Shown here one piece after another: positions 1-64,000 of a stretch of DNA of 64,000 nt. The position numbers were made by a program, and so were the translations under genes. The notes under the pieces are model-generated. The model saw nothing but the letters and a program-made list of their open reading frames with translations, made no database searches and was not told where the DNA came from. The number at the start of each line of letters is the position of its first letter. The stretch's first letter is position 1. The DNA comes from Desulfovibrio gilichinskyi (GTDB lineage: Bacteria > Desulfobacterota > Desulfovibrionia > Desulfovibrionales > Desulfovibrionaceae): NCBI RefSeq assembly GCF_900177375.1, contig NZ_FWZU01000006.1:62001-126000 (forward strand), given 5' to 3'.

Positions 1-1
1 C

Positions 2-610
2 ACGGTAGTTTCAAACTTTGAAGGAACAGCTGATGAATTCCAGAAATCAATGAGTAGCGTATTCTTCCTGTTGATCATTGCGATATTCATCATCTTCATA
101 ATCCTCGGTATTCTGTATGAAAGCTGGATACACCCGATCACGATTATCTCAGGTCTTCCTTCAGCCGCCATCGGTGGACTTTTAACACTGACTTTATTCG
201 GCAAAGACCTCGACCTTTTCGGAATCGTCGGTATCATCATGCTGATCGGTATTGTTAAGAAAAACGCTATTATGGTTGTCGACTTTGCACTTGAAGCGGA
301 AGAAACGGATAAACTCAGCCCTCAAGACGCCGCAATTAAAGGTTCACTGGAAAGGTTCAGACCGATCATGATGACAACAGTTGCGGCAATCGCAGGTGCC
401 ATGCCTATTGCTCTCGGGCTTGGCGCAGGTGCGCAGGCCAGACAGCCTATGGGGCTTGCAATCGTCGGCGGACTGATACTTTCACAAATTGTTACGTTAT
501 ACCTGACTCCGGTCGTTTATACTTATATGGATACTCTCCAGAAGTGGCTGTATGAACGCGGCAGAGCTAAGCGTGATCTTTTAGGAATTCCGCATAAACA
601 TGATGATTAA
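2..610 (+). CDS. RND efflux transporter, C-terminal fragment (partial)
   Basis: The reading frame is open from base 2, so the true start lies upstream of the window; 202 codons remain. The product is the last transmembrane part of an inner-membrane RND pump (AcrB/HAE1 type), which exports drugs or hydrophobic compounds by proton antiport. Visible landmarks are the SVFFLLIIAIFIIFIILGIL helix, the PITIISGLPSAAIGG segment, the GIVKKNAIMVVDFA segment and the RFRPIMMTTVAAIAGAMPIA segment, all typical of the second RND repeat. It ends in a short charged, His-containing tail. The membrane-fusion partner is not in view. A TolC-family gene lies 60 kb away, but nothing shown links the two. Confidence 0.93.
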   Translation, partial: TVVSNFEGTADEFQKSMSSVFFLLIIAIFIIFIILGILYESWIHPITIISGLPSAAIGGLLTLTLFGKDLDLFGIVGIIMLIGIVKKNAIMVVDFALEAEETDKLSPQDAAIKGSLERFRPIMMTTVAAIAGAMPIALGLGAGAQARQPMGLAIVGGLILSQIVTLYLTPVVYTYMDTLQKWLYERGRAKRDLLGIPHKHDD

Positions 611-620
611 ATAAAACATA

Positions 621-656
621 AAAAAGCGGTGGCAGTTATTAACTGCCACCGCTTTC
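621..656. terminator. Bidirectional intrinsic terminator
   Basis: A 15-bp perfect inverted repeat (623-637 with 641-655, loop ATT) lies between the convergent RND and PEP-binding genes. The A-run at 621-625 gives a U-run on the minus strand, so it suits the minus-strand gene best; the plus side has only three T. Confidence 0.85.
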
Positions 657-682
657 CAACTAATTTCATTCATCTATTAATA

Positions 683-3661
683 TCACTCATTAATCAAACA
701 GTAATCGCAACTCCCGTTTGCCGGAAGGATGACCCCTTGTGAATTTCTGCCGTCCACTTTAAGAAGTATCGGCGCAGGAACTCTAAAGTGGCTGACAAAC
801 TCTCCTTCTTCAACGATTGGTTGTTTTGCAAACCACTCCCAGTCCATGAAATTATCTTCCTTATCCGAAACCATTAGATAATTAATTCCAAGTGTTGTTA
901 TATTATGGAAAAAATGAGATCCCTGCGAAGGTTCCACCTTGAGCGTTTCCGTAGACGTTTCGATGATTGCAGAAACACCTGAAATATCAGGCCACTCAAC
1001 GGGAATACCGAGCCAGTGATCAGCGGAGCCCCATCTTCCCGGTCCGGAAAGGATATATCTACGGTTCTGCCCCACAAGTTTTCCATTCATCTTAGAAATT
1101 TCAATCGCAATTTCGCGAGTTTTCGCAACATCAAATGTATCTGGACGAACTATCAGTATATCTTCAATATCATTTTTTTCAGCATTTCCCAAAGCGTGAC
1201 TTGAAATACATACTGCGTTTTTCAAATCTTCATCTGTGATATAAACCTGATTTAAATCCGCTCTGGCACTCATAGGTCTTAATTGAAGAAGATTGAATTC
1301 CGGTTTGCGCCCGTCGTCATACATATTAATACAGAATTCCACTTCAACCGGACCGCCCATACCTTTTTCAGCAATAAGAAGTACATCTTTCAAAACAGAT
1401 GCAAGAGGTATTGATTTATGCTTTAAAACAGGCGCAAATAAAATAACTTTCGGCCCCGGAACGGCTGCGGTATCCCTTATTCTGCCCTCTTCGGGTAGAT
1501 AGGTTGAAGCAAGCATCTGAACAGGTGCAATATCTTCAAAATCAGCAATATTTAATCTTTCTAAATTTGCATCGTCATGAATATTGAGATCTTCTCCCCT
1601 ATTCATTTTGAGCCCGTAAAAACGAGTCTGAGCATTTTTAAGAGAAGCGGCAAGTGTCGGACATTGCGGAAGTATTTTAGGATATCTCGGTGAGAATCTT
1701 ATGCACTGCTCACCGTCGACAACAGACTTGCCAATCCCCATGGCGATAGTTGCAACACCGTCTTCAGGCTTCATTTTTCCAAATGGATAATAATTGTAGG
1801 ATTGCCCCACTCCGGAAATAGCAGGGAAAAAATAATCGCCGTATTGCTGACCTGCAACGTGCTGAATAATTACTGCCATTTTTTCTTCATCGGTGCGCTG
1901 ATTAACCCGCAGCGAAAATGACTTGGGAGCCTTATAATAGGTTGAAGCCCATACGAGCTTAATAGCTTCGACCAGTTGTGCAAGGCGGTTTTCAAGATCA
2001 GGATGATCGTTAGGTATCATATAGGTACTGTAAAGCCCTGCGTACGCTTGATACTGAGCATCTTCAAGAAGGCTGGAAGACCGCACGGAAAGCGGATATT
2101 TCACTTCCGTTAAATAGGCCCAGAGTTGCGCTTCAATCCATCCGGGGAAAAAGGCATCTGAAAATATCTGCGTGACCTGCTCATCTTCAACATCTGCCGA
2201 AGCGAGATAAGACAGATTATTCATCTCCATAAAATCATCAAATCCCGAAGTGCCGATAGTCAGAGTTTTAGGCGTGGATATTACTATATCGGAATGCTTT
2301 TCATGCATCCACGGATTACGATTCAGCATGGAGCAGATGAAAGCCAGCCCCCTGGCCTTGCCGCCTAGTGAACCGGAACCGATTTTCAAAAACTCTGTCT
2401 GCGGATCAAAATCCTTTGGATTAAATGAAACAATCACGCCCTGCTGCCGGCGTGTACGGCGCGCGGCAATAAGCGAGAGCATAAACTGGCGATGCGCTTC
2501 AATAGTAGGAAAATCTTTATCCTTCAGCGGCCTTAACTTATTGGCAAGTCTGATTTCAGTTCGCGCATAAAACCAGCGCGAGAAGTCATTCTTTTCGCAA
2601 TGTCTTAAAAAAATATCTTGCGGGATATTGCGAAGAATTTTTTCCAGTGAATATAAACTGGAAGCTCTGGCTATCTCGTTTCCATCAAGATCTCTAAAAA
2701 TAAAATCTCCGAACCCGAGATGTTCAGTCACAAAACGTCGCACTTCCGACATTAAATCAGGAGAGTTTTTATCAACAAAATAGGCTGGAATATCTTCAGC
2801 TCTGGACTTGTTTGCGGGTTCATTACTGGCAAGAAGGAGCGGAATATCTTCCCGATGCGCTTTAATATCCTTTAACAAATCAACACCTGCGCTACCATTA
2901 AGCTTACCGTCTCTGGGAAAACGCACATCAGAAATTACACCTAAGATATACGGTCCATATTTTTTAATAAGCTTTAAAGCTTCTTCATAATTCTGCGCGG
3001 TCAGGATTTTCGGGCGGGCGCGCATGGTCAAAAGACGATGCTCGGAATTTAATCCTTCTTCAAGAAGTGCCTGAGTCTGCCGGACAAGTTCTTTATATAA
3101 AATAGGAAGAAAGGAAGCTAAATAACGCGGGGAATCTTCAACAACTATAATTACCCTGATTCCGACAGCCTTAGTATCATGCTCAACGTTAAGCAAATCC
3201 TCAAGATTCTTGACCATTGCGACCAGCAGTTCCGCATCTCCTGACCAGACGAACTGAATATCCACTCCGCCTAAAGCATCACCTTCATCAACATCTACCT
3301 GCCTGTGGCTAAGCATTGCAACTGAAATACCCGGGACTTTATCCTTAATTCTAAGCCCCATATCAAAACAATCCATATTTGAAAGATGAGGCATTATGAT
3401 GACTAAATCAAAACTATACTGTCCCAAAATTTCAAGAGCTTCATCAATATTTGAAACCCATGTAAGTCGCGGCGGTCGGCTGAGGTTAAGCCCCCGATAT
3501 TCGCTTACTATTCTTTCAGAAAGTTTACTGTCTTCCTCCATAACCCAAGCGTCATATGGACTGGAAATCAAAAGAATCTCTCTGACTTTTACTTGCATAA
3601 GGTCATAATAAAGACTGAATTTTCGTCCCTTATCGTCAGTAAACATCGATTTGTTTTCCAT
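683..3661 (-). CDS. Receiver-like plus PEP/pyruvate-binding (PPDK N-terminal) domain protein
   Basis: A 992-residue protein. An upstream ATG at 3691 is possible, but the ATG at 3661 has a GGCGGA ribosome-binding stretch and is preferred. The N-terminal third holds two CheY-like modules: a poor one near residues 20-150, and a second beginning IIVVEDSPRYL with its Asp in VISDVRFP. The rest resembles the ATP-grasp, nucleotide-binding part of PEP synthase and pyruvate phosphate dikinase, with GSLGGKARGLAF, YPLSVRSSSLLEDA and a C-terminal FNLLQLRPMSA. The swivelling phosphohistidine domain and the PEP-binding barrel of those enzymes are absent, so the full PEP synthase reaction is unlikely; a regulatory or phosphotransfer role is inference. 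It follows gdhA on the same strand with a terminator between. Confidence 0.8.
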   Translation of the reverse strand: MENKSMFTDDKGRKFSLYYDLMQVKVREILLISSPYDAWVMEEDSKLSERIVSEYRGLNLSRPPRLTWVSNIDEALEILGQYSFDLVIIMPHLSNMDCFDMGLRIKDKVPGISVAMLSHRQVDVDEGDALGGVDIQFVWSGDAELLVAMVKNLEDLLNVEHDTKAVGIRVIIVVEDSPRYLASFLPILYKELVRQTQALLEEGLNSEHRLLTMRARPKILTAQNYEEALKLIKKYGPYILGVISDVRFPRDGKLNGSAGVDLLKDIKAHREDIPLLLASNEPANKSRAEDIPAYFVDKNSPDLMSEVRRFVTEHLGFGDFIFRDLDGNEIARASSLYSLEKILRNIPQDIFLRHCEKNDFSRWFYARTEIRLANKLRPLKDKDFPTIEAHRQFMLSLIAARRTRRQQGVIVSFNPKDFDPQTEFLKIGSGSLGGKARGLAFICSMLNRNPWMHEKHSDIVISTPKTLTIGTSGFDDFMEMNNLSYLASADVEDEQVTQIFSDAFFPGWIEAQLWAYLTEVKYPLSVRSSSLLEDAQYQAYAGLYSTYMIPNDHPDLENRLAQLVEAIKLVWASTYYKAPKSFSLRVNQRTDEEKMAVIIQHVAGQQYGDYFFPAISGVGQSYNYYPFGKMKPEDGVATIAMGIGKSVVDGEQCIRFSPRYPKILPQCPTLAASLKNAQTRFYGLKMNRGEDLNIHDDANLERLNIADFEDIAPVQMLASTYLPEEGRIRDTAAVPGPKVILFAPVLKHKSIPLASVLKDVLLIAEKGMGGPVEVEFCINMYDDGRKPEFNLLQLRPMSARADLNQVYITDEDLKNAVCISSHALGNAEKNDIEDILIVRPDTFDVAKTREIAIEISKMNGKLVGQNRRYILSGPGRWGSADHWLGIPVEWPDISGVSAIIETSTETLKVEPSQGSHFFHNITTLGINYLMVSDKEDNFMDWEWFAKQPIVEEGEFVSHFRVPAPILLKVDGRNSQGVILPANGSCDYCLINE

Positions 3662-3693
3662 AACTTTTCCGCCGGAATTTAAATTAATCATAT

Positions 3694-3731
3694 TGAAAAA
3701 GGGCGAAAAGCGAAAAACGCAATCCGCCCTT
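3694..3731 (-). terminator. Terminator after gdhA
   Basis: On the minus strand a GGGCG...CGCCC stem (3725-3729 with 3701-3705) encloses a smaller GCG/CGC stem and runs into a T-tract (A-run at 3696-3700 on plus). It lies between the gdhA stop and the next minus-strand gene. Confidence 0.65.
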
Positions 3732-3763
3732 CGGGTGTGATTATACCTTAAAGATATAGTAAA

Positions 3764-5197
<1,434 letters not shown>

Positions 5198-5260
5198 TTA
5201 AGTCCACACATCTTTTTAAAAAAACGACTGCATTTCATATTTATTTTTTTACAATTATGT

Positions 5261-5299
5261 AAAAAGGCCCGAAATTCTGCATCAGCAAAATTTCGGGCC
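5261..5299 (-). terminator. Strong intrinsic terminator (minus)
   Basis: An 11-bp perfect stem, GGCCCGAAATT with AATTTCGGGCC (5266-5276 and 5289-5299), is followed on the minus strand by five T. It sits just downstream of the HsdR_N-like gene. Confidence 0.88.
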
Positions 5300-5324
5300 T
5301 CGATTCTTTAACAAAAACTTTAAA

Positions 5325-5942
5325 TTATATATTGTGTTTCTTCAGAGTTTTACCTTTAGGAATTTTATTCAATTCAATCTTCCTGACCGGAGGTAGTGAG
5401 CAAGTTTCGCTGCAACATGTACCCTGCAGAAAACCGGTATATGTATAAAAAATTCTTTCGATCTTAGTCCGTCTTTCTGCCGGCAGAGGTTCTCTTTTAT
5501 AACCTTCAACCATTGCAAGAAGCTTCTTGTAATCCGGAACAGATCTCATGCCATGAGCAAGTGTATCACCGGAAATAGCATCAAGCAGAAAAGCATCCAT
5601 TGAATCCGTTATGACCACGTAAGGAACCGGTCCCCCCTGAAAAAGCTTTCCGGCGCAGACGGCTTCCCTTTCATAGCTTCCGACATCTCCGGCGCAGAAC
5701 ATCACCATAAGGATAGGAAGACCTTCTGGATCATATACAACCAAATCAATAGTGCGGCACATTTCTTCGCCGTCAATATTAAAACATAGATCTACTTTAG
5801 CTTTTAATGAATCCTTAGGATAACCGTGCTCTTCAACTAAAATCTTTGCTAAGGCCTGCCTGAACTCTTCATAAGTAGTCTCGTCTATTTCCTCTCCGCT
5901 CAGGTAATCCCGAAGAGTTCCGCCCATACTGATTTCGTGCAT
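5325..5942 (-). CDS. HsdR N-terminal-like (PD-(D/E)XK fold) protein, catalytic residues apparently lost
   Basis: A 205-residue stand-alone protein. The ATG at 5942 is chosen because GGAGG lies five bases upstream; an ATG 12 bases earlier would itself overlap that site. Residues about 25-140 resemble the N-terminal nuclease domain of type I restriction R subunits (HSDR_N_2): a helix with YEEFRQALAKILVEEHGYP, then TIDLVVYDPEGLP with the conserved Asp at residue 66, then a strand normally carrying E-x-K. Here that strand reads ILMVMFCAGDV, so Met81 and Cys83 appear to occupy the Glu and Lys positions. The C-terminal part contains a CCSETC cluster. No hsdM or hsdS is nearby. Nuclease activity is doubtful and the function unknown. 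Confidence 0.7.
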   Translation of the reverse strand: MHEISMGGTLRDYLSGEEIDETTYEEFRQALAKILVEEHGYPKDSLKAKVDLCFNIDGEEMCRTIDLVVYDPEGLPILMVMFCAGDVGSYEREAVCAGKLFQGGPVPYVVITDSMDAFLLDAISGDTLAHGMRSVPDYKKLLAMVEGYKREPLPAERRTKIERIFYTYTGFLQGTCCSETCSLPPVRKIELNKIPKGKTLKKHNI

Positions 5943-6049
5943 TCCAGCCTCCATAATATATTAACTCGGCAATTTATATCACATTACTTACTAGATAAGC
6001 ATCCTGATTTCTAATGCAATATGTAACCTGCAAAGATATAAAAAGAATA

Positions 6050-7528
6050 TTATTCAAGACCTTCCAGATTTATTCCGCTTGTTTCGATTCTGAAAAACCA
6101 GGTTACTATCGCGCCGAGAAGAGAACATCCGACTAAAAAATATAATATGGTTTCAATACCGAAATCTTTAAGCAGAAAAGGAAATAAAAAGGCTGTAGCA
6201 ACAGCTCCGACCTTTGCAATGGACGCAGCAAGTCCAGCTCCTTTCCCCCTGATTTTAGTGGGGAAAACTTCTCCGGCAATCAAATAAGTAATGGAATTAG
6301 GGCCGACATTTGTCATAAAACTAAAGAGCATAAACCCGCTGAACAGATAAGCCATTTTCATTTCAGACGCAGCACTCATTGACAGAGTAGCCAAAAACAA
6401 GCCTACCGCGCAGCCGATAAATCCGAATATTTGAAGTTTGATTCTTCCGACTTTATCAGCAAGCATAACTGCGCATACAACCCCGACAATTAAAAGGACA
6501 TCAATAAAGGCTGCTCCCTTGGCGGCTATCATATCATTTTGAATCAGGTCAGCGACATTTCTTGCGTAAACAGCCTTTGCGCCAATAACAGAGCTTAAAA
6601 TTGTCGGAGTGAAAATACCGATGCCATACGTGCTGAGGTCTTGAAGAAACCACGGGACAGATGCAAGAATCGTTGCTCTAATATTTTTAGAACTAAATAA
6701 TTCTAAATAAGTTCCGGCAGTTATTTTATCACCGTTGCTGTCAATGGTTTCCGGAGCAGCGAGTTTGATTACGGATGGATATTTAGGTTTCCGGTGCAGC
6801 AACCGCTTTAGGGCGGCTTCTGCTTCTTTTATCCGCCCCTTAGAGACGAGCCAGTGCCCGCTGTCAGGGACATAAAACCTTCCGATAACAACAATAATGG
6901 CAGGAATTATTGCTGTTCCGTACATCCATCGCCAAGCACCGAGATCAGGATTTTTATATAAAATTAAATACCCGATAGCGGTTCCGAATAATGCCCCGAT
7001 AGCCTGAAAAGCAAATGCACTGAGCACAAGCCTGCCGCGGTCAATACTTGGAATACTTTCAGATATAATCATATGCGCCGTCGGATAGTCACACCCCAGG
7101 GCAAGGCCCACGCCGAAAAGAAATATCACTAGTGTTGCATAAGTGGTGCTGGAAACAAGACAAACCAAACATACTGTAAAAATAATCATTTCAGCTATAA
7201 ACATTTTTTTTCTGCCATAGTGATCAGCAAGATAGCCTAAAGCAGAAGCTCCAACTAAAATACCAAACAAGGATGCTGCGCTGACGGCTCCTTTTTCAAA
7301 AGCACTTAAATTAAACTCACGAACAATAAGAGGCAGAGCAACACCGGTCATAAAAACAACAAGCCCTTCAAAAAATTTTCCGGCAGAAGCCAAAAACCAA
7401 ATCCGCCATTGCATAGCAGTCATCGGCGAAAAGGGAGCAATAGTTCCATCAGCCCAGTAAGGAGTTTCATCAATATAGTCCTGAACAGTTTTGGCAACAG
7501 CCTTATCACCTTCAACAATTTTAGACAT
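6050..7528 (-). CDS. MFS transporter (sugar/metabolite-porter-like)
   Basis: A 492-residue inner-membrane protein with about 12 hydrophobic segments, the length expected for a sugar-porter-type MFS member. Typical signatures are GYLADHYGRKKMFIAE after the second helix, GCDYPTAHMIISESIPSIDRGR after the fourth, and the matching loop VFPTKIRGKGAGLAAS in the second half. An insertion of roughly 60 residues between helices 6 and 7 contains KRLLHRKPKYP. The substrate cannot be read from the sequence. The start ATG has GGAG nine bases upstream. It is the first gene after the 435-base intergenic region shared with feoA and faces away from it. Confidence 0.85.
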   Translation of the reverse strand: MSKIVEGDKAVAKTVQDYIDETPYWADGTIAPFSPMTAMQWRIWFLASAGKFFEGLVVFMTGVALPLIVREFNLSAFEKGAVSAASLFGILVGASALGYLADHYGRKKMFIAEMIIFTVCLVCLVSSTTYATLVIFLFGVGLALGCDYPTAHMIISESIPSIDRGRLVLSAFAFQAIGALFGTAIGYLILYKNPDLGAWRWMYGTAIIPAIIVVIGRFYVPDSGHWLVSKGRIKEAEAALKRLLHRKPKYPSVIKLAAPETIDSNGDKITAGTYLELFSSKNIRATILASVPWFLQDLSTYGIGIFTPTILSSVIGAKAVYARNVADLIQNDMIAAKGAAFIDVLLIVGVVCAVMLADKVGRIKLQIFGFIGCAVGLFLATLSMSAASEMKMAYLFSGFMLFSFMTNVGPNSITYLIAGEVFPTKIRGKGAGLAASIAKVGAVATAFLFPFLLKDFGIETILYFLVGCSLLGAIVTWFFRIETSGINLEGLE

Positions 7529-7963
7529 ACAGTTCTACTCCATTTTATATCAATAATGATTTTTATGTACCATGTAGATAAACGTTTGTCTTGAAATCAT
7601 AATTCCAATCAAGGTTAAACAAAAAATATTTAAAAAAACTCATTAAAAGTAGATCAATACATATTAATTATCACAATTAATCGAGCTAAAATAAGATATT
7701 TTTACTTTTTTTATTGACCTAGGTTTTCGACTTGTATAGACAGTAGTTGATTTTGACTTTCAATTTCTTTTTCTTGTTTTACTTTTTTTATTAAGATTGT
7801 GCTGTCATTCCATACCGTGATTTATAATCAAGACGATTGGAAATGGTAGGTTCGTTAACTTATTTAGGAGCTGCTTTGATTGATAATGACTGTCATATTC
7901 ACTTTGATTCAACTTCAACAATTAACTTTGCAATAATAACCTTAGCTGTCGCGGAGCATAGAA
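7529..7963. other. Divergent intergenic region between the MFS gene and feoA
   Basis: About 435 bases of AT-rich DNA without a supported gene. Besides the Fur-like palindrome listed separately, it holds T-rich tracts around 7700-7715 and 7765-7795. A TTGACC/TATAGA pair at 7714-7740 has only a 15-base spacer and is not claimed as a promoter. Confidence 0.6.
7882..7900. promoter_or_regulatory. Putative Fur box upstream of feoA
   Basis: The 19-mer GATAATGACTGTCATATTC is an interrupted palindrome in which 7 of 9 arm positions match. It resembles the Fur consensus GATAATGATAATCATTATC. It lies 64 bases before the feoA start, as expected for iron-dependent repression of ferrous-iron uptake. Confidence 0.6.
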
Positions 7964-8200
7964 ATGACTAAAAATATTAACCTTTCAGAAATTTGTTCAG
8001 GAAAGTCATATTGCGTTCTCGGATTTGATCTTGAATCTTCTGACTACGCACAAAAACTACACAAAATGGGATTTGTTGCAGGAACTACTATTGAGCTGGC
8101 ACCCATAAAAATTTCCGACCCCATGGTTTTCCAAATCCGTGGGAGCCGCGTGGCACTCAGAAAAAATGAAGCCACCCAAGTACAAGTGAAGGAGCTCTAA
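7964..8200 (+). CDS. feoA: Ferrous iron transport protein A
   Basis: A 78-residue SH3-like cytosolic protein of the FeoA family (usual length 75-85). It binds to or modulates the FeoB permease. The visible pattern is the N-terminal LSEICSGKSYCVLGFD, the central KLHKMGFVAGTTIEL typical of FeoA, and the final strand-rich VFQIRGSRVALRKNEA. GCGGAG lies seven bases before the ATG. The stop codon is separated from the feoB start by one base, so translation of the two is probably coupled. The gene lies downstream of the Fur-like palindrome. Confidence 0.93.
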   Translation: MTKNINLSEICSGKSYCVLGFDLESSDYAQKLHKMGFVAGTTIELAPIKISDPMVFQIRGSRVALRKNEATQVQVKEL

Positions 8201-8201
8201 A

Positions 8202-10322
8202 ATGCATAAGATTGAACGACTTGCCATAGCAGGCGTACCCAACAGCGGTAAAACAACCCTTTTCAATGCCCTCACAGGCTCCAGTCAAAAAGTTGGAAAC
8301 TGGCCCGGAGTTACAGTTGAAAAAATTCAGGGCACTTTTCCCTTACAAGGCAGTATAGTTGAACTGGTGGACTTACCGGGGACTTATAACCTTACCCCGG
8401 ACACAGAAGATCAGAAAGTCGCGGAAAAAGTACTCCGCCAAGGAGAATATGACCTGATCTTAAACGTTGTTGATGCGACTAATCTTTCACGGAATCTGTT
8501 TTTAACAATGGACCTCAAAGAGCACACAGATCAGATTATCATTTTGCTTAACATGCTGGATGTTGCCGAAAAAGAAGGTCTGGACATTGATGTCGAGGCT
8601 CTAAGTAAAGAACTTGGATTACCTGTAATACCTGTGATTGCAGTGGATAAAGTATCCGTAAACAAAGCGGTGAAAGCAATTGAAGCAACTGCTAACAACC
8701 TGCCTCCTCATGATTCGCATGCTACGAAACAGGAAGTAATGGATACAGTTAAAAAATATACTGTTATTGACAGCATTTGCGACAAAGTAGTTAAGGAAAA
8801 ACTTGATCGCAGCCAAAACTTTACGAATAAAGTGGACAGCGTTGTGATGAACCGTTTTGCGTCAATTCCAGTCTTTCTGGTTTCCATGTTCATAACCTTC
8901 TGGTTTGCTATCGGTTTAGGTTCGGTATTTATTGATTTTTTTGATATTATGGCAGGACTGATTTTTGTTGATATACCAACGGCAGCTTTGGAAAGTGTGC
9001 ACGCACCGGAATGGTTACATGTAGTTATCGCCGGAGGGCTAGGTGCCGGAATTCAGACTGTAGCTACATTTATACCTGTAGTATTTTTCATGTTCCTAGC
9101 CTTGGCAATTCTTGAAGACTTTGGATATATGGCCCGAGTCGGGGTCGTTGCGGACCGCTTTATGCGTAAAATCGGCTTACCGGGATCTGCTTTCATTCCA
9201 ATGGTTGTCGGATTCGGTTGTACAGTTCCTGCTGTTATGGCGGCAAGAACTCTTACCTCAAAACGTGACCGCTTCATGACTATTTTCATGGCACCGTTTA
9301 TGTCTTGCGGAGCAAGGCTCCCTGTATACGCACTTTTTTGCGTAGCCTTATTCGGTTCATATTCCGGACTTGCTGTATTTTTGATTTATCTGTCCGGACT
9401 TGCCATGGCTATTTTCACAGGATTCCTGCTTAAAAACACTTTATTCAAAGGCGTCCCGTCACATTTTGTAATGGACCTGCCACTCTACCATATCCCACGT
9501 ATCAGCGCGGTATTCAAAAGTGCATGGCTCAGACTGAACGGCTTTATCAAGCGCGCCGGAGTTATTGTCGTCAGCGCAGTATTTGTGCTCAGCATGTTAA
9601 ACTCAATCGGGATTACAAACGGACAAATTTCTTTCGGCAATGAAGATTCACAGGCATCTGTTCTTGCCTACGCCAGCAAGGCGATCTCCCCTGTGTTCAA
9701 ACCAATGGGAATTTCGGAAGATAACTGGCCTGCATCGGTTGCTCTTTTCACCGGACTTTTTGCAAAAGAAGCAATCGTCGGAACAGTAAACTCATTATAT
9801 TCATCACTTGATATGCAGGATACAGCTGAAACGGCTCCTGAAGAAGAAGCAACTGGATTAGATATCAGCGGCACAATAGGTGAAGCTTTTTCCACTATCA
9901 GCGATGGGCTTGTAGGAATCTTTACCTCTGTAGACCTTCTGGGAGTCGGGCTTGTCACCGAAGACAGCGCGACTGTCAGCGAAGAAATCGGTGCAAGCAC
10001 GGCTGTTTACAAACATATTGCAGCTAACTTCACAGTATTCTCTGCCTTTGCCTACCTGCTGTTTGTTTTAATGTATTTCCCTTGTCTGGCGGTGATCGGA
10101 GCGACAAAACAGGAAATGGGTGGTTTCTACTCAGGAGTAATGGCCATGTACTGCACCGCATTAGGCTGGTCAGTAGCTACCCTGTTCTACCAGATAACCG
10201 AAGGAAGAAACATATTGTACATCGGAATTGCTCTCGCAATTCTTGCGGCAATATACGGAACACTTAAATATCTAGGAACAAAGGAATCAGAACCACTACC
10301 GATTCTGCAACCTATTAAATAA
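8202..10322 (+). CDS. feoB: Ferrous iron transporter FeoB
   Basis: A 706-residue inner-membrane Fe(II) permease with an N-terminal GTPase. G1 is GVPNSGKTTLF, the Fe/GTPase-coupling segment reads NWPGVTVEK, G3 is DLPGTYNL and G4 is LNMLDVAEK. After a helical spacer come two Gate-type membrane halves, with FGCTVPAVMAARTL and LPVYALFCVALFG in the first and GLFAKEAIVGTVNSLY in the second. A loop of about 70 residues after that motif, rich in Glu, Ala and Thr (about residues 540-600), precedes the last membrane helices. It is paired with feoA and followed by an intrinsic terminator. Confidence 0.96.
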   Translation: MHKIERLAIAGVPNSGKTTLFNALTGSSQKVGNWPGVTVEKIQGTFPLQGSIVELVDLPGTYNLTPDTEDQKVAEKVLRQGEYDLILNVVDATNLSRNLFLTMDLKEHTDQIIILLNMLDVAEKEGLDIDVEALSKELGLPVIPVIAVDKVSVNKAVKAIEATANNLPPHDSHATKQEVMDTVKKYTVIDSICDKVVKEKLDRSQNFTNKVDSVVMNRFASIPVFLVSMFITFWFAIGLGSVFIDFFDIMAGLIFVDIPTAALESVHAPEWLHVVIAGGLGAGIQTVATFIPVVFFMFLALAILEDFGYMARVGVVADRFMRKIGLPGSAFIPMVVGFGCTVPAVMAARTLTSKRDRFMTIFMAPFMSCGARLPVYALFCVALFGSYSGLAVFLIYLSGLAMAIFTGFLLKNTLFKGVPSHFVMDLPLYHIPRISAVFKSAWLRLNGFIKRAGVIVVSAVFVLSMLNSIGITNGQISFGNEDSQASVLAYASKAISPVFKPMGISEDNWPASVALFTGLFAKEAIVGTVNSLYSSLDMQDTAETAPEEEATGLDISGTIGEAFSTISDGLVGIFTSVDLLGVGLVTEDSATVSEEIGASTAVYKHIAANFTVFSAFAYLLFVLMYFPCLAVIGATKQEMGGFYSGVMAMYCTALGWSVATLFYQITEGRNILYIGIALAILAAIYGTLKYLGTKESEPLPILQPIK

Positions 10323-10350
10323 GGCTAATCCTCCTCAGCCTCTCCTTACT

Positions 10351-10394
10351 AAAAGCTCCTTCTGCCTACCCCCAACAGGCGGAGGGAGCTTTTT
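10351..10394 (+). terminator. Terminator of feoAB
   Basis: AAAAGCTCC pairs with GGAGCTTTTT, and the inner TCTGCCT pairs imperfectly with AGGCGGA. The stem ends in a T-run on the plus strand, just after the feoB stop. Confidence 0.8.
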
Positions 10395-10416
10395 CCATAG
10401 CATAATCACTGCTCAA

Positions 10417-10454
10417 TAAAAAATCCTCCGTATACCTGATGGTATACGGAGGAT
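10417..10454 (-). terminator. Terminator of the nuo operon
   Basis: A perfect 14-bp stem (10423-10436 with 10441-10454) with a TGAT loop is followed on the minus strand by six T. It lies 29 bases beyond the nuoN stop. Confidence 0.9.
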
Positions 10455-10482
10455 AATAAAATCCAATTTAATCAATTGTCCG

Positions 10483-11907
10483 TTATGGCAGAAGTGATCC
10501 TCCAGCTCCTAAAGCTAAATCAAAAACACTTGAAGGCATCAGTCCTAATGCTAAGACCAGCACGGAGAGAAGTCCTGCACCGACAAGACTGAAAGGTGAA
10601 GTATCCGGTAGTGGAGCTTCATCTTCTGCATCGTTGGTATAGGCATGGCGGACAAGGCCTAAGTAGTAATAGATTGAAATCGCGGTATTGATACCGGCTA
10701 TGATGATAAGCCAGTTGTAACCGTGATTCCACCCTGCGGAGAACAGAAACAGTTTACCCATAAATCCTGCCATTGGCGGCAAACCGACAAGGGCAAAAGC
10801 TCCTACTGCAAGAGCAAAAGCAAGCGTTGGAGCACGCTTATGCAAGCCGTCCAAATCCTTAAGCTTCAGATTGCGTCCGTCAACAGACACTCTGCTGACC
10901 ACCCAGAAACAAGTCAGGTTCATTGCAACATATGCCAAGGCATAAAAGCTTGCGGCAGCCAACCCTTCGGGTGTTCCAGAAACCAGACCGATCATAATGT
11001 AACCGGCATGGGCGACAGAAGAATAACCTAGAATTCTTTTCACATCGGTCTGTACCAATGCGGCAAGGTTACCGAATGTCATGGACAGTGCACCGAGCAC
11101 AGCCAGCATAGTTGTTATATCGTACCCGGGCTTAAACATTGTAGCTAAGCGAATCAGAATAACAATTGCGCCGAGCTTGGGCAGAGTCGCAACAAACGCG
11201 GCGGTTTCATTGCTTGTGCCTTCATAAACATCAGGACACCAGAAGTGAAACGGAAACAGCGCAAGCTTGTAAAACATTCCGATAAGAAACAATGACATAC
11301 CTGTGACAGCCATAGGAGAAGCGGCAAAGCTCCAGTTCCCTTTGACCAGTTCAGCAAGATAAGTGGTATGCATTCCTGCAAGAATATAAGAGAACCCGTA
11401 CAAGGCAAGAGCCGTAGCAACCGCTCCGAAGAGAATGTATTTAATACCCGCTTCAGCGGCGTCCTTGCTCTTAGCCCGCACTGCAATGATGGTGTAGAGA
11501 CTGTAAGAAGAAAGCTCCAAAGCGAGATACATAGTAATAAGTTCTACTGCGGAAGATAAGAGCATTAATCCCCATGCACTGAGTGCGAGGAACAGAAAAT
11601 AATCTGTAGTCTTTTCTTTATCCAAAGTAGGCTGACGGGTAGCATTAAGAACAGTTATAAAAAAACCTATGGCAATGGCGGCCTTAAAGAACTGGGATAA
11701 ATGGTCAACGCGGTATGAATCCCAGAAAACAAGACCTTGCGCTCCAACAGACACAACCGCGACCACCACGCCTAAAGCTGCTGCTATGGGAAGCAACGGT
11801 CCAACTTTAGTGCGCATCTTGGGGCTGCCGATGCTTTGAATAAAAAGCATGGCAATAACAAGAAACTGGTAGATTTCCGGTAAAATCAGATTCGGATTGA
11901 AAGTCAC
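10483..11907 (-). CDS. nuoN: Complex I subunit N (antiporter-like)
   Basis: A 474-residue membrane subunit with about 14 helices, one of the three standard proton-translocating antiporter-like subunits of respiratory complex I. The helix-5 glutamate is in MYLALELSSYSLYTII. The helix-7 lysine is in FLIGMFYKLALFPFHFW. The next segment, PDVYEGTSNETAAFVATLPK, carries the helix-8 lysine. DVKRILGYSSVAHAGY is the usual NuoN loop. It is the last gene of the operon. Length and motif order are normal. Confidence 0.95.
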   Translation of the reverse strand: MTFNPNLILPEIYQFLVIAMLFIQSIGSPKMRTKVGPLLPIAAALGVVVAVVSVGAQGLVFWDSYRVDHLSQFFKAAIAIGFFITVLNATRQPTLDKEKTTDYFLFLALSAWGLMLLSSAVELITMYLALELSSYSLYTIIAVRAKSKDAAEAGIKYILFGAVATALALYGFSYILAGMHTTYLAELVKGNWSFAASPMAVTGMSLFLIGMFYKLALFPFHFWCPDVYEGTSNETAAFVATLPKLGAIVILIRLATMFKPGYDITTMLAVLGALSMTFGNLAALVQTDVKRILGYSSVAHAGYIMIGLVSGTPEGLAAASFYALAYVAMNLTCFWVVSRVSVDGRNLKLKDLDGLHKRAPTLAFALAVGAFALVGLPPMAGFMGKLFLFSAGWNHGYNWLIIIAGINTAISIYYYLGLVRHAYTNDAEDEAPLPDTSPFSLVGAGLLSVLVLALGLMPSSVFDLALGAGGSLLP

Positions 11908-11925
11908 TTCAGTCTCTCCAGTTGT

Positions 11926-13461
11926 TTATTTGACTATGTTCTTGATGGAGTTCCAAGCCATATCCAACGGTCTTTCATCATCTATACTGACTGCCTGCGA
12001 CTTTGTATGCACATCATTTTGCAACTTGATAAGTGAGGCATCCATAACTTTAAAAGTGAGTGCCGGAGCAAGGCCGATGTAGAAAACAAACACAGCCGGA
12101 ATCGCAAGATAAGTCCACTCACGCAGATTCAAATCCTTCCAGCCTTTCCAGCTTGAAGGCCTGCCCCATGCAAGCTTAAGTGAAATACGAAGCATATAGG
12201 CTGCAGCAATCATGGCACCCGGAACAAGACATGCTCCGATCCACGGATTCTGCTCAAATGCTCCTATGAAAACCAGAATTTCACCGACAAAACTGTTGGT
12301 TCCGGGGAACCCGAATGATGACAGAGCAAATAGTCCCCAGAATCCCATATATGCAGGCATATACTTTCCGAGGCCGAGGTTGTCATAGATATCTCTACTG
12401 TGACTGCGCTCATAAATAGCTCCGATCATCATAAAGAGACCACCTGTGACAATCCCGTGGTTCAGCATCTGAAAGAGCGCACCTTCAAGCCCGTGAAGGT
12501 TGAAAAGGAAAATCCCCAGAGTGACAAAACCCATATGACTAACAGACGAGTAAGCAATAACTTTTTTAATATCATTTTGCCCCAGCGCAACCGCCCCGCC
12601 ATAGATTATGGAAGCCACAGAGATTGCGATCATCATCGGAGCAAAATATACACTTGCTGCCGGAGTAAGCGGCAGGTTGAATCTTAAAAATCCGTAAGTT
12701 CCCATTTTAAGAAGAACAGAAGCCAGAATAACTGAACCTGCTGTCGGCGCCTGAACATGTGCGGCAGGTAACCATGTGTGAAACGGAAACATGGGAACCT
12801 TGATCGCAAATGCCAGAGCAAGAGCCAGAAAAGCCCAGAACTGAAAGCCGAATGAAAAGGTTTTCTCCATCAGTTCCGGTATTGCAAATGTTCCGCCCGC
12901 AATTCTGAAAGCGACAATCGCAACCAGAAGGAGCGCACTACCTGCAAGTGTGTAAAGAAAGAACTTGAGAGAAGCGTATTTCCTTTCCGGTCCGCCCCAT
13001 ACAGCGATGAGCAGATACATAGGTATCAGCATTGCTTCCCAGAATACATAGAATAAAACCAGATCAAGAGAGGTAAAGACTCCCACACAGGCTGCTGTCA
13101 TAAACAGCAGACAGAAATGAAATTCTTTAACCCTTGTTTTTATATAGCTCCATGAACAGAGCACGCATAAGGGAAGAACCGCAATTGTCAGTACCACCAT
13201 AAGGAAACTGATGCCGTCCGTTCCAAGATAATATTCAATCCCCCACTGCTTCACCCAATTCATTCTCTCCACGAACTGAAACTCCGCCGAGCCGAGTTTA
13301 AATCCCATGAACAGAGGAATAGAAAGCAGGAGTTCTATGACTGACACGATCAGCGTATAAATCCGGACTGCGGAATCACCCCGGAAGAAAAACAATCCGA
13401 AGGCCGCCACAAGCGGAAAGAGTACGAGACTGGTCAGAATAGGATAAGCTACTTCTTGCAT
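11926..13461 (-). CDS. nuoM: Complex I subunit M (antiporter-like)
   Basis: A 511-residue subunit that carries protons across the inner membrane within complex I. The helix-5 glutamate is in FYVFWEAMLIPMYLLIAVWG, the helix-7 lysine in LAFAIKVPMFPFHTWLPAAH, and the helix-8 lysine in SVLLKMGTYGFLRF. The loop NDIKKVIAYSSVSHMGF is characteristic of NuoM. The soluble C-terminus of about 40 residues is rich in charged residues. It lies 15 bases after the NuoL-like gene and 18 bases before nuoN. All expected ionisable residues are present, so this subunit looks functional. Confidence 0.95.
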   Translation of the reverse strand: MQEVAYPILTSLVLFPLVAAFGLFFFRGDSAVRIYTLIVSVIELLLSIPLFMGFKLGSAEFQFVERMNWVKQWGIEYYLGTDGISFLMVVLTIAVLPLCVLCSWSYIKTRVKEFHFCLLFMTAACVGVFTSLDLVLFYVFWEAMLIPMYLLIAVWGGPERKYASLKFFLYTLAGSALLLVAIVAFRIAGGTFAIPELMEKTFSFGFQFWAFLALALAFAIKVPMFPFHTWLPAAHVQAPTAGSVILASVLLKMGTYGFLRFNLPLTPAASVYFAPMMIAISVASIIYGGAVALGQNDIKKVIAYSSVSHMGFVTLGIFLFNLHGLEGALFQMLNHGIVTGGLFMMIGAIYERSHSRDIYDNLGLGKYMPAYMGFWGLFALSSFGFPGTNSFVGEILVFIGAFEQNPWIGACLVPGAMIAAAYMLRISLKLAWGRPSSWKGWKDLNLREWTYLAIPAVFVFYIGLAPALTFKVMDASLIKLQNDVHTKSQAVSIDDERPLDMAWNSIKNIVK

Positions 13462-13476
13462 TTAGATCTCTCCAAT

Positions 13477-15249
13477 TTATCCAAGGTACCAGACAAGTCC
13501 GTAAATACAGAGCGCGAAGAAAACAGCCAGACCAAGGTAATCCTGTAGTCGTCCGGTTTGTATCTTAGCTCCGGTCCTGCCGATATTTCTTACCGTGTAG
13601 GCAGTTCCATCCACAACCGTATCAATCCCTTTGCGGTCGAACCATGATGATCCGGCAGCGAAGTCCATAAGAGCCCTGAGCCCGATAACTCTGTACACAG
13701 TGGTCCAGATCGAATCAGCCCATGCGACAGGGCGGCAGACCAACTGCAATCCGGCATTTCCGATAAACCTGTAAAGCTTATCGAAATCGAGGTTTCTGCC
13801 ATGATGAGGTATAATAATTTTTCTCATTACCCAGAAACCTGCGCCTGTGAAAGCAAGCAGCATTGCTGACTGCAACAGATGCCAAGGAGTGTAAGGAGTG
13901 TATTCAACCGGGAACGGAAGCAGTTTGTAAAGCATCTGAGGATAAACACCCTGAGCAAAACAGAGAGTTGCTGCAATTCCCATTGCCACATACATATTCT
14001 TAGGGATTTTGGTGAGCTTCAGTTCAGTCTTTGCAGGCTTATTAAAGAAAGCAAAGTAAGGAAGTTTTATACCAACCGAAAGGAACGTACCTACTGCGGC
14101 AATTTCAAGACCTATTGCAAGCAAAGTATGATGCGATTCAGCCGCGCCTGTTATGGTCATGGTTTTACTGATAAATCCGTTAAAGAACGGCATTCCCGAA
14201 ATGGAAACCGCCCCGACCATGTACAGCAAAACCACCCACGGAAGCCTTCCGACCAGACCGCCGAGCTTATCAAGATCAGCCGTACCCACTGAATACATCA
14301 GTGTTCCGACACTCATGAAGAGCAATCCTTTATAAAGGATATGTGCGTACGCATGGGCGACAGCCCCGTTCATACACATTGCTGTTCCGATTCCGATACC
14401 GGCAACCATGTACCCGACCTGAGAAACGATGTGGTAGGATAAAATCCTGCGCGCATTGTTTTCCATGGACGCGTAAAGTACTCCGTAAACCGCCATAAAT
14501 GTTCCGGCAACAGCCAGAATATATACTCCGGAAAACCCTCTGGCCAGTACATAGACGGCTGTTTTTGTTGTAAACGCACACATAAAAACTGCGCCCGGGA
14601 TGGTGGCTTCAGGATAAGCATCCGGCAGCCATGCATGCAGAGGAACAACAGCGGCGTTAACACAAAATCCTAACAGGATCAGCCAGTCGTAATACTGCAT
14701 TGCCGAAGGATCGACAGGCAGAAACGCAAAAGTACCTATTTCATGATATCTAAGCAGCAATCCGCCGAGCAGAAAAAGCCCGCCGAGCATGTGGAACAGA
14801 AAATATCTGAATCCTGCTGCGCTTGAAGTTTTAGTTCTGTGAAGCCAGACAAGGAATGTCGAAGCGACTGCCATTAGTTCCCAGAAGATAAAGAGAGTCA
14901 GATAATCTCCTGCAAATACACAACCGAATGATCCGGCGACATACAATGCCGCTGAAGCATGATGCGCTTTTTCCTTCACATGAAGGGAATAAATCATGCC
15001 GATCAACGATTGGATGGCAAAAACATTCGCAAACACCAGTGAGAGTTTGTCTACTCTGCCCAGAATCAGGGTATTTCCCAGATAAGGAATAATCCCGAAA
15101 CTGCCCATTGTTGCAGTGAACACAACCGCAATTGCAATAATAGGCGGGACAAGAAGCAGCCATTTCCAGTGTTGTCCCCTGAAAAACGGCAACGCCATAG
15201 CCAGAGCTATAAAGGCGACAGCCGGATGAAGAAATCCATTAATTTCCAT
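13477..15249 (-). CDS. NuoL-like / Na+/H+ antiporter subunit D-like complex I subunit
   Basis: A 590-residue subunit with about 16 helices. The start ATG at 15249 has GGAGG six bases upstream, and an ATG at 15252 is equally placed in frame; both overlap the end of the preceding small gene. The helix-5 Glu is in LFIFWELMAVASTFLVWLHR. At the helix-7 position, where NuoL normally has a Lys before the PLHxWLPDA motif, this protein reads FCVNAAVVPLHAWLPDAY, with no Lys. The helix-8 Lys is present in AFTTKTAVYVLARG. The C-terminus GRTGAKIQTGRLQDYLGLAV matches the lateral-arm end of NuoL, so it probably fills the NuoL position. Some annotations would call it an MrpD-type antiporter. Confidence 0.85.
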   Translation of the reverse strand: MEINGFLHPAVAFIALAMALPFFRGQHWKWLLLVPPIIAIAVVFTATMGSFGIIPYLGNTLILGRVDKLSLVFANVFAIQSLIGMIYSLHVKEKAHHASAALYVAGSFGCVFAGDYLTLFIFWELMAVASTFLVWLHRTKTSSAAGFRYFLFHMLGGLFLLGGLLLRYHEIGTFAFLPVDPSAMQYYDWLILLGFCVNAAVVPLHAWLPDAYPEATIPGAVFMCAFTTKTAVYVLARGFSGVYILAVAGTFMAVYGVLYASMENNARRILSYHIVSQVGYMVAGIGIGTAMCMNGAVAHAYAHILYKGLLFMSVGTLMYSVGTADLDKLGGLVGRLPWVVLLYMVGAVSISGMPFFNGFISKTMTITGAAESHHTLLAIGLEIAAVGTFLSVGIKLPYFAFFNKPAKTELKLTKIPKNMYVAMGIAATLCFAQGVYPQMLYKLLPFPVEYTPYTPWHLLQSAMLLAFTGAGFWVMRKIIIPHHGRNLDFDKLYRFIGNAGLQLVCRPVAWADSIWTTVYRVIGLRALMDFAAGSSWFDRKGIDTVVDGTAYTVRNIGRTGAKIQTGRLQDYLGLAVFFALCIYGLVWYLG

Positions 15250-15499
15250 CATCTTCCTCCGGTCCCACAAGGAAAGGTTGTAAGAGAACCTTCATCAAAA
15301 AAACCATCGCTACAGAAACTCCAAGGCCGAATAAAGCCCAGAATCCTGGATAAATATCATAATGATATTCAGGATGGTGAGGATGAATGAAGAAATTCAG
15401 TGCCAGTAACACAACAAGAAAGATGGCAAATGCCCTTTTCCACATTGTGAGATTCTTTGTGCGCTGGGTTTCAAACCAGTTTCCGAAACTGTTGCTCAT
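15239..15499 (-). CDS. Small two-helix membrane protein in the nuo operon
   Basis: An 86-residue protein I do not recognise as a standard complex I subunit. It has two hydrophobic helices (about residues 21-38 and 51-72) separated by a His/Tyr-rich loop, HPHHPEYHYDIYP, and an acidic C-terminus ending in EEDDGN. Its end overlaps the start of the NuoL-like gene by 11 bases, and it begins 12 bases after the upstream MrpD-like gene, so it is translated as part of the operon. An accessory or stabilising role for the extra antiporter module is inference from position only. Confidence 0.75.
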   Translation of the reverse strand: MSNSFGNWFETQRTKNLTMWKRAFAIFLVVLLALNFFIHPHHPEYHYDIYPGFWALFGLGVSVAMVFLMKVLLQPFLVGPEEDDGN

Positions 15500-15511
15500 G
15501 CCAAACGCTCC

Positions 15512-17005
15512 TTAGAATTTTCCGAAGACGTTGATAAACTGTAAAAACGTCTGGGGATAAAGGCCCAGCCAGACGGAAATCAATGCCGTAGTAAATAGCG
15601 GAATAACCATGGTGAGAGGAGCTTCACTGTATTGCTCAAGATTAGCACCCTCAGCCGGAGCTTTAAAAAACGCTCTATAAATAATAGGAGCGAAATATCC
15701 GGCATTCAGGAAGGTACTGGCTAAAAGTGCAATCAGAAGTCCCCATTGTCCAATGGTTACAGCCCCCTTGATCAGATACCATTTGGTTACAAATCCACAA
15801 ACAGGCGGAACACCGATCATGGACAGCGAAGCAATTGCAAATGCTCCGAATGTCCACGGCATTCGTCGTCCAAGCCCGTCCATTTTGCTTATTTCTCTGA
15901 TGTGGGTCGCCACATAAATAGACCCTGCCCCGAAGAACAATGTGATTTTGGAAAAGGCGTGATGAGCAATATGCATCAACCCGCCCTGCACAGCTTCAGG
16001 GGTGAGCATGGCAACACCTACAATGATGTATGAGAGCTGACTGACCGTTGAATATGCCAGCCGTGCTTTAATATCATCTTTAGTAAGCGCAATCAGTGAA
16101 GCTGTAATAATGGTAAACGCCGCAAGGTATGCGGTAGGAAGTCCGAGTCCTAGTTTATCCATGAGATCCACACCGAATCCTGAAAGGATAACGCGTGAAA
16201 CCGAGAACACCCCGGCTTTAACAACTGCCACTGCATGCAGCAAAGCTGAAACAGGAGTCGGAGCAACCATCGCCGACGGCAGCCAGTTATGCAGAGGCAT
16301 CAATGCTGCCTTTGCAAGACCTGCAAGGTAAAGGACATAAGTTATAGTTACTAAGGTCGGATTTGCATCGGCAGGGAAAATACCATGCTGAATGTTTCCG
16401 ATGTTGAAATCAAGAGTTCCAGCCAGCACGTAGGTAAGAACCATCGCCGGAAGGAAAAATAATTTTGATGTACCCATGAGGTAAATCATGTATTTTCTTG
16501 CCCCGTTGAAAGAAACATCATCCTGATGATGAGCTACCAGCGGGTAAGTAAATACCGAAATAACTTCGTAGAAAAGGTACAGCGTGAAAATATTAGCGGA
16601 AAAAGCAACCCCGAGTGCTCCGAAAATGGCAACGGCAAAGCAGAAGTAATATCTGGTCTGCGCGTGTTCATTCAGGGTTCGCATGTAACCTATGTTGTAG
16701 CTGGTTGCAAAAATCCACAAAAGTGATGCAACCAGTGCAAAAACAAATGCCAGCCCGTCAGCTGCAAAAGAAACATTGATGCCGGGCATAATAGTAAAGA
16801 GTGTATATTCTCTTATTGTTCCTTGAAGAACTGCCGGAACCATGGATGCAACTGAAATAAATGCTAATATTCCGGCCCAGACAGAAACCGCCTCTCTTCT
16901 GTTCTGATTATCGCGAAACAACCAGATCAAGATCGGCGCAACCATTGTTATTGCAAGCGGAATGAGCATACGTGTACTGTTGATGAATTCATTGCTAACT
17001 GTCAT
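15512..17005 (-). CDS. Extra antiporter-like subunit (MrpD/NuoL-type) of complex I
   Basis: A 497-residue membrane protein with about 14 helices. It has the complete antiporter set: helix-5 Glu in FTLYLFYEVISVFTYPLV, helix-7 Lys in LAGLAKAALMPLHNWLPSAM, then APTPVSALLHAVAVVKAG with the His and Lys of helix 8. KDDIKARLAYSTVSQLSY is the usual loop. It lacks the long lateral C-terminal helix of NuoL. It lies four bases downstream of nuoK, where nuoL normally begins, and a separate NuoL-like gene follows. It therefore appears to be a fourth antiporter subunit added to the usual three. Confidence 0.88.
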   Translation of the reverse strand: MTVSNEFINSTRMLIPLAITMVAPILIWLFRDNQNRREAVSVWAGILAFISVASMVPAVLQGTIREYTLFTIMPGINVSFAADGLAFVFALVASLLWIFATSYNIGYMRTLNEHAQTRYYFCFAVAIFGALGVAFSANIFTLYLFYEVISVFTYPLVAHHQDDVSFNGARKYMIYLMGTSKLFFLPAMVLTYVLAGTLDFNIGNIQHGIFPADANPTLVTITYVLYLAGLAKAALMPLHNWLPSAMVAPTPVSALLHAVAVVKAGVFSVSRVILSGFGVDLMDKLGLGLPTAYLAAFTIITASLIALTKDDIKARLAYSTVSQLSYIIVGVAMLTPEAVQGGLMHIAHHAFSKITLFFGAGSIYVATHIREISKMDGLGRRMPWTFGAFAIASLSMIGVPPVCGFVTKWYLIKGAVTIGQWGLLIALLASTFLNAGYFAPIIYRAFFKAPAEGANLEQYSEAPLTMVIPLFTTALISVWLGLYPQTFLQFINVFGKF

Positions 17006-17009
17006 ATGA

Positions 17010-17318
17010 TCAACCCTTCAGCCTTGAAACAACATCTGTTTCAGTACTTTTGAACCGTTTTGCAACGACCACAATAATTGCAAGTACAAGTGTGGCCTCG
17101 GCAGCAGCCAGTCCCATGACAAAAAGAGTAGCTATCTGCCCTGTCGCACTATCGGCTGCGGTCAATTGTGATGCTGAAACAATGGAAAGCCCGGCTCCAT
17201 TGAGCATAAGTTCCACCGAAATGAGCATCCCTACCAAACTCTTGCGCCAGACAATTCCGTAAAGACCTATTGCCAGCAGTCCAAGAGCCACAAGCTGATA
17301 CATCATGAGCGGACTCAT
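17010..17318 (-). CDS. nuoK: Complex I subunit K
   Basis: A 102-residue three-helix subunit (usual length about 100). The conserved membrane glutamates are in LVGMLISVELMLNGAGLS and MGLAAAEATLVLAIIV; they belong to the E-channel that links quinone reduction to the antiporter subunits. Its start overlaps the nuoJ stop by four bases. Confidence 0.95.
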   Translation of the reverse strand: MSPLMMYQLVALGLLAIGLYGIVWRKSLVGMLISVELMLNGAGLSIVSASQLTAADSATGQIATLFVMGLAAAEATLVLAIIVVVAKRFKSTETDVVSRLKG

Positions 17319-17836
17319 TCAGCTGCCCTCCCTTTTTTTTCGAAAGCAAGCAGCACAGCTCCGGCCATTGCCGCCAGCAGAACCACTGAAATAAGTTCGA
17401 AGGCAAGCGAATAATTATCAAGCAGACCTTTACCTAAGACAGCAAGAGGAACTTCTACCGGAAGTTTAATACTTACCGGCTGATAATTAACGACTACCAA
17501 TCCGATTACAAAGACCGGCGAAATAAATGCCAGTGCGGACAGCAAGGCTTTTCCGGGTCTGCGAGCACCTGATTCAATCCCTTGAGCATCAGCCCTGCTG
17601 AGCATGATGGCAAAAAAGATTAAAACACAGACTGCGCCCACGTAGATAAGTATCTGCATAAAAGCCATAAACGGTGCAGCCATCAGCAAATACATTCCGG
17701 CAACACCCATCAAAGATGTTATAAGCCCGACCATTGCCCGAACCAGACTGTGCGCCCCGACCGCAAAACACCCTCCGCCGAGAACCAGCAGCGTGTACAC
17801 AACGAAAGCGATTTTAGCCAACAGTTCCATAATCAA
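17315..17836 (-). CDS. nuoJ: Complex I subunit J
   Basis: A 173-residue five-helix subunit. The third-helix region shows FMAFMQILIYVGAVCVLIFF, the conserved NuoJ motif with the Tyr of the pi-bulge helix. An acidic residue in the last hydrophobic segment (YSLAFELISVVLLAAMAGAV) also fits. Its start overlaps the end of nuoI by four bases. Confidence 0.94.
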   Translation of the reverse strand: MIMELLAKIAFVVYTLLVLGGGCFAVGAHSLVRAMVGLITSLMGVAGMYLLMAAPFMAFMQILIYVGAVCVLIFFAIMLSRADAQGIESGARRPGKALLSALAFISPVFVIGLVVVNYQPVSIKLPVEVPLAVLGKGLLDNYSLAFELISVVLLAAMAGAVLLAFEKKGRAAE

Positions 17837-18402
17837 TCTTCCCTCGTTGAATTTTCAGGTTCATTGGGAGGCGTCTTAGCCTTAGCTTGGGTGGCAAGAC
17901 GAGCCAGAAGATCCATTTTAAAAGCGTTGCGATCAGTTGAAGCGAGATACACATTGCTGGAATATCTCAGCGATTTAACCGGACAGTTTTCAGAGCACAA
18001 TCCGCAAAGTGAACAAAGCGTATAATCATAAATAAATTTAGAAGGTTTTTTCGGAGCTTTCGGCTTTTCAACCTTTTCTCCGCGCGCTTCCGCCTCTTTC
18101 ATCACCTGTAATTCTTCTTCAGTCGGAACAGGATCTTTCGCCTTGAGAACTGTAAGACACTTACTGGGACAGACAGTAACGCACATCATACACGCTATAC
18201 ATTTTGGCGAAGCCGGATCCTTCGGTTTACCCACCAGTTCCAACGGACCTCTGAAACCTTCTAATTGCGCTTCTGTAACAGTTTCACGCGGATAGTGCAG
18301 AGTAATCTGCTTATCTGCAAAATTCTTCCCCGTAATTTTGAGCCCGACAACAAGACTCCAAAGTCCTGTGACGTTTTCCCATATCCTTTTAATTGCGGTC
18401 AT
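17833..18402 (-). CDS. nuoI: Complex I subunit I, 2x[4Fe-4S]
   Basis: A 189-residue peripheral-arm subunit that carries clusters N6a and N6b. The first ferredoxin motif is CIACMMCVTVCPSKC and the second CSLCGLCSENCPVKSL. Between them is an unusually charged insertion of about 35 residues, rich in Lys and Glu (about residues 84-120). With no nuoE, F or G in this operon, electrons must come from a partner other than the normal NADH module; a ferredoxin or another soluble donor that docks near these clusters is plausible. Confidence 0.94.
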   Translation of the reverse strand: MTAIKRIWENVTGLWSLVVGLKITGKNFADKQITLHYPRETVTEAQLEGFRGPLELVGKPKDPASPKCIACMMCVTVCPSKCLTVLKAKDPVPTEEELQVMKEAEARGEKVEKPKAPKKPSKFIYDYTLCSLCGLCSENCPVKSLRYSSNVYLASTDRNAFKMDLLARLATQAKAKTPPNEPENSTRED

Positions 18403-18418
18403 TATATCACCACCTGAT

Positions 18419-19390
18419 TCAAGAAAGCTTGGTTACAAAGGCAGTTATCAACAAATTAAGCAATGCAAGCGGCATGAGCCACTTCCAGTTGATATTCAAA
18501 AGCTGGTCAAAGCGGACTCTTGGGAAAGTCCAGCGCAACCAGATCATTATCAGCAGGAGAACATATACTTTTGCAAGAAACCACCAGCTTCCGTCAAAGA
18601 AAGGTCCGTGCCATCCGCCGAGGAAAAGGGCTACCGCAACTGAACAGACAACAATCATGTTGGCGTATTCAGCGAGAAAAAACAGTCCGAATCCCATTCC
18701 CGAATATTCTGTGTGAAAACCCGCGGTCAGTTCACTTTCTGCTTCAGGAAGGTCAAACGGAGCACGGTTTGTTTCTCCGAGAGCACTGACAAAATAAATG
18801 ATAAAAGCTAAAGGCTGCAAGACTGCATTCCACTGCCACGGCCAGCCTCCCTGACCCTGTACAATTTCAGACAAATTCAAACTTCCTGTCTGAAAAGCTA
18901 TTGCCAGAACAGCCAATAACAGCGGGATTTCATACGCAACAGACTGAGCTACCGCACGCGCAGCTCCGAGCATTCCGTATTTATTATTAGATCCCCAGCC
19001 CGCAAGACAGAGGGCTAAAACATTAAGACCTGAAAACGCTAATATTAAAAGCAGCCCCAAATTCATTTCCATTCCCGTAGCTATAGGGCCGAACGGAATT
19101 GGAACAAAAAGTAATAGTGCCGGTAGAAATGAGATTATCGGGGCCAACCAGAAAAGAAACCCATCCGCACTTTTCGGAGTGAAAAGTTGCTTGCCGATCA
19201 ATTTCACAGCGTCAGCAAGAGGCTGCAAAAGACCATGCGGACCAACTTCAAAAGGCCCCGGTCTACGCTGGATATGTCCCGCCACCTTACGTTCAAGGTA
19301 AACCAGAACAAGTCCGTTAAGCCCGACGAATGCGGCAATAGCCACAAGAGCAATCAGTAATTTTACCAGTTCAACGGGTATTTGAGACAT
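18419..19390 (-). CDS. nuoH: Complex I subunit H
   Basis: A 323-residue membrane subunit that forms part of the quinone-binding chamber (usual length 320-350). Typical features are [20 protein letters not shown] after the first helix, [35 protein letters not shown] with the acidic loop residues, and [19 protein letters not shown]. The C-terminal [19 protein letters not shown] is also standard. It follows nuoD by 17 bases. Confidence 0.96.
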
Positions 19391-19407
19391 ATCGATACTT
19401 CCTCACT

Positions 19408-20559
19408 CTACCTGTCGATTTCAGGGATTACCATGTCAATACTACCAAGAATGGCAACAGCATCAGCCAGCATCGTCCCTTTCGCACATTCGGCGAAAAG
19501 ATGTAGATTTGAAAATCCTGGAGCGCGGAGTTTAACCCTGTAAGGATTTTTATTACCGTCACTTACGACATGAACTCCGATCTTGCCGCGAGCACCTTCC
19601 GCTGCGAAATAAGCTTCACCGACAGGAGCTTTCCAAGTAGGTTTCGGAGCTTTCTTGTTGATATATTCACCTTCAGGAATCATTGCCACAGCCTGCTCGA
19701 CAATTCGCAGACTCTGTTCAATTTCATCCATGCGAACCATATATCTGGCCATTGCATCGGCATCATTATAGACGGGAACATCCCAGTCAAAACGATCATA
19801 CACGGAGTACGGTTCAATCTTACGTGTATCATGTTTGACTCCGGCTCCGCGAAGAAGCGGCCCGGTCGCCCCGTAACGCATACACATATCCTCATCCATG
19901 ATTCCGACGTCTTCAATTCTTTTACGGAGAATGATGTTATCGGTAACCAGAGCTTTATAGATAGGAAGACGGCTTCTTAAGTAAGGAACTAACTCCGCAC
20001 ACTGTTTAAGAAAATCATCATCAAGATCTCGTGCAACGCCGCCGATGCGGAAAGAACTGTAAGTCAGTCTTGAACCGGTCGGTTTCTGCATCATATCCAT
20101 GATTTTTTCGCGGTCATCAAAGGCATACATAATCGGAGTAAAAGCTCCGAGATCAAGAAGGTAGGCCCCCCACCAGAGCAGATGTGATGAAATTCTGTTT
20201 AATTCGGAAGTAATAACTCTGATAAATTCGGCGCGTTCAGGAACTTCTATTTCGGCCAGTTTTTCAACTGCTCCGACATATGCGTGGTTCCATGCAAGAG
20301 GGTGTAGATAATCAACCCTGCCCATGTTGGGCATAAACTGAACCCATGTTTTCACCTCTGCCATCTTTTCGTGCATGCGATGCAGATAGCCGAGAACAGG
20401 TTCAGCGCGGACAATATATTCGCCGTCAAGTTCGAGAATAACCCGCAGAACACCGTGGGTGGAAGGATGCTGAGGCCCCATGTTCAAAATCATGGTATTG
20501 TCTCTGGCTCCCTTCTCGAAATGATTCGTATAAAAATCGCCTTCAGGAAATGCATTCAT
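19408..20559 (-). CDS. nuoD: Complex I subunit D (49 kDa-type)
   Basis: A 383-residue peripheral subunit that contributes to the quinone site. MILNMGPQHPSTHGVLR carries the conserved quinone-site histidine. GYLHRMHEKMAE, SHLLWWGAYLLDLGAFTPIM and the C-terminal IDMVIPEIDR are standard. It is not fused to NuoC, which is encoded separately 11 bases upstream. The Ni-Fe hydrogenase-type cysteines are absent, as expected for a complex I subunit rather than a group 4 hydrogenase. Confidence 0.96.
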   Translation of the reverse strand: MNAFPEGDFYTNHFEKGARDNTMILNMGPQHPSTHGVLRVILELDGEYIVRAEPVLGYLHRMHEKMAEVKTWVQFMPNMGRVDYLHPLAWNHAYVGAVEKLAEIEVPERAEFIRVITSELNRISSHLLWWGAYLLDLGAFTPIMYAFDDREKIMDMMQKPTGSRLTYSSFRIGGVARDLDDDFLKQCAELVPYLRSRLPIYKALVTDNIILRKRIEDVGIMDEDMCMRYGATGPLLRGAGVKHDTRKIEPYSVYDRFDWDVPVYNDADAMARYMVRMDEIEQSLRIVEQAVAMIPEGEYINKKAPKPTWKAPVGEAYFAAEGARGKIGVHVVSDGNKNPYRVKLRAPGFSNLHLFAECAKGTMLADAVAILGSIDMVIPEIDR

Positions 20560-20570
20560 AACTGTGCTTC

Positions 20571-21101
20571 CTATTTCGGTTCTTCTGGTTCGGCCTGAAC
20601 CTCATCAAACAGCGTAAACCCCTCAGTCGTGAAAATTGATTTCCCCGGATCAATCAGATCACGCACTGAAACGCGTGATGCTTTATCCTTAAGAAGAACT
20701 CCTTGCGGGGTTTCAGGATCAAGTAGAAGAGGAATAAGGTTCGGATGCCCGCTGAAATTTATACCGTGAAAATCAGCACATTCACGTTCATGCCAGTCAG
20801 CACCCTGATATACATTTGATATGGTAGGAATCAAAGGCTCGTTATGAGCCAGCAGTACCCGGTGAGCCACCCGCTCAGAAGAATCGAAACGTGCATAATG
20901 GTAGGTAACTAAAAAGCCTTCAGAAGCATCGACAACATCTATGTCCTCAAGAAAATATTTTTTCCGGAGCATCTCTGTTGCTGCGGCTGAAATATCCTCT
21001 GGAGACAAAAATACATTATAATTAATTCCTGTTTTTTCAAACGAACACTTACAGACCATCAAAGGAGTAACAGTTTCCAGTAATTTCTCGCTCACCGACA
21101 T
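20571..21101 (-). CDS. nuoC: Complex I subunit C (30 kDa-type)
   Basis: A 176-residue peripheral-arm subunit. The signature block NVYQGADWHERECADFHGI corresponds to the conserved WxEREVxDxxGI motif, followed by HPNLIPLLLD. The N-terminal 30 residues are variable. The gene starts at the nuoB stop (one-base overlap) and precedes nuoD as a separate gene. Confidence 0.93.
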   Translation of the reverse strand: MSVSEKLLETVTPLMVCKCSFEKTGINYNVFLSPEDISAAATEMLRKKYFLEDIDVVDASEGFLVTYHYARFDSSERVAHRVLLAHNEPLIPTISNVYQGADWHERECADFHGINFSGHPNLIPLLLDPETPQGVLLKDKASRVSVRDLIDPGKSIFTTEGFTLFDEVQAEPEEPK

Positions 21102-21637
21102 TATGCATTCTCCTTTTCAAGAGATTCAGCAACAGGCCACCAACGTTTACCGGATACCTTTTTCTGGATTTCAAATAATCCTTCGAGCAAAGCTTCCGGA
21201 CGAGGCGGACACCCCGGAACGAAAACATCAACAGGGATAAGTTTATCAACGCCTTCAATTATACCGTATTGATTTTTAAATTTGAAAGGACCACCAGAGA
21301 TTGCACAGTTGCCAAGAGCCAGAACCCATTTAGGAGCAGGCATCTGTTCGTACAACCTGACAACAGCGGGTGCCATTTTTTTTGTAACTGTTCCCGCTAC
21401 GATCATTAAATCAGCCTGACGAGCAGAAGGACGGAAAACTTCCGCGCCGAAACGCGCCATATCAAATCTGGCCATACCGCAAGCCATCATTTCGATAGCG
21501 CAGCAGGCAAGCCCGAATGTCATGGGCCAGAGGGACATGGATCTGCATATATCCATTGCATCCTCTGCAAGTTGAAGCCGGACAATACCATCTTCAATAT
21601 GGTGTCCGCCTGGTGTCAGGATATTTTCCTCGGCCAT
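21101..21637 (-). CDS. nuoB: Complex I subunit B (cluster N2)
   Basis: A 178-residue subunit holding the terminal [4Fe-4S] cluster N2. Ligands are visible in [12 protein letters not shown] (tandem Cys), LGNCAISGG and [29 protein letters not shown] is a standard element. The N-terminus (about 25 residues before the core) is slightly long. The gene overlaps the end of nuoA by 22 bases. Confidence 0.96.
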
Positions 21638-21993
21638 GTGAACACCCCTTTTCTCCAGAAGTAGATTATTGCTAGGGCCAAAACACCCATAAAAACAGCC
21701 ACCTTATAGAAGGACATCATCCCTTCGGCCTGCGGATACCAAGCTGCTACCGGGAATAAGTACAAAACATCAACGTCAAATGCCAAGAAAAGCAAAGCGT
21801 AGACATAATAACTTATTCCGAACTGATTCCATGCCCGGCCATGAGGTTTCATGCCGCACTCATACGACATTCCGATATCGCCGCCTTTTGCGCACGGAGC
21901 AATAAGCTTTGACAAAATCAAAGGGCCGCCGGCAAAAAGCAAGCCGCCAAGCATGAAGAGGAAAATGGCTAGCTGGAGCCAAGTAAAGATCAT
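21616..21993 (-). CDS. nuoA: Complex I subunit A
   Basis: A 125-residue three-helix subunit (usual length 115-145). The conserved loop between helices 1 and 2 reads [20 protein letters not shown], and the second helix carries [12 protein letters not shown], with the conserved acidic residues of NuoA. GAGGGTGAAAG precedes the ATG. It is the first gene of the complex I operon, so the promoter region lies in the 570 bases upstream. Confidence 0.95.
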
Positions 21994-22078
21994 CTTTCAC
22001 CCTCGCTTACTTTTTAAAAATTAGTAACACAAGAAGAGAAATAAACATAAACTAGTAGTACGAATAACTGGCGTAAAC

Positions 22079-22129
22079 AAAAAAAGCTTTAATGAAAACA
22101 ACCTCAACTGGTTATTTTTATTAAAGCTT
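22079..22129 (-). other. Terminator-like dyad in the nuoA leader
   Basis: The arms AAGCTTTAAT (22084-22093) and ATTAAAGCTT (22120-22129) are a perfect 10-bp inverted repeat. Inside them is a small AACC/GGTT stem. On the minus strand the structure runs into seven T. It lies 86-136 bases before nuoA and overlaps the proposed -10 element, so it could be an attenuator, the end of a short RNA, or an operator. Confidence 0.5.
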
Positions 22130-22155
22130 ATGTCACTCGCCTCTCAGAGTGTCAA
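22127..22155 (-). promoter_or_regulatory. Putative sigma-70 promoter of the nuo operon
   Basis: On the minus strand a perfect TTGACA (22150-22155) is separated by 17 bases from CATAAG (22127-22132), four of six matches to the -10 consensus. It is 134 bases upstream of nuoA and correctly oriented. Confidence 0.5.
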
Positions 22156-22490
22156 GGAATTATGGCTGTAACTTCCGCAAAACAGCCTGTTAGAGCAAAT
22201 TACAACTCTAAAATTTAATTTTATAAAATAAAATAAATCAGTATGTTAAACAGCACTTTGACCTGGTAAAAGAATTAATAAAAAAAATATTTTAGTTATT
22301 TTTTAATTAATTAAACTACCTACTTAGTCAGGATGTATTTCACCACTCACTTCACATTGATTATTTTTAAAATATCAGCGCGACTAATTTTCACATTTTC
22401 TATTCTACATATTTGTTTAAAAACAAGTATGTTAGCACTAAGATATCAATCTTTTAAATAAGTAATTAATAGATTCATAAATAAAAAACA

Positions 22491-22522
22491 AAAAAAAACT
22501 CACAACAAATCGTGTGAGTTTT
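22491..22522 (-). terminator. Terminator of the GGDEF gene
   Basis: The stem AAAACTCAC (22495-22503) with GTGAGTTTT (22514-22522) is followed on the minus strand by an eight-T run. It lies 43 bases after the stop codon of the diguanylate cyclase gene. Confidence 0.8.
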
Positions 22523-22564
22523 AAATGTTCAAAGTTCGAACCTTACAACAGCAATTATGATCCA

Positions 22565-23899
22565 CTACAATTTGTTATAGCTTCCTTCATCGCTGAAAAA
22601 ACAAAATCTCTTAAAAGAACCTTCTTTAACCTTATACATTGCAGAATCCGCTTTCTGCACTAAATCTTCAGCAATGACCCCGTCTTCGGGAAAAAGACTT
22701 ATTCCAACCGAAGCTCCGACATTACAAATCATCCCGTCAATATTAAAATCATCGGTGAGACTTTCGACAAATTCTTCTGCAACTTTTTTAACATCATCTC
22801 TACTGGAAGGTCGTTCAAGCAAAACGCAAAATTCATCACCACCCAGCCTGGCCAATGTGTCAGAAGACCTAAGCCTTGATTTCAACCGGTTAGCAACATT
22901 CAAAAGCAGAATATCCCCGGCATGATGACCGAATTGATCATTCACAGATTTAAAATGATCAAGATCAATGAAGAGCAATGCAAGTCTTTCTTTATATCGT
23001 CGAGCATTAGCAATTGATTTTTCCAGTCTGTCAAAAAAAAGATAACGATTAGGAACTCCGGTCAAAGCATCCAACGTAGCCTTTTCCTGTAAATCAAGTT
23101 CACATAACTTTCGCTGAGTAACGTCTTCAATTACTCCTTCAACATAAAATTCGCCGTCTTCTTCAAAAAGTCTTGAACTCTCTGAAATCCAAATAAGTGT
23201 ACCATCTTTGCGGATCACTTTAATTTCATAATCATTTAAATACTTATCACGTTTTAGCGTTTCGATATAATTAAATCTGTCTCCGGAACTGATAAACATA
23301 TCACATCCGCAACCAGAATTTAAAACATCCTCAGGTGAATCAAACCCCAGAATTCTGGCAAGAGCAGGATTAACTTCTACAAATTTTCCGTCTACAGTAG
23401 ACCTGAAAATACCTTCGACAGCACGAACGAAAATATTACGATACTTTTCTTCGGCGATGCGCAGGGCTTTTTCCGTTTTAATACGCTGAGCAATTTCCCG
23501 CTCAAGAAGATCCTTCTGCCTCTTTAACTGGAGAAAAACACCGACCTTACTGCGCAAAGTGGGAGGGTCAATCGGTTGTGTTAAGAAATCAACAGCTCCG
23601 ACATCGTATCCCATGCGGGCATATGCCGGGTCTTTATATATAGCAGTCAGAAATATAATTGGAATCAATTTACAAGAACTTATCCTTCTAATCGCTTTTG
23701 CAGTGTCGTAGCCGTCCATGCCTGGCATTTGAACATCTAAAAGTATGAGAGCAAAATCATGCTTTTCACACAGCTCAACCGACTCTTCCCCGTTTACGGC
23801 TTTGAAGATTTCAGCCCCTTCGTTGCGGAGAAGCCTGTCGAGCAGCATCAAATTGACGACATTATCGTCAACAATAAGTATTTTTAAGGGATTATCCAT
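22565..23899 (-). CDS. REC-PAS-GGDEF diguanylate cyclase response regulator
   Basis: A 444-residue cytoplasmic signalling protein. The receiver domain (about residues 5-120) starts ILIVDDN, has its phospho-acceptor Asp in LILLDVQMPGMDGYD and the Lys-region Pro in FLTQPID. A PAS domain (about 150-265) with PAC-like GVIEDVTQRK follows a helix. The GGDEF domain (about 270-435) has DALTGVPNRYLFFDRL, FIDLDHFKSVND and the intact active motif RLGGDEFCVLL, so it should make cyclic di-GMP. No EAL domain is attached. No histidine kinase lies beside it. Control of the motility genes 7 kb away is possible but unproven. Confidence 0.93.
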   Translation of the reverse strand: MDNPLKILIVDDNVVNLMLLDRLLRNEGAEIFKAVNGEESVELCEKHDFALILLDVQMPGMDGYDTAKAIRRISSCKLIPIIFLTAIYKDPAYARMGYDVGAVDFLTQPIDPPTLRSKVGVFLQLKRQKDLLEREIAQRIKTEKALRIAEEKYRNIFVRAVEGIFRSTVDGKFVEVNPALARILGFDSPEDVLNSGCGCDMFISSGDRFNYIETLKRDKYLNDYEIKVIRKDGTLIWISESSRLFEEDGEFYVEGVIEDVTQRKLCELDLQEKATLDALTGVPNRYLFFDRLEKSIANARRYKERLALLFIDLDHFKSVNDQFGHHAGDILLLNVANRLKSRLRSSDTLARLGGDEFCVLLERPSSRDDVKKVAEEFVESLTDDFNIDGMICNVGASVGISLFPEDGVIAEDLVQKADSAMYKVKEGSFKRFCFFSDEGSYNKL

Positions 23900-24048
23900 G
23901 AGTTACACTTAATACAATTCGCTAGAAGTTAAAACCCCAGAATAATATTTTTAACAAAAATAAGATTCTGTTTTTGCTGCTTGTTTTATCGTGAATTTCA
24001 ACGTATTTATTTAACAAATATTTTTTTTTGCTGTTTTCGGAGATAAAA

Positions 24049-24996
24049 ATGAGCAAAAGGCAACACTATACAGTTACAGGCGGAGCCGGATTTCTCGGTT
24101 CACGACTCTGCGAAAAACTGCTTGAACAAGGACACGAAGTATTGTGTGTAGATAACTTCTACACAGGGCAAAAATCTAACATCATAAAAATGATGGACAG
24201 CCCGTACTTTGAAATGATGCGACATGACATAACCTTCCCCCTTTATCTGGAGACTGATAACATATTTAATCTGGCTTGCCCTGCATCGCCGATTCACTAT
24301 CAGTTTGACCCTGTTCAAACGACTAAAACATCAGTCCACGGAGCCATCAACGTACTTGGGCTGGCAAAAAGAGTTAAGGCTAAAATTTTTCAGGCATCTA
24401 CTTCAGAGGTTTACGGAGATCCTGCATGCCATCCTCAAAAAGAAGACTATTGGGGCAATGTAAATCCAATAGGACCAAGAGCCTGTTATGATGAAGGCAA
24501 AAGATGCGCGGAAACACTTTTTTTCGATTACCACAGGCAGCACAAATTACGCATTAAAGTTGCAAGAATATTCAATACATACGGCCCGCGTATGGCTGTG
24601 AATGACGGGCGTGTCGTTTCAAACTTTATTGTACAGGCTCTAAAAAACGACCCCATCACTCTTTACGGCGACGGGTTACAGACCAGATCTTTTTGTTACA
24701 TAGATGATCTTATTGATGCCTTTCTTAAAATAATGGATACAGACGATTCTTTCACCGGACCGGTTAATCTCGGAAATCCTCGCGAGTTTACAATCCGCCA
24801 ACTTGCAGAAATTATAATCGAGATGATCGGATCATCGTCAAAAATAGTATTTAAACCGCTACCGGAAAACGATCCGTGCCAGCGAAGCCCGGACATAACC
24901 CTTGCACAAAAAACAATCGACTGGACTCCTTCCACTCCGCTTGAAGAAGGACTTAAACCGACCATCGCTTATTTCGAAAATATTTTAAGCAAATAA
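24049..24996 (+). CDS. UDP-glucuronate decarboxylase-like NAD-dependent epimerase/dehydratase
   Basis: A 315-residue short-chain dehydrogenase of the extended type. The ATG at 24049 is chosen over one 21 bases earlier because GGAG lies six bases upstream and the Rossmann motif [12 protein letters not shown] then begins at residue 8. The catalytic region shows [10 protein letters not shown] and the Tyr/Lys pair in [17 protein letters not shown]. Together with [13 protein letters not shown] and the later [18 protein letters not shown], this matches the UXS family that turns UDP-glucuronate into UDP-xylose. It would supply nucleotide sugar for polysaccharide or glycan assembly. It is a single-gene unit ending in a strong hairpin. 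Confidence 0.85.
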
Positions 24997-25034
24997 AAAA
25001 AGCCCGTCTTGATCACTCAAGACGGGCTTTTTTT
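24995..25034. terminator. Bidirectional terminator
   Basis: A long stem, AGCCCGTCTTGA (25001-25012) with TCAAGACGGGCT (25017-25028), has A-runs on one side and T-runs on the other, and separates the convergent UXS-like and moaC genes. Confidence 0.92.
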
Positions 25035-25054
25035 GTATACTCAGTAAAGGTAAA

Positions 25055-25531
25055 TTACTCGGCTTTAAAAATACCGGACTTACCACCTTCTTTATAAACA
25101 AGACGGCAATCAGTAATAACAACATCCTTTTGAACAGCTTTGCACATATCATAAATGGTCGCAGCTGCAATTTGAACAGCTATCAACGCTTCCATTTCAA
25201 TTCCGGTTTTACCGGTTGTTCGAGCTTCAGCCTCAATTTCAATGAGATGATTCTTGTCATCAACATTAAACCGAACATCTACATAACTGATTGCCAAGGG
25301 ATGGCATAGCGGGATTAATCTATGAGTTTCCTTAGCTCCCATTATTCCGGCAATCTTTGCGGTGTTCAAAGCATCTCCTTTAGGGAGAGCATTTTTCTGC
25401 AACATTTCAAAAGTTTTCTGATTCAGAAGAACTTTTCCTTTAGCGACAGCCTTACGAATAGTATCTTTTTTAGCTGAGACATCTACCATTACGGCATTTC
25501 CATCAGCGTCTAAATGGGAGAATTCACTCAT
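25055..25531 (-). CDS. moaC: Cyclic pyranopterin monophosphate synthase
   Basis: A 158-residue enzyme (usual length about 160) of early molybdopterin biosynthesis; it completes the MoaA product to cyclic pyranopterin monophosphate. The family core is plain: [38 protein letters not shown] with catalytic Lys and His residues, and [20 protein letters not shown]. It lies three bases after dnaJ and is probably cotranscribed. moaE and a mogA-like gene are elsewhere in the window. Confidence 0.96.
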
Positions 25532-25534
25532 TTT

Positions 25535-26644
25535 TTAATCACCCATCACCTTGTCTTTGGCTTTTTTAAAAAGTTTTTTTACTTTTTTCATGGGCTTTTC
25601 TTCCTCAAGAGCTGCAAACTGTTCTAGAAGTTCTTGCTGCTTATGACTGAGATTGGTTGGAGTCTTGACCTTAACTTCAATCAGAAGATCACCTTTATGT
25701 GAGCTTCCTAAATAAGGAAGACCTAACCCTCTAAGCTGAAAGACTTCACCGCTTTGCGTTCCCTTAGGGATGTCCATATCAACTGGTTCGTCAAGAGTTT
25801 GAATACTCATTTTATAACCCAATGCGGCCTGAACAAAAGTAATCTCAGTGGTCAGAACAAGATCCTGTCCCTGACGTTTGAAAACTTTATCCGGCTGCAC
25901 AGTGATAACGACATACAAATCACCGTGTGGCCCACCGTTCAAGCCGGCTTCACCTTCACCGCGCAGACGAAGCCTTGACCCGTTATCTACACCGGCGGGG
26001 ATACGAACATTAAGATTTTTTTCTTTACGGACATATCCGGCTCCGCGACAGGCGGAACATGGGTTAGTGATAACCTGTCCACGACCGTTACACGAAGGGC
26101 ACGGTACAGAAATCTGGAAAAATCCCTGACTCTGTACAACTGAACCTCTACCGCCGCAGTGAGCACAAGTTTCAGGAGATGTGCCGGGAGCAGATCCGCT
26201 TCCGCCGCATTCCTCGCAAGTATCCGTAACAGGGAGAGTCAGCTCAACTTCGGTTCCCTTAGCCGCATCGCGAAAAGAAACTGTGAGATTATACCTGAGG
26301 TCTGATCCAGCCTGCATGCGTTTACCGCCCTGCCCCTGACTGAATCCGAAAATATCTCCGAAAATATCTCCGAATGAACCGAAGATATCTTCCGAAGATT
26401 TAAACCCACTAAACCCACCATTCACCCCGTCGTGCCCGTAGCGGTCGTAACGACTTCTTTTTTCGGGATCACGCAGGATTTCATATGCTTCGGCAGCTTC
26501 TTTAAACTTGGTCTCAGCTTCATCATCTCCTGGATTACGGTCAGGGTGATATTCAAAAGCAAGCTTGCGATAAGCCCGTTTTATTTCACCTTCCTGAGAA
26601 TCCCTTGAGACCTGTAGAATTTCATAATAATCGCGTTTAGACAT
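25535..26644 (-). CDS. dnaJ: Chaperone DnaJ (Hsp40)
   Basis: A 369-residue type I Hsp40. The J-domain has YHPDRNPGDDEAE with the HPD motif that stimulates DnaK. A Gly/Phe-rich linker (GFSGFKSSEDIFGSFGDIFG) follows. Four CxxCxGxG-type zinc repeats are present: CEECGGSG, CAHCGGRG, CPSCNGRG and CSACRGAG. The C-terminal substrate-binding domains have the expected length. The last 20 residues are Lys-rich. It sits two bases after rpoZ and three before moaC. No dnaK or grpE is adjacent. Confidence 0.96.
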   Translation of the reverse strand: MSKRDYYEILQVSRDSQEGEIKRAYRKLAFEYHPDRNPGDDEAETKFKEAAEAYEILRDPEKRSRYDRYGHDGVNGGFSGFKSSEDIFGSFGDIFGDIFGFSQGQGGKRMQAGSDLRYNLTVSFRDAAKGTEVELTLPVTDTCEECGGSGSAPGTSPETCAHCGGRGSVVQSQGFFQISVPCPSCNGRGQVITNPCSACRGAGYVRKEKNLNVRIPAGVDNGSRLRLRGEGEAGLNGGPHGDLYVVITVQPDKVFKRQGQDLVLTTEITFVQAALGYKMSIQTLDEPVDMDIPKGTQSGEVFQLRGLGLPYLGSSHKGDLLIEVKVKTPTNLSHKQQELLEQFAALEEEKPMKKVKKLFKKAKDKVMGD

Positions 26645-26646
26645 GC

Positions 26647-26868
26647 TTATTCACTATCCGGGTTTGCTCCAGAAAATGTGTGATAATCTTCAGGGATAAC
26701 TTTACCGGCGGCAATTTCCCTCAAGGCTGTTACAATTTCTTTGTTCTTGGATTCAATAAGAGGAGGATATCCTTCACGGTACTGTTTAACTCTTTTGATG
26801 GCCATCTGGACAATAAGGAATCTGTTACCGACTTCAGCCAGACAATCTTCAATTGTAATCCTTGCCAT
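26647..26868 (-). CDS. rpoZ: RNA polymerase omega subunit
   Basis: A 73-residue protein matching omega, with [20 protein letters not shown], then [11 protein letters not shown] and [16 protein letters not shown]. It helps fold and retain the beta-prime subunit and is part of the ppGpp site in proteobacteria. GGAGATAAT precedes the ATG. It is encoded directly before dnaJ. Confidence 0.94.
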
Positions 26869-26916
26869 ATTATCTCCAAAACGATGGTTTTGCCGAAAGA
26901 GAAAATCTCTTTACGA

Positions 26917-28236
26917 CTATTTTCTGAGAGGAATCTGACCTTGCAAATCTTCAAGCAATTTGTTGGATACCTGATAGTATCCGCTGTCATCACCAAGTGA
27001 AAGCCAACATAGCCCTGACGGAAGTTCAGGGTCAGTAAAAAACATAACTTTTACAAGCCTGCTGCCATCCACATTCATGAGTTCAAGTTCCATTGCTTTT
27101 ACAGCTGAACTTGAAAGATCACTAATCGGTTCCGCCTCGAATTTTAATTCATTAAGTCGCCATAAAGACATGTCAATACCCAGCAACGGTTTTCTTTCAT
27201 CAAGGCTTTCCCAGTTTTTATCAGATTTAATCCCGACAAAAGTCTGATTACCTTGCAAAACACGAATAGAACCAACCTTTCCTGTTTCAACAGAAAGAAT
27301 GGAACGTTTGCGCATACCGAATGCTGTTTTATTCAACTGATCTACATGTTCTTTACTAAGAACAAAGAAACCATTTTGAACAGTGGAATTTGCTAGATAA
27401 TAATCTCCATCGCCTTCCACTTCAAAAACTTCAACATTTTTAACACTCTTATCATTAAAAACAACTTCAATATTAAAAAGAAGATTACCAAGTCGGGCTT
27501 CAGACTCAGAAATAAGGCTTTTTGCCGGACTTTCCATTAAAGAGTGTAAAAATAAATCTATTTCCCCTGAACTGGACATTTGACCTGTCAAAGTGACAGG
27601 ATAAGAAAAAACGAATTGGTCTTTCTGACGAACAAGAGTCCATAAAAAAGAGCCGCCGTCACCAAGAGAAATAGAAGAAATATCATTAACACCGCCGGAG
27701 AGTAATTGCAGATTGAAATAATACTCTGCAGGAAAATCACAACGACGGACAAAATCATTATTTAAAACGAATAATTCGTTTTGATCCAAAGAATTCACAG
27801 CAAAAGCGCCTTCATCAGAAGGAGATCTATCGCCGACAGTCATACTCAAGGCCTGACCGCCGCCCGTTGATATGCGTATTTGCGGAACAAGCAATCCATA
27901 CTGCTGCCTGGCGTTTCCCGTCATACGCCCGATATATTTTAAAGCCTGTCCCTGAGCTAAGACTTCTAATAAACTCGCAACCTTTGAAGTATCCGCTAAG
28001 GGATATTTACTCCAGTCCTGCTGAACAACATCCCAGCCACCAGTTTTACGCACCAGTGAAAAGCAGTCTTTCCCAGAACGGCAGACATCAATCTTATCCA
28101 CCTGCTGCGACGAAACTGACGGCCAGACAGGCTCAGGACGTAACATTGGAATCTCCGGAGAGCTGAAATAAAAGACTCCGCAGATGATGGCAACCAGAGC
28201 CAGAAAAATAAAAAATCTTTTCAGCACAGACCGCAC
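26917..28236 (-). CDS. DUF4340 domain protein, membrane-anchored
   Basis: A 439-residue protein with an N-terminal membrane helix (about residues 8-26, FFIFLALVAIICGVFYF) and a large extracytoplasmic part. Repeats of the DUF4340 type are visible: a GGWDVVQQDWSKYPLADTSK block, AQGQALKYIGRM, then YGLLVPQIRIS and LSMTVGDRSPSDEGAFAV. Proteins with this domain are often found near ABC-type gliding or exopolysaccharide loci, but none is adjacent here; it precedes rpoZ-dnaJ-moaC on the same strand. Biochemical function is unknown. Confidence 0.75.
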   Translation of the reverse strand: MRSVLKRFFIFLALVAIICGVFYFSSPEIPMLRPEPVWPSVSSQQVDKIDVCRSGKDCFSLVRKTGGWDVVQQDWSKYPLADTSKVASLLEVLAQGQALKYIGRMTGNARQQYGLLVPQIRISTGGGQALSMTVGDRSPSDEGAFAVNSLDQNELFVLNNDFVRRCDFPAEYYFNLQLLSGGVNDISSISLGDGGSFLWTLVRQKDQFVFSYPVTLTGQMSSSGEIDLFLHSLMESPAKSLISESEARLGNLLFNIEVVFNDKSVKNVEVFEVEGDGDYYLANSTVQNGFFVLSKEHVDQLNKTAFGMRKRSILSVETGKVGSIRVLQGNQTFVGIKSDKNWESLDERKPLLGIDMSLWRLNELKFEAEPISDLSSSAVKAMELELMNVDGSRLVKVMFFTDPELPSGLCWLSLGDDSGYYQVSNKLLEDLQGQIPLRK

Positions 28237-28442
28237 CTTAGGATTAACAGACTTAGAACAGTTTCATCAATGGAGCAATTTACTAAGATAAACGAAATTA
28301 ACTTGCATGTCAATTTATTTTGAGGCAAAGTGCCCACTTCTTTCTAGGAAAATCATTATTCAGTGATAGACCTAAACTAATTCTTAAATAAAATCAGTTT
28401 TTCTTTCTAAATTGTCCCGCAAACTGATTCGGAGTTTTCAAA

Positions 28443-29192
28443 ATGCCCAAATGGGGAAAATTAAGCTATGCACAAAAAAAGACGGTTTCTACCGTGGGCA
28501 TGCTTATGCAAAAAACTGAAATGGTTCACGACGGAGCTCGCATCGGAGTTGCAGTTTCAGGAGGAGTTGACAGTTTTGTACTGATCAAAACCATGCTTAT
28601 CAGGCAGGCCATTATACCTATAAATATAGAACTGATGGTTCTTCATGTTAACCCCGGTTTTGATCCAGACAGCCACCATCCGCTCACCGACTGGTGTATT
28701 GAAAACGGAGTTCCCTCACATATAGAACTCACAAATTATGGACCGAGCGCTCATGGTCCGGAAAACAGAAGCAAATCGGCCTGTTTTTTTTGCAGCAGAC
28801 TGCGGCGCAAAAGACTGTTTGAGTTATGTGATCAGTACAGCTTAACGCATCTGGCGATTGGGCATACTGCAGATGATCTTGTTACTACATTTCATATGAA
28901 CATGGAACAAAATGGAAGAATTCAAGGCCTTTCAGCGAATGAATCTTTCTTTAAAGGCAAGCTCCATATGATCCGCCCGGCTCTTATGCTCGAAAAAAAA
29001 TTCATTAAAGCGGCAGCCCGTCAATGGGAATTACCCATCTGGAAAAACAACTGCCCATCCAACGATGCAACCAAACGAAGCTATATTTATGAACGTCTCC
29101 AAGAAGAGTGGAATAAGAATCCTGTCACTAGAAACAACACTTTCAACGCCTTAAGGCGTTGGCAACTTGACTTAAACATGAAAAAGCAATAA
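28443..29192 (+). CDS. TtcA-like tRNA 2-thiocytidine synthetase family protein
   Basis: A 249-residue cytoplasmic PP-loop ATPase. The ATP pyrophosphatase loop reads GVAVSGGVDSFVLIKTM. The CxxC pair in SACFFCSRLRRKRLFELC and the following IGHTADDLVTTFHMNM closely follow TtcA, which binds an Fe-S cluster and thiolates C32 of certain tRNAs. A third conserved Cys occurs in WKNNCPSNDATKR. Length is slightly below E. coli TtcA. The paralogues TilS and TtuA have different C-termini, so TtcA-like is the best call. It probably shares a transcript with the M23 peptidase gene 75 bases downstream. Confidence 0.82.
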   Translation: MPKWGKLSYAQKKTVSTVGMLMQKTEMVHDGARIGVAVSGGVDSFVLIKTMLIRQAIIPINIELMVLHVNPGFDPDSHHPLTDWCIENGVPSHIELTNYGPSAHGPENRSKSACFFCSRLRRKRLFELCDQYSLTHLAIGHTADDLVTTFHMNMEQNGRIQGLSANESFFKGKLHMIRPALMLEKKFIKAAARQWELPIWKNNCPSNDATKRSYIYERLQEEWNKNPVTRNNTFNALRRWQLDLNMKKQ

Positions 29193-29266
29193 CAATTCTC
29201 AGAATTCATTACGCCTTTTACTCAGAGATGAATGTAACCTCATAAATAAACAGGCCGACGGAAACA

Positions 29267-30172
29267 ATGCTATTCAAAAAATACCATATTGTTATATTTA
29301 AAAATCCTAGCGACAATGCACGCAAATTCCAAATCAGGGGATGGTTGTTTATATCCATCTTTGCCCTGATAGCCGGACTTATTGGCGGCAACATAATGCT
29401 CTGGAAATACTACGAAAATTATTCAGGACTAGAATCTAATCTTGCTCATGCTGAAAAGGCTGTCCAAGAACAAAAAGCACAGCTTCTATCTCTTTCTCAA
29501 AAGATGATGAATATTTCTCAAGACCTCGACAGAGTCAGAAATTTTGACTCCAAACTACGGGTAATGATCAATTTGGATCAGGAGAATGTTCAAAGCGCAG
29601 CTCCGAAAGGTGGTTCTACTGAACCGGATTTTTCAAATAATTACCTTCCGCTTTACCGACAGGAACTTCTTGTACGTAAAATGCATGATTTTCTGGCCCA
29701 GCTCAGCACTGAGGCAAAACTGGAAGAAGTAAAACAACAGGAAATAATCCACTCCATGCGCTCCAGACAGGATGCGCTCGATTCAACTCCATCTATCTGG
29801 CCCGTTGAAGGCTGGGTAACCTCCCCATTCGGCTGGCGAAGCTCGCCATTTACGGGCAAAAGAGAATATCACAAAGGTTTAGATATTTCCTGCCCTCTCG
29901 GCACACCTATATATGCTCCGGCACAAGGTACAATTTCCTTTGTAGGGCTTAGCGGCGGATATGGACGTTTGATTAAAATAAATCACGGCGCAAATCTTTC
30001 GACAAGATACGGCCACCTGAAAATGGCAACAGTGAAAAAAGGTCAAGTCGTTACACGCGGCGAGCTTATCGGTTATGCAGGCAGTACCGGACGCTCAACC
30101 GGCCCTCACGTTCACTATGAGGTTAGACTTGGCGGAGTTCCAGTCAGCCCGTTGCGTTATATTTTAAATTAA
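29267..30172 (+). CDS. M23 (LytM) family metallopeptidase, membrane-anchored
   Basis: A 301-residue protein with one N-terminal membrane helix (about residues 26-46, WLFISIFALIAGLIGGNIML), a coiled coil (about 50-105) and a C-terminal LytM peptidase. Zinc and catalytic motifs are intact: YHKGLDISCPLGTPIYAP holds the H and D ligands and TGPHVHYEVRLGG the HxH. It would cleave peptidoglycan cross-bridges in the periplasm or regulate amidases. The architecture is that of cell-division or cell-envelope LytM factors. It ends in a clear terminator. Confidence 0.92.
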   Translation: MLFKKYHIVIFKNPSDNARKFQIRGWLFISIFALIAGLIGGNIMLWKYYENYSGLESNLAHAEKAVQEQKAQLLSLSQKMMNISQDLDRVRNFDSKLRVMINLDQENVQSAAPKGGSTEPDFSNNYLPLYRQELLVRKMHDFLAQLSTEAKLEEVKQQEIIHSMRSRQDALDSTPSIWPVEGWVTSPFGWRSSPFTGKREYHKGLDISCPLGTPIYAPAQGTISFVGLSGGYGRLIKINHGANLSTRYGHLKMATVKKGQVVTRGELIGYAGSTGRSTGPHVHYEVRLGGVPVSPLRYILN

Positions 30173-30193
30173 GACTCACTTTTAAGCAGTCTT

Positions 30194-30230
30194 AAGGCCC
30201 GTAAGGAAACTCTCCTGACGGGCCTTTTTA
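30194..30230 (+). terminator. Terminator after the M23 peptidase gene
   Basis: The stem AGGCCCGT (30195-30202) with ACGGGCCT (30218-30225), extended by an inner AGGA/TCCT, runs into five T on the plus strand. Confidence 0.9.
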
Positions 30231-30319
30231 TTGTCTGAAAACAGATAACACCGAGAATAAACCCCCGTCTACTCCCCCTTTGATCTATTTAAAGCTTAAT
30301 GCTAATAAATTTTAAACAA

Positions 30320-30335
30320 TGGGTCTTTTCTTGCA
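30320..30335 (+). promoter_or_regulatory. Putative sigma-54 promoter of the fliR operon
   Basis: TGGGTCTTTTCTTGCA matches the -24/-12 consensus TGGCAC-N5-TTGCA at the essential GG and GC dinucleotides with exactly ten bases between them, and has the full TTGCA. It is 24 bases upstream of fliR, as expected for RpoN control of flagellar export genes. Confidence 0.65.
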
Positions 30336-30358
30336 AAGGATGATAAAAAGAGAACAGC

Positions 30359-31162
30359 ATGAATATTTTTCACTTCAGCCCAAGCGATCTTATGAGCTTC
30401 TACCTTACCTTCTTCAGGGTAAGTATTGTGCTATTTATGCTGCCTTTCTTCGGAGCCAATTCTATTCCCAATATGGTTAAAGCTGCGCTTGCCATAGTTT
30501 TAACAATTGCAATATGGCCTCAAATCTCATTTGATGGATCTCTTATGCCGTCAAATCCATATAATATCGCCATCATGATTTTAGGAGAACTTGTCTTAGG
30601 ACTGACTCTCGGGATTATTATTAATGTCGTTTTTTCTGCGATACAGACAGGAGGGAACTTCATCGGCGTGCATATGGGATTATCGATGGTCAACGTTTTA
30701 GACCCTATGACGGGAGTAAACGAAGCAGTAACTGCCCATTTTTTATATATGTGTTCTATTCTGGTCTTCCTCAGTCTTAACGGTCATTTGTATCTTATTT
30801 CAGGACTGGTCGACAGTTTCAAATATATTCCTCCTGGGCAGATTTTTATTAACGAGACCCTTGTCACTCAAATAATGACCATTTCAAAGGATATATTTAT
30901 CTTAGCCGTAAAGGTGGCTTCACCGATCATCGCCTCAATTTTTGTGGTAGACCTTGCCCTCGCTTTGATCAGTAAGATGGCCCCTCAAATGAACGTGCTG
31001 ATGCTTGGCTTCCCTTTAAAAATCATGGTAGGATTTTACTTCTTAAGTATGGTATTCACAATTTTATCAATATTTATCGGGGACTTTGTGCACACACTTC
31101 CGGCTTACATGCTGAACATCATCAAAGCGGCCAGTCCGCTGGACATTCCTCCTTTAAAATAG
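30359..31162 (+). CDS. fliR: Flagellar export protein FliR
   Basis: A 267-residue inner-membrane component of the flagellar type III export gate, with six or so hydrophobic segments (usual length 255-265). FRVSIVLFMLPFFGANSIPN near the N-terminus, GELVLGLTLGIIINVVFSAIQTGG and DPMTGVNEAVTAHFLY are characteristic. The PQMNVLMLGFPLKIMVGF block near the C-terminus confirms it. It is the first gene of the flagellar cluster and lies six bases before flhB. The putative sigma-54 promoter sits immediately upstream. Confidence 0.95.
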   Translation: MNIFHFSPSDLMSFYLTFFRVSIVLFMLPFFGANSIPNMVKAALAIVLTIAIWPQISFDGSLMPSNPYNIAIMILGELVLGLTLGIIINVVFSAIQTGGNFIGVHMGLSMVNVLDPMTGVNEAVTAHFLYMCSILVFLSLNGHLYLISGLVDSFKYIPPGQIFINETLVTQIMTISKDIFILAVKVASPIIASIFVVDLALALISKMAPQMNVLMLGFPLKIMVGFYFLSMVFTILSIFIGDFVHTLPAYMLNIIKAASPLDIPPLK

Positions 31163-31168
31163 GCCGCC

Positions 31169-32230
31169 ATGCAAGACGATCCAAGTAAAACCGAGAAAGC
31201 GACTCCCAAGCGAGTAGACAAATCAAGGGAAGAAGGCAGTGTCCCCAAGGGACAGGAAATGGGAAAAACAATGACTCTGCTGGCCGGAGTCATTGCGCTT
31301 AAATTCTTGATGGATTTCTACTACAAAGAATTTTATACCCTTTTTCAATGGTTTTTAACCAAGGGCATTTATTTAGAGTTAAATAAAAATTCAGTCTACA
31401 CACTGTTTATGTGGTGTTCTGAAAAACTTGCAATAATTTTACTCCCACTGCTGCTCTCAATTGCATTTGCGGCATATCTAACCCTTAGACTTCAGGTTGG
31501 TAGTTTGTGGTCTACTAAAGTTTTTGAGCCTAAATTCAGCAAAATGTTTAACTTGGTTGCAGGGATAAAAAGACTTCTTTTTGATGTAAAAACATTAGTC
31601 AGACTTGCTAAAAGTCTTTTACTGGCAACAGTTGTTGGAATTGCTCCATATATTGTTATTAAACAGGAACTGCCTAACTTTCTGCCGCTTTTTCACTCCG
31701 ACGCTCACAGACTTGCTACTTTCATGCTTGAAGTCGGATACAAAATGGTCAGCTATACCATGCTCCCAATGATGGTGATTGCCATTGTCGACCTTTTGTA
31801 TACCCGCTGGGACTATCAGGAAAACCTCAAAATGACTAAAGATGAAGTCAAGGACGAGCGCAAGCAGGCTGAAGGTGACCCGCAAGTCAAAATGCAGATG
31901 AAGCAGAAAATGAGAGCAATCCTTCAGCAGAGAATGATGAGTGAGGTTCCTAAGGCTGACGTAGTTATTACCAACCCTACTCACTACGCGATAGCATTGC
32001 GGTACGACGCCCTTCAGGCTCCTGCCCCTTTAGTGCTGGCCAAAGGAATGAACAAGGTAGCTGAAAGAATCAAAGAAATCGCCCGTGAAAACAACGTCCC
32101 TATCCGCGAAAACAAACCTTTGGCACAGGCTTTGTATAAACAGGTTGAGATCGGTGACGTAATTCCGGAAGAACTGTATCAGGCTGTGGCTGCTATTCTC
32201 GCTAAACTTCGAAGGTTCAAGCGTAAATAA
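31169..32230 (+). CDS. flhB: Flagellar export switch protein FlhB
   Basis: A 353-residue export-gate protein that switches substrate class from rod/hook to filament. The N-terminus DPSKTEKATPKRVDKSREEG is standard. Four membrane helices follow, then the cytoplasmic autocleavage motif NPTH in VITNPTHYAIALRYD (about residue 265). The tail IPEELYQAVAAILAKLRRF matches the family. The intact NPTH indicates normal self-cleavage. It lies between fliR and flhA. Confidence 0.96.
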   Translation: MQDDPSKTEKATPKRVDKSREEGSVPKGQEMGKTMTLLAGVIALKFLMDFYYKEFYTLFQWFLTKGIYLELNKNSVYTLFMWCSEKLAIILLPLLLSIAFAAYLTLRLQVGSLWSTKVFEPKFSKMFNLVAGIKRLLFDVKTLVRLAKSLLLATVVGIAPYIVIKQELPNFLPLFHSDAHRLATFMLEVGYKMVSYTMLPMMVIAIVDLLYTRWDYQENLKMTKDEVKDERKQAEGDPQVKMQMKQKMRAILQQRMMSEVPKADVVITNPTHYAIALRYDALQAPAPLVLAKGMNKVAERIKEIARENNVPIRENKPLAQALYKQVEIGDVIPEELYQAVAAILAKLRRFKRK

Positions 32231-32297
32231 AGGGCTAAGCCACCACTTCCACAATTTTCGTCACCTCAATTAAATACCTGAAAGGGGTGTCAAAATC

Positions 32298-34397
32298 ATG
32301 GCCGCATCTAAGTCAAAAGCAGTAAATATAAATTATGAGAGATTTGCCAAACATGGAGATCTTCTCTTAGCGGCAGGCGTAGTAATTATTTTATTCGTCA
32401 TGCTGATTCCGCTTCCCACACTCATAATTGACTTTATGCTGACTGTAAGTATTTCGCTTGGTTTAATCATTCTTATTACATCCATGTTCATGCAATCGCC
32501 CCTAGAGTTTTCAATATTTCCATCACTCCTGCTGGTCACAACTCTGTTGCGACTGGCTCTTAACGTTGCGACAACCAGGGCAATTCTTTTACACGGAGAT
32601 GAAGGTACATCAGCCGCCGGTAACGTTATTCAAAGTTTCGGAGAATTTGTTGTAGGTGGTAACTACATAATCGGTACTGTAATCTTTCTCATTCTTTTTA
32701 TCCTGAACAAGAAAGTTATCGTTGCCGGTACAACGCGTATTGCGGAAGTTGCCGCACGATTCACCTTGGACGCAATGCCCGGTAAACAGATGTCAATTGA
32801 AGCCGACCTTAACTCCGGCCTGATTGATGAAGAAGAAGCTCAGACTCAAAGAACACTGATCCGCAGAGAAGCAGACTTTTACGGAGCCATGGACGGTGCC
32901 GGTAAGTTTGTACAGGGAGATGTTAACGCCAGTATGATGATTACTTTTGTAAACATTATCGGCGGAATTTTAATCGGAGTTCTGCAAAAAGGCATGAACT
33001 GGTCTGACGCAGCGCAGACATACACACTCCTGACAATCGGTGATGGTCTTGTTTCCACAATTCCTTCACTTATCATTTCTACTTCAGCCGGTATCATCGT
33101 TTCCCGCGCAGCAGCTGAAGCCAAGATGGGCGAAGAATTTCTCGGCCAGCTTACTTACCACTCACGCGCTCTTAAACTGGTATCAGCCATACTTGTAATT
33201 TTCGGCATAGTTCCCGGAATGCCGACTGTTCCGTTCCTCACTCTTGCCGGAATAGTTTACGCAATTTCCACACTCAATCGTGACAGCGAAGATGCTAAAG
33301 ATAAGCAGGAAGCAAAGGACAAGAAAGCAAAGGCAGATGTACCCTCTCTGGACAGCCCGGAAGAAGTACAAGCGCTGCTGCCGCTCGATCAGCTGGAACT
33401 GGAAGTCGGATACGGACTCATTCCGCTGGTGGACGAAGAACAGAATGGCAACCTTCTTTCCCGTATACGCTCAATACGCCGTCAATTCGCTCTGGACATG
33501 GGTGTCATTGTTCCGTCACTGCACCTGCGTGACAATCTCCAACTCAAACCCGGAGAATACCGAGTCCTCATTAAAGGCAACGCTGTTGCCTCAGCTGAGA
33601 TTCTTATCGATCATCAGCTTGCTATGGACCCGGGTGATGCCAAGCATAGAATCAAAGGTATTGAAACAGTTGAGCCGGCCTTCAATCTGCCTGCCATCTG
33701 GATTCCTGACAGTCAGAAAGAAGAGGCAATGCTTGCAGGATACACGGTTGTTGACCCTTCAACCGTCATTGCGACTCATCTTACTGAAATTTTCCGCCGC
33801 AACCTTGGAGAATTCCTCGGAAGGCAGGAAACACAGGAACTGCTGGACAACCTTGCTAAGCGTGCGCCTAAAGCCGTTGAAGATCTGGTTCCGAATATTA
33901 TGCCGCTCGGAACTGTTCAGAAAGTTCTACAGAATCTTGTTAAAGAAAACGTTTCAGTTCGCGACATGCTGACAGTTGTTGAAGCTCTTGCTGACTACGG
34001 ACCATCAATTCACGACCCTGGGCAATTAACTGAATACGTCCGCTCTCACATGAGCAGAACGATTATCAAACCTTATCTTGCCAGTGATGGCAGCTTACCT
34101 ATTCTGACCTTTGGTCCGAACGTAGAAGCAACTCTCAACTCGGCGATCAGGACTTCTGAAAATGGAGGTTTCCTTGCTCTTGACCCGGGAGCCGCTCAGC
34201 AGTTAATTCAGTCCGTCAGCGCAGCAGCTGAAAATGTACTGAATACTGACGGTCAACCCGTTGTGCTCTGTGCTCCTCAGATGCGAAGCCATTTAGCACA
34301 ACTGATGGTACGGTTCTTGCCTACAATCCCTATAATATCTCAGGCTGAGATTCCTGCAAGTGTAAGAATCATGTCTGCCGGTACTGTAGAGTTTTAA
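32298..34397 (+). CDS. flhA: Flagellar export gate protein FlhA
   Basis: A 699-residue protein (usual length 690-710). About eight N-terminal membrane helices include PSLLLVTTLLRLALNVATTR. The central FIPEP/FHIPEP-like cytoplasmic loop region contains RIAEVAARFTLDAMPGKQMS and DLNSGLIDEEEAQ, both diagnostic. The C-terminal cytosolic domain binds export chaperones. GAGVGAP-type divergence is not seen, and the gene looks intact. A run of 67 bases separates it from flhB and 13 bases from flhF. Confidence 0.97.
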   Translation: MAASKSKAVNINYERFAKHGDLLLAAGVVIILFVMLIPLPTLIIDFMLTVSISLGLIILITSMFMQSPLEFSIFPSLLLVTTLLRLALNVATTRAILLHGDEGTSAAGNVIQSFGEFVVGGNYIIGTVIFLILFILNKKVIVAGTTRIAEVAARFTLDAMPGKQMSIEADLNSGLIDEEEAQTQRTLIRREADFYGAMDGAGKFVQGDVNASMMITFVNIIGGILIGVLQKGMNWSDAAQTYTLLTIGDGLVSTIPSLIISTSAGIIVSRAAAEAKMGEEFLGQLTYHSRALKLVSAILVIFGIVPGMPTVPFLTLAGIVYAISTLNRDSEDAKDKQEAKDKKAKADVPSLDSPEEVQALLPLDQLELEVGYGLIPLVDEEQNGNLLSRIRSIRRQFALDMGVIVPSLHLRDNLQLKPGEYRVLIKGNAVASAEILIDHQLAMDPGDAKHRIKGIETVEPAFNLPAIWIPDSQKEEAMLAGYTVVDPSTVIATHLTEIFRRNLGEFLGRQETQELLDNLAKRAPKAVEDLVPNIMPLGTVQKVLQNLVKENVSVRDMLTVVEALADYGPSIHDPGQLTEYVRSHMSRTIIKPYLASDGSLPILTFGPNVEATLNSAIRTSENGGFLALDPGAAQQLIQSVSAAAENVLNTDGQPVVLCAPQMRSHLAQLMVRFLPTIPIISQAEIPASVRIMSAGTVEF

Positions 34398-34410
34398 AAA
34401 GGTTGGTAAT

Positions 34411-35499
34411 ATGCGGGTAAAAACATTCAGAGGAAACAGCACAGCATCAGTCTTCGCCGAAATCAAAGCTGAATTCGGTGACAGTGCTGTAATCCTCAGT
34501 AATAAATCAGTTGAGGAAAGTGGACGTAAAATCCACGAAATCATGGTCGGTGTCGAAGGTCAGGAAGCTCCTGTCCGGGCACAGTCCACCAGAGATGACG
34601 TTCTGGGCGATGCTATGAATAATATCCCCGAATGGAATCAGGAATGGAATCAGATTAAAGGCCATATGATGGCTCTTTTAAAGCCTCAAATGAACCTTAA
34701 TCTCCTTGCTCCCCGCCAACGCCTCGCTCTGGAATATCTTGAGCGTGAAGGAGTTGAAGGCAGGGTTATTATGAGTTTGTTTCATGAGCTTAGACAAGAT
34801 CCTTCAAAACAGATTCTGCCCGTTCTCGAAAACATAGCACCTGTCTGCTCTTTTAGCGAAGAGAACTGGCCTCAAAAGATTCATGCATTGGCTGGACCGC
34901 ACGGTGTAGGCAAAACTTCTACAATCATCAGGCTTGCTCTTAAAGAAAAAAAAGATAATCCCGGGGCGCGGATATGCGTAGCGTCAGCGGATCAGGGACA
35001 GGGTAAAGGACGGCTTGTGCTGCGCCACTACGCAGACCTTTCAGGACTTGAATTCAAGGATCTTGTGACAAGAGAGGATTTCGCTGCACTGACAGGTGAA
35101 AGTCATAAATTTGACAAAATTTTTATCGATCTGCCGGGACTTTCCGCAAATTCGGAACTTGAAAGCTGGCTGGCAGTATGCGGATTGACCGGAACCTGCG
35201 ATATAGCAGTTCATTTAGTAATGAACCCATATTTTGCTCCAGCACAATACACTGCATTTTTAAAGAAATACAAATCATCAAAACTAAAAAGTATTATCTG
35301 GACAAAACTTGATGAATCCTGCTCCTACGGCGCACTTATCAACACATCTTATGAAAGCGGATTGCCCGTGTCCCTGCTGTCATATGGATCCGGATTAAGA
35401 AACAGCTTAAAAAGTGCTATAGAAAAAGATTTCTGGAGACTCATCTTCAAGCACCAGCTTCCGGAAAAAGATGAAACTCCATTAGCTAAGGCGGTCTAG
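34411..35499 (+). CDS. flhF: Flagellar SRP-type GTPase FlhF
   Basis: A 362-residue GTPase that sets position and number of polar flagella. The N-terminal basic domain starts MRVKTFRGNSTASVFAEIK, typical of FlhF. The NG domain has its P-loop in LAGPHGVGKTSTIIRLAL, then ICVASADQGQGKGRLVLRHY, and DKIFIDLPGLS at the G3 position. IIWTKLDESCSYGALI carries the specificity motif TKLD. The order flhA-flhF-flhG is the conserved one for polar flagellates. Confidence 0.95.
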   Translation: MRVKTFRGNSTASVFAEIKAEFGDSAVILSNKSVEESGRKIHEIMVGVEGQEAPVRAQSTRDDVLGDAMNNIPEWNQEWNQIKGHMMALLKPQMNLNLLAPRQRLALEYLEREGVEGRVIMSLFHELRQDPSKQILPVLENIAPVCSFSEENWPQKIHALAGPHGVGKTSTIIRLALKEKKDNPGARICVASADQGQGKGRLVLRHYADLSGLEFKDLVTREDFAALTGESHKFDKIFIDLPGLSANSELESWLAVCGLTGTCDIAVHLVMNPYFAPAQYTAFLKKYKSSKLKSIIWTKLDESCSYGALINTSYESGLPVSLLSYGSGLRNSLKSAIEKDFWRLIFKHQLPEKDETPLAKAV

Positions 35500-35610
35500 T
35501 CAGTTAGTTTTGATAAATCAGCCATTTTTGAACAATTTATGGTGCGATACTCGTTGCATAAATTTTGCTACCAACGTAAACAATAGAGATTAAATAAACA
35601 GGTGATGCAA

Positions 35611-36438
35611 ATGAGCTACAATCTTCCCATGGTCTTTTCAGTCACCTCCGGCAAAGGAGGCGTAGGCAAAACAAATATTTCTGTTAATTTGGCCTGCCAT
35701 CTCAGCCGCATGGGCAAGAAAGTTTTATTATTGGATGCCGACTTAGGACTGGCCAATGTAGATGTACTTCTCGGGATAGCTCCTAAGTACAACCTGTTCC
35801 ATCTTTTCCATGAAGGAACCAATATTCGAGAAGTTTTATACAAAACCGAATTCGGCTTTGATATACTTCCTGCCTCCTCAGGGGTCAGCGATATGGTTTC
35901 TCTCTCTACAGGTCAAAAACTGGATCTGCTGGAAGCAATGGACCATCTTGAAGAAGAAATTGACTATCTTATAGTTGACACAGGCGCCGGTATCAATGAG
36001 AACGTATTATACTTTAACCTCGCAGTTCAGGAACGACTTCTGGTTCTGACACCTGAACCGACATCTCTCACTGATGCATATGCACTGATAAAAGTAATGA
36101 AACTTAACCATGGGGTAGACAAATTTAAAATTTTGGTGAACATGGCTCCTGACATGGCAACGGCTAAAGATGTTTTCAAAAAACTTTATATGGCTTGTGA
36201 TCATTTCTTAAGCGGTGTGTCTCTGGAACTTACCGGGGTAATCCCCCGAGACCCTAAAATGCGTGACGCGGTTATCAACCAGACTCCTCTGTGTAAGCTG
36301 CACCCTTCCAGCCCCGCCTGTATTAAAATAGGGGAAGCAGCTAAAAAAATAACAACATGGAAATCAAATTCTGAGCTAGATGGAAATATTAAGTTCTTCT
36401 GGAAAAAACTTCTCTTCCAAGAGCAGTCCGTGGCTTAA
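35611..36438 (+). CDS. flhG: FlhG/FleN, MinD-like ATPase for flagellar number
   Basis: A 275-residue ParA/MinD-type ATPase. The ATG at 35611 is preferred because AGGTGAT precedes it; earlier in-frame GTG and ATG codons overlap that site. The deviant Walker A is TSGKGGVGKTNISVNLA, and LLLDADLGLANVDVLLG and YLIVDTGAGI follow. FlhG works with FlhF to restrict flagellar number, in some bacteria also by restraining the sigma-54 activator. Its last 59 bases overlap the fliA start in another frame. Confidence 0.94.
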   Translation: MSYNLPMVFSVTSGKGGVGKTNISVNLACHLSRMGKKVLLLDADLGLANVDVLLGIAPKYNLFHLFHEGTNIREVLYKTEFGFDILPASSGVSDMVSLSTGQKLDLLEAMDHLEEEIDYLIVDTGAGINENVLYFNLAVQERLLVLTPEPTSLTDAYALIKVMKLNHGVDKFKILVNMAPDMATAKDVFKKLYMACDHFLSGVSLELTGVIPRDPKMRDAVINQTPLCKLHPSSPACIKIGEAAKKITTWKSNSELDGNIKFFWKKLLFQEQSVA

Positions 36439-37171
36439 GCTAGAGTCCGGGGCTACTAGCTGGGAAGATTTTTCATCACCTGATCGTGAGGCGATAGTAC
36501 GGCATTATTCTCCGAAAATACGTATCATCGCACTCAGAATGAAAGCCAAGCTGCCCAAAAACGTGGAACTTGGTGAACTTATCAGTGCCGGAAGTATGGG
36601 ACTCGTAGAATCACTTGGTAAATTTCGTCCTGAACTTAAAATTAAATTTGAAACTTATGCTGAAAGCCGTATAAAAGGTGCCATGCTAGATGACCTCAGA
36701 CGGCTGGACTGGTTCTCCCGCGGGCTAAGGCAGAAAGTTAAAACTATCGAAAACAGCATTAGAGATATTGAACACGAAACAGGTTTAACTCCTACAAGTG
36801 AACAAATTGAAGAAGCTACTGGGTTTTCTGCAAAAGAGGTTCAGCAAGGGCTAGAAGCTCTGCAAACTCAGTTTTGCATAAGCCTCGATGCTTTCAGCGA
36901 CAATATTCCCAGCAATCATGATAATCAGTTTGATAATGAACCTTACAATTCCGCTGTTTTTGAAGAAACAGTGGACAAGGTTGCAAATCTAATTGATAAT
37001 TTGACGCCAAGGGAAAAATTGGTATTATCATTATATTACGGAGAAGAGCTGAATATGAAAGAAACTTCCGACGTAATGGAAATTACTGAAGGCAGAGTTT
37101 CTCAACTTCATTCACAAGCTCTTGCAAAATTAAGAAACATGTTCCAGGAAAAATATAGTACGGAACCTTAA
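36380..37171 (+). CDS. fliA: Flagellar sigma factor FliA (sigma-28)
   Basis: A 263-residue sigma-70-family factor for late flagellar and chemotaxis genes. Region 2 shows LISAGSMGLVESLGKF and FETYAESRIKGAMLDDLRRL, with DWFSRGLRQK. Region 3 follows at about residue 130, and region 4 contains LTPREKLVLSLYYGEELNMKE and VMEITEGRVSQLHSQALAKL. The predicted start lies inside flhG, giving a long N-terminal tail before the core. No anti-sigma gene flgM is in view. cheY begins ten bases later. Confidence 0.94.
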   Translation: MEILSSSGKNFSSKSSPWLKLESGATSWEDFSSPDREAIVRHYSPKIRIIALRMKAKLPKNVELGELISAGSMGLVESLGKFRPELKIKFETYAESRIKGAMLDDLRRLDWFSRGLRQKVKTIENSIRDIEHETGLTPTSEQIEEATGFSAKEVQQGLEALQTQFCISLDAFSDNIPSNHDNQFDNEPYNSAVFEETVDKVANLIDNLTPREKLVLSLYYGEELNMKETSDVMEITEGRVSQLHSQALAKLRNMFQEKYSTEP

Positions 37172-37181
37172 GGAGAAACAA

Positions 37182-37571
37182 ATGGCCATTGATTACTCTA
37201 TGAAAGTTCTTGTTGTTGATGACTTCGCAACCATGCGCCGCATTATCAAAAACATCCTTCGTCAAATCGGTTTTACTAATATAGTAGAAGCTGATGACGG
37301 AACAACTGCATGGGAACTTCTGAATAAAGATGACAGCATTCAGTTCATCGTTTCAGACTGGAATATGCCCCAAATGACCGGGATTGAATTCTTGCGTAAA
37401 GTCAGAGCCAGCGAAGAATTTGCTGATCTGCCCTTCTTGATGGTTACAGCTGAAGCACAGCAGGAAAACATCATTGAAGCAGTTCAGGCAAAGGTTTCCA
37501 ACTATATCGTAAAACCTTTTACTCCTGACACTCTCGGCCAAAAAATTAATAAAATTTTTGAAAAACTATAA
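37182..37571 (+). CDS. cheY: Chemotaxis response regulator CheY
   Basis: A 129-residue single-domain receiver. The acidic pocket is VVDDFATMRR, the phospho-acceptor Asp59 is in IVSDWNMPQMTGIE, and the conserved Thr and Lys occur in LMVTAEA and NYIVKPFTPDT. It closely resembles motor-binding CheY of enteric type rather than a generic regulator. It sits at the end of the flhF-flhG-fliA group and is followed by a terminator, so fliL and later genes may need their own promoter. Confidence 0.95.
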   Translation: MAIDYSMKVLVVDDFATMRRIIKNILRQIGFTNIVEADDGTTAWELLNKDDSIQFIVSDWNMPQMTGIEFLRKVRASEEFADLPFLMVTAEAQQENIIEAVQAKVSNYIVKPFTPDTLGQKINKIFEKL

Positions 37572-37579
37572 AATTAATC

Positions 37580-37603
37580 AGCGGGTATATTATTATACCC
37601 GCT
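37580..37603 (+). terminator. Terminator-like hairpin after cheY
   Basis: A perfect 10-bp stem AGCGGGTATA with TATACCCGCT and a four-base loop. The T-run (37611-37617) is a few bases away, so termination may be partial. Confidence 0.6.
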
Positions 37604-37676
37604 AATAATTATTTTTATAAAATCTAATCGGAAAACTTATTTCTAAGCGCCAAGACTTTAGCAAAGGGTTGCACGC

Positions 37677-38369
37677 ATGATCTTCCTCGCTCTAGATGAC
37701 ATTGATGATTCCGAGGAGGAAATACAAGCACCGGAACCAACAAGCAAGGCAACACAGAAAGTTGATCTGGACCTTGATGATGCTCCTTTTCTGGAAGATG
37801 AAGACGAAGAGGATCTGTCCCCTGAAGAGGAGCCGAAAGAACTTGAGGCTCTGGAAGAAGCTAAGCCTAAAGCTAAAAGCTCAGGTTCCAAGAAATTTAT
37901 TTATATTGGAATCGGCGTTGTTATTCTGCTTCTATCTCTAATTCTTGTAAAACTGTTCTTATTCACTGACAGACCGCCTGCTGAGCCTCCTGCTCCGGTA
38001 GAAGAAAAGGCTGTTGAAATCCCGAAACAAGTTGAAGCTCCTCCGCCTCCACCAAAAGAACCAGGCGTAACATTACTTAGAATGGACCCTTTCTGGGTAG
38101 AACAGAAAGACGAAAAGGGGCATATCCGTTTCCTCGTAGCAAGATTTGCGATGACAACCACCGATGAACGAATTGTCGCTGAGTATAGCCGCAAAACTTT
38201 GATTTTACGTGACGCGATATATTACTATCTAAAAAATAAAGATTTACAATTTTTATCCGATAAGAATAATGCGGAGAAATTAAAAAAAGACCTGCTCATG
38301 GTTATAAACCAATATATTGTTGCAGGCCAGTTTGAAACTATTCTATTTGAAAAATATCTCGTGAGGTAG
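37677..38369 (+). CDS. fliL: Flagellar basal body protein FliL
   Basis: A 230-residue inner-membrane protein. An acidic cytoplasmic N-terminus of about 70 residues, rich in Glu and Asp, is longer than in most FliL. A membrane helix (about 78-100, FIYIGIGVVILLLSLILVKL) and a Pro-rich linker follow. The periplasmic FliL domain contains LLRMDPFWVEQ, HIRFLVARFAMTT, LRDAIYYYLKNK and the end GQFETILFEKYLVR. FliL supports stator function under load. Three small genes follow closely. Confidence 0.88.
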   Translation: MIFLALDDIDDSEEEIQAPEPTSKATQKVDLDLDDAPFLEDEDEEDLSPEEEPKELEALEEAKPKAKSSGSKKFIYIGIGVVILLLSLILVKLFLFTDRPPAEPPAPVEEKAVEIPKQVEAPPPPPKEPGVTLLRMDPFWVEQKDEKGHIRFLVARFAMTTTDERIVAEYSRKTLILRDAIYYYLKNKDLQFLSDKNNAEKLKKDLLMVINQYIVAGQFETILFEKYLVR

Positions 38370-38373
38370 TTAT

Positions 38374-38700
38374 ATGCCCGGTTCTCTGGACATGCCTCTG
38401 ATCATATCGCAACTTGCGAACGTTCAGAAAATATCCAATTCCGAACTGACTAAATCGGAATTGCAACAAACACTGATGATCAATCCGGCAGAGCAGGACA
38501 AAAACAAAGAATCACAAAAACAAATTCAGAAAATTGAAAAAGATGAAAAATCAAAGGGCATACAAGACAAATCTGCCGGAAATACCAGACAGGAAGCTAA
38601 ATCACGCAAAAGAAAGAATAACGAATCTGAACCGGAATCAGAAGAAGAGTCACCTAAATCTTCTCCATGGTCTGGCAACATCATAAATGTTAAAGTCTGA
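38374..38700 (+). CDS. Small charged protein in the flagellar cluster, unknown function
   Basis: A 108-residue protein without a recognised domain. The first 40 residues (MPGSLDMPLIISQLANVQKI onward) are mixed and probably helical; the remainder is a low-complexity run of Lys, Glu, Ser and Asn, likely disordered. It lies four bases after fliL and 45 bases before the next gene, so it is almost certainly translated with them. No function can be assigned. Confidence 0.7.
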   Translation: MPGSLDMPLIISQLANVQKISNSELTKSELQQTLMINPAEQDKNKESQKQIQKIEKDEKSKGIQDKSAGNTRQEAKSRKRKNNESEPESEEESPKSSPWSGNIINVKV

Positions 38701-38745
38701 TTAATACTACTAACACCTGCGGACTATTAAAAAAGCTGATTAATA

Positions 38746-39156
38746 ATGACTATTTTTCTACTCATATTTTTCTCAATTACCGAGATCATTCTGCTTGTTG
38801 CGATTATCATTTTCTTTATGAGACTTAAGAAGTCAGAATCATTGTTAAATCAACTTCAGTCCAAACAGGAAGAGTTTATAAACAAGCTACACTTCAATGC
38901 TCAGCTTGAAAGTGAGATCATTTCTACATTCGAACAGAGACAACTTGAACTGGCCCAGCTTGACCAGCTATTAGATAACAAAACTAAAAAACTGAAAAAA
39001 ATTCTTTCTCAAGCTGAAGAATTTTCTCGTTCTCCGCAATTCTTACGCCAGATAATAATTACAGGACATAAAGAAGGTAAGCCCGTCAGCCGGCTAGCTA
39101 AAGCAACAGGGTTATCTACTGAAGAAGTTGAACTGATTATTGATCAGTATAACTAG
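38746..39156 (+). CDS. DUF2802-like membrane coiled-coil protein
   Basis: A 136-residue protein with an N-terminal membrane helix (about residues 3-25), a coiled coil (about 28-95) and a short C-terminal helix-turn-helix-like end, KPVSRLAKATGLSTEEVELI. That layout resembles DUF2802 proteins, which recur in flagellar gene clusters. Its job is unknown. It is followed eight bases later by the FliK-like gene. Confidence 0.65.
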   Translation: MTIFLLIFFSITEIILLVAIIIFFMRLKKSESLLNQLQSKQEEFINKLHFNAQLESEIISTFEQRQLELAQLDQLLDNKTKKLKKILSQAEEFSRSPQFLRQIIITGHKEGKPVSRLAKATGLSTEEVELIIDQYN

Positions 39157-39164
39157 CACAATCT

Positions 39165-40004
39165 ATGAAAATTTCCAGATACGGCAGCGGACATTACGGG
39201 AATGAGAATTCAAGAACACCATCCCGAGCTGCGGCCTTTCGAAATAAATACAGTGTTGGAGAAATACTGAAAGGTAAACTGCTGAAATGGGAACATCATA
39301 AGCTTGGCTGGGTTCAAATCAACTCTCAGTCGTTACTGGCAAACATTTCATCTTCTCCAGACCCCGGAGACGTTCTTACCTTTGTAGTTCAACAGCTCTA
39401 CCCTGACATAATTCTGAAAGAAATTAATTCTGCTGATTCTCATGGCGGAGAACAAACCGTTACCCCTTCTGATTTAACAAGACTGTTTGTGACCAAAAGA
39501 GCTGCCTTTGAAGCTCAGTCACGAAATGTTATTAAAAAGAGTTACGACAGCGTTGCTGAGGCAAAGCTGGGCAAGCCGGAATTGTATTTGAATGTAATCG
39601 GCAAGGACGAGCAAAGCTCAATTCTTTTTTTTGAAACACTTAAATGTGTATCACTGCTAAATTCATCGCTGAAAACAGCAACTCTTCATTACATGCCGTG
39701 GCTGATGCCTTCAGCTTTGAATCAGGAAATCGTTCTTAAAATTAAAAAAGATGAAAAAAATTCTGACAATTCTTTTTATGAACTGTTCTACGCTTTTGAT
39801 CTTTTACCTTCTGCACCTATGCGATTTAAAATTATGTATAAAAAACCTCAGTGCGGTTTTAAACTACTTGCAGAATCGCAAAATATAAGTTTGCTCTTGT
39901 CTGCAAAATTAAAAGAATCCTTTCCTGAATATCTGGGAATTGAAAAAATTCCTGCTAATTTTTCTGGAGGCTTCCTGTCTGAGTTACTGAGTTCTTCCAG
40001 ATAA
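39165..40004 (+). CDS. Possible flagellar hook-length control (FliK-like) protein
   Basis: A 279-residue protein that I do not recognise firmly. Near the N-terminus, YSVGEILKGKLLKWEHHKLG, then INSQSLLANISSSPDPGDVL and FVVQQLYPDIILKEI, resembles the small beta domain seen in FliK-like and related proteins. The C-terminal third has alternating strands that could correspond to the FliK C-terminal domain. It lacks the Gln/Pro-rich middle of classical FliK and is short for that family. The start has no good ribosome-binding site. Position at the end of the flagellar run supports the link. Confidence 0.5.
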   Translation: MKISRYGSGHYGNENSRTPSRAAAFRNKYSVGEILKGKLLKWEHHKLGWVQINSQSLLANISSSPDPGDVLTFVVQQLYPDIILKEINSADSHGGEQTVTPSDLTRLFVTKRAAFEAQSRNVIKKSYDSVAEAKLGKPELYLNVIGKDEQSSILFFETLKCVSLLNSSLKTATLHYMPWLMPSALNQEIVLKIKKDEKNSDNSFYELFYAFDLLPSAPMRFKIMYKKPQCGFKLLAESQNISLLLSAKLKESFPEYLGIEKIPANFSGGFLSELLSSSR

Positions 40005-40011
40005 TTCAGGT

Positions 40012-42150
40012 TTACGATTCTTTTTCTACACGGAAAACAGCTACTTCCTCTTCTAAAGTCTCAACAGATAATGACAGCTGCTCGGTAATATTTACAAATT
40101 CTTGAAGCGCATCTTTTGTCTGAATAGATGTTTCACTGAGCTGAAGCATTGCTTTACTGATTTGCTCAGCACCTTCACTTTGATTCTGCATTCCTTCATT
40201 AACAGATTCAAACTGCGGCGTCAGAGAACGAACCTGATCGACAACTCCGGTGATACCTTGACCAAGCACTTCTACGTTACTCACGCCTGTTTCAACCTGC
40301 TGACGGAACTTATCCATTTCCATAACACCTGAGGAAACAGCAGAAAGCATTTCCGCTACAATTTTTTCAATATCCAAAGTGGACATTGCAGTTTTATCCG
40401 CAAGTTTTCTAATTTCGCGTGCTACAACTGAAAATCCCTGACCGAATTCACCTGCTTTTTCAGCTTCAATTGCCGCATTAAGTGAAAGCAAATTAATCTG
40501 CTCTGATATTTTAGAAATCGAAGTGACCACAGAACTGATATTTGCGGCTTTAGAATTGATTACGGAAAGTTTAGAAAAAATTCCTCCGGAAGCATCGCGC
40601 ATCGTCTCCATGCTTTGTCCCATAACATCAAGATCTATCAAACCTTGGTCCGCCAATTCTGCTGTTGAAAGTGCAACTTCAGTTGCTTCATTCATTGTAC
40701 GGGCGAGCTCTTGGGATGTTGCAGATATTTCGCGAGAAGTACTGCCAAGCTCCTGAGTGGCTGTGGCCTGATTCTCAACAGCAATTTCCAGCTGCCCGAT
40801 TGCAGAATTAAGTTTAAGAGAAGACCCGGTCACCATGTCACCTGATCTCTGAACCTGACTGACCAGTGAATTGAGAGTGGTAAGCATTGTATGAAATGAC
40901 TTAACTAAATAGCCGACTTCATCAAGATTTAAATTATTATCATTTATGTCATGAATTTCAATGACCCGCTTTAATAAGATGGGATCAGATCCCTCAATAA
41001 AAACTTTTTTCGCTTCCCTGAGATCACCTTTAGAAATATAAAAAGCGACTTTAGAAACATTTTGTATCGGCAGACATATTTTTCGTACAACATAATAAAT
41101 AAAACAAATGGTAAGTATCAGGATAACTAAACTTATAATCCCTTGCTTTAGAATCAAACTATTTACCGGAGCATGAATTTCACTAAGAGGAACGGTTGAA
41201 GCCACATACCAGCCAAGCGGCGAGTAATAACGAACAAAAGCCTGTTTCTCTACTTCTTTTCCATCATTTTGCAAAACTCTATAATTCAGACTCCACTGTC
41301 CTTGTTTCCCAACGGCTTTCAAATCATGTATTAAACTTTTACCGGTATCAAGATTGATAGTATCTGCGAAATTTGAACTTGCTCCAGCAGGTGGAACCAG
41401 CACGTTTTTGTCATCATCAAAAATAAACAGCCGCCCTGTTTCTGCTAAGCGGATCTGCGAAAATCCTTTCTGCAAATCTTTTATCAGCCCGGCCTTTTGA
41501 ACTGCAATAGAATTTTCAATATCATCAACATAAGTTCCTGTACCAAGTATCCAATTCCATTTTGAAAAATGCTTTACATATAAAATTTTAGGAACAGGAA
41601 CATCGGAGCCCAATCTGGCCCACCAAACGTCAATATACCCACCGTTTTCAGTAGTTCCTTTTTCCATCATGTCCGGGCCGAATACATACCCTTTCTTATC
41701 CTTTGACCGGGATAAATCCTGTCCTTCCAAGAATCTATCAGGATGAGCCAGTGAAACAACCTTATCAGTATATATAAAAAAATAGTCATTATTAAAATAT
41801 CTGGTAGTTCTTGCCAACTCATAAGCGGCCTCTTTAGCCTGCTTCTCAGTCAGCACTCCGGACTTGTAAAGAGAATAATAAGCGTCAAGCTGGGCATGAA
41901 AAATATTCATTGCGTCCTTAACAGCCTGCTTACGTTCCTGATACGCTTCCTTCCGATAAGCATCAATCGACTGCTTCCCTTCCTGCAGATACAACAAACC
42001 CATACGAATTGTATTTCTTGCAGTTTTCCCCTGTGCCTCGAGCATGTCTCTTTCAAGAGTATTATCAATAAAAAATAACATTATCACGGTAGAAAGAATA
42101 ACTACAATGGCAACCATATATGAAATTCTAGAGCTCATGGAGCGGAACAT
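40012..42150 (-). CDS. Methyl-accepting chemotaxis protein with Cache sensor
   Basis: A 712-residue transmembrane receptor. Helix 1 is at about residues 10-27 and helix 2 at about 338-358, bracketing a large periplasmic sensor. The sensor has Cache-type motifs: NDYFFIYTDKVVSLAHPDRF, GYIDVWWARLG and YVKHFSKWNWILGTGTYVDD, with a second similar region containing VRYYSPLGWYVASTVP. A HAMP segment and a long coiled coil precede the signalling hairpin EQINLLSLNAAIEAEKAGEF and GQGFSVVAREIRKLADKT. The ligand is not predictable. AAGGAG precedes the start. It is probably a single-gene unit. Confidence 0.93.
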   Translation of the reverse strand: MFRSMSSRISYMVAIVVILSTVIMLFFIDNTLERDMLEAQGKTARNTIRMGLLYLQEGKQSIDAYRKEAYQERKQAVKDAMNIFHAQLDAYYSLYKSGVLTEKQAKEAAYELARTTRYFNNDYFFIYTDKVVSLAHPDRFLEGQDLSRSKDKKGYVFGPDMMEKGTTENGGYIDVWWARLGSDVPVPKILYVKHFSKWNWILGTGTYVDDIENSIAVQKAGLIKDLQKGFSQIRLAETGRLFIFDDDKNVLVPPAGASSNFADTINLDTGKSLIHDLKAVGKQGQWSLNYRVLQNDGKEVEKQAFVRYYSPLGWYVASTVPLSEIHAPVNSLILKQGIISLVILILTICFIYYVVRKICLPIQNVSKVAFYISKGDLREAKKVFIEGSDPILLKRVIEIHDINDNNLNLDEVGYLVKSFHTMLTTLNSLVSQVQRSGDMVTGSSLKLNSAIGQLEIAVENQATATQELGSTSREISATSQELARTMNEATEVALSTAELADQGLIDLDVMGQSMETMRDASGGIFSKLSVINSKAANISSVVTSISKISEQINLLSLNAAIEAEKAGEFGQGFSVVAREIRKLADKTAMSTLDIEKIVAEMLSAVSSGVMEMDKFRQQVETGVSNVEVLGQGITGVVDQVRSLTPQFESVNEGMQNQSEGAEQISKAMLQLSETSIQTKDALQEFVNITEQLSLSVETLEEEVAVFRVEKES

Positions 42151-42303
42151 AAAAACTCCTTAATATTAGCAATGTCTATATAACAATTGAAAAAAGTATT
42201 TCAAATCATATCTAATGAATCATAAGTCTTACTCTTATTCATATTTACTCTTGCATCAAATTGAGTCAAGTCCGTTTCCGCCCGTAAGTGCACAGATCAT
42301 ATC

Positions 42304-42332
42304 AAAAAAAAGCCCACCGATTGGTGGGCTTT
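42304..42332 (-). terminator. Terminator of lpxC
   Basis: The stem AAAGCCCACC (42309-42318) with GGTGGGCTTT (42323-42332) and a GATT loop runs into seven T on the minus strand, 27 bases after the lpxC stop. Confidence 0.9.
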
Positions 42333-42358
42333 AGAAATAATTCTATCAAATTTAAAAT

Positions 42359-43285
42359 CTATGCTGGTACTGAGACTGCTTCCGGAAATGCAGGAGAGTG
42401 CTCTTTCTGTGCAACATTGTCGTAAAGAGGTTCAAGTACGCGTTCTTCGAGATAATCTTCAGCATTTGCATAAAGATATCTGAGAAATGAATTATTCAGA
42501 GCATGACCGGAAGCGAATATTTCGAATCTACCCTGCAACGGGATTTCCATTACAGCCATATCACCGATAAAATCTAAAATTTTGTGTCTTACAAACTCAT
42601 CAACAAAACGGAGGCCGTCTTCATTTAAAATGGCGTAATCATCAAGCACAACAGCATTATCAAGAGACCCGCCAAGAGCAAGTCCGTTAGCATGTAAATA
42701 TTCTACTTCCTTTAAAAACCCGAAAGTTCTGGCTTTGGCCAACTCCTTCGCAAATACATCAGGAGTGATTTCGAGGGATAAGGATTGTCTTCCAATCTGA
42801 GGATGATCAAATTCAATTGTGTAATCAATAGCAAAACCATCATGAGGATAAGCTCTGATAAACTTACCGTCCTGCTCGAAATTTAACGACTTGGTAACTG
42901 CAAGGACTTTGCGGGGCTTTGATAGCTTTCTAACTTCGGCCTGACGGAGAAGATAAACAAAAGGTCCGGCACTGCCGTCCATGATGGGTAACTCATTACC
43001 CCTGACTTCTACATGAATATTATCAATTCCCATTCCACGGACAGTGGCGAGAAGATGTTCAACGGTTGAAACGGAATCTTTTCCATTCCCAAGGGTTGTC
43101 GCAAGTCCGGTTGCTACAACCAGATCTGGATTTGGAGTTATGAATGAATTCCCGGATCCAGTATGAAGTGAAAAAAGAATACCAGTATCTTCAGCCGCAG
43201 GTCTCAAAACGATTTCCACCTGCTTGCCGCTGTGAAGTCCGATTCCTTTGCAACTTACTGTTTTCTGGATTGTTGTCTGTAGCAT
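42359..43285 (-). CDS. lpxC: UDP-3-O-acyl-N-acetylglucosamine deacetylase
   Basis: A 308-residue zinc amidase of the committed step of lipid A synthesis, which implies a lipopolysaccharide outer membrane. The N-terminal QKTVSCKGIGLHSGKQVEI is characteristic. The zinc ligands are in STVEHLLATVRGMG and FVRHKILDFIGDMAV; the catalytic Glu-type region NELPIMDGSAGPFV is present. Length is normal. It is a minus-strand gene 170 bases downstream of prmC. Confidence 0.96.
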   Translation of the reverse strand: MLQTTIQKTVSCKGIGLHSGKQVEIVLRPAAEDTGILFSLHTGSGNSFITPNPDLVVATGLATTLGNGKDSVSTVEHLLATVRGMGIDNIHVEVRGNELPIMDGSAGPFVYLLRQAEVRKLSKPRKVLAVTKSLNFEQDGKFIRAYPHDGFAIDYTIEFDHPQIGRQSLSLEITPDVFAKELAKARTFGFLKEVEYLHANGLALGGSLDNAVVLDDYAILNEDGLRFVDEFVRHKILDFIGDMAVMEIPLQGRFEIFASGHALNNSFLRYLYANAEDYLEERVLEPLYDNVAQKEHSPAFPEAVSVPA

Positions 43286-43458
43286 ATTATCTCCCTTGCC
43301 TCTTCTATATGCAAGCGTCGTGCCTAATTTTTGACATTCATAAGTAGCTTATTTACTTGTTTTTTTATTTATAAATCTTACTAATATTCACAAGTAGTTG
43401 TTTTTTTACAACAAGATTAAACATACACTGTGGTTTTTTTGCAACCATGCAACAATAT

Positions 43459-44322
43459 TCAACTCTTCTTGGCAAAAATGATACGGTCATGATTTGATAT
43501 ATCAGGCAGCACACTCACCTGCCCTGAAAAAGCATCATACGCGTTAAAGATCTCATATCCGGCGCGTCCTTGAAGGTAACCTATCTCCATATACATATAT
43601 CCGGGCGATTTTAATGCGGCAGCAATATGTCCGGCACAACCTTTTATAAGCTCATCTCCCTGCTTTCCGCCGACAAGGGCTGAAACAGGTTCAAACTCAG
43701 CAACTTCGTGACTGATATCCGCAAGTTCTGCGGTACTTAGATAAGGAGGGTTGGCAAGCACAAGATCAAAAATACCATCTTTAAAAACAGACTCTGTAAA
43801 ATCTGCCTGAATAAATAAAACGCGATCAGCCACTGAGTGTTTTTCCGCATTCTCACGGGCAATCGCAAGAGCACCTGCGCTTAAATCCATGGCAACCCCT
43901 CTTGCCTTAGGAAAAAACTTTGCTATTGTCACAGCAAGAATTCCTGACCCAGTACCAAAATCCGCAAATAAAAAAGGATGTTCGCGATTAAACTTTTTTA
44001 AAACATGCTCAACGATTTCTTCTGTTTCAGGCCGGGGTATAAGAACGCCTGCACCGACTTTAAACTCAATCCCGTAAAATTCTTTTTGACCGAGAATGTA
44101 AGCAACAGGTTCACCCTGCGCCCTTCTATCAACTAAGTCATTAAAAGGCTGAATCAGTTCCTCCTCAACTGGATTATTCATTTCCATAATCATTTTTAAA
44201 CGATCAAGCTTAAAAACTTTTTCAGCTAGAAGCTGTGCAGAGAGAGCCGGAGAATCTATTTCAGCTTCCGAAAGTTTGATTGTTGCGGCAGAAACAACTT
44301 CTTTAAGAGTATATTTTTTCAC
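43459..44322 (-). CDS. prmC: Peptide chain release factor glutamine methyltransferase
   Basis: A 287-residue SAM-dependent enzyme that methylates the Gln of the GGQ motif in release factors. The N-terminal helical domain contains GEPVAYILGQKEFYGIEF. ADFGTGSGILAVTIAKFFP is the SAM-binding motif I, and LANPPYLSTAEL carries the NPPY substrate motif. The substrate gene prfA is just upstream on the same strand, with a weak terminator between. Confidence 0.95.
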   Translation of the reverse strand: MKKYTLKEVVSAATIKLSEAEIDSPALSAQLLAEKVFKLDRLKMIMEMNNPVEEELIQPFNDLVDRRAQGEPVAYILGQKEFYGIEFKVGAGVLIPRPETEEIVEHVLKKFNREHPFLFADFGTGSGILAVTIAKFFPKARGVAMDLSAGALAIARENAEKHSVADRVLFIQADFTESVFKDGIFDLVLANPPYLSTAELADISHEVAEFEPVSALVGGKQGDELIKGCAGHIAAALKSPGYMYMEIGYLQGRAGYEIFNAYDAFSGQVSVLPDISNHDRIIFAKKS

Positions 44323-44364
44323 GAGTTAAGCTCTCCAAGGCGAAATAAGATCTCAAACATCTAC

Positions 44365-44398
44365 AAAAGAAAGCCCGCTCCCAAATTGGCAGCGGGCT
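44365..44398 (-). terminator. Weak terminator between prfA and prmC
   Basis: The stem AGCCCGCT (44372-44379) with AGCGGGCT (44391-44398), with GCC/GGG pairing inside, is followed on the minus strand by an interrupted T-run. Partial read-through into prmC is plausible. Confidence 0.65.
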
Positions 44399-44452
44399 GT
44401 AATATCATAAAATTAAGAGTGAAAAGCAACCACCCCTGAACTTATGCTGAAA

Positions 44453-45523
44453 TTAATCGGAAGCCTGATTTTTCAGAGCTTCTGACTGATAATGATTGAT
44501 AAGTGAATCAATCAGCTCAGACAAATCCCCTTCCATGACGGAATCAAGTTTATAAAGGGTCAGGTTAATCCTGTGATCAGTTACACGGCTTTGCGGAAAG
44601 TTGTAAGTACGAATCCGCTCAGAACGGTCACCTGAACCGACCTGTGCGCGGCGTACTTCTGCCAGTTCTGCATGCTGTTTATCCTGTTCACGCTGGAGCA
44701 GTCTTGAGCACAATACTTTCATAGCCTTAGCTTTATTCTTGTGCTGAGATTTTTCATCCTGACAAATTACCACAAGCCCGGAAGGAATATGCGTCACACG
44801 AATAGCGGAGTCAGTTGTGTTAACACTCTGTCCACCGGGACCTGATGCACGAAAAACATCAACGCGGACATCTTCAGTACGGACGTGAACATCAACTTCT
44901 TCGGCTTCAGGCATAATCGCAACAGTAATAGCGGAAGTGTGAATTCGTCCCTGAGACTCAGTAGCAGGAACACGCTGAACACGATGAGTTCCTGATTCAT
45001 ACTTCATTTTGCTGTAAATTTTAGGTCCGCTGATTGAAGCTATCATTTCCTTAAACCCGCCTGTTCCGGTGGGATTGGAGCTTAAAACTTCAACTTTCCA
45101 GCTATTTTGCTCAGCATAACGAGTATACATTCTGAAAACATCTGCACAGAAAAGAGCTGCTTCTTCACCACCAGTGCCAGCCCGGATTTCAAGAATGATA
45201 TTCTTTTCATCCATAGGGTCTTTAGGCAGAAGCAATAATTTAAGCTCGTTTTCAAGTTCCGGTATTCTTTCTTTAATTTCGGAGATTTCCATTTCGGCCA
45301 TCTCACGAATTTCAGGATCGGGATCCGCAGCCATTTCCTTATTTTCTTCTAGGCTTGCAGAAAGTTGCTTAAACTCTCTAAAAACCCGTACAATCTCTCC
45401 CATATCAGAGTGAGCGCGTGTCACTTTTCTGAAACGTTCCTGATTGTTATAAACTTCAGGATCACTAAGTTCCTGCTCCAAATCCATATACGAACGCTCG
45501 ATATCTTCAAGCTTAGCAAACAT
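44453..45523 (-). CDS. prfA: Peptide chain release factor 1
   Basis: A 356-residue factor recognising UAA and UAG. The GGQ motif is in [18 protein letters not shown], and the codon-recognition region is consistent with RF1 by length and by the [16 protein letters not shown] segment. Use of RF1 for UAG/UAA leaves UGA to RF2, relevant to the in-frame UGA gene found elsewhere in this window. Its start overlaps the stop of the DUF1385 gene by one base. Confidence 0.96.
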
Positions 45524-46461
45524 TAATTTTCCCCTCCGTCCTCTTCAACGGCCTTTGCCAAAGCAGCCAATGCGACCTCAATCTGATCTTGATCAGGATT
45601 TCTTGTAGTCAAAAGCTGCATACCGAGCCCTGGAAGACACATAATCTGACAAAGTTTACTATTTTCATGCTTACTTGATGCTTTAATCATCTCATAAGCT
45701 ACCGCGCTGACAGGAGCCATAAGCAGCAATTTAATGCCGACTATATATAAATGCTTATAAATAAAAGTCTGAGGTGACCAGATAGCAAGCAGTAACGGAA
45801 CTAGTATGGTAAACATTAAGATACTTACAACCAAAACAAACAGCAGGAAAGCTGTACCGCAACGGGGATGTAGTCTGCTGAACTCTTTAACCTTGCAGGC
45901 TGTAAGTTCACTACCGGATTCGTATGCCCATATAACTTTATGTTCCGCACCATGATACTGAAAAACACGTTTGATATCCGGAACAAAGGATATGGATAAA
46001 ATATATCCCAGAAACATAAGTATTTTAAACGCACCGTCCCAGACATAAAAGCTAAGTGTATTTACATCACCGGACAGGCCGAACCATCCCATTACAATAG
46101 AAAAAAAATGTGGAAGAACGACAAAAAGGCCCAAAGCTGCGCCAAGGGCTATAACCATTGTGAGTATCAGATGAAAACTGGTAAGTTCACCATCTTCCTC
46201 ATCAAGAGCCTGAGTCGCGGAATAGTTGAGAGCTTTGACACCGTTGACCATAGTCTCAATAAAAATGGGGAAACCGCGTAAAAAAGGTTTCTTCATGAAA
46301 TTCGGGGTCATAGAAAACCAAGGACGTAATTCCACGGTAATTTCACCGTCAGGACGACGAACCGCGATAGCAAGCTTGTCCTTAGCTCGCATCATAACGC
46401 CCTCAATAACAGCCTGACCACCGACGGTTTTAGCTGCGGACATTAAAAGAGCTGATTTCAA
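45523..46461 (-). CDS. DUF1385 membrane protein
   Basis: A 312-residue inner-membrane protein. The N-terminus [20 protein letters not shown] and the central [17 protein letters not shown] and [17 protein letters not shown] are the family signatures. About five hydrophobic segments are present. The conserved His, Glu and Cys residues suggest a metal site or enzyme, but the function is unknown. It is commonly encoded beside rpmE and prfA, as here. Confidence 0.9.
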
Positions 46462-46645
46462 AGCGTTTCCTCTCTTTGGGATATAATTCCCGCTTAATTC
46501 AAGTAATTTCAGATTCAGATAGGATAATCACGCATAGGTAATCAGACAAGGATGCAGCGCGAGATTTCCCAAAACAAAAGACTGTGCAGGATGGAAAGCG
46601 AGAGCCCCGCTTCACCATAATGCAGGACTGTCAATTGGATACAGA

Positions 46646-46686
46646 AAAACAACATGCCTCTGCCGCCGAAAGGCAACAGAGGCATG
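46646..46686 (-). terminator. Terminator of rpmE
   Basis: CATGCCTCTG (46653-46662) pairs with CAGAGGCATG (46677-46686) with a TGCC/GGCA extension inside. On the minus strand it is followed by TTGTTTTTC. Confidence 0.75.
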
Positions 46687-46714
46687 CTTGCGCGGTAGAA
46701 CCGCAAAAAAAGAG

Positions 46715-46945
46715 CTAATTGCCTTTAACTTTATCGGCAGCGTTGAAATCACCAAATTTCTTCTTGAAGCGGTCAATACGACCAGCTGCATCGATGAAAC
46801 GCTGTTTACCTGTGTAAAAAGGATGGCAGTTTGAACAAATTTCAGTACTGACCTCTTCACCCAGTGTAGAATAAACCTTGGACTCATATCCGCAATGACA
46901 GCGGACAGTTGCCTTATAAAGTTTAGGATGGATATCTTTTTTCAT
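46715..46945 (-). CDS. rpmE: 50S ribosomal protein L31
   Basis: A 76-residue L31 of the zinc-binding type, with Cys16 and Cys18 in VRCHCGYES and Cys37 and Cys40 in [29 protein letters not shown] is the usual end. The Cys set suggests a zinc-replete L31 that could serve as a zinc store. It has its own terminator before the DUF1385 gene. Confidence 0.97.
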
Positions 46946-47070
46946 GACTTACTCCTGTCTTTGTTAACCGTGGAAACAAAGCCCAATACCCCCACCGCAT
47001 ACAATTTGCAAGGAATATCTGCTTTGATTGAAATTTTTATGTAGAAACGGCCAACAAGTCAATCACTAAT

Positions 47071-47100
47071 AAAAAAAGGCGGGGCCAGAAGGCCCCGCCT
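47071..47100 (-). terminator. Terminator of dsrC
   Basis: The stem AGGCGGGGCC (47077-47086) with GGCCCCGCCT (47091-47100) is followed on the minus strand by seven T. It is a very GC-rich, strong terminator 23 bases beyond the dsrC stop. Confidence 0.93.
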
Positions 47101-47123
47101 AAATATTCTGCAAAAACTAGATG

Positions 47124-47441
47124 CTATACGCAACCAGTAGGTTTAGGCAGACCAGCCATCTTACATGCTCCTTTACCAGGACCGGAAGGGAACAATTCAT
47201 AGATGTGTTTGAGTTTGTAACCAGTAACTTTAGAAAGAATACGAACCATAGGAGCGATTCCGTTTTTCTTGTAGTAGTCCTGCAAGAAATCGAGAACTTT
47301 CTGGTGTTCTTCGTTAAGTTCTTTGATGCCTTCGCCTTCTTTACAGTAGTCAACCCACTCAGGAGCCCACTCTTCAAACTTTAAAAGGAAGCCGTCTTCA
47401 TCAACTTCAAAATTCTTACCTTCAAATTCTACTTGTGCCAT
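47124..47441 (-). CDS. dsrC: DsrC, sulfur-carrier partner of dissimilatory sulfite reductase
   Basis: A 105-residue protein of the DsrC/TusE family. The core shows FEVDEDGFLLKFEEWAPEWV, then NEEHQKVLDFLQDYYKKNG and IAPMVRILSKVTGYKLKHIY. The C-terminal arm GACKMAGLPKPTGCV has both conserved cysteines, Cys93 and the penultimate Cys104, separated by ten residues. The two-Cys form is the one that becomes a trisulfide during sulfite reduction and is later reduced at the membrane. It is monocistronic, with a structured leader and a strong terminator, which fits its usually very high expression. The dsrAB genes are not in this window. Confidence 0.96.
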   Translation of the reverse strand: MAQVEFEGKNFEVDEDGFLLKFEEWAPEWVDYCKEGEGIKELNEEHQKVLDFLQDYYKKNGIAPMVRILSKVTGYKLKHIYELFPSGPGKGACKMAGLPKPTGCV

Positions 47442-47516
47442 CTGTGATACTCCTTAGGAATATTATGCTATTAAGCTCATCTGTGATCAAACGTATGCCT
47501 GATCAACCATATCCAA

Positions 47517-47576
47517 AAACAGTGATCCACTGTTTCACGACTTTTTAGGAGGCAAAAACAAAATTAACGTTTTTGC
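47517..47576 (-). other. Two hairpins in the dsrC leader
   Basis: Two perfect inverted repeats lie upstream of dsrC: AAACAGTG with CACTGTTT (47517-47535, loop of three) and GCAAAAAC with GTTTTTGC (47552-47576, loop of nine). If the promoter below is right, transcription would begin at the outer hairpin, giving a 5' leader of about 135 bases with two stems. This could stabilise the mRNA or be an operator. Confidence 0.5.
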
Positions 47577-47583
47577 TTACAAA

Positions 47584-47613
47584 GCGATAATCTCTAATAT
47601 GCTTTCTTGTCAA
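47584..47613 (-). promoter_or_regulatory. Putative dsrC promoter
   Basis: A perfect TTGACA (47608-47613) on the minus strand with TATCGC at 18 bases (47584-47589, three of six matches). The -35 box is convincing and the -10 weak. Confidence 0.4.
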
Positions 47614-47648
47614 TAATGTTCCATCAAAATACGTATAAAAATTAGAAC

Positions 47649-49379
47649 TTATTTACCATCAAGCAGTTGTTCAAGGTGAACTCTTGCGTACTCAAGACCT
47701 GGCTCCAGTTCGAGAGCAGTTCTTAAATATTCAGCAGCTTCTTCAGTCTCGCCCATAAACTTATAACATAGTCCCAAATTAGCTAAATCGGAAGCGGAAC
47801 CGTTATCTATGGCCAGCGCTGACTTAAAGTCTTCGGCTGCAATAGAGTAATCACCTGCTTTAAATTTAGCAACTCCGCGCAGATTAAAATACTCCTTAGC
47901 TTCATTATCAAGTTCAATAGCACGATCAAGAAAAGGAGTCACTTCATTCCACCTTTCCTCCAAAGACATGGCATAGGCAGTATAGAATGCTGATAACGCC
48001 TTTTCTTCGTTACCGGGCTGCTCTTCGATCGCCAAAGTGAACATATCTGCGGCTCTTGAAGTATCACCGCTGCGCAGAGCAAGCATCCCTTCAAAAAACG
48101 GAATAAAATAATCATCTTCATAAATATCTGAAATAACGTCCAAACCTTCACCGGCGAGATCTATAGCGACCTTTTCAGACAAAATCCGTCCGACAAAAAG
48201 ACCTAAACTTGCATGCGGAGTGCGTTCTCTGAAACGAAATCCCGGTACAAAATTATAGTTGGCAGAGACGCCTAAATCAGGATGAGTGATATCAACGGTG
48301 TAAAGCGTATAATCTTGATCATTCAGCCCCGTAGCAAGCGTCATGAGTTCATCGTAGATATCGGCATGTTCTACGGTCGGGAGACTGTCCAGCGGTACGC
48401 GAGCCCCTTTGACAAGCCAGTCAGCCTGATCCAGTTCTGTAAATTTAGGAAGCCCGGAAGCTTCATAAACACGACCGGTTTCAAAATCACCGGCAAGCTG
48501 AGCAACTTCAGTGAATGCCCTTATTGCAGCTTTTGACGGACATGAAGAAGTTCCGGCAGTGAACACAATCTCACTCATTCCCGGAAAAGTTGAAGGGTCC
48601 CAAGCTGTCACTGCTACAGTCGGTAGCGGCATTCCTAACGAAAAATCATTTATGATGTATTTGATTCCGTTATCTTCAAAACACTTGCACAGATTTGCAA
48701 GAACAGGGTCCGTACACGAGGAAGGATCAATACATGGAACATCTTCCCTGTCCCGGTCAATAACAGCGCAAACATGCCTTTCGACAAGCTCGCTGCTGCC
48801 TTGAAGAACAGATTCTTCAGGAGTGTTGCCAGCGGACGAGCCATTAAATTCATTTAAAATTTTAAACCAGTCCAGTGGAACATATTCTGTTTCTCCGGTG
48901 AGCACATTAAGAGCCGGATGAAAATGCCAGCGCACTAAATCAAGAATGACTCTTGCTTTGGCAGGTTCCATTTCTTCTTCAACAGACTGAAGGATCTTTT
49001 CAATCGAAATAACTTTACCGGGCCAAAGTTCTTCAGCTTCACTATATGTTGCAAGAGTAAAATTTTCAGGATTATTCCAGAAGCTGAAAAAACTGAATCT
49101 TTCCACAAGTTCCATTAATGCAGAGGCTTCCGCCTGTGAAACCGAAGCACCCTTCCCCATCTGCTTCCGGGTAGGCATTATCGCACGCGCGGCAGGTCCG
49201 CATTCACTGATGAAAACCGGAATTCCTAGCCGTCCGGTATCGATTTTGCGGGTACATCCGAGTACACCTTCGCATTTCTGTTCCAATAATTTTTTAACAC
49301 GTGAAACAGTTTCTTCTGGTGAAACAGCTTTATCCTGATCAGTAGTGTAAGCTTTCGGACAGGATTTAAGTTTAATCAT
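47649..49379 (-). CDS. YcaO-domain protein with C-terminal TPR repeats
   Basis: A 576-residue protein. The YcaO part (about residues 1-400) shows ASALMELVERFSFFSFW and then FNGSSAGNTPEESVLQGSSE followed by LVERHVCAVIDRD, which are the ATP/Mg-binding motifs of the family. YcaO enzymes activate amide bonds to make azolines or thioamides, or act with partners on ribosomal proteins. The C-terminal 150 residues are TPR repeats, for example FYTAYAMSLEERWNEVTPFL and the end ASDLANLGLCYKFMGETEEA. It overlaps the upstream methyltransferase gene by eight bases, so they form a pair. No TfuA or RiPP precursor is evident. Substrate unknown. Confidence 0.85.
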   Translation of the reverse strand: MIKLKSCPKAYTTDQDKAVSPEETVSRVKKLLEQKCEGVLGCTRKIDTGRLGIPVFISECGPAARAIMPTRKQMGKGASVSQAEASALMELVERFSFFSFWNNPENFTLATYSEAEELWPGKVISIEKILQSVEEEMEPAKARVILDLVRWHFHPALNVLTGETEYVPLDWFKILNEFNGSSAGNTPEESVLQGSSELVERHVCAVIDRDREDVPCIDPSSCTDPVLANLCKCFEDNGIKYIINDFSLGMPLPTVAVTAWDPSTFPGMSEIVFTAGTSSCPSKAAIRAFTEVAQLAGDFETGRVYEASGLPKFTELDQADWLVKGARVPLDSLPTVEHADIYDELMTLATGLNDQDYTLYTVDITHPDLGVSANYNFVPGFRFRERTPHASLGLFVGRILSEKVAIDLAGEGLDVISDIYEDDYFIPFFEGMLALRSGDTSRAADMFTLAIEEQPGNEEKALSAFYTAYAMSLEERWNEVTPFLDRAIELDNEAKEYFNLRGVAKFKAGDYSIAAEDFKSALAIDNGSASDLANLGLCYKFMGETEEAAEYLRTALELEPGLEYARVHLEQLLDGK

Positions 49380-50100
49380 TTTTACGAGCTCCCATTTTTA
49401 TAAGAGAAATGAGGGTCTTCCCGTCATTATCATCTCCGGCAAAAGGAACTTCCTGCCGCATTAAACGGTATTCTTTTTTAGCTTCTTCAAAAAAAAGTCG
49501 CCCCGCACGCTTTTTATCCATTGCAAGCAAAGCTTCTGACCCAGCGTCCCTACTGATGTGCTTATCTACAAAATGATAAAAAGGAATTTGGATACTTTCC
49601 TGATAAAGGACTTCACAACCTATAATATAATTAAACTTTTCACCCAGATCATCATTACAGAAATCGACTTTCTTTACGGTGATTTTATCATCGAGATTAT
49701 TACGGAGAGCATTAAGACGGCAGAAAAGCAGTGCATCGTCATCAATATCAGATAAGACGACATTATAGCCGCGACTGGCCGCGACAAGACCGCAGAGCCC
49801 ACCGCCGGCTCCGACTTCTAGAAAAGTTGCATTTTCAACAGGCGAAAATTTAAGGAGATAAACACCGAGAACCATGCAGGAAGGCCAAATTTTAGCCCAC
49901 AGTGGCAGATCAATTTTTTTACCGCCTCTCGCCTTATCAATCAGCCGATCCAGATAAGCAGGCATATCGACAACTTGAGCCACCTCAATTGTTTTCACGC
50001 CAAGTTTAACAGTCTCAAATTTTATTGCACCGAATTTATTACGGGCTGCCGCAAGCAGTTCATCGAATGAAGATTCAGGATTTAAGGCTATATTATTCAA
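49372..50100 (-). CDS. Class I SAM-dependent methyltransferase (METTL/PrmA-like)
   Basis: A 242-residue enzyme. The start is taken as TTG at 50100 because AGGAGG lies six bases upstream, whereas the farther ATG at 50160 has no such site. Motif I is ATFLEVGAGGGLCGLVAASR, followed by VVLSDIDDDALLFCRLNA and NYIIGCEVLYQE, matching the protein or nicotinamide methyltransferase-16 group that includes METTL-type and ETFB/eEF lysine methyltransferases. It is translationally coupled to the YcaO-TPR gene. The target is not deducible. Confidence 0.78.
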   Translation of the reverse strand: MNNIALNPESSFDELLAAARNKFGAIKFETVKLGVKTIEVAQVVDMPAYLDRLIDKARGGKKIDLPLWAKIWPSCMVLGVYLLKFSPVENATFLEVGAGGGLCGLVAASRGYNVVLSDIDDDALLFCRLNALRNNLDDKITVKKVDFCNDDLGEKFNYIIGCEVLYQESIQIPFYHFVDKHISRDAGSEALLAMDKKRAGRLFFEEAKKEYRLMRQEVPFAGDDNDGKTLISLIKMGARKND

Positions 50101-50287
50101 GGATTTCCTCCTATGAAAGTTCGATTCTATTTTTTGTGTGTCAAAAAAAAGGACAGGCAAATTCTACTCATGACTAGTATAGATAAACATTATCTGCGCG
50201 AAAAAGGAGTAATCATTAACGACAAGACGGTCAACACCCTGTCTTGCGGTGAAGTAAAAAAGAAGGTTTATATTTTAAAAAGGCACA

Positions 50288-50318
50288 AAAAAAGGGTCGG
50301 TCATTACTGACCGACCCT
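50288..50318 (-). terminator. Terminator of the tRNA cluster
   Basis: The stem AGGGTCGGTCA (50293-50303) with TGACCGACCCT (50308-50318) and a TTAC loop is followed by seven T on the minus strand, just past the last tRNA. Confidence 0.92.
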
Positions 50319-50327
50319 GAATTCTCT

Positions 50328-50402
<75 letters not shown>

Positions 50403-50406
50403 AAGC

Positions 50407-50481
50407 TGGAGGCGACATCCGGATTTGAACCGGAGAATGGAGGTTTTGCAGACCTCTGCCTTACCGCTTGGCTATGTCGCC
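50407..50481 (-). tRNA. tRNA-Cys (anticodon GCA)
   Basis: A 75-base cloverleaf with encoded CCA. The acceptor GGCGACA pairs with TGTCGCC, the anticodon loop CTGCAAA presents GCA, and GGTTCAAATCC is the T arm. Only four bases separate it from the following tRNA-Gly, so the transcripts are processed from one precursor. Confidence 0.97.
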
Positions 50482-50495
50482 TAAGAAAAAAAAGA

Positions 50496-50570
50496 TGGAG
50501 CGGGAAACGAGATTTGAACTCGCGACTTCAACCTTGGCAAGGTTACACTCTACCGCTGAGTTATTCCCGC
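50496..50570 (-). tRNA. tRNA-Gly (anticodon GCC), first copy
   Basis: A 75-base cloverleaf with encoded CCA, first in the transcript. It has the same acceptor and GCC anticodon as the other Gly copy. Fourteen bases, mostly A/T on either strand, separate it from tRNA-Cys. Confidence 0.97.
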
Positions 50571-50921
50571 TCACAAAAAGCGAAGCAGAACTTAACCCTT
50601 GAGTTAATCTCTGTCAACAACTTTTTTTCTTTTTTTTGAATTTTTCTTTAAGTTCAACCTGCTTAGCTATGCTTAATGCAAATAAACTTAAATCAAAAAT
50701 TTTCAATGAACTAATTGCGTCAACCGAGATCAGCTTTTAGGACAGCCCAAAACTTTTGTCAACCGATTTATATTTTTAATTTATTTATATTTTTAATAAC
50801 ATTTGCTACAGTTTCACTTTACTTTTTAACCTTCTTTGCGATAAGACCTTTCATCTTTAAAAGCTTAATGTTGTCGATGTAATTATTTAAATAAACTTCT
50901 CCAAGAAGGGAGGTTAACGAT
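50571..50921. other. Intergenic region between tRNA cluster and dksA
   Basis: About 350 AT-rich bases. It contains the putative tRNA promoter on the minus strand and the dksA ribosome-binding site (GGGAGG at the right end). I see no gene or further structure that I can support. Confidence 0.65.
50590..50617 (-). promoter_or_regulatory. Putative promoter of the tRNA operon
   Basis: A perfect TTGACA (50612-50617) on the minus strand with TTAAGT 16 bases downstream (50590-50595). It lies 20 bases before the first tRNA-Gly, the correct distance for a short leader. Confidence 0.5.
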
Positions 50922-51284
50922 ATGGACCAGAAAGACTTAGCATTTTTCCGCGAATCTCTGAATCAAAACCTTAATGAGATTTTGCAGAAAGGACAGGAAA
51001 CTATCGAAGATATGACAGAGTCCGGCGAAACATACGCTGACCCTGCCGATCGTGCTACGGCCGAATCCGATAGAGCTTTTACTTTGCGCCTAAGAGATAG
51101 AGAACGTAAGCTCATTAAAAAAATTCAAAAGGCGATTAAACGTATTGATGACGGCGACTTCGGTTTCTGTGTTTCATGCGGAGATGACATCTCAATTGCT
51201 CGCCTTAAAGCTCGTCCTATGACAACTCTTTGCATTGCATGTAAGAGTAAACAGGAAGAGGAAGAACAAAATCGCGGAGACTAA
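50922..51284 (+). CDS. dksA: DksA/TraR C4-type zinc-finger transcription regulator
   Basis: A 120-residue protein of DksA layout. The coiled coil (about residues 10-75) contains the acidic tip region TYADPADRATAESDRAF. The zinc finger is CVSCGDDISIARLKARP followed by CIACK, that is C-x2-C-x17-C-x2-C. It binds the RNA polymerase secondary channel with ppGpp to control rRNA and amino-acid genes. GGGAGG lies upstream of the ATG. It is followed 18 bases later by the RqcH-like gene. Confidence 0.92.
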   Translation: MDQKDLAFFRESLNQNLNEILQKGQETIEDMTESGETYADPADRATAESDRAFTLRLRDRERKLIKKIQKAIKRIDDGDFGFCVSCGDDISIARLKARPMTTLCIACKSKQEEEEQNRGD

Positions 51285-51302
51285 TCTTCCGGATAACACC
51301 TA

Positions 51303-52817
51303 ATGGACGCACACTTCTTCCGTGCCCTGACACGTGAGCTTGAGGAAAACCTTAAGGGACGCAGGGTAGAAAAAATATTTGCTCCGGCTGACGGAGTATG
51401 GACTTTTGCGCTCCAATCTACAGGTGGAAAAGAATTCTTGCTATTCAGGCCCGCCAAATCGGTGGGCCTTTTTTTTATTTCAAAGGTAAAACCGCTCAAT
51501 CCTGCAAACCCGACCGGCACAGTAATGTGGCTGCGAAAAAGACTTTCAGGCCGAAGGATATTTGAAACAATCCATGACTGGGTTAATCTTCGCGTGGCAT
51601 TCACCCTTTCTCCGGGAAGAGAACCGGGCAGATACAGATTCCTTTTATTTGATATGAAAAAAGGAGTTTCTCTTGTTCATGAACTCCCCCAAGACTTCGC
51701 GCAACCGGTAGACTGGCCTTCGTTTGCAGATATCCAGGATACCGCTGAAATCTGGAAAGAATTCCCGCACATTTCTCCCCCACTGCGCAAGGCTCTGAGT
51801 AATCTGACACCTCCAGAAGCTCAAAAATTACTGGATAAGCTTAAGAATGGAGAAGCTGATACTTTTTACCTTACAACTGAAGGTAAAGACGAGTTAATGC
51901 CCCCACGCGTATGGCCTGACTCAAGCTCAAACCAACAGATATTTTCTTCCGCCATTGAAGCCGCCTCAACTTATGGAGAAAAAGTGCTATTTCCGACCAT
52001 GGAACGCCTTGAGAATTCAGAAGACAAACAGGCTCTTAAATCCGGCAAAAAAAAATTCAAGAAAGTGATGGATAGAATTGCTGAAGAAGAAGCCAGACTG
52101 CACACACTTTTAAGTCGAAAAATCGAAGCACAGGCTCTCCAAGCAGAAATGTACCGCCTAAAATCTTTGAGAGAACTTGATAAAGTTACGGTTACACATC
52201 CTGAGCTCGGTAAAATGGTCGTAAAGCTGGACCCTACTCTTACTCCCGCTGAAAACATGACTAAAATTTTCAAGCTTTCGGCTAAAGCTCAAAGAGGGCT
52301 TAAGCATATGGAACGCAGAAAAGCAGAAGTCGAAGCTGAGCAGGAAGAATTTCTACAGTCAAACCTGTTGCCGCCTTCAAACAATGACAAAAAAAAGACA
52401 AACATTGAAATTCCTAAAAAATATAAGGATATCGCAGTTGGTCTTTTTGTGTCTTCAGATGGGTTTCTTATGATACGCGGAAAAAACAGCAAAGCAAACC
52501 ATGACTTACTCAGTAAGGTTTCATCTGTTTTTGACTATTGGTTCCACGTCGAAGGGGGACCGGGATCGCACGTTATATTGAAGAGAGATCACCCGGGGCA
52601 CGAAGTGCCTGAAACAACTTTTAATGAAGCAGCAACGCTTGCAGCTATCAAAAGTTACAGGTGTGACGATTCAAAAGCGGATGTAATGTGCGCACTTGTT
52701 AAGGATGTTCGCAATAGAAAAGGAGCGGCTCCGGGGCAGGTTGCCGTGGATAATGTCAGCCGGGTTCTGCACGTAAAAATTGACCATTCGCTTGAAGAAT
52801 CTCTAGCAAAAAAATAA
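51303..52817 (+). CDS. NFACT/RqcH-like ribosome quality control protein
   Basis: A 504-residue protein. NFACT-N is at about residues 1-200, a helical coiled-coil region at about 240-345, and NFACT-R in the C-terminal part with YWFHVEGGPGSHVILKRDHP and the end GAAPGQVAVDNVSRVLHVKI. Related proteins bind split 50S subunits and recruit tRNA-Ala to tag stalled chains. The DR-type motif of RqcH is not cleanly visible, so activity is not assured. A terminator-like hairpin with an eight-T run lies within its first 60 codons (51447-51476). It lies directly after dksA. Confidence 0.85.
   Translation: MDAHFFRALTRELEENLKGRRVEKIFAPADGVWTFALQSTGGKEFLLFRPAKSVGLFFISKVKPLNPANPTGTVMWLRKRLSGRRIFETIHDWVNLRVAFTLSPGREPGRYRFLLFDMKKGVSLVHELPQDFAQPVDWPSFADIQDTAEIWKEFPHISPPLRKALSNLTPPEAQKLLDKLKNGEADTFYLTTEGKDELMPPRVWPDSSSNQQIFSSAIEAASTYGEKVLFPTMERLENSEDKQALKSGKKKFKKVMDRIAEEEARLHTLLSRKIEAQALQAEMYRLKSLRELDKVTVTHPELGKMVVKLDPTLTPAENMTKIFKLSAKAQRGLKHMERRKAEVEAEQEEFLQSNLLPPSNNDKKKTNIEIPKKYKDIAVGLFVSSDGFLMIRGKNSKANHDLLSKVSSVFDYWFHVEGGPGSHVILKRDHPGHEVPETTFNEAATLAAIKSYRCDDSKADVMCALVKDVRNRKGAAPGQVAVDNVSRVLHVKIDHSLEESLAKK
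51447..51476 (+). terminator. Terminator-like hairpin inside the RqcH-like gene
   Basis: A nine-pair stem, AGGCCCGCC (51447-51455) with GGTGGGCCT (51461-51469), has a five-base loop and one G-U pair and runs directly into eight T on the coding strand. It encodes codons 49-58 of the protein. Premature termination or attenuation is inference. Confidence 0.6.
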
Positions 52818-52846
52818 TCTGATTTTCAAACCGGACAGCAATACAA

Positions 52847-53854
52847 CTAAGCCGTTTTCGAAAGCGTAGACTGATTAAGCATTGCAAGGACCATATTCTG
52901 CTCCTGCGTTAAACGCTCAGTCACGCTATTTTGTACCGCACCTGTCGAAGATGCAAACTGGTCCTTACGCTCACCGTAAATCTCTTTAACAAGTTCAGAT
53001 GGAAAGCCTTTTTCCGTAGCCTGCGACGACAGTTTATTAAGTGCCCGCGAAATCATGTTGGAAGCTCCGGTAGCCCCGTGCTGGACTGATGTGCTCCAAA
53101 GCACTTCACGAAGAGGTCCCGGCAACTTATTAACATCAATGCCGGTCTGCTCCAGGATTTTCTTAACAGCCGGGTCGTAATGGCTGCTGCGAATAAAATC
53201 ATGTTGCATCTTTTCAAAATTTACAGGATCTTCCGCGGCTATCTTACGCCATTCATCAGGCATTCTGCCGCGTTTGGACCCAGTATTTGCCGGACCGGAA
53301 AGTTCAAGTCTTTCGGCGAGTTCAGGATTTTTATTCTTCAAAAAATCTATAAACTGTTCCATTGAGCCTGTGTTGGATGCAATTTGATATTTCCCGTATG
53401 AGGTTCCGCCCACGCGGTCATACCCTATGGCGGAGACTCCTTGAGATCCTGACTCAAATTTAGCAGAAAGTTCTCCTGCAACTTCAGGTTCAGCAGGAAT
53501 TGACATATTTTTGACAGAATTTAAATCAAAAGAGTTGGTAATAATGCCATACTGATTCGCTGAAAGAGCTGATTTACCAACTCTGTTTTTATGCAAACCT
53601 TCAATTGAATTCAAAGTTGTCAGAGCCTCAAGCATCAGAGCATTGTTCATAACACCCATATCCATTCCCTGTCCGGAATACCCTTCGTCATCCCGGTTGT
53701 CAGAGAACATGCGCCCTGCCGCAGCCATCTCCATATCAAACCCCCCTGCTTTATCTTTCAAAGCCGCAAGGTTGGACTTACTGGCCGCAGCAGTTCCTGA
53801 GGAATTCCCGAGCATCTTCATTACCGATGCGATATTATCATTAATATTGGTCAT
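52847..53854 (-). CDS. Lysozyme-like glycoside hydrolase-fold protein
   Basis: A 335-residue protein. The ATG at 53854 has GAGGG upstream, whereas the earlier TTG has none. The N-terminal 110 residues are low in hydrophobics and rich in Asn, Ser and Met, without a recognisable domain or signal peptide. From about residue 128, LSAKFESGSQGVSAIGYDRV and TSYGKYQIAS resemble the E-S-G...S-Y-G-x-Y-Q pattern of phage-tail or VgrG-associated lysozyme folds, with Glu134 as the likely acid. LREVLWSTSVQHGATGASNM supports this. Flagellar (FlgJ-like) or phage-tail origin is possible; neighbouring genes do not decide it. Confidence 0.55.
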   Translation of the reverse strand: MTNINDNIASVMKMLGNSSGTAAASKSNLAALKDKAGGFDMEMAAAGRMFSDNRDDEGYSGQGMDMGVMNNALMLEALTTLNSIEGLHKNRVGKSALSANQYGIITNSFDLNSVKNMSIPAEPEVAGELSAKFESGSQGVSAIGYDRVGGTSYGKYQIASNTGSMEQFIDFLKNKNPELAERLELSGPANTGSKRGRMPDEWRKIAAEDPVNFEKMQHDFIRSSHYDPAVKKILEQTGIDVNKLPGPLREVLWSTSVQHGATGASNMISRALNKLSSQATEKGFPSELVKEIYGERKDQFASSTGAVQNSVTERLTQEQNMVLAMLNQSTLSKTA

Positions 53855-53934
53855 GGCTTTTCCCTCTGTCAAAAAATATTATTTCAATATCAGGGATGCA
53901 CCAAGTATACCAACATTAAAAAAACTTTTAATAC

Positions 53935-56625
53935 TTACTTTTTCTTGCTCTTTTTAGTCTTCTTACCTTTTTTACCCTTACCGCCTTTGTCGTTGTCCTT
54001 ATCCACTTCTCCATACGCGAATAATTCACGTTTCCGCTTTTCAAAAACAACTGCGGCTTTGAACGCCGAAAGAGCTAAAGCTAAGATGCTAAGGATAAGG
54101 ATTAATCCTTTTTGAAATTCCCATTTCTGCCGAATGATCATATCAATCAGGAAATTCGAATGAACATTTGTGGAATAATAAACAAGTAAAGGAATGCAAA
54201 GCAACGCCAATCCCAAAAAAATTACTTCCAGCCAGATAAAGTTCCGACCAAGAAGCATGATAAAAAGAGTTGAATCTCTGACAACCCGTAAAGTAACTAA
54301 TCTTCCTTTTAATTTTCTGAGCCTGTCTTCAATCTGAATCAAATATTTCTGTGTTTTTCTAAACGTGTCAGCAACATTTAAAGATTGCGACTTGATCCAA
54401 TGAATCTTTGTGGCGCAATAATTAAAATCACCATTAAACTCTGTGAGCAATTTAGGAAACGGAAACCATGAAGCTTCTCCGCGAATTTCTATAAGTTGGT
54501 CTCTGAAAATTTCTATTTTTTTATTAATAACCTTAATTTCATACTCAACTCTTTTTTCAATCTCTTCTTTGAGTTTGGCAATTCCGGTAATAAGATGGCT
54601 GAAAGCAACATAATTTTTAACTTTGGCCAGCCTGCTCATTCTCTCCATAAATTGTGCTGCATCGGCAGCAAATTCATGACCGTCCTCAAACCACTGTGAA
54701 ATATCAGCCGAAAGCGATTCAATTCCGGAAGCAACTTCTTTAGCATTCGCCTCAGCAGTATCCCATAACCCGCCAAGAGCCTGAAGAATAATCATTCTAC
54801 CCCTGTCAAGTTCCGGATCTATCAATATTCGGTTGAAAAAATGAGGCTCTTTACTGATAATATCTGTAAAATAACTGATAGCCTGTTCGGAAAAACCCAT
54901 TTTAACCATGCATATTGCTCGACGATATTGAGGCTCAAGCCAGTTCGGACAAATACTGAAAGCTCTTTTATACAGATTACTGGCAGCACTGAAATCTCCG
55001 CTGACCTCCTGCAATCTGGCCTGCAAATATGAAAAATATGCCTGCTGTAATGGAGAAAAACACAATCTTTCAGCTTCCTGCCAATAGAAAGCCGCCTGCT
55101 CTGTTTCGCCGAGTTCCAGTTGGAGAAAACCCATTAAAGACCTAGGCTGGTAAGCTCGGCTGAACCTTATCATGGCATTCTTAACAAGAACTTCAGCTCC
55201 ATTTAAATCTCCGCTTACTAAAGATTCAAAAGCCGACCAGATAAGTTCCCCCTCTTCAGGACTCTGTTCATATATACCGCTAGGCCATTCTTTACCCCTT
55301 GTCCGCCAAACCATATATAATGTACGGAGCTGAGAAACAGAATTAATACTGAAAAGAGCGTTGGTAATGATACTTTCGTAGCTGCTGCCTGAGTTCAAAA
55401 GTTTAGTGAACTCTGCAACTATATTTTCTTTCCCCTGCATTCCAACATCAATGCTCTGAAAACCTTCCGTAAATTTATCACTGTTTATTGCTGCAAGCAG
55501 CTTCCATACATTTTGATCAAGTCCTTGCAATGCTCTACTCGGGCACTCTACTGTCGTATGATTTTTCATACCGCAATAAAAGCAATCAGCATGTTCACCG
55601 ATTGAAACTCTACGTGATATCGTAACGTCCATAGAGTCAGAACCGCTGTTCTCAAAACCTTTATTAAGGCTTATATTGCACCAGCCCTCTAAACTTTCCT
55701 GCTCACTTCCGAATCTTACTTCATTAATAGCAAAATCTTTACCAAGAAGATAAGCATCTCTGTATCTTAGATGAGGACAATCCGGTGTAAGTTTATCCCA
55801 ATCCAAGCTGATTTTTCGTATAACTTCTTCATTAAAGCTCATCCCTTTTTGAGGGATTAAAGCCATAACTGTCGGCCAGTAACTGATATCCTCGCCTTCT
55901 TTATTTCTTACTTTACTTATAAGAATTAAAAGATCACGTAAAAAAGTTCTAAGCAACGATAACGACGGAACAGGGAGTATCACGCGCACTTCAGAAGTAA
56001 TATACTGGATGCCGAGCTTTTGTAACAACACCTGTATTTCAGAGAAAAAGGATCTCCACCCTTTAATAAAATCCTTGTCCGAAGGATTTCCCACCGGAAT
56101 TAAAATAAAATACCAATTCTGAAGCGACTCATATCCCAGACCTTGATCAGGTATTAATTTCAGCCAGCCTGATTTCGAAAGGCCGCTTGGAGATCTCTCG
56201 GCCTCAAGGTTCAACCCGGAAATTGTCTTCACCTCAGCACTTAACTGCGGGTGGACCAGAACTTCAAATTCATTGGGAAGAGCCACTTCTTGATTTGTAA
56301 ATTCATCGGAAACATTCAGCGAAAGATTCAATTTGTAATCTACCAACAAAGTGGCCGGCATAAGCTGGGCAAAAACAGGCATCGGATTAAGTTTTGACCA
56401 GATTTGCAACCTCGACAAAACACGAAACACATCATTACTGAAAAAAAACCAGTACGACTGATTTGTTCCTTCCTTCATCAGCATTCCGCCAAAATCGCTC
56501 ATGCTGCGTGAAACGGAATCGTCAAGAGTCCCTCCCCACACCATCCATACACCGTAACCGCGATTAACCATTCGAGAATGGCTGACAACTGGAAGATTTT
56601 CAAATAAGCTGGCAATCTGATACAA
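53935..56625 (-). CDS. TPR membrane protein with a CCHC zinc knuckle
   Basis: An 896-residue protein I cannot assign to a family. Residues 348-361 match a retroviral-type zinc knuckle exactly (C-x2-C-x4-H-x4-C), with FYC, GMKNH and TTVEC in order. TPR-like helices occupy about 480-600, including AFYWQEAERLCFSPLQQAYF and FSAASNLYKRAFSICPNWLE. Two membrane segments are near 765-795 and 845-865, and the C-terminus is a Lys-rich tail of about 20 residues. The N-terminal 330 residues contain no motif I know. The start is close to and divergent from moaE. Localisation with both ends cytoplasmic is plausible. Confidence 0.7.
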   Translation of the reverse strand: MYQIASLFENLPVVSHSRMVNRGYGVWMVWGGTLDDSVSRSMSDFGGMLMKEGTNQSYWFFFSNDVFRVLSRLQIWSKLNPMPVFAQLMPATLLVDYKLNLSLNVSDEFTNQEVALPNEFEVLVHPQLSAEVKTISGLNLEAERSPSGLSKSGWLKLIPDQGLGYESLQNWYFILIPVGNPSDKDFIKGWRSFFSEIQVLLQKLGIQYITSEVRVILPVPSLSLLRTFLRDLLILISKVRNKEGEDISYWPTVMALIPQKGMSFNEEVIRKISLDWDKLTPDCPHLRYRDAYLLGKDFAINEVRFGSEQESLEGWCNISLNKGFENSGSDSMDVTISRRVSIGEHADCFYCGMKNHTTVECPSRALQGLDQNVWKLLAAINSDKFTEGFQSIDVGMQGKENIVAEFTKLLNSGSSYESIITNALFSINSVSQLRTLYMVWRTRGKEWPSGIYEQSPEEGELIWSAFESLVSGDLNGAEVLVKNAMIRFSRAYQPRSLMGFLQLELGETEQAAFYWQEAERLCFSPLQQAYFSYLQARLQEVSGDFSAASNLYKRAFSICPNWLEPQYRRAICMVKMGFSEQAISYFTDIISKEPHFFNRILIDPELDRGRMIILQALGGLWDTAEANAKEVASGIESLSADISQWFEDGHEFAADAAQFMERMSRLAKVKNYVAFSHLITGIAKLKEEIEKRVEYEIKVINKKIEIFRDQLIEIRGEASWFPFPKLLTEFNGDFNYCATKIHWIKSQSLNVADTFRKTQKYLIQIEDRLRKLKGRLVTLRVVRDSTLFIMLLGRNFIWLEVIFLGLALLCIPLLVYYSTNVHSNFLIDMIIRQKWEFQKGLILILSILALALSAFKAAVVFEKRKRELFAYGEVDKDNDKGGKGKKGKKTKKSKKK

Positions 56626-56655
56626 AACAACAACTCCTTACTCACCGGAGAGATT

Positions 56656-57018
56656 ATGGACATTTCAAAAAAAATTGCTGAACTCAAGCAAGATCCAGAA
56701 TTTGCTAACAACGTCGGAATGATTTTAATTCATAATGGAATCGTCCGCGGCTGGTCCCGCGATTCACACGATGAAGTTTCAGGAATAGAAATTAAAGCCG
56801 ACTATGCAAAAATTAAACAAATTAAGGCTGAACACGAAAAATTTCCAGGTATCTATAAAATTGTTGTTGAAGCGAATGAAGGAACATTCAAACCCGGCGA
56901 TGATGTCCTTTTTCTCATTGTTGCAGGTGATATCCGCGAAAACGTCAAAGCCTGTCTTGCTTCACTGCTCGACAGAGTAAAATCTGAAGCTTTCAGCAAA
57001 AATGAAATAATGGCTTAA
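56656..57018 (+). CDS. moaE: Molybdopterin synthase catalytic subunit, MoaE-like
   Basis: A 120-residue protein. GMILIHNGIVRGWSRDSHDE corresponds to the conserved MoaE N-terminal strand-turn, and IYKIVVEANEGTFKPGDDVL followed by FLIVAGDIRENVKACLASLL matches the core that ends in the catalytic Lys helix. It is about 25 residues shorter than E. coli MoaE and the usual C-terminal KKE segment is replaced by DRVKSEAFSKNEIMA, so activity is probable but not certain. It would join MoaC and MogA (both in this window) in cofactor assembly. Confidence 0.75.
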   Translation: MDISKKIAELKQDPEFANNVGMILIHNGIVRGWSRDSHDEVSGIEIKADYAKIKQIKAEHEKFPGIYKIVVEANEGTFKPGDDVLFLIVAGDIRENVKACLASLLDRVKSEAFSKNEIMA

Positions 57019-57028
57019 ACGGTTTGTT

Positions 57029-57092
57029 CAAAAGAGATTCGGCCCAAGCAGCTCATACACAAATGCGGTGAATGACAACCGGATCTCTTTTG
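57029..57092. other. Long-loop inverted repeat between convergent genes
   Basis: CAAAAGAGAT (57029-57038) pairs with ATCTCTTTTG (57083-57092), extended by TCGG/CCGG with one wobble, around a loop of about 36 bases. It separates the convergent moaE and glycosyltransferase genes and may serve as a terminator on both strands, though neither side has a clean T-run. Confidence 0.45.
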
Positions 57093-57112
57093 GGCAATCT
57101 GTATGTAAGCAA

Positions 57113-58003
57113 CTATTCTTGCACAGGAAGAATCTCTATCGGTATTACTGCCTGTCCTTCTAAAACATTTTTGACCATTTGTTCAACCTTTTCAGCCTGC
57201 TCAAACTTTCCACGTTTTTTACAGCCACCCACAAAATACCCTGCTTTGCGCTGCAACTCCACCTTGGCAAGTTCAAGTTCTTCTAAGCTTAACTCATTGC
57301 AATGCAATAACTTTATAATAGAATAAATTCTATATAAATCAAAACATGCAACACTATTTGTAAGCTGGTCCGGGCGTCCGCCATACTTAATGGTCAATTT
57401 GTCTTCCAGCAAACCTACCGGAAATTTAAATCCGGACCTGATCCATAGATCATAATCTTCGCAAGCGGGCATATTTTCATCAAACGGCCCTACACTGTCC
57501 CAGAATTTTTTATTAAACATTGCGCATGACGGGCTGATCAAACACGTTTCAAGAGAACGGTCAAAAAACATTCCTGATGGTTTCGCATATTTTTTACTTT
57601 GATTTACCCTTTTATCATTACGAACCCAAATTTCATTTGTCTGACTTATATCTAAGTTTTCAGACCTCATAAATGCAAGCTGCATTTCAAGTTTTTTAGG
57701 TAACCATTCATCATCTGAATCGAGCAAAGCTATATACTTTCCAGTTGATTCTTTTATCGCCAGATTACGGGCAGCAGAAACACCTCTGTTTTCCTGAAAC
57801 AAAACTTTTATACGTGAATCAGTATATGTTTCGAGTGTCTGCGCAGTGTCATCTGTTGATCCGTCATTTACGATCAAACATTCAAAGTCAGTAAAACTCT
57901 GCCCTAAAACTGACCTTACAGCCCGGCAAAGCATTTCAGAGCGATTATAAGTAGGTATAATAATAGATATTTCTGGAGAATAATTATTTTTATCAACTGA
58001 CAT
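57113..58003 (-). CDS. Glycosyltransferase family 2
   Basis: A 296-residue GT-A-type transferase that moves a sugar from a nucleotide donor onto a lipid, glycan or protein acceptor at the cytoplasmic face. The catalytic domain starts IIIPTYNRSEMLCRAVRSVL, then FECLIVNDGSTDD, and the metal-binding DxD region is in YIALLDSDDEWLPKKLE. The C-terminal 100 residues are less conserved. It is followed divergently by a family 4 transferase, suggesting a small glycan-building locus. Donor and acceptor are unknown. Confidence 0.88.
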   Translation of the reverse strand: MSVDKNNYSPEISIIIPTYNRSEMLCRAVRSVLGQSFTDFECLIVNDGSTDDTAQTLETYTDSRIKVLFQENRGVSAARNLAIKESTGKYIALLDSDDEWLPKKLEMQLAFMRSENLDISQTNEIWVRNDKRVNQSKKYAKPSGMFFDRSLETCLISPSCAMFNKKFWDSVGPFDENMPACEDYDLWIRSGFKFPVGLLEDKLTIKYGGRPDQLTNSVACFDLYRIYSIIKLLHCNELSLEELELAKVELQRKAGYFVGGCKKRGKFEQAEKVEQMVKNVLEGQAVIPIEILPVQE

Positions 58004-58189
58004 TCACGTACCTTCTTTTAAAAAAAATCTTTATAATTCAAACTGTCAGGTGTACATGTTATTAGCAAACAACATAAAGCCTGTGACGGATATAGTCCGC
58101 TGAACAATTTTAGCAGATATTTCACCTTATAATATTGTTATCGGACCTTTTTACTTGACTCTTTAGTTAACGGATTGTCATCTACCTTC

Positions 58190-59302
58190 ATGCGAATTTT
58201 TCAAGTCATAAACGTCCGCTGGTTCAATGCAACCTCATGGTATGCCCTCTACCTCAGTAAATTACTGCAGGATGCCGGGCATGATGTTCTCGTCATCACC
58301 GTTCCTGATACTGAGACGGAAGAAAAAGCTCGAGAAATGGGTCTTAATGTTGAGACAATTGAGCTGAATTCAACGCACCCTATAAAACTTGTTAAAGCAT
58401 GTGCAAGGGTTCTTTCTCTCGTCCGCAGCCATAAACCTGATATCGTAAACTGCCACAGAGGAGAAGCTTTCTTCTGGTGGGGAATTCTCAGGAAAACAGG
58501 ACTTGGCTTCAAGCTAGTCAGGACCAGAGGAGACCAGCGTCTTCCACGAAATGACGTTATCAACCGCTATCTGCATTCAAATATAGCCGACGCTGTTGTT
58601 GTTACAAACAAGCGCATGGCTGAACATTTTCTTAAAAAAATGGAATTAGCAGAAAAAAGCCTCTGGCTTATACATGGTGGCGTAGATACTGCTAAATTTA
58701 AGTTTACCGAACAGGGAAGAAATAAGACACGCAAGCAATTCGGGTTTACTGAGGACCATATTGTCATCGGCCTTCTCGGACGTTTCGACAGAGTAAAAGG
58801 TCAGCGTGAACTTATAGAAGCGATTGCCAAAATCCGTCACAATTCTGAGAATGAGAACATAAGACTTTTCTTGATGGGATTCCCGACAGCTACAAGCAGG
58901 CATGAAGTAGATTCATGGTTAAAGGAAAACAAAATCGAGGATATCACGAAAATAAGTGGTAAATGTGATGACATCTCAGCCTGCATTTCAGCGATTGACC
59001 TCGGAGTAATAGCCTCACTATGGTCTGAAACAATAGCAAGGGCCGCTCTTGAAATAATGGCTTGCCGCCGGCCTCTTATCTCCACGACAGTAGGAGTTAT
59101 GCCGGACCTGCTTCCTGAAGAAGCACTGGTTGAACCTGAAAATGTTTCTGCACTGGCAATAAAGATTGAAGAAGTGATCAGTAATCCTGAAATGAGAAAA
59201 AGTTTACTTGGAGCTCACGCTAAAACAATGTCCCAGCTTTCCGGGACCGGCTTTTTAAAACGCACTCTGACTCTTTATCAGGGATTGCTGACAAAGAACT
59301 GA
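58190..59302 (+). CDS. Glycosyltransferase family 4
   Basis: A 370-residue GT-B-type transferase. An in-frame TTG 15 bases earlier is an alternative start; neither codon has a strong ribosome-binding site. The donor-binding half has IGLLGRFDRVKGQRELIEAI and ISACISAIDLGVIASLWSET, matching the GT4 E-x7-E region followed by ARAALEIMACRRPLISTTVG. The N-terminal half contains the acceptor-domain pattern LLQDAGHDVLVITVPD. It is divergent from the family 2 gene and faces the transglycosylase. Confidence 0.88.
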   Translation: MRIFQVINVRWFNATSWYALYLSKLLQDAGHDVLVITVPDTETEEKAREMGLNVETIELNSTHPIKLVKACARVLSLVRSHKPDIVNCHRGEAFFWWGILRKTGLGFKLVRTRGDQRLPRNDVINRYLHSNIADAVVVTNKRMAEHFLKKMELAEKSLWLIHGGVDTAKFKFTEQGRNKTRKQFGFTEDHIVIGLLGRFDRVKGQRELIEAIAKIRHNSENENIRLFLMGFPTATSRHEVDSWLKENKIEDITKISGKCDDISACISAIDLGVIASLWSETIARAALEIMACRRPLISTTVGVMPDLLPEEALVEPENVSALAIKIEEVISNPEMRKSLLGAHAKTMSQLSGTGFLKRTLTLYQGLLTKN

Positions 59303-59325
59303 GAGATCACTAAAAACTGTAAAAA

Positions 59326-60279
59326 TTACTCAGGACCGAAAGTGGAACGGATTCTATCCAGTTGATCAGCAACTTCATATATAGTCCGGGCATATACCAT
59401 TGAGTGATTGTAGCGGTAGATAACTTTTAGTTTTTTATCTTTGCTGAGCGAGTTTTTCCAGCCATGCCTTTTAAAAAAATTAGCCATACTTTCCAGTGCA
59501 TCGGCCTTATCAAACAAATCGATTCGCCCATTCATGTCACCGTCAACAGCATAACTGAGGGCTGTAGTCGGCATAAACTGGCAAATGCCAAAAGCACCGT
59601 AAGGTGACCCCGGTATTTCAGACGGATTAATCGAGTTGGCAGACGAAAATTTTAAAAGTGCTGACAATTCTTTATAAGCCCAGTCTGCCTTCTGCTTAGT
59701 TCTTTTTCTAAGCCATTCCATATCTGCGGGACTAAGTTCAGCAGAATCTAAATCTTTTAAAAAAGCCGCAGGATCCGGGCTGGCTGCCATATTCGCAAGA
59801 TTACAAAACGCCGGAGAAGTTCCTAGTGTATGGCCGAGCTTTGTTTCAACAAGTAACAAAGCAACTAATATAGACGGAGAAACATCATATTTTTTGTCTA
59901 TTTTAGTAAGAATTTCATAATGTTCACGTAAATATGAATATGCACCTGCTAACAGGATTGCTCCAACATATCTTTCATCAAACTCTTTCTCACGGGCAAC
60001 TTTTTCAGCAGGTGGTTCGAACCTGCGCTGAAGCAGCACTTTCATCTTCCGGACCATCATTTCAGGATCATACTTAACAGAACTGACAGAAAAAACAGTT
60101 TCAATATATTCTCTGCTAAATCCGTCAGTAACGAGTCTATCCTTCAAGGGGGACCATGCTTCATGCGGATCAGTTGAATTTGCAACAGGTGTTGCAGCAA
60201 AACCGCAAACTGCAGTGCTAATTACAAGCAGAAAACAGAGAACCGAGATCGTCACAAGACTTTTAAATTTAGAAGTCAT
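59326..60279 (-). CDS. Lytic murein transglycosylase, MltB/SLT_2-like
   Basis: A 317-residue secreted enzyme with a signal peptide of about 28 residues (FKSLVTISVLCFLLVISTAV, then GFA). It lacks a standard lipobox, so it may be soluble in the periplasm rather than a lipoprotein. The SLT_2 fold is shown by LVALLLVETKLGHTLGTSPA with the catalytic Glu, SPYGAFGICQFMPTTALSYA, and the EF-hand-like loop GDMNGRIDLFDKADALES. GAGG precedes the ATG. It begins nine bases after the stop of the short selenoprotein gene and is probably cotranscribed with it. Confidence 0.93.
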   Translation of the reverse strand: MTSKFKSLVTISVLCFLLVISTAVCGFAATPVANSTDPHEAWSPLKDRLVTDGFSREYIETVFSVSSVKYDPEMMVRKMKVLLQRRFEPPAEKVAREKEFDERYVGAILLAGAYSYLREHYEILTKIDKKYDVSPSILVALLLVETKLGHTLGTSPAFCNLANMAASPDPAAFLKDLDSAELSPADMEWLRKRTKQKADWAYKELSALLKFSSANSINPSEIPGSPYGAFGICQFMPTTALSYAVDGDMNGRIDLFDKADALESMANFFKRHGWKNSLSKDKKLKVIYRYNHSMVYARTIYEVADQLDRIRSTFGPE

Positions 60280-60288
60280 AATTCCTCA

Positions 60289-60519
60289 TTATAATCTATT
60301 CATCGAAACATTAGCCATTTCTTCTTCAAAATCATCATCGATATACTTCGCGTATTCCGCAACTTCATACTGTTTGCCGCAAGACCTGCAGCACAAATAA
60401 ACACCTGTTCAGCTGCGCAGAGAATACACTTCTCCCCCGCAAACTTTACAAGACATACCCGGCTTTGCAGCTTTATTAAAGCCTCTAAAGCTGGATGAAA
60501 GCTTTCGCCCGCCGCTCAT
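60289..60519 (-). CDS. Small dual-CxxC protein with in-frame UGA, predicted selenoprotein
   Basis: A 76-residue protein if the TGA at 60409-60411 (codon 37) is read as selenocysteine; otherwise only 36 residues. The TGA lies between two CxxC pairs: C24-x2-C27 (SCKVCGG) and C44-x2-C47 (CCRSCGK), so Sec37 would be at the centre of a zinc-ribbon-like module. The same frame continues without further stops to TAA. The start ATG has AGGGGGA about six bases upstream. Directly after TGA is a SECIS-like hairpin. I recall a family called dual CxxC motif small (seleno)protein in sulfate-reducer genomes, but could not search. It lies between a TolC-gene terminator and the transglycosylase gene. Function is unknown; a redox or metal-binding role is inferred. 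Confidence 0.8.
60371..60411 (-). promoter_or_regulatory. SECIS-like hairpin downstream of the in-frame UGA
   Basis: On the minus strand, starting 19 bases after the UGA, GCUGCA pairs with UGCGGC (one G-U) around the apical loop GGUCU. A lower UGUUU/AAACA stem with an AUUUGU bulge extends it. The loop sequence is the same as that recalled for the E. coli fdhF SECIS bound by SelB, and the spacing from the UGA is within the bacterial range. Confidence 0.75.
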
Positions 60520-60576
60520 AATTCCCCCTGTGTTACTACTGTGTGAAACCGAACATAGACGGCTTGACCATAACAA

Positions 60577-60608
60577 AAAAGCCGGGTTCCTTAAAGGAAC
60601 CCGGCTTT
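60577..60608. terminator. Bidirectional terminator after the TolC-family gene
   Basis: The stem AAAAGCCGGGTTCCTT (60577-60592) pairs with AAGGAACCCGGCTTTT (60593-60608, abutting within the A-rich centre). Runs of A and T flank it on both sides. Confidence 0.9.
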
Positions 60609-60627
60609 TAAATAATATTTTATCTAC

Positions 60628-62052
60628 TTAACTTGTCTTAAGCGAAGGGTTTTTAACACCCATTGCAACAAACAGTCTTGCAAGTGCAACCTGATAATCC
60701 GACAAAGCTTCAATCAGCTGTGCTTCACTGGCACTGAGTCTTGACTGAGCATTAAGAACATCGTTGTTTGTACTGACTTGAGCCTGATAGCGGGCCATCT
60801 CCATTCTGTATCCTTCACGTCCGGATTCAACAGACTTACGACCAACCCTGATTCTATCCGCTGCGGCCTTAAGACTCAAAAGCTGATCTTTAATTTCATA
60901 AGAAGCTTCAAGTCTAGTATTATCATAATCGGCCTTAATTTTATCTACAGTCTCTTTAGACTTCTGAACATCATAATATGTTTCGCCCCAGTTAAAGAAA
61001 TTCCAGTTAACATTAGCACCGACATCCCATGAATCGGGACGATTTTTATAATTATACCTATTTGTACTTACGGAAGGATCACCACCGGCACTGTTATAAT
61101 TAAAGTCAGCGGTGAGTTTAGGGTAAAAAGAACTTTCAGAGATTGTTACATCTTCTTCTGAAATCTTAACAGCTTTCATGGCAATACGCAGATCAGGACG
61201 ATCCTTGTCAGCTCTCACAATGCACTGTTCCAAAGTCATTGAGAAAGGCAGATAAGTAAGTTCTCCGGTGTAATCAACCTTTTTATCAAGTGGAAGGTTA
61301 AGTAATGTATTCAATCTGGCAGTCTTTGAAGCAACAGAGTTGTTTGCTTTAAGAAGAGACTGTTCGGCCGTGGCAAGTTCAACTTCAGCCTGCAGAACAT
61401 CTGCTCTTGGTCTAAGACCGACCTGATAAAAAGCCTGAATAACACCTAACTGAGATTGAAGTCTGGCAACTGAATCCTGATTACTTTTTACTTCCATCCG
61501 TCCTTGCAGCAATGTCAAAAAGGCTTCCTGAATATTTCTGATCAAAACAAGTTCAGCATTATAAAGCTGAGCATCACTCTGATCTCTTTGAAGCTTGGTT
61601 TTCTGATATTTTGAAAGAAGTTCAAATCCCATGAAAATAGGCTGACTGACATTAATTCCAAGTCCCCATTGGTCCTGATATGCGGAAGGAGTAGAACCGG
61701 ATCTGGGCTGATCGCTTGAGTGTGTATAACCATAGCTCATCGACATTCCGGCTCCGAACTGACCGCGCTGTGACTTAACACTGCTTTCGGAAGCCATAAG
61801 CTGTTTGCGTGCAGCAATAATGGTAGGGTTCTGATTAAGACCCATCTCAACGCACTCTTCAAGAGAAAGAGTTAAGTCGGCACTCTTTTCAGCAGCCACA
61901 GCCTGCGGGACTTGAGTTGTCGCCTGCTCCATTGAAACAGGAGCCTCAGCCTCCCCAAGTTTGCTTTCACCCGGAAGCTGCTGAGCAAAAGCAGATGTAA
62001 CTGCTGCAAGTAAGAAAAATAATGTAAAGAAAACTGATCTGTTGCGTTTCAT
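60628..62052 (-). CDS. TolC-family outer-membrane efflux protein
   Basis: A 474-residue protein with a signal peptide of about 24 residues ending AFA before QQLPG. Two repeats of the outer membrane efflux protein fold are visible, with LSLEECVEMGLNQNPTIIAA beginning the first and LEQCIVRADKDRPDLRIAMK the second; the long coiled-coil helices are rich in Ala, Gln and Leu. It would form the outer-membrane channel of an efflux pump or type I secretion system. No membrane-fusion or pump gene is adjacent, and the RND fragment at the start of the window is too far to be the evident partner. Confidence 0.9.
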   Translation of the reverse strand: MKRNRSVFFTLFFLLAAVTSAFAQQLPGESKLGEAEAPVSMEQATTQVPQAVAAEKSADLTLSLEECVEMGLNQNPTIIAARKQLMASESSVKSQRGQFGAGMSMSYGYTHSSDQPRSGSTPSAYQDQWGLGINVSQPIFMGFELLSKYQKTKLQRDQSDAQLYNAELVLIRNIQEAFLTLLQGRMEVKSNQDSVARLQSQLGVIQAFYQVGLRPRADVLQAEVELATAEQSLLKANNSVASKTARLNTLLNLPLDKKVDYTGELTYLPFSMTLEQCIVRADKDRPDLRIAMKAVKISEEDVTISESSFYPKLTADFNYNSAGGDPSVSTNRYNYKNRPDSWDVGANVNWNFFNWGETYYDVQKSKETVDKIKADYDNTRLEASYEIKDQLLSLKAAADRIRVGRKSVESGREGYRMEMARYQAQVSTNNDVLNAQSRLSASEAQLIEALSDYQVALARLFVAMGVKNPSLKTS

Positions 62053-62163
62053 TCTATCCGTCCTAAAAGTACATGTTATTTATAGTTTAATTCTAAAACC
62101 TGAAATCAAACTCTATATAAATGTTCTTGACAATGGAATCAAGAAACATTTTGTAAGTAAACA

Positions 62164-62943
62164 CTATGCACTTGCTGCACAATCCGCAGTATCACCCTGC
62201 AATTTATCAATAGCATGTTTAATAGCTGGTATAACCGCTTCTAAACTCTCTTTTACAGCTTTAGGGCTTCCTGGTACATTTATTATGATGCTGTCACCCA
62301 GCGTTCCCGCAACGCCTCTGGAGATCATAGCGTGCGGAGTTTTAATAAGACTTGTTGCAGTTATAGCTCTTTCAAAACCCGGCAATCTCTTTTCAATAAC
62401 GGCAAGAGTCGCTTCAGGGGAAACATCACGCGGTCCGACACCAGTCCCGCCGGTAGTTATAATAAGGTCAAACCTGCTCGTATACGCAAGGTGCATCAGC
62501 AGTGATTTCAAATCACCATACTCATCAGGAATAAGAAAACCGTGCACAGCCGAAACAGGCAAGGCATCGCTGATAATTTCTGCGATCATTGGACCGCCCT
62601 TATCTTCCCTCAGTCCAGCTGCACCTTTATCACTAAGAGTCACATATGCAACAGAATACCCTGTTTTCTCAATTTTTAAATCGATAGATCCAGTCTCAGG
62701 AAGAACATCAAGAATTTCGGCAACCCATGCTTTGGCTCCAGGCACTCCGTCTATCCATGAACCGGAAACAACCCTGAGCAAATCACGCCCTTCACAGACA
62801 AGTCTCATTCCTGCGCGCAGTTTACCGGCTTCCTTCGAAACTTTAATATACGGACATCCCTGCGGAAAATGATCGCTGCGACCAAGGTAAATACGGCTGC
62901 CTACACGGAGATTACCTGCAGAAGAAAAATCACATTTAACCAT
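62164..62943 (-). CDS. MogA/MoaB-like molybdopterin adenylyltransferase with N-terminal extension
   Basis: A 259-residue protein. Residues about 95-250 are the MogA/MoaB fold: AYVTLSDKGAAGLREDKGGP, then ITTGGTGVGPRDVSPEATLA and ISRGVAGTLGDSIIINVPGS with the nucleotide and substrate loops. This fold adenylylates molybdopterin before metal insertion. The first 95 residues are a separate beta-rich stretch, with FPQGCPYIKVSKEAGKLRAG, that ordinary MogA lacks; I do not recognise it. It is 29 bases after the DUF1614 gene on the same strand. Confidence 0.82.
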   Translation of the reverse strand: MVKCDFSSAGNLRVGSRIYLGRSDHFPQGCPYIKVSKEAGKLRAGMRLVCEGRDLLRVVSGSWIDGVPGAKAWVAEILDVLPETGSIDLKIEKTGYSVAYVTLSDKGAAGLREDKGGPMIAEIISDALPVSAVHGFLIPDEYGDLKSLLMHLAYTSRFDLIITTGGTGVGPRDVSPEATLAVIEKRLPGFERAITATSLIKTPHAMISRGVAGTLGDSIIINVPGSPKAVKESLEAVIPAIKHAIDKLQGDTADCAASA

Positions 62944-62972
62944 AATAATACTCCTTAAAATACTGCTGGTTA

Positions 62973-63677
62973 TTAAGCCAGTAAAACAGCTAGAATGCCG
63001 GTAATAAATATTCCGTCAAAAGTTCCTGCCCCTCCGATTGAAACCACCGGAGCATCAAGCATTTTTCTGGTAGCAGGAGTTGCCAGATGAAGAAGATCGG
63101 CCCCTATCAAAGTACCCAAACTACCGGCAACATAAGCTGCAACCGGAGCAATATCGCCAGAGACAAAAATAAGAGCTGCCAAAGCAGTGATTATAGGCGG
63201 AATGAGAACAGGGATACCTATTCCAACCCCCGGAACGGGCCTTGCCAAAGCATAAGTAGCTGCACTCACAATAAAAATACAGATAAAAATAGATAAATTC
63301 AATCCGTAATGATTAAGCAAAGTGATTGATAGCAGCACCGGAATAACACATCCGCCGACATTAACAGCCACTGTTTGGTGAACCAGAGACTTTCCCTGCA
63401 AAGGAGTTTCGACGGGAACATTGGGATTCAAGATTCTAAACTTTCTGACAAGCACATCAGGAACCAATCGATCTGACTTAAAAATTGGAATATTCATTCC
63501 ACTGCCGAACAATGTTGCCAGAAGGAGAGTAAACCCCTGTCCGGAAGTAAGTCCTAATTTTGAAAAGGCCGTGGTTATAAGGCCAACCTGTACAAATATA
63601 AACAAAAAGAATATAAGAATAAAAAACAAAGTGCCTAAAAACATTACCGTAGGTAGAGAAAATAAGGGGCCGCGCAT
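62973..63677 (-). CDS. DUF1614 membrane protein
   Basis: A 234-residue inner-membrane protein with about six helices. The family ends in SIGGAGTFDGIFITGILAVL, and PVPGVGIGIPVLIPP and HQTVAVNVGGCVIPV are also conserved-looking. The molecular role is unknown. It lies upstream of, and probably in one transcript with, the MogA-like gene. A 130-base region separates it from the divergent rmlA-type gene. Confidence 0.85.
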   Translation of the reverse strand: MRGPLFSLPTVMFLGTLFFILIFFLFIFVQVGLITTAFSKLGLTSGQGFTLLLATLFGSGMNIPIFKSDRLVPDVLVRKFRILNPNVPVETPLQGKSLVHQTVAVNVGGCVIPVLLSITLLNHYGLNLSIFICIFIVSAATYALARPVPGVGIGIPVLIPPIITALAALIFVSGDIAPVAAYVAGSLGTLIGADLLHLATPATRKMLDAPVVSIGGAGTFDGIFITGILAVLLA

Positions 63678-63809
63678 ACTGATGAAAGCTCCATTGTTAC
63701 TGATATTTACTTAAATGCGTTATTTAAAGCTATTAAAGCTGACACTTCAAGATATTATTGATAAATAAATTAAGTTTAGTTTATAGAAATTCAGGAGGAT
63801 TACAATTTT

Positions 63810-64000
63810 ATGAAAGGAATTATTCTGGCGGGCGGTTCCGGTACACGGCTTTATCCTTTGACTCGTGTAGTCAGCAAACAGCTCCTTCCTGTTTATGATA
63901 AGCCGATGATTTACTACCCTTTATCTATACATATGATGTCGGGCATAAAAGATATTCTCATCATTTCAACTCCTGAAGACCTGCACCGATTTGAAGATCT
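63810..64000 (+). CDS. rmlA: Glucose-1-phosphate thymidylyltransferase, N-terminal part (partial)
   Basis: Sixty-three codons of an open frame that leaves the window. [20 protein letters not shown] contains the nucleotide-binding signature, and [20 protein letters not shown] is diagnostic for RmlA, which makes dTDP-glucose for rhamnose and related sugars. AGGAGG lies 11 bases upstream of the ATG. It would start a sugar-nucleotide or polysaccharide gene set to the right. Confidence 0.9.

Follow-up and report, generated by a model that had tools for sequence, protein, structure and literature searches.

A short reading frame on the minus strand of the window, the whole stretch of 64,000 nucleotides of Desulfovibrio gilichinskyi DNA analyzed here, raises the question of whether its single in-frame TGA ends a fragment or encodes selenocysteine (Sec). 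The gene, the exchange between Sec and Cys among its relatives, a SECIS-like hairpin, and the Sec machinery of the genome are all computed from the DNA; that UGA codon 37 is read as Sec, and that this is hence a selenoprotein gene, can be inferred with a probability of roughly 0.93. The features of the gene are as follows.

60289..60519, minus strand: selenoprotein coding sequence, 76 residues and stop TAA, U at residue 37 (translation with TGA as U; NF041197 match)
60409..60411, minus strand: in-frame TGA, the Sec codon (translation; aligned codon TGA or TGC/TGT in homologues)
60439..60450, minus strand: codons of C24xxC27, first putative metal-ligand pair (translation; homologues)
60379..60390, minus strand: codons of C44xxC47, second putative metal-ligand pair (translation; motif part of the locating pattern)
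60524..60529, minus strand: AGGGGG, ribosome-binding-site-like, 5-10 bases 5′ of the ATG

Translation of 60289-60519 on the minus strand with TGA as U gives MSGGRKLSSSFRGFNKAAKPGMSCKVCGGEVYSLRSUTGVYLCCRSCGKQYEVAEYAKYIDDDFEEEMANVSMNRL*. The preliminary description had claimed a 76-residue frame with one TGA between the two CxxC motifs, an acidic C-terminal part after read-through, a good ribosome-binding site, and a 36-codon fragment if Sec is disregarded, and all of this is borne out by the translation and by the AGGGGG before the start. Under the standard code, the frame at this locus comprises 55 amino acids from a TTG or 36 codons from the ATG. As read by eye, 16 of the 17 same-genus loci (the window's own included) have a purine-rich stretch 5′ of a start codon that lies 33-36 codons upstream of the U/C codon, the exception being G002. 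No signal peptide is visible in the sequence of the selenoprotein, so the product is probably cytoplasmic.

The protein belongs to a family already on record, of which the window gene is an additional member. It matches the NCBIfam model NF041197, “dual CXXC motif small (seleno)protein” (CxxC_Se_CxxC; OS_HP3), with 76.7 bits against a cut-off of 40 (E 1.1e-21), and its residues 24-76 align with positions 1-53 of the 53 in the profile. Two CxxC motifs with U between them are common to the family and the window protein; the model does not cover the first 23 residues, and no feature excludes membership. No Pfam family exceeds its cut-off for this protein. The family is listed as “hypothetical protein OS_HP3” with the motif RxU, here R35-S36-U37, in the accessible parts of a 2026 review (PMC13188914), which credit it to Zhang and Gladyshev 2007; it also appears in the consulted part of a 2022 review (PMC9312934), and the available portion of the deep-Sep paper (PMC12013277) reports that its own method missed OS_HP3 in Desulfosarcina widdelii. 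No function is stated for NF041197/OS_HP3 in those parts of the three papers. The family is therefore not new, and the earlier claim that the gene is hidden and would be missed stands for annotation without a Sec model but not otherwise, because the NCBIfam model and the reviews of selenoproteomes cover it.

Homologues offer a direct view of the residue at the site. Matches to the NF041197 family (E ≤ 0.001) were found in 78 of 98 genomes, namely, the window's own and its relatives. The pattern used to locate the site, which demanded U or C ahead of the second CxxC, was satisfied by 79 of 80 matches; the remaining one (G034:C2, E 9.6e-4) has neither U nor C at the site, was judged spurious, and was left out of all counts, while the other match in G034 was counted. 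Among the resulting 79 genes, which come from 78 genomes, the codon at the site is TGA in 50, TGC in 23, and TGT in 6, so that Sec (50/79) and Cys (29/79) account for every gene. The 50 TGA genes fall in 49 genomes, and none of the 98 genomes holds both forms. Homologues ending at the site, which the preliminary description regarded as contrary to its reading, were not encountered: all 78 complete genes extend 39 or 40 residues counted from the U/C position to the C-terminus, 40 in 75 of them.

Five columns, C24, U/C37, C44, C47, and R75, are invariant among the 63 members (of 77 distinct ones) that were aligned. The residue two before U/C is Arg in 74 of 79 genes, Lys in 3, and His in 2; the penultimate residue is Arg in all 78 complete genes, and the final one is L, I, V, M, or F in 76 of them. 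The first Cys pair is CxxC in 72/79, CxC in 1/79, and CxH in 6/79, a variation that would be expected of metal ligands. Over the 39 codons 3′ of the TGA, dN and dS are 0.03 and 0.22 against the nearest relative and 0.08 and 0.60 against the next, and in four further pairs dS over these codons was saturated or not computable; the codons after the TGA thus look selected. The 17 same-genus loci comprise 14 Sec and 3 Cys forms. On the tree, at least 13 Sec/Cys changes are required, compared with 23.9 when the labels are shuffled; the well-supported branches force only 2 changes, and 45 of 74 inner branches are open.

In bacteria, the SECIS is a hairpin directly downstream of the UGA with a G in its apical loop. 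The window gene contains such an element, with a G in the loop and beginning 16 bases after the TGA. The preliminary description did not mention this SECIS-like hairpin, which is specific to the Sec forms.

60376..60392, minus strand: SECIS hairpin, 6-bp stem GCUGCA/UGCGGC, loop GGUCU, covering the C44xxC47 codons

Across 47 distinct Sec sites, pairing holds for 97.2% of stem cells, 17 cells have changed on both sides, and the covariation score is 0.369; each of these three values was reached by 0 of 500 shuffles, although kinship among the sequences can beat shuffles by itself. The number of pairs changed on both sides (2, equalled by 441/500 shuffles) and the number of further pair types (9, equalled by 19/500) are not outstanding in the Sec sites. 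The 29 Cys sites have 71.8% of stem cells paired, and no measure rises above shuffles in them. RNAalifold recovers the hairpin in the Sec sites with 7 pairs and predicts no common structure for the 29 Cys sites, while GG occurs in the loop region of 44/47 Sec sites versus 11/29 Cys sites.

Synonymous-codon shuffling of individual genes gives a more mixed picture. The number of stem pairs is ordinary in the window gene (p 0.21), because the Cys codons pair anyway; it attains p<0.05 in just one of the 50 Sec genes and in none of the 29 Cys genes. The folding energy of the window gene is low (p 0.04), and folding energy stands out in 23 of 50 Sec genes and 2 of 29 Cys genes. A covariance model built on the Sec sites scores the window site, which is part of the model, at 51.9 bits; the next match has 14.3 bits (E 0.12). 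Among Sec-type loci outside the model, L168 and L169 score 41.0 and 43.1 bits; two further Sec-type relatives in the phylum with a TGA, L155 and L163, score 16.7 and 12.6 bits. The hairpins of selD and of three formate dehydrogenase-type genes are not found at E up to 1, which means that the model describes this family and not SECIS elements generally. Elsewhere in the window's own genome, a formate dehydrogenase-like gene (L150) has a hairpin with the identical GGUCU loop, and selD and two formate dehydrogenases have hairpins with other loops.

The hairpin spans all four codons of C44xxC47, so that bases there belong both to the insertion signal and to the putative second metal knuckle. In 45 of 47 Sec sites and 7 of 29 Cys sites, the first Cys of this pair is followed by R, G, or K (p 5e-11, an optimistic value given the kinship among the sequences), and TGC encodes both Cys residues in 44 of 47 versus 18 of 29. 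Eight of the 29 Cys-form loci were scored with the covariance model. One of them, from a genome of the same genus (G011; L043, 7073-7120, minus strand), retains 6 of 6 stem pairs and a loop with GG and reaches 40.8 bits; the other seven have at most 24.8 bits or are not listed. The hairpin of L043 looks like a SECIS remnant, which would point to an apparently recent change from Sec to Cys. SECIS remnants have been reported in other families, according to the consulted part of PMC1794560. Neither the overlap of SECIS and second CxxC with its restricted sequence nor the near-intact SECIS of at least one Cys form is met in the accessible portions of the OS_HP3 literature.

The preliminary description made its reading dependent on a Sec machinery in the genome. 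This is complete, with tRNA-Sec, SelA, SelB, and SelD encoded at three separate places.

own genome, C1:586312-586401: tRNA-Sec (80.1 bits)
own genome, C1:1017146-1021834: selB with selA, about 1.4 kb apart (SelB 386, SelA 601.9 bits)
own genome, C2:36409-37326: selD, with its own internal TGA (SelD 328.4 bits)

Across the 98 genomes, tRNA-Sec was regarded as present at 73 bits or more, a threshold set by reading the score list, and 90 genomes reach it. The family's own cut-off is passed by 93 genomes but also by 5 of 14 controls, for which reason the stricter value was adopted; three of the eight genomes counted as lacking tRNA-Sec (G023, G050, and G072) have 47-48 bits, just over the family cut-off. 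tRNA-Sec scores 73 bits or more in each of the 49 genomes with a Sec form, whereas the eight genomes counted as lacking it comprise no Sec form, two Cys forms, and six genomes with no match to the family. SelB over its cut-off was not found in one Sec-form genome, G092, which is 53% complete.

These results bear on the other explanations of the TGA. A plain stop at this position was considered and rejected on account of the recurrence in 49 genomes, the selection after the TGA, and the hairpin. A single base substitution would turn TGC or TGT into this codon, and 29 of the 79 genes are of the Cys form, so that a nonsense mutation or a sequencing error may be imagined to have broken a Cys gene and left a 36-residue fragment. 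The preliminary description argued against such a simple nonsense mutation, and rightly so: the same TGA is present in 50 genes of 49 genomes, the codons after it look selected, and the hairpin is specific to the TGA forms, which leaves this explanation hardly credible. An equally far-fetched proposal, with nothing specific in its favor, is that the organism reads UGA as another residue such as Trp; Cys is the sole alternative in 79 genes, and the genome holds the Sec set together with members of other known selenoprotein families, selD and formate dehydrogenase, that contain an internal TGA.

It is well known that the recoding of UGA competes with termination. On this basis, UGA could serve mainly as a stop, giving mostly a 36-residue peptide with one CxxC, while the long form would be a minor product set by the selenium supply. 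The start, the ribosome-binding site, and the first CxxC all precede the UGA, which speaks for this arrangement. However, four of the five invariant columns (U/C37, C44, C47, and R75) lie at or after the UGA, and the Cys forms possess the long frame only; this alternative is consequently regarded as improbable, if somewhat less so than the two above. The preferred reading is that of a gene whose codon 37 specifies Sec.

What the product may look like is suggested by remote resemblances. Profile matches are mostly to zinc-binding proteins (YfgJ, HypA, LysW, and small subunits of RNA polymerase), the best with E 2.9e-5 and most above 0.01. Zinc ribbons occur, for instance, in the small subunits of RNA polymerase, in topoisomerase I, and in YfgJ, HypA, and LysW. 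The structure model from three sequences has a mean pLDDT of 63.7 and strands at 30-36 and 39-44, and that from a single sequence is poor (mean pLDDT 58.0). Two Cys/His pairs are found around a beta-hairpin, which is seen only in the moderate-confidence model. Fold comparison (Foldseek, VIA) gives weak matches to RNA polymerase II chain I, topoisomerase I, and aspartate transcarbamoylase chains, with a best Z of 4.4; the matched chains are taken here to be zinc domains. The selenoprotein thus resembles zinc ribbons in its two Cys pairs around a modeled beta-hairpin and has weak sequence and fold matches to them; on the other side, Foldseek returns no match with E ≤ 0.001, and zinc proteins of other kinds as well as unrelated chains appear among the matches. 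A zinc ribbon is a likely fold on these grounds.

The following mechanism can be proposed for the selenoprotein. UGA codon 37 would be decoded by SelB and tRNA-Sec, aided by the SECIS hairpin over the codons of the second CxxC, to yield a small, probably cytoplasmic product. Its two Cys pairs would probably hold one zinc in a zinc-ribbon-like fold, and the selenol of U37, two residues after the near-invariant R35, would sit at the turn of the beta-hairpin between the metal knuckles. There, U37 may act as an exposed redox-active group that undergoes thiol/selenol exchange and can be replaced by Cys; the odds that the selenol at the hairpin turn has a redox role are put at about even. A bolder and rather doubtful reading regards the protein as a redox-switched zinc ribbon, a small regulator or adaptor that would act through the selenol at the hairpin tip beside the near-invariant Arg and would dock on a partner by means of its C-terminal tail, whose length is fixed and whose last two residues are Arg and a hydrophobic one. 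On the same doubtful reading, the Sec signal would dictate the residues of the second zinc knuckle, over which the SECIS lies, as C-[RGK]-x-C, so that the choice between Sec and Cys would constrain the metal site.

The genes around the selenoprotein gene provide little further indication of its role. Its neighbors on the same strand are listed below.

59326..60279, minus strand: transglycosylase, Pfam SLT_2, downstream neighbor; ATG 9 bases after the selenoprotein TAA
60577..60609, minus strand: terminator-like hairpin between the TolC-type and selenoprotein genes, 15 pairs, T-rich tail (consensus scan)
60628..62052, minus strand: outer-membrane efflux protein, Pfam OEP, TolC-like, upstream neighbor

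The SLT_2 gene is perhaps co-transcribed with the selenoprotein gene. The consensus scan for terminators found 4 sites versus 1.6 expected, and an Rfam search of the whole window at gathering thresholds gave only three tRNAs, in a row, at 50331-50570 (minus strand). The TolC-type gene, the selenoprotein gene, and the SLT_2 gene (59326-62052, minus strand) occur together in all 17 same-genus loci. Over all 79 loci, the next gene on the same strand is of the SLT_2 type downstream in 21 and of the TolC type upstream in 24, both counts being lower bounds because contig ends cut loci and a blastp threshold of 1e-8 was applied. Outside the genus, the neighbors mostly differ and include, for example, HDOD, polyA polymerase, PurT, epimerase, and GNAT genes (Pfam scans of 20 chosen neighbors). 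An assignment of function from the neighborhood of the 79 loci was accordingly set aside, the arrangement being read as local synteny with neighbors that vary outside the genus; a functional link of the selenoprotein to the transglycosylase is conceivable.

The family is widespread in the phylum, and its Sec-requiring members are cut short by annotation that lacks a Sec model. A wider sample of the phylum has matches in 112 of 395 genomes, 88 of them over the cut-off. Within the genus, 14 Sec forms stand beside 3 Cys forms, one of the latter with a near-intact SECIS behind its Cys codon; such close relatives are well suited to studying the contribution of Sec and the way in which a SECIS constrains a protein. 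One Cys-form branch of the wider sample (L164-L167 and L170, match from base 1001) is distinguished by its end: 5 of 5 proteins terminate in IYD rather than in Arg plus a hydrophobic residue.

The same sample contains a second type of small protein, found at loci L151, L153, L154, L156-L159, and L162 (match start or end near base 1001 of each). These proteins share with the present family two CxxC motifs with U between them, but they have a GxU instead of an RxU motif, a different C-terminal part, and NF041197 matches below the cut-off; several of the genomes also hold a match above it. The site at L151 is not among the matches listed for the Sec-site covariance model. The GxU type may deserve a separate model. 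It may correspond to the “hypothetical protein DW” described in papers of 2025 and 2026, an identification that follows the GxU label and is doubtful, given that, in the accessible parts of the reviews, SMF39960.1 is OS_HP3 in 2022 and DW in 2026. Two further proteins, at L152 and L161, look like Cys forms of the GxU type.
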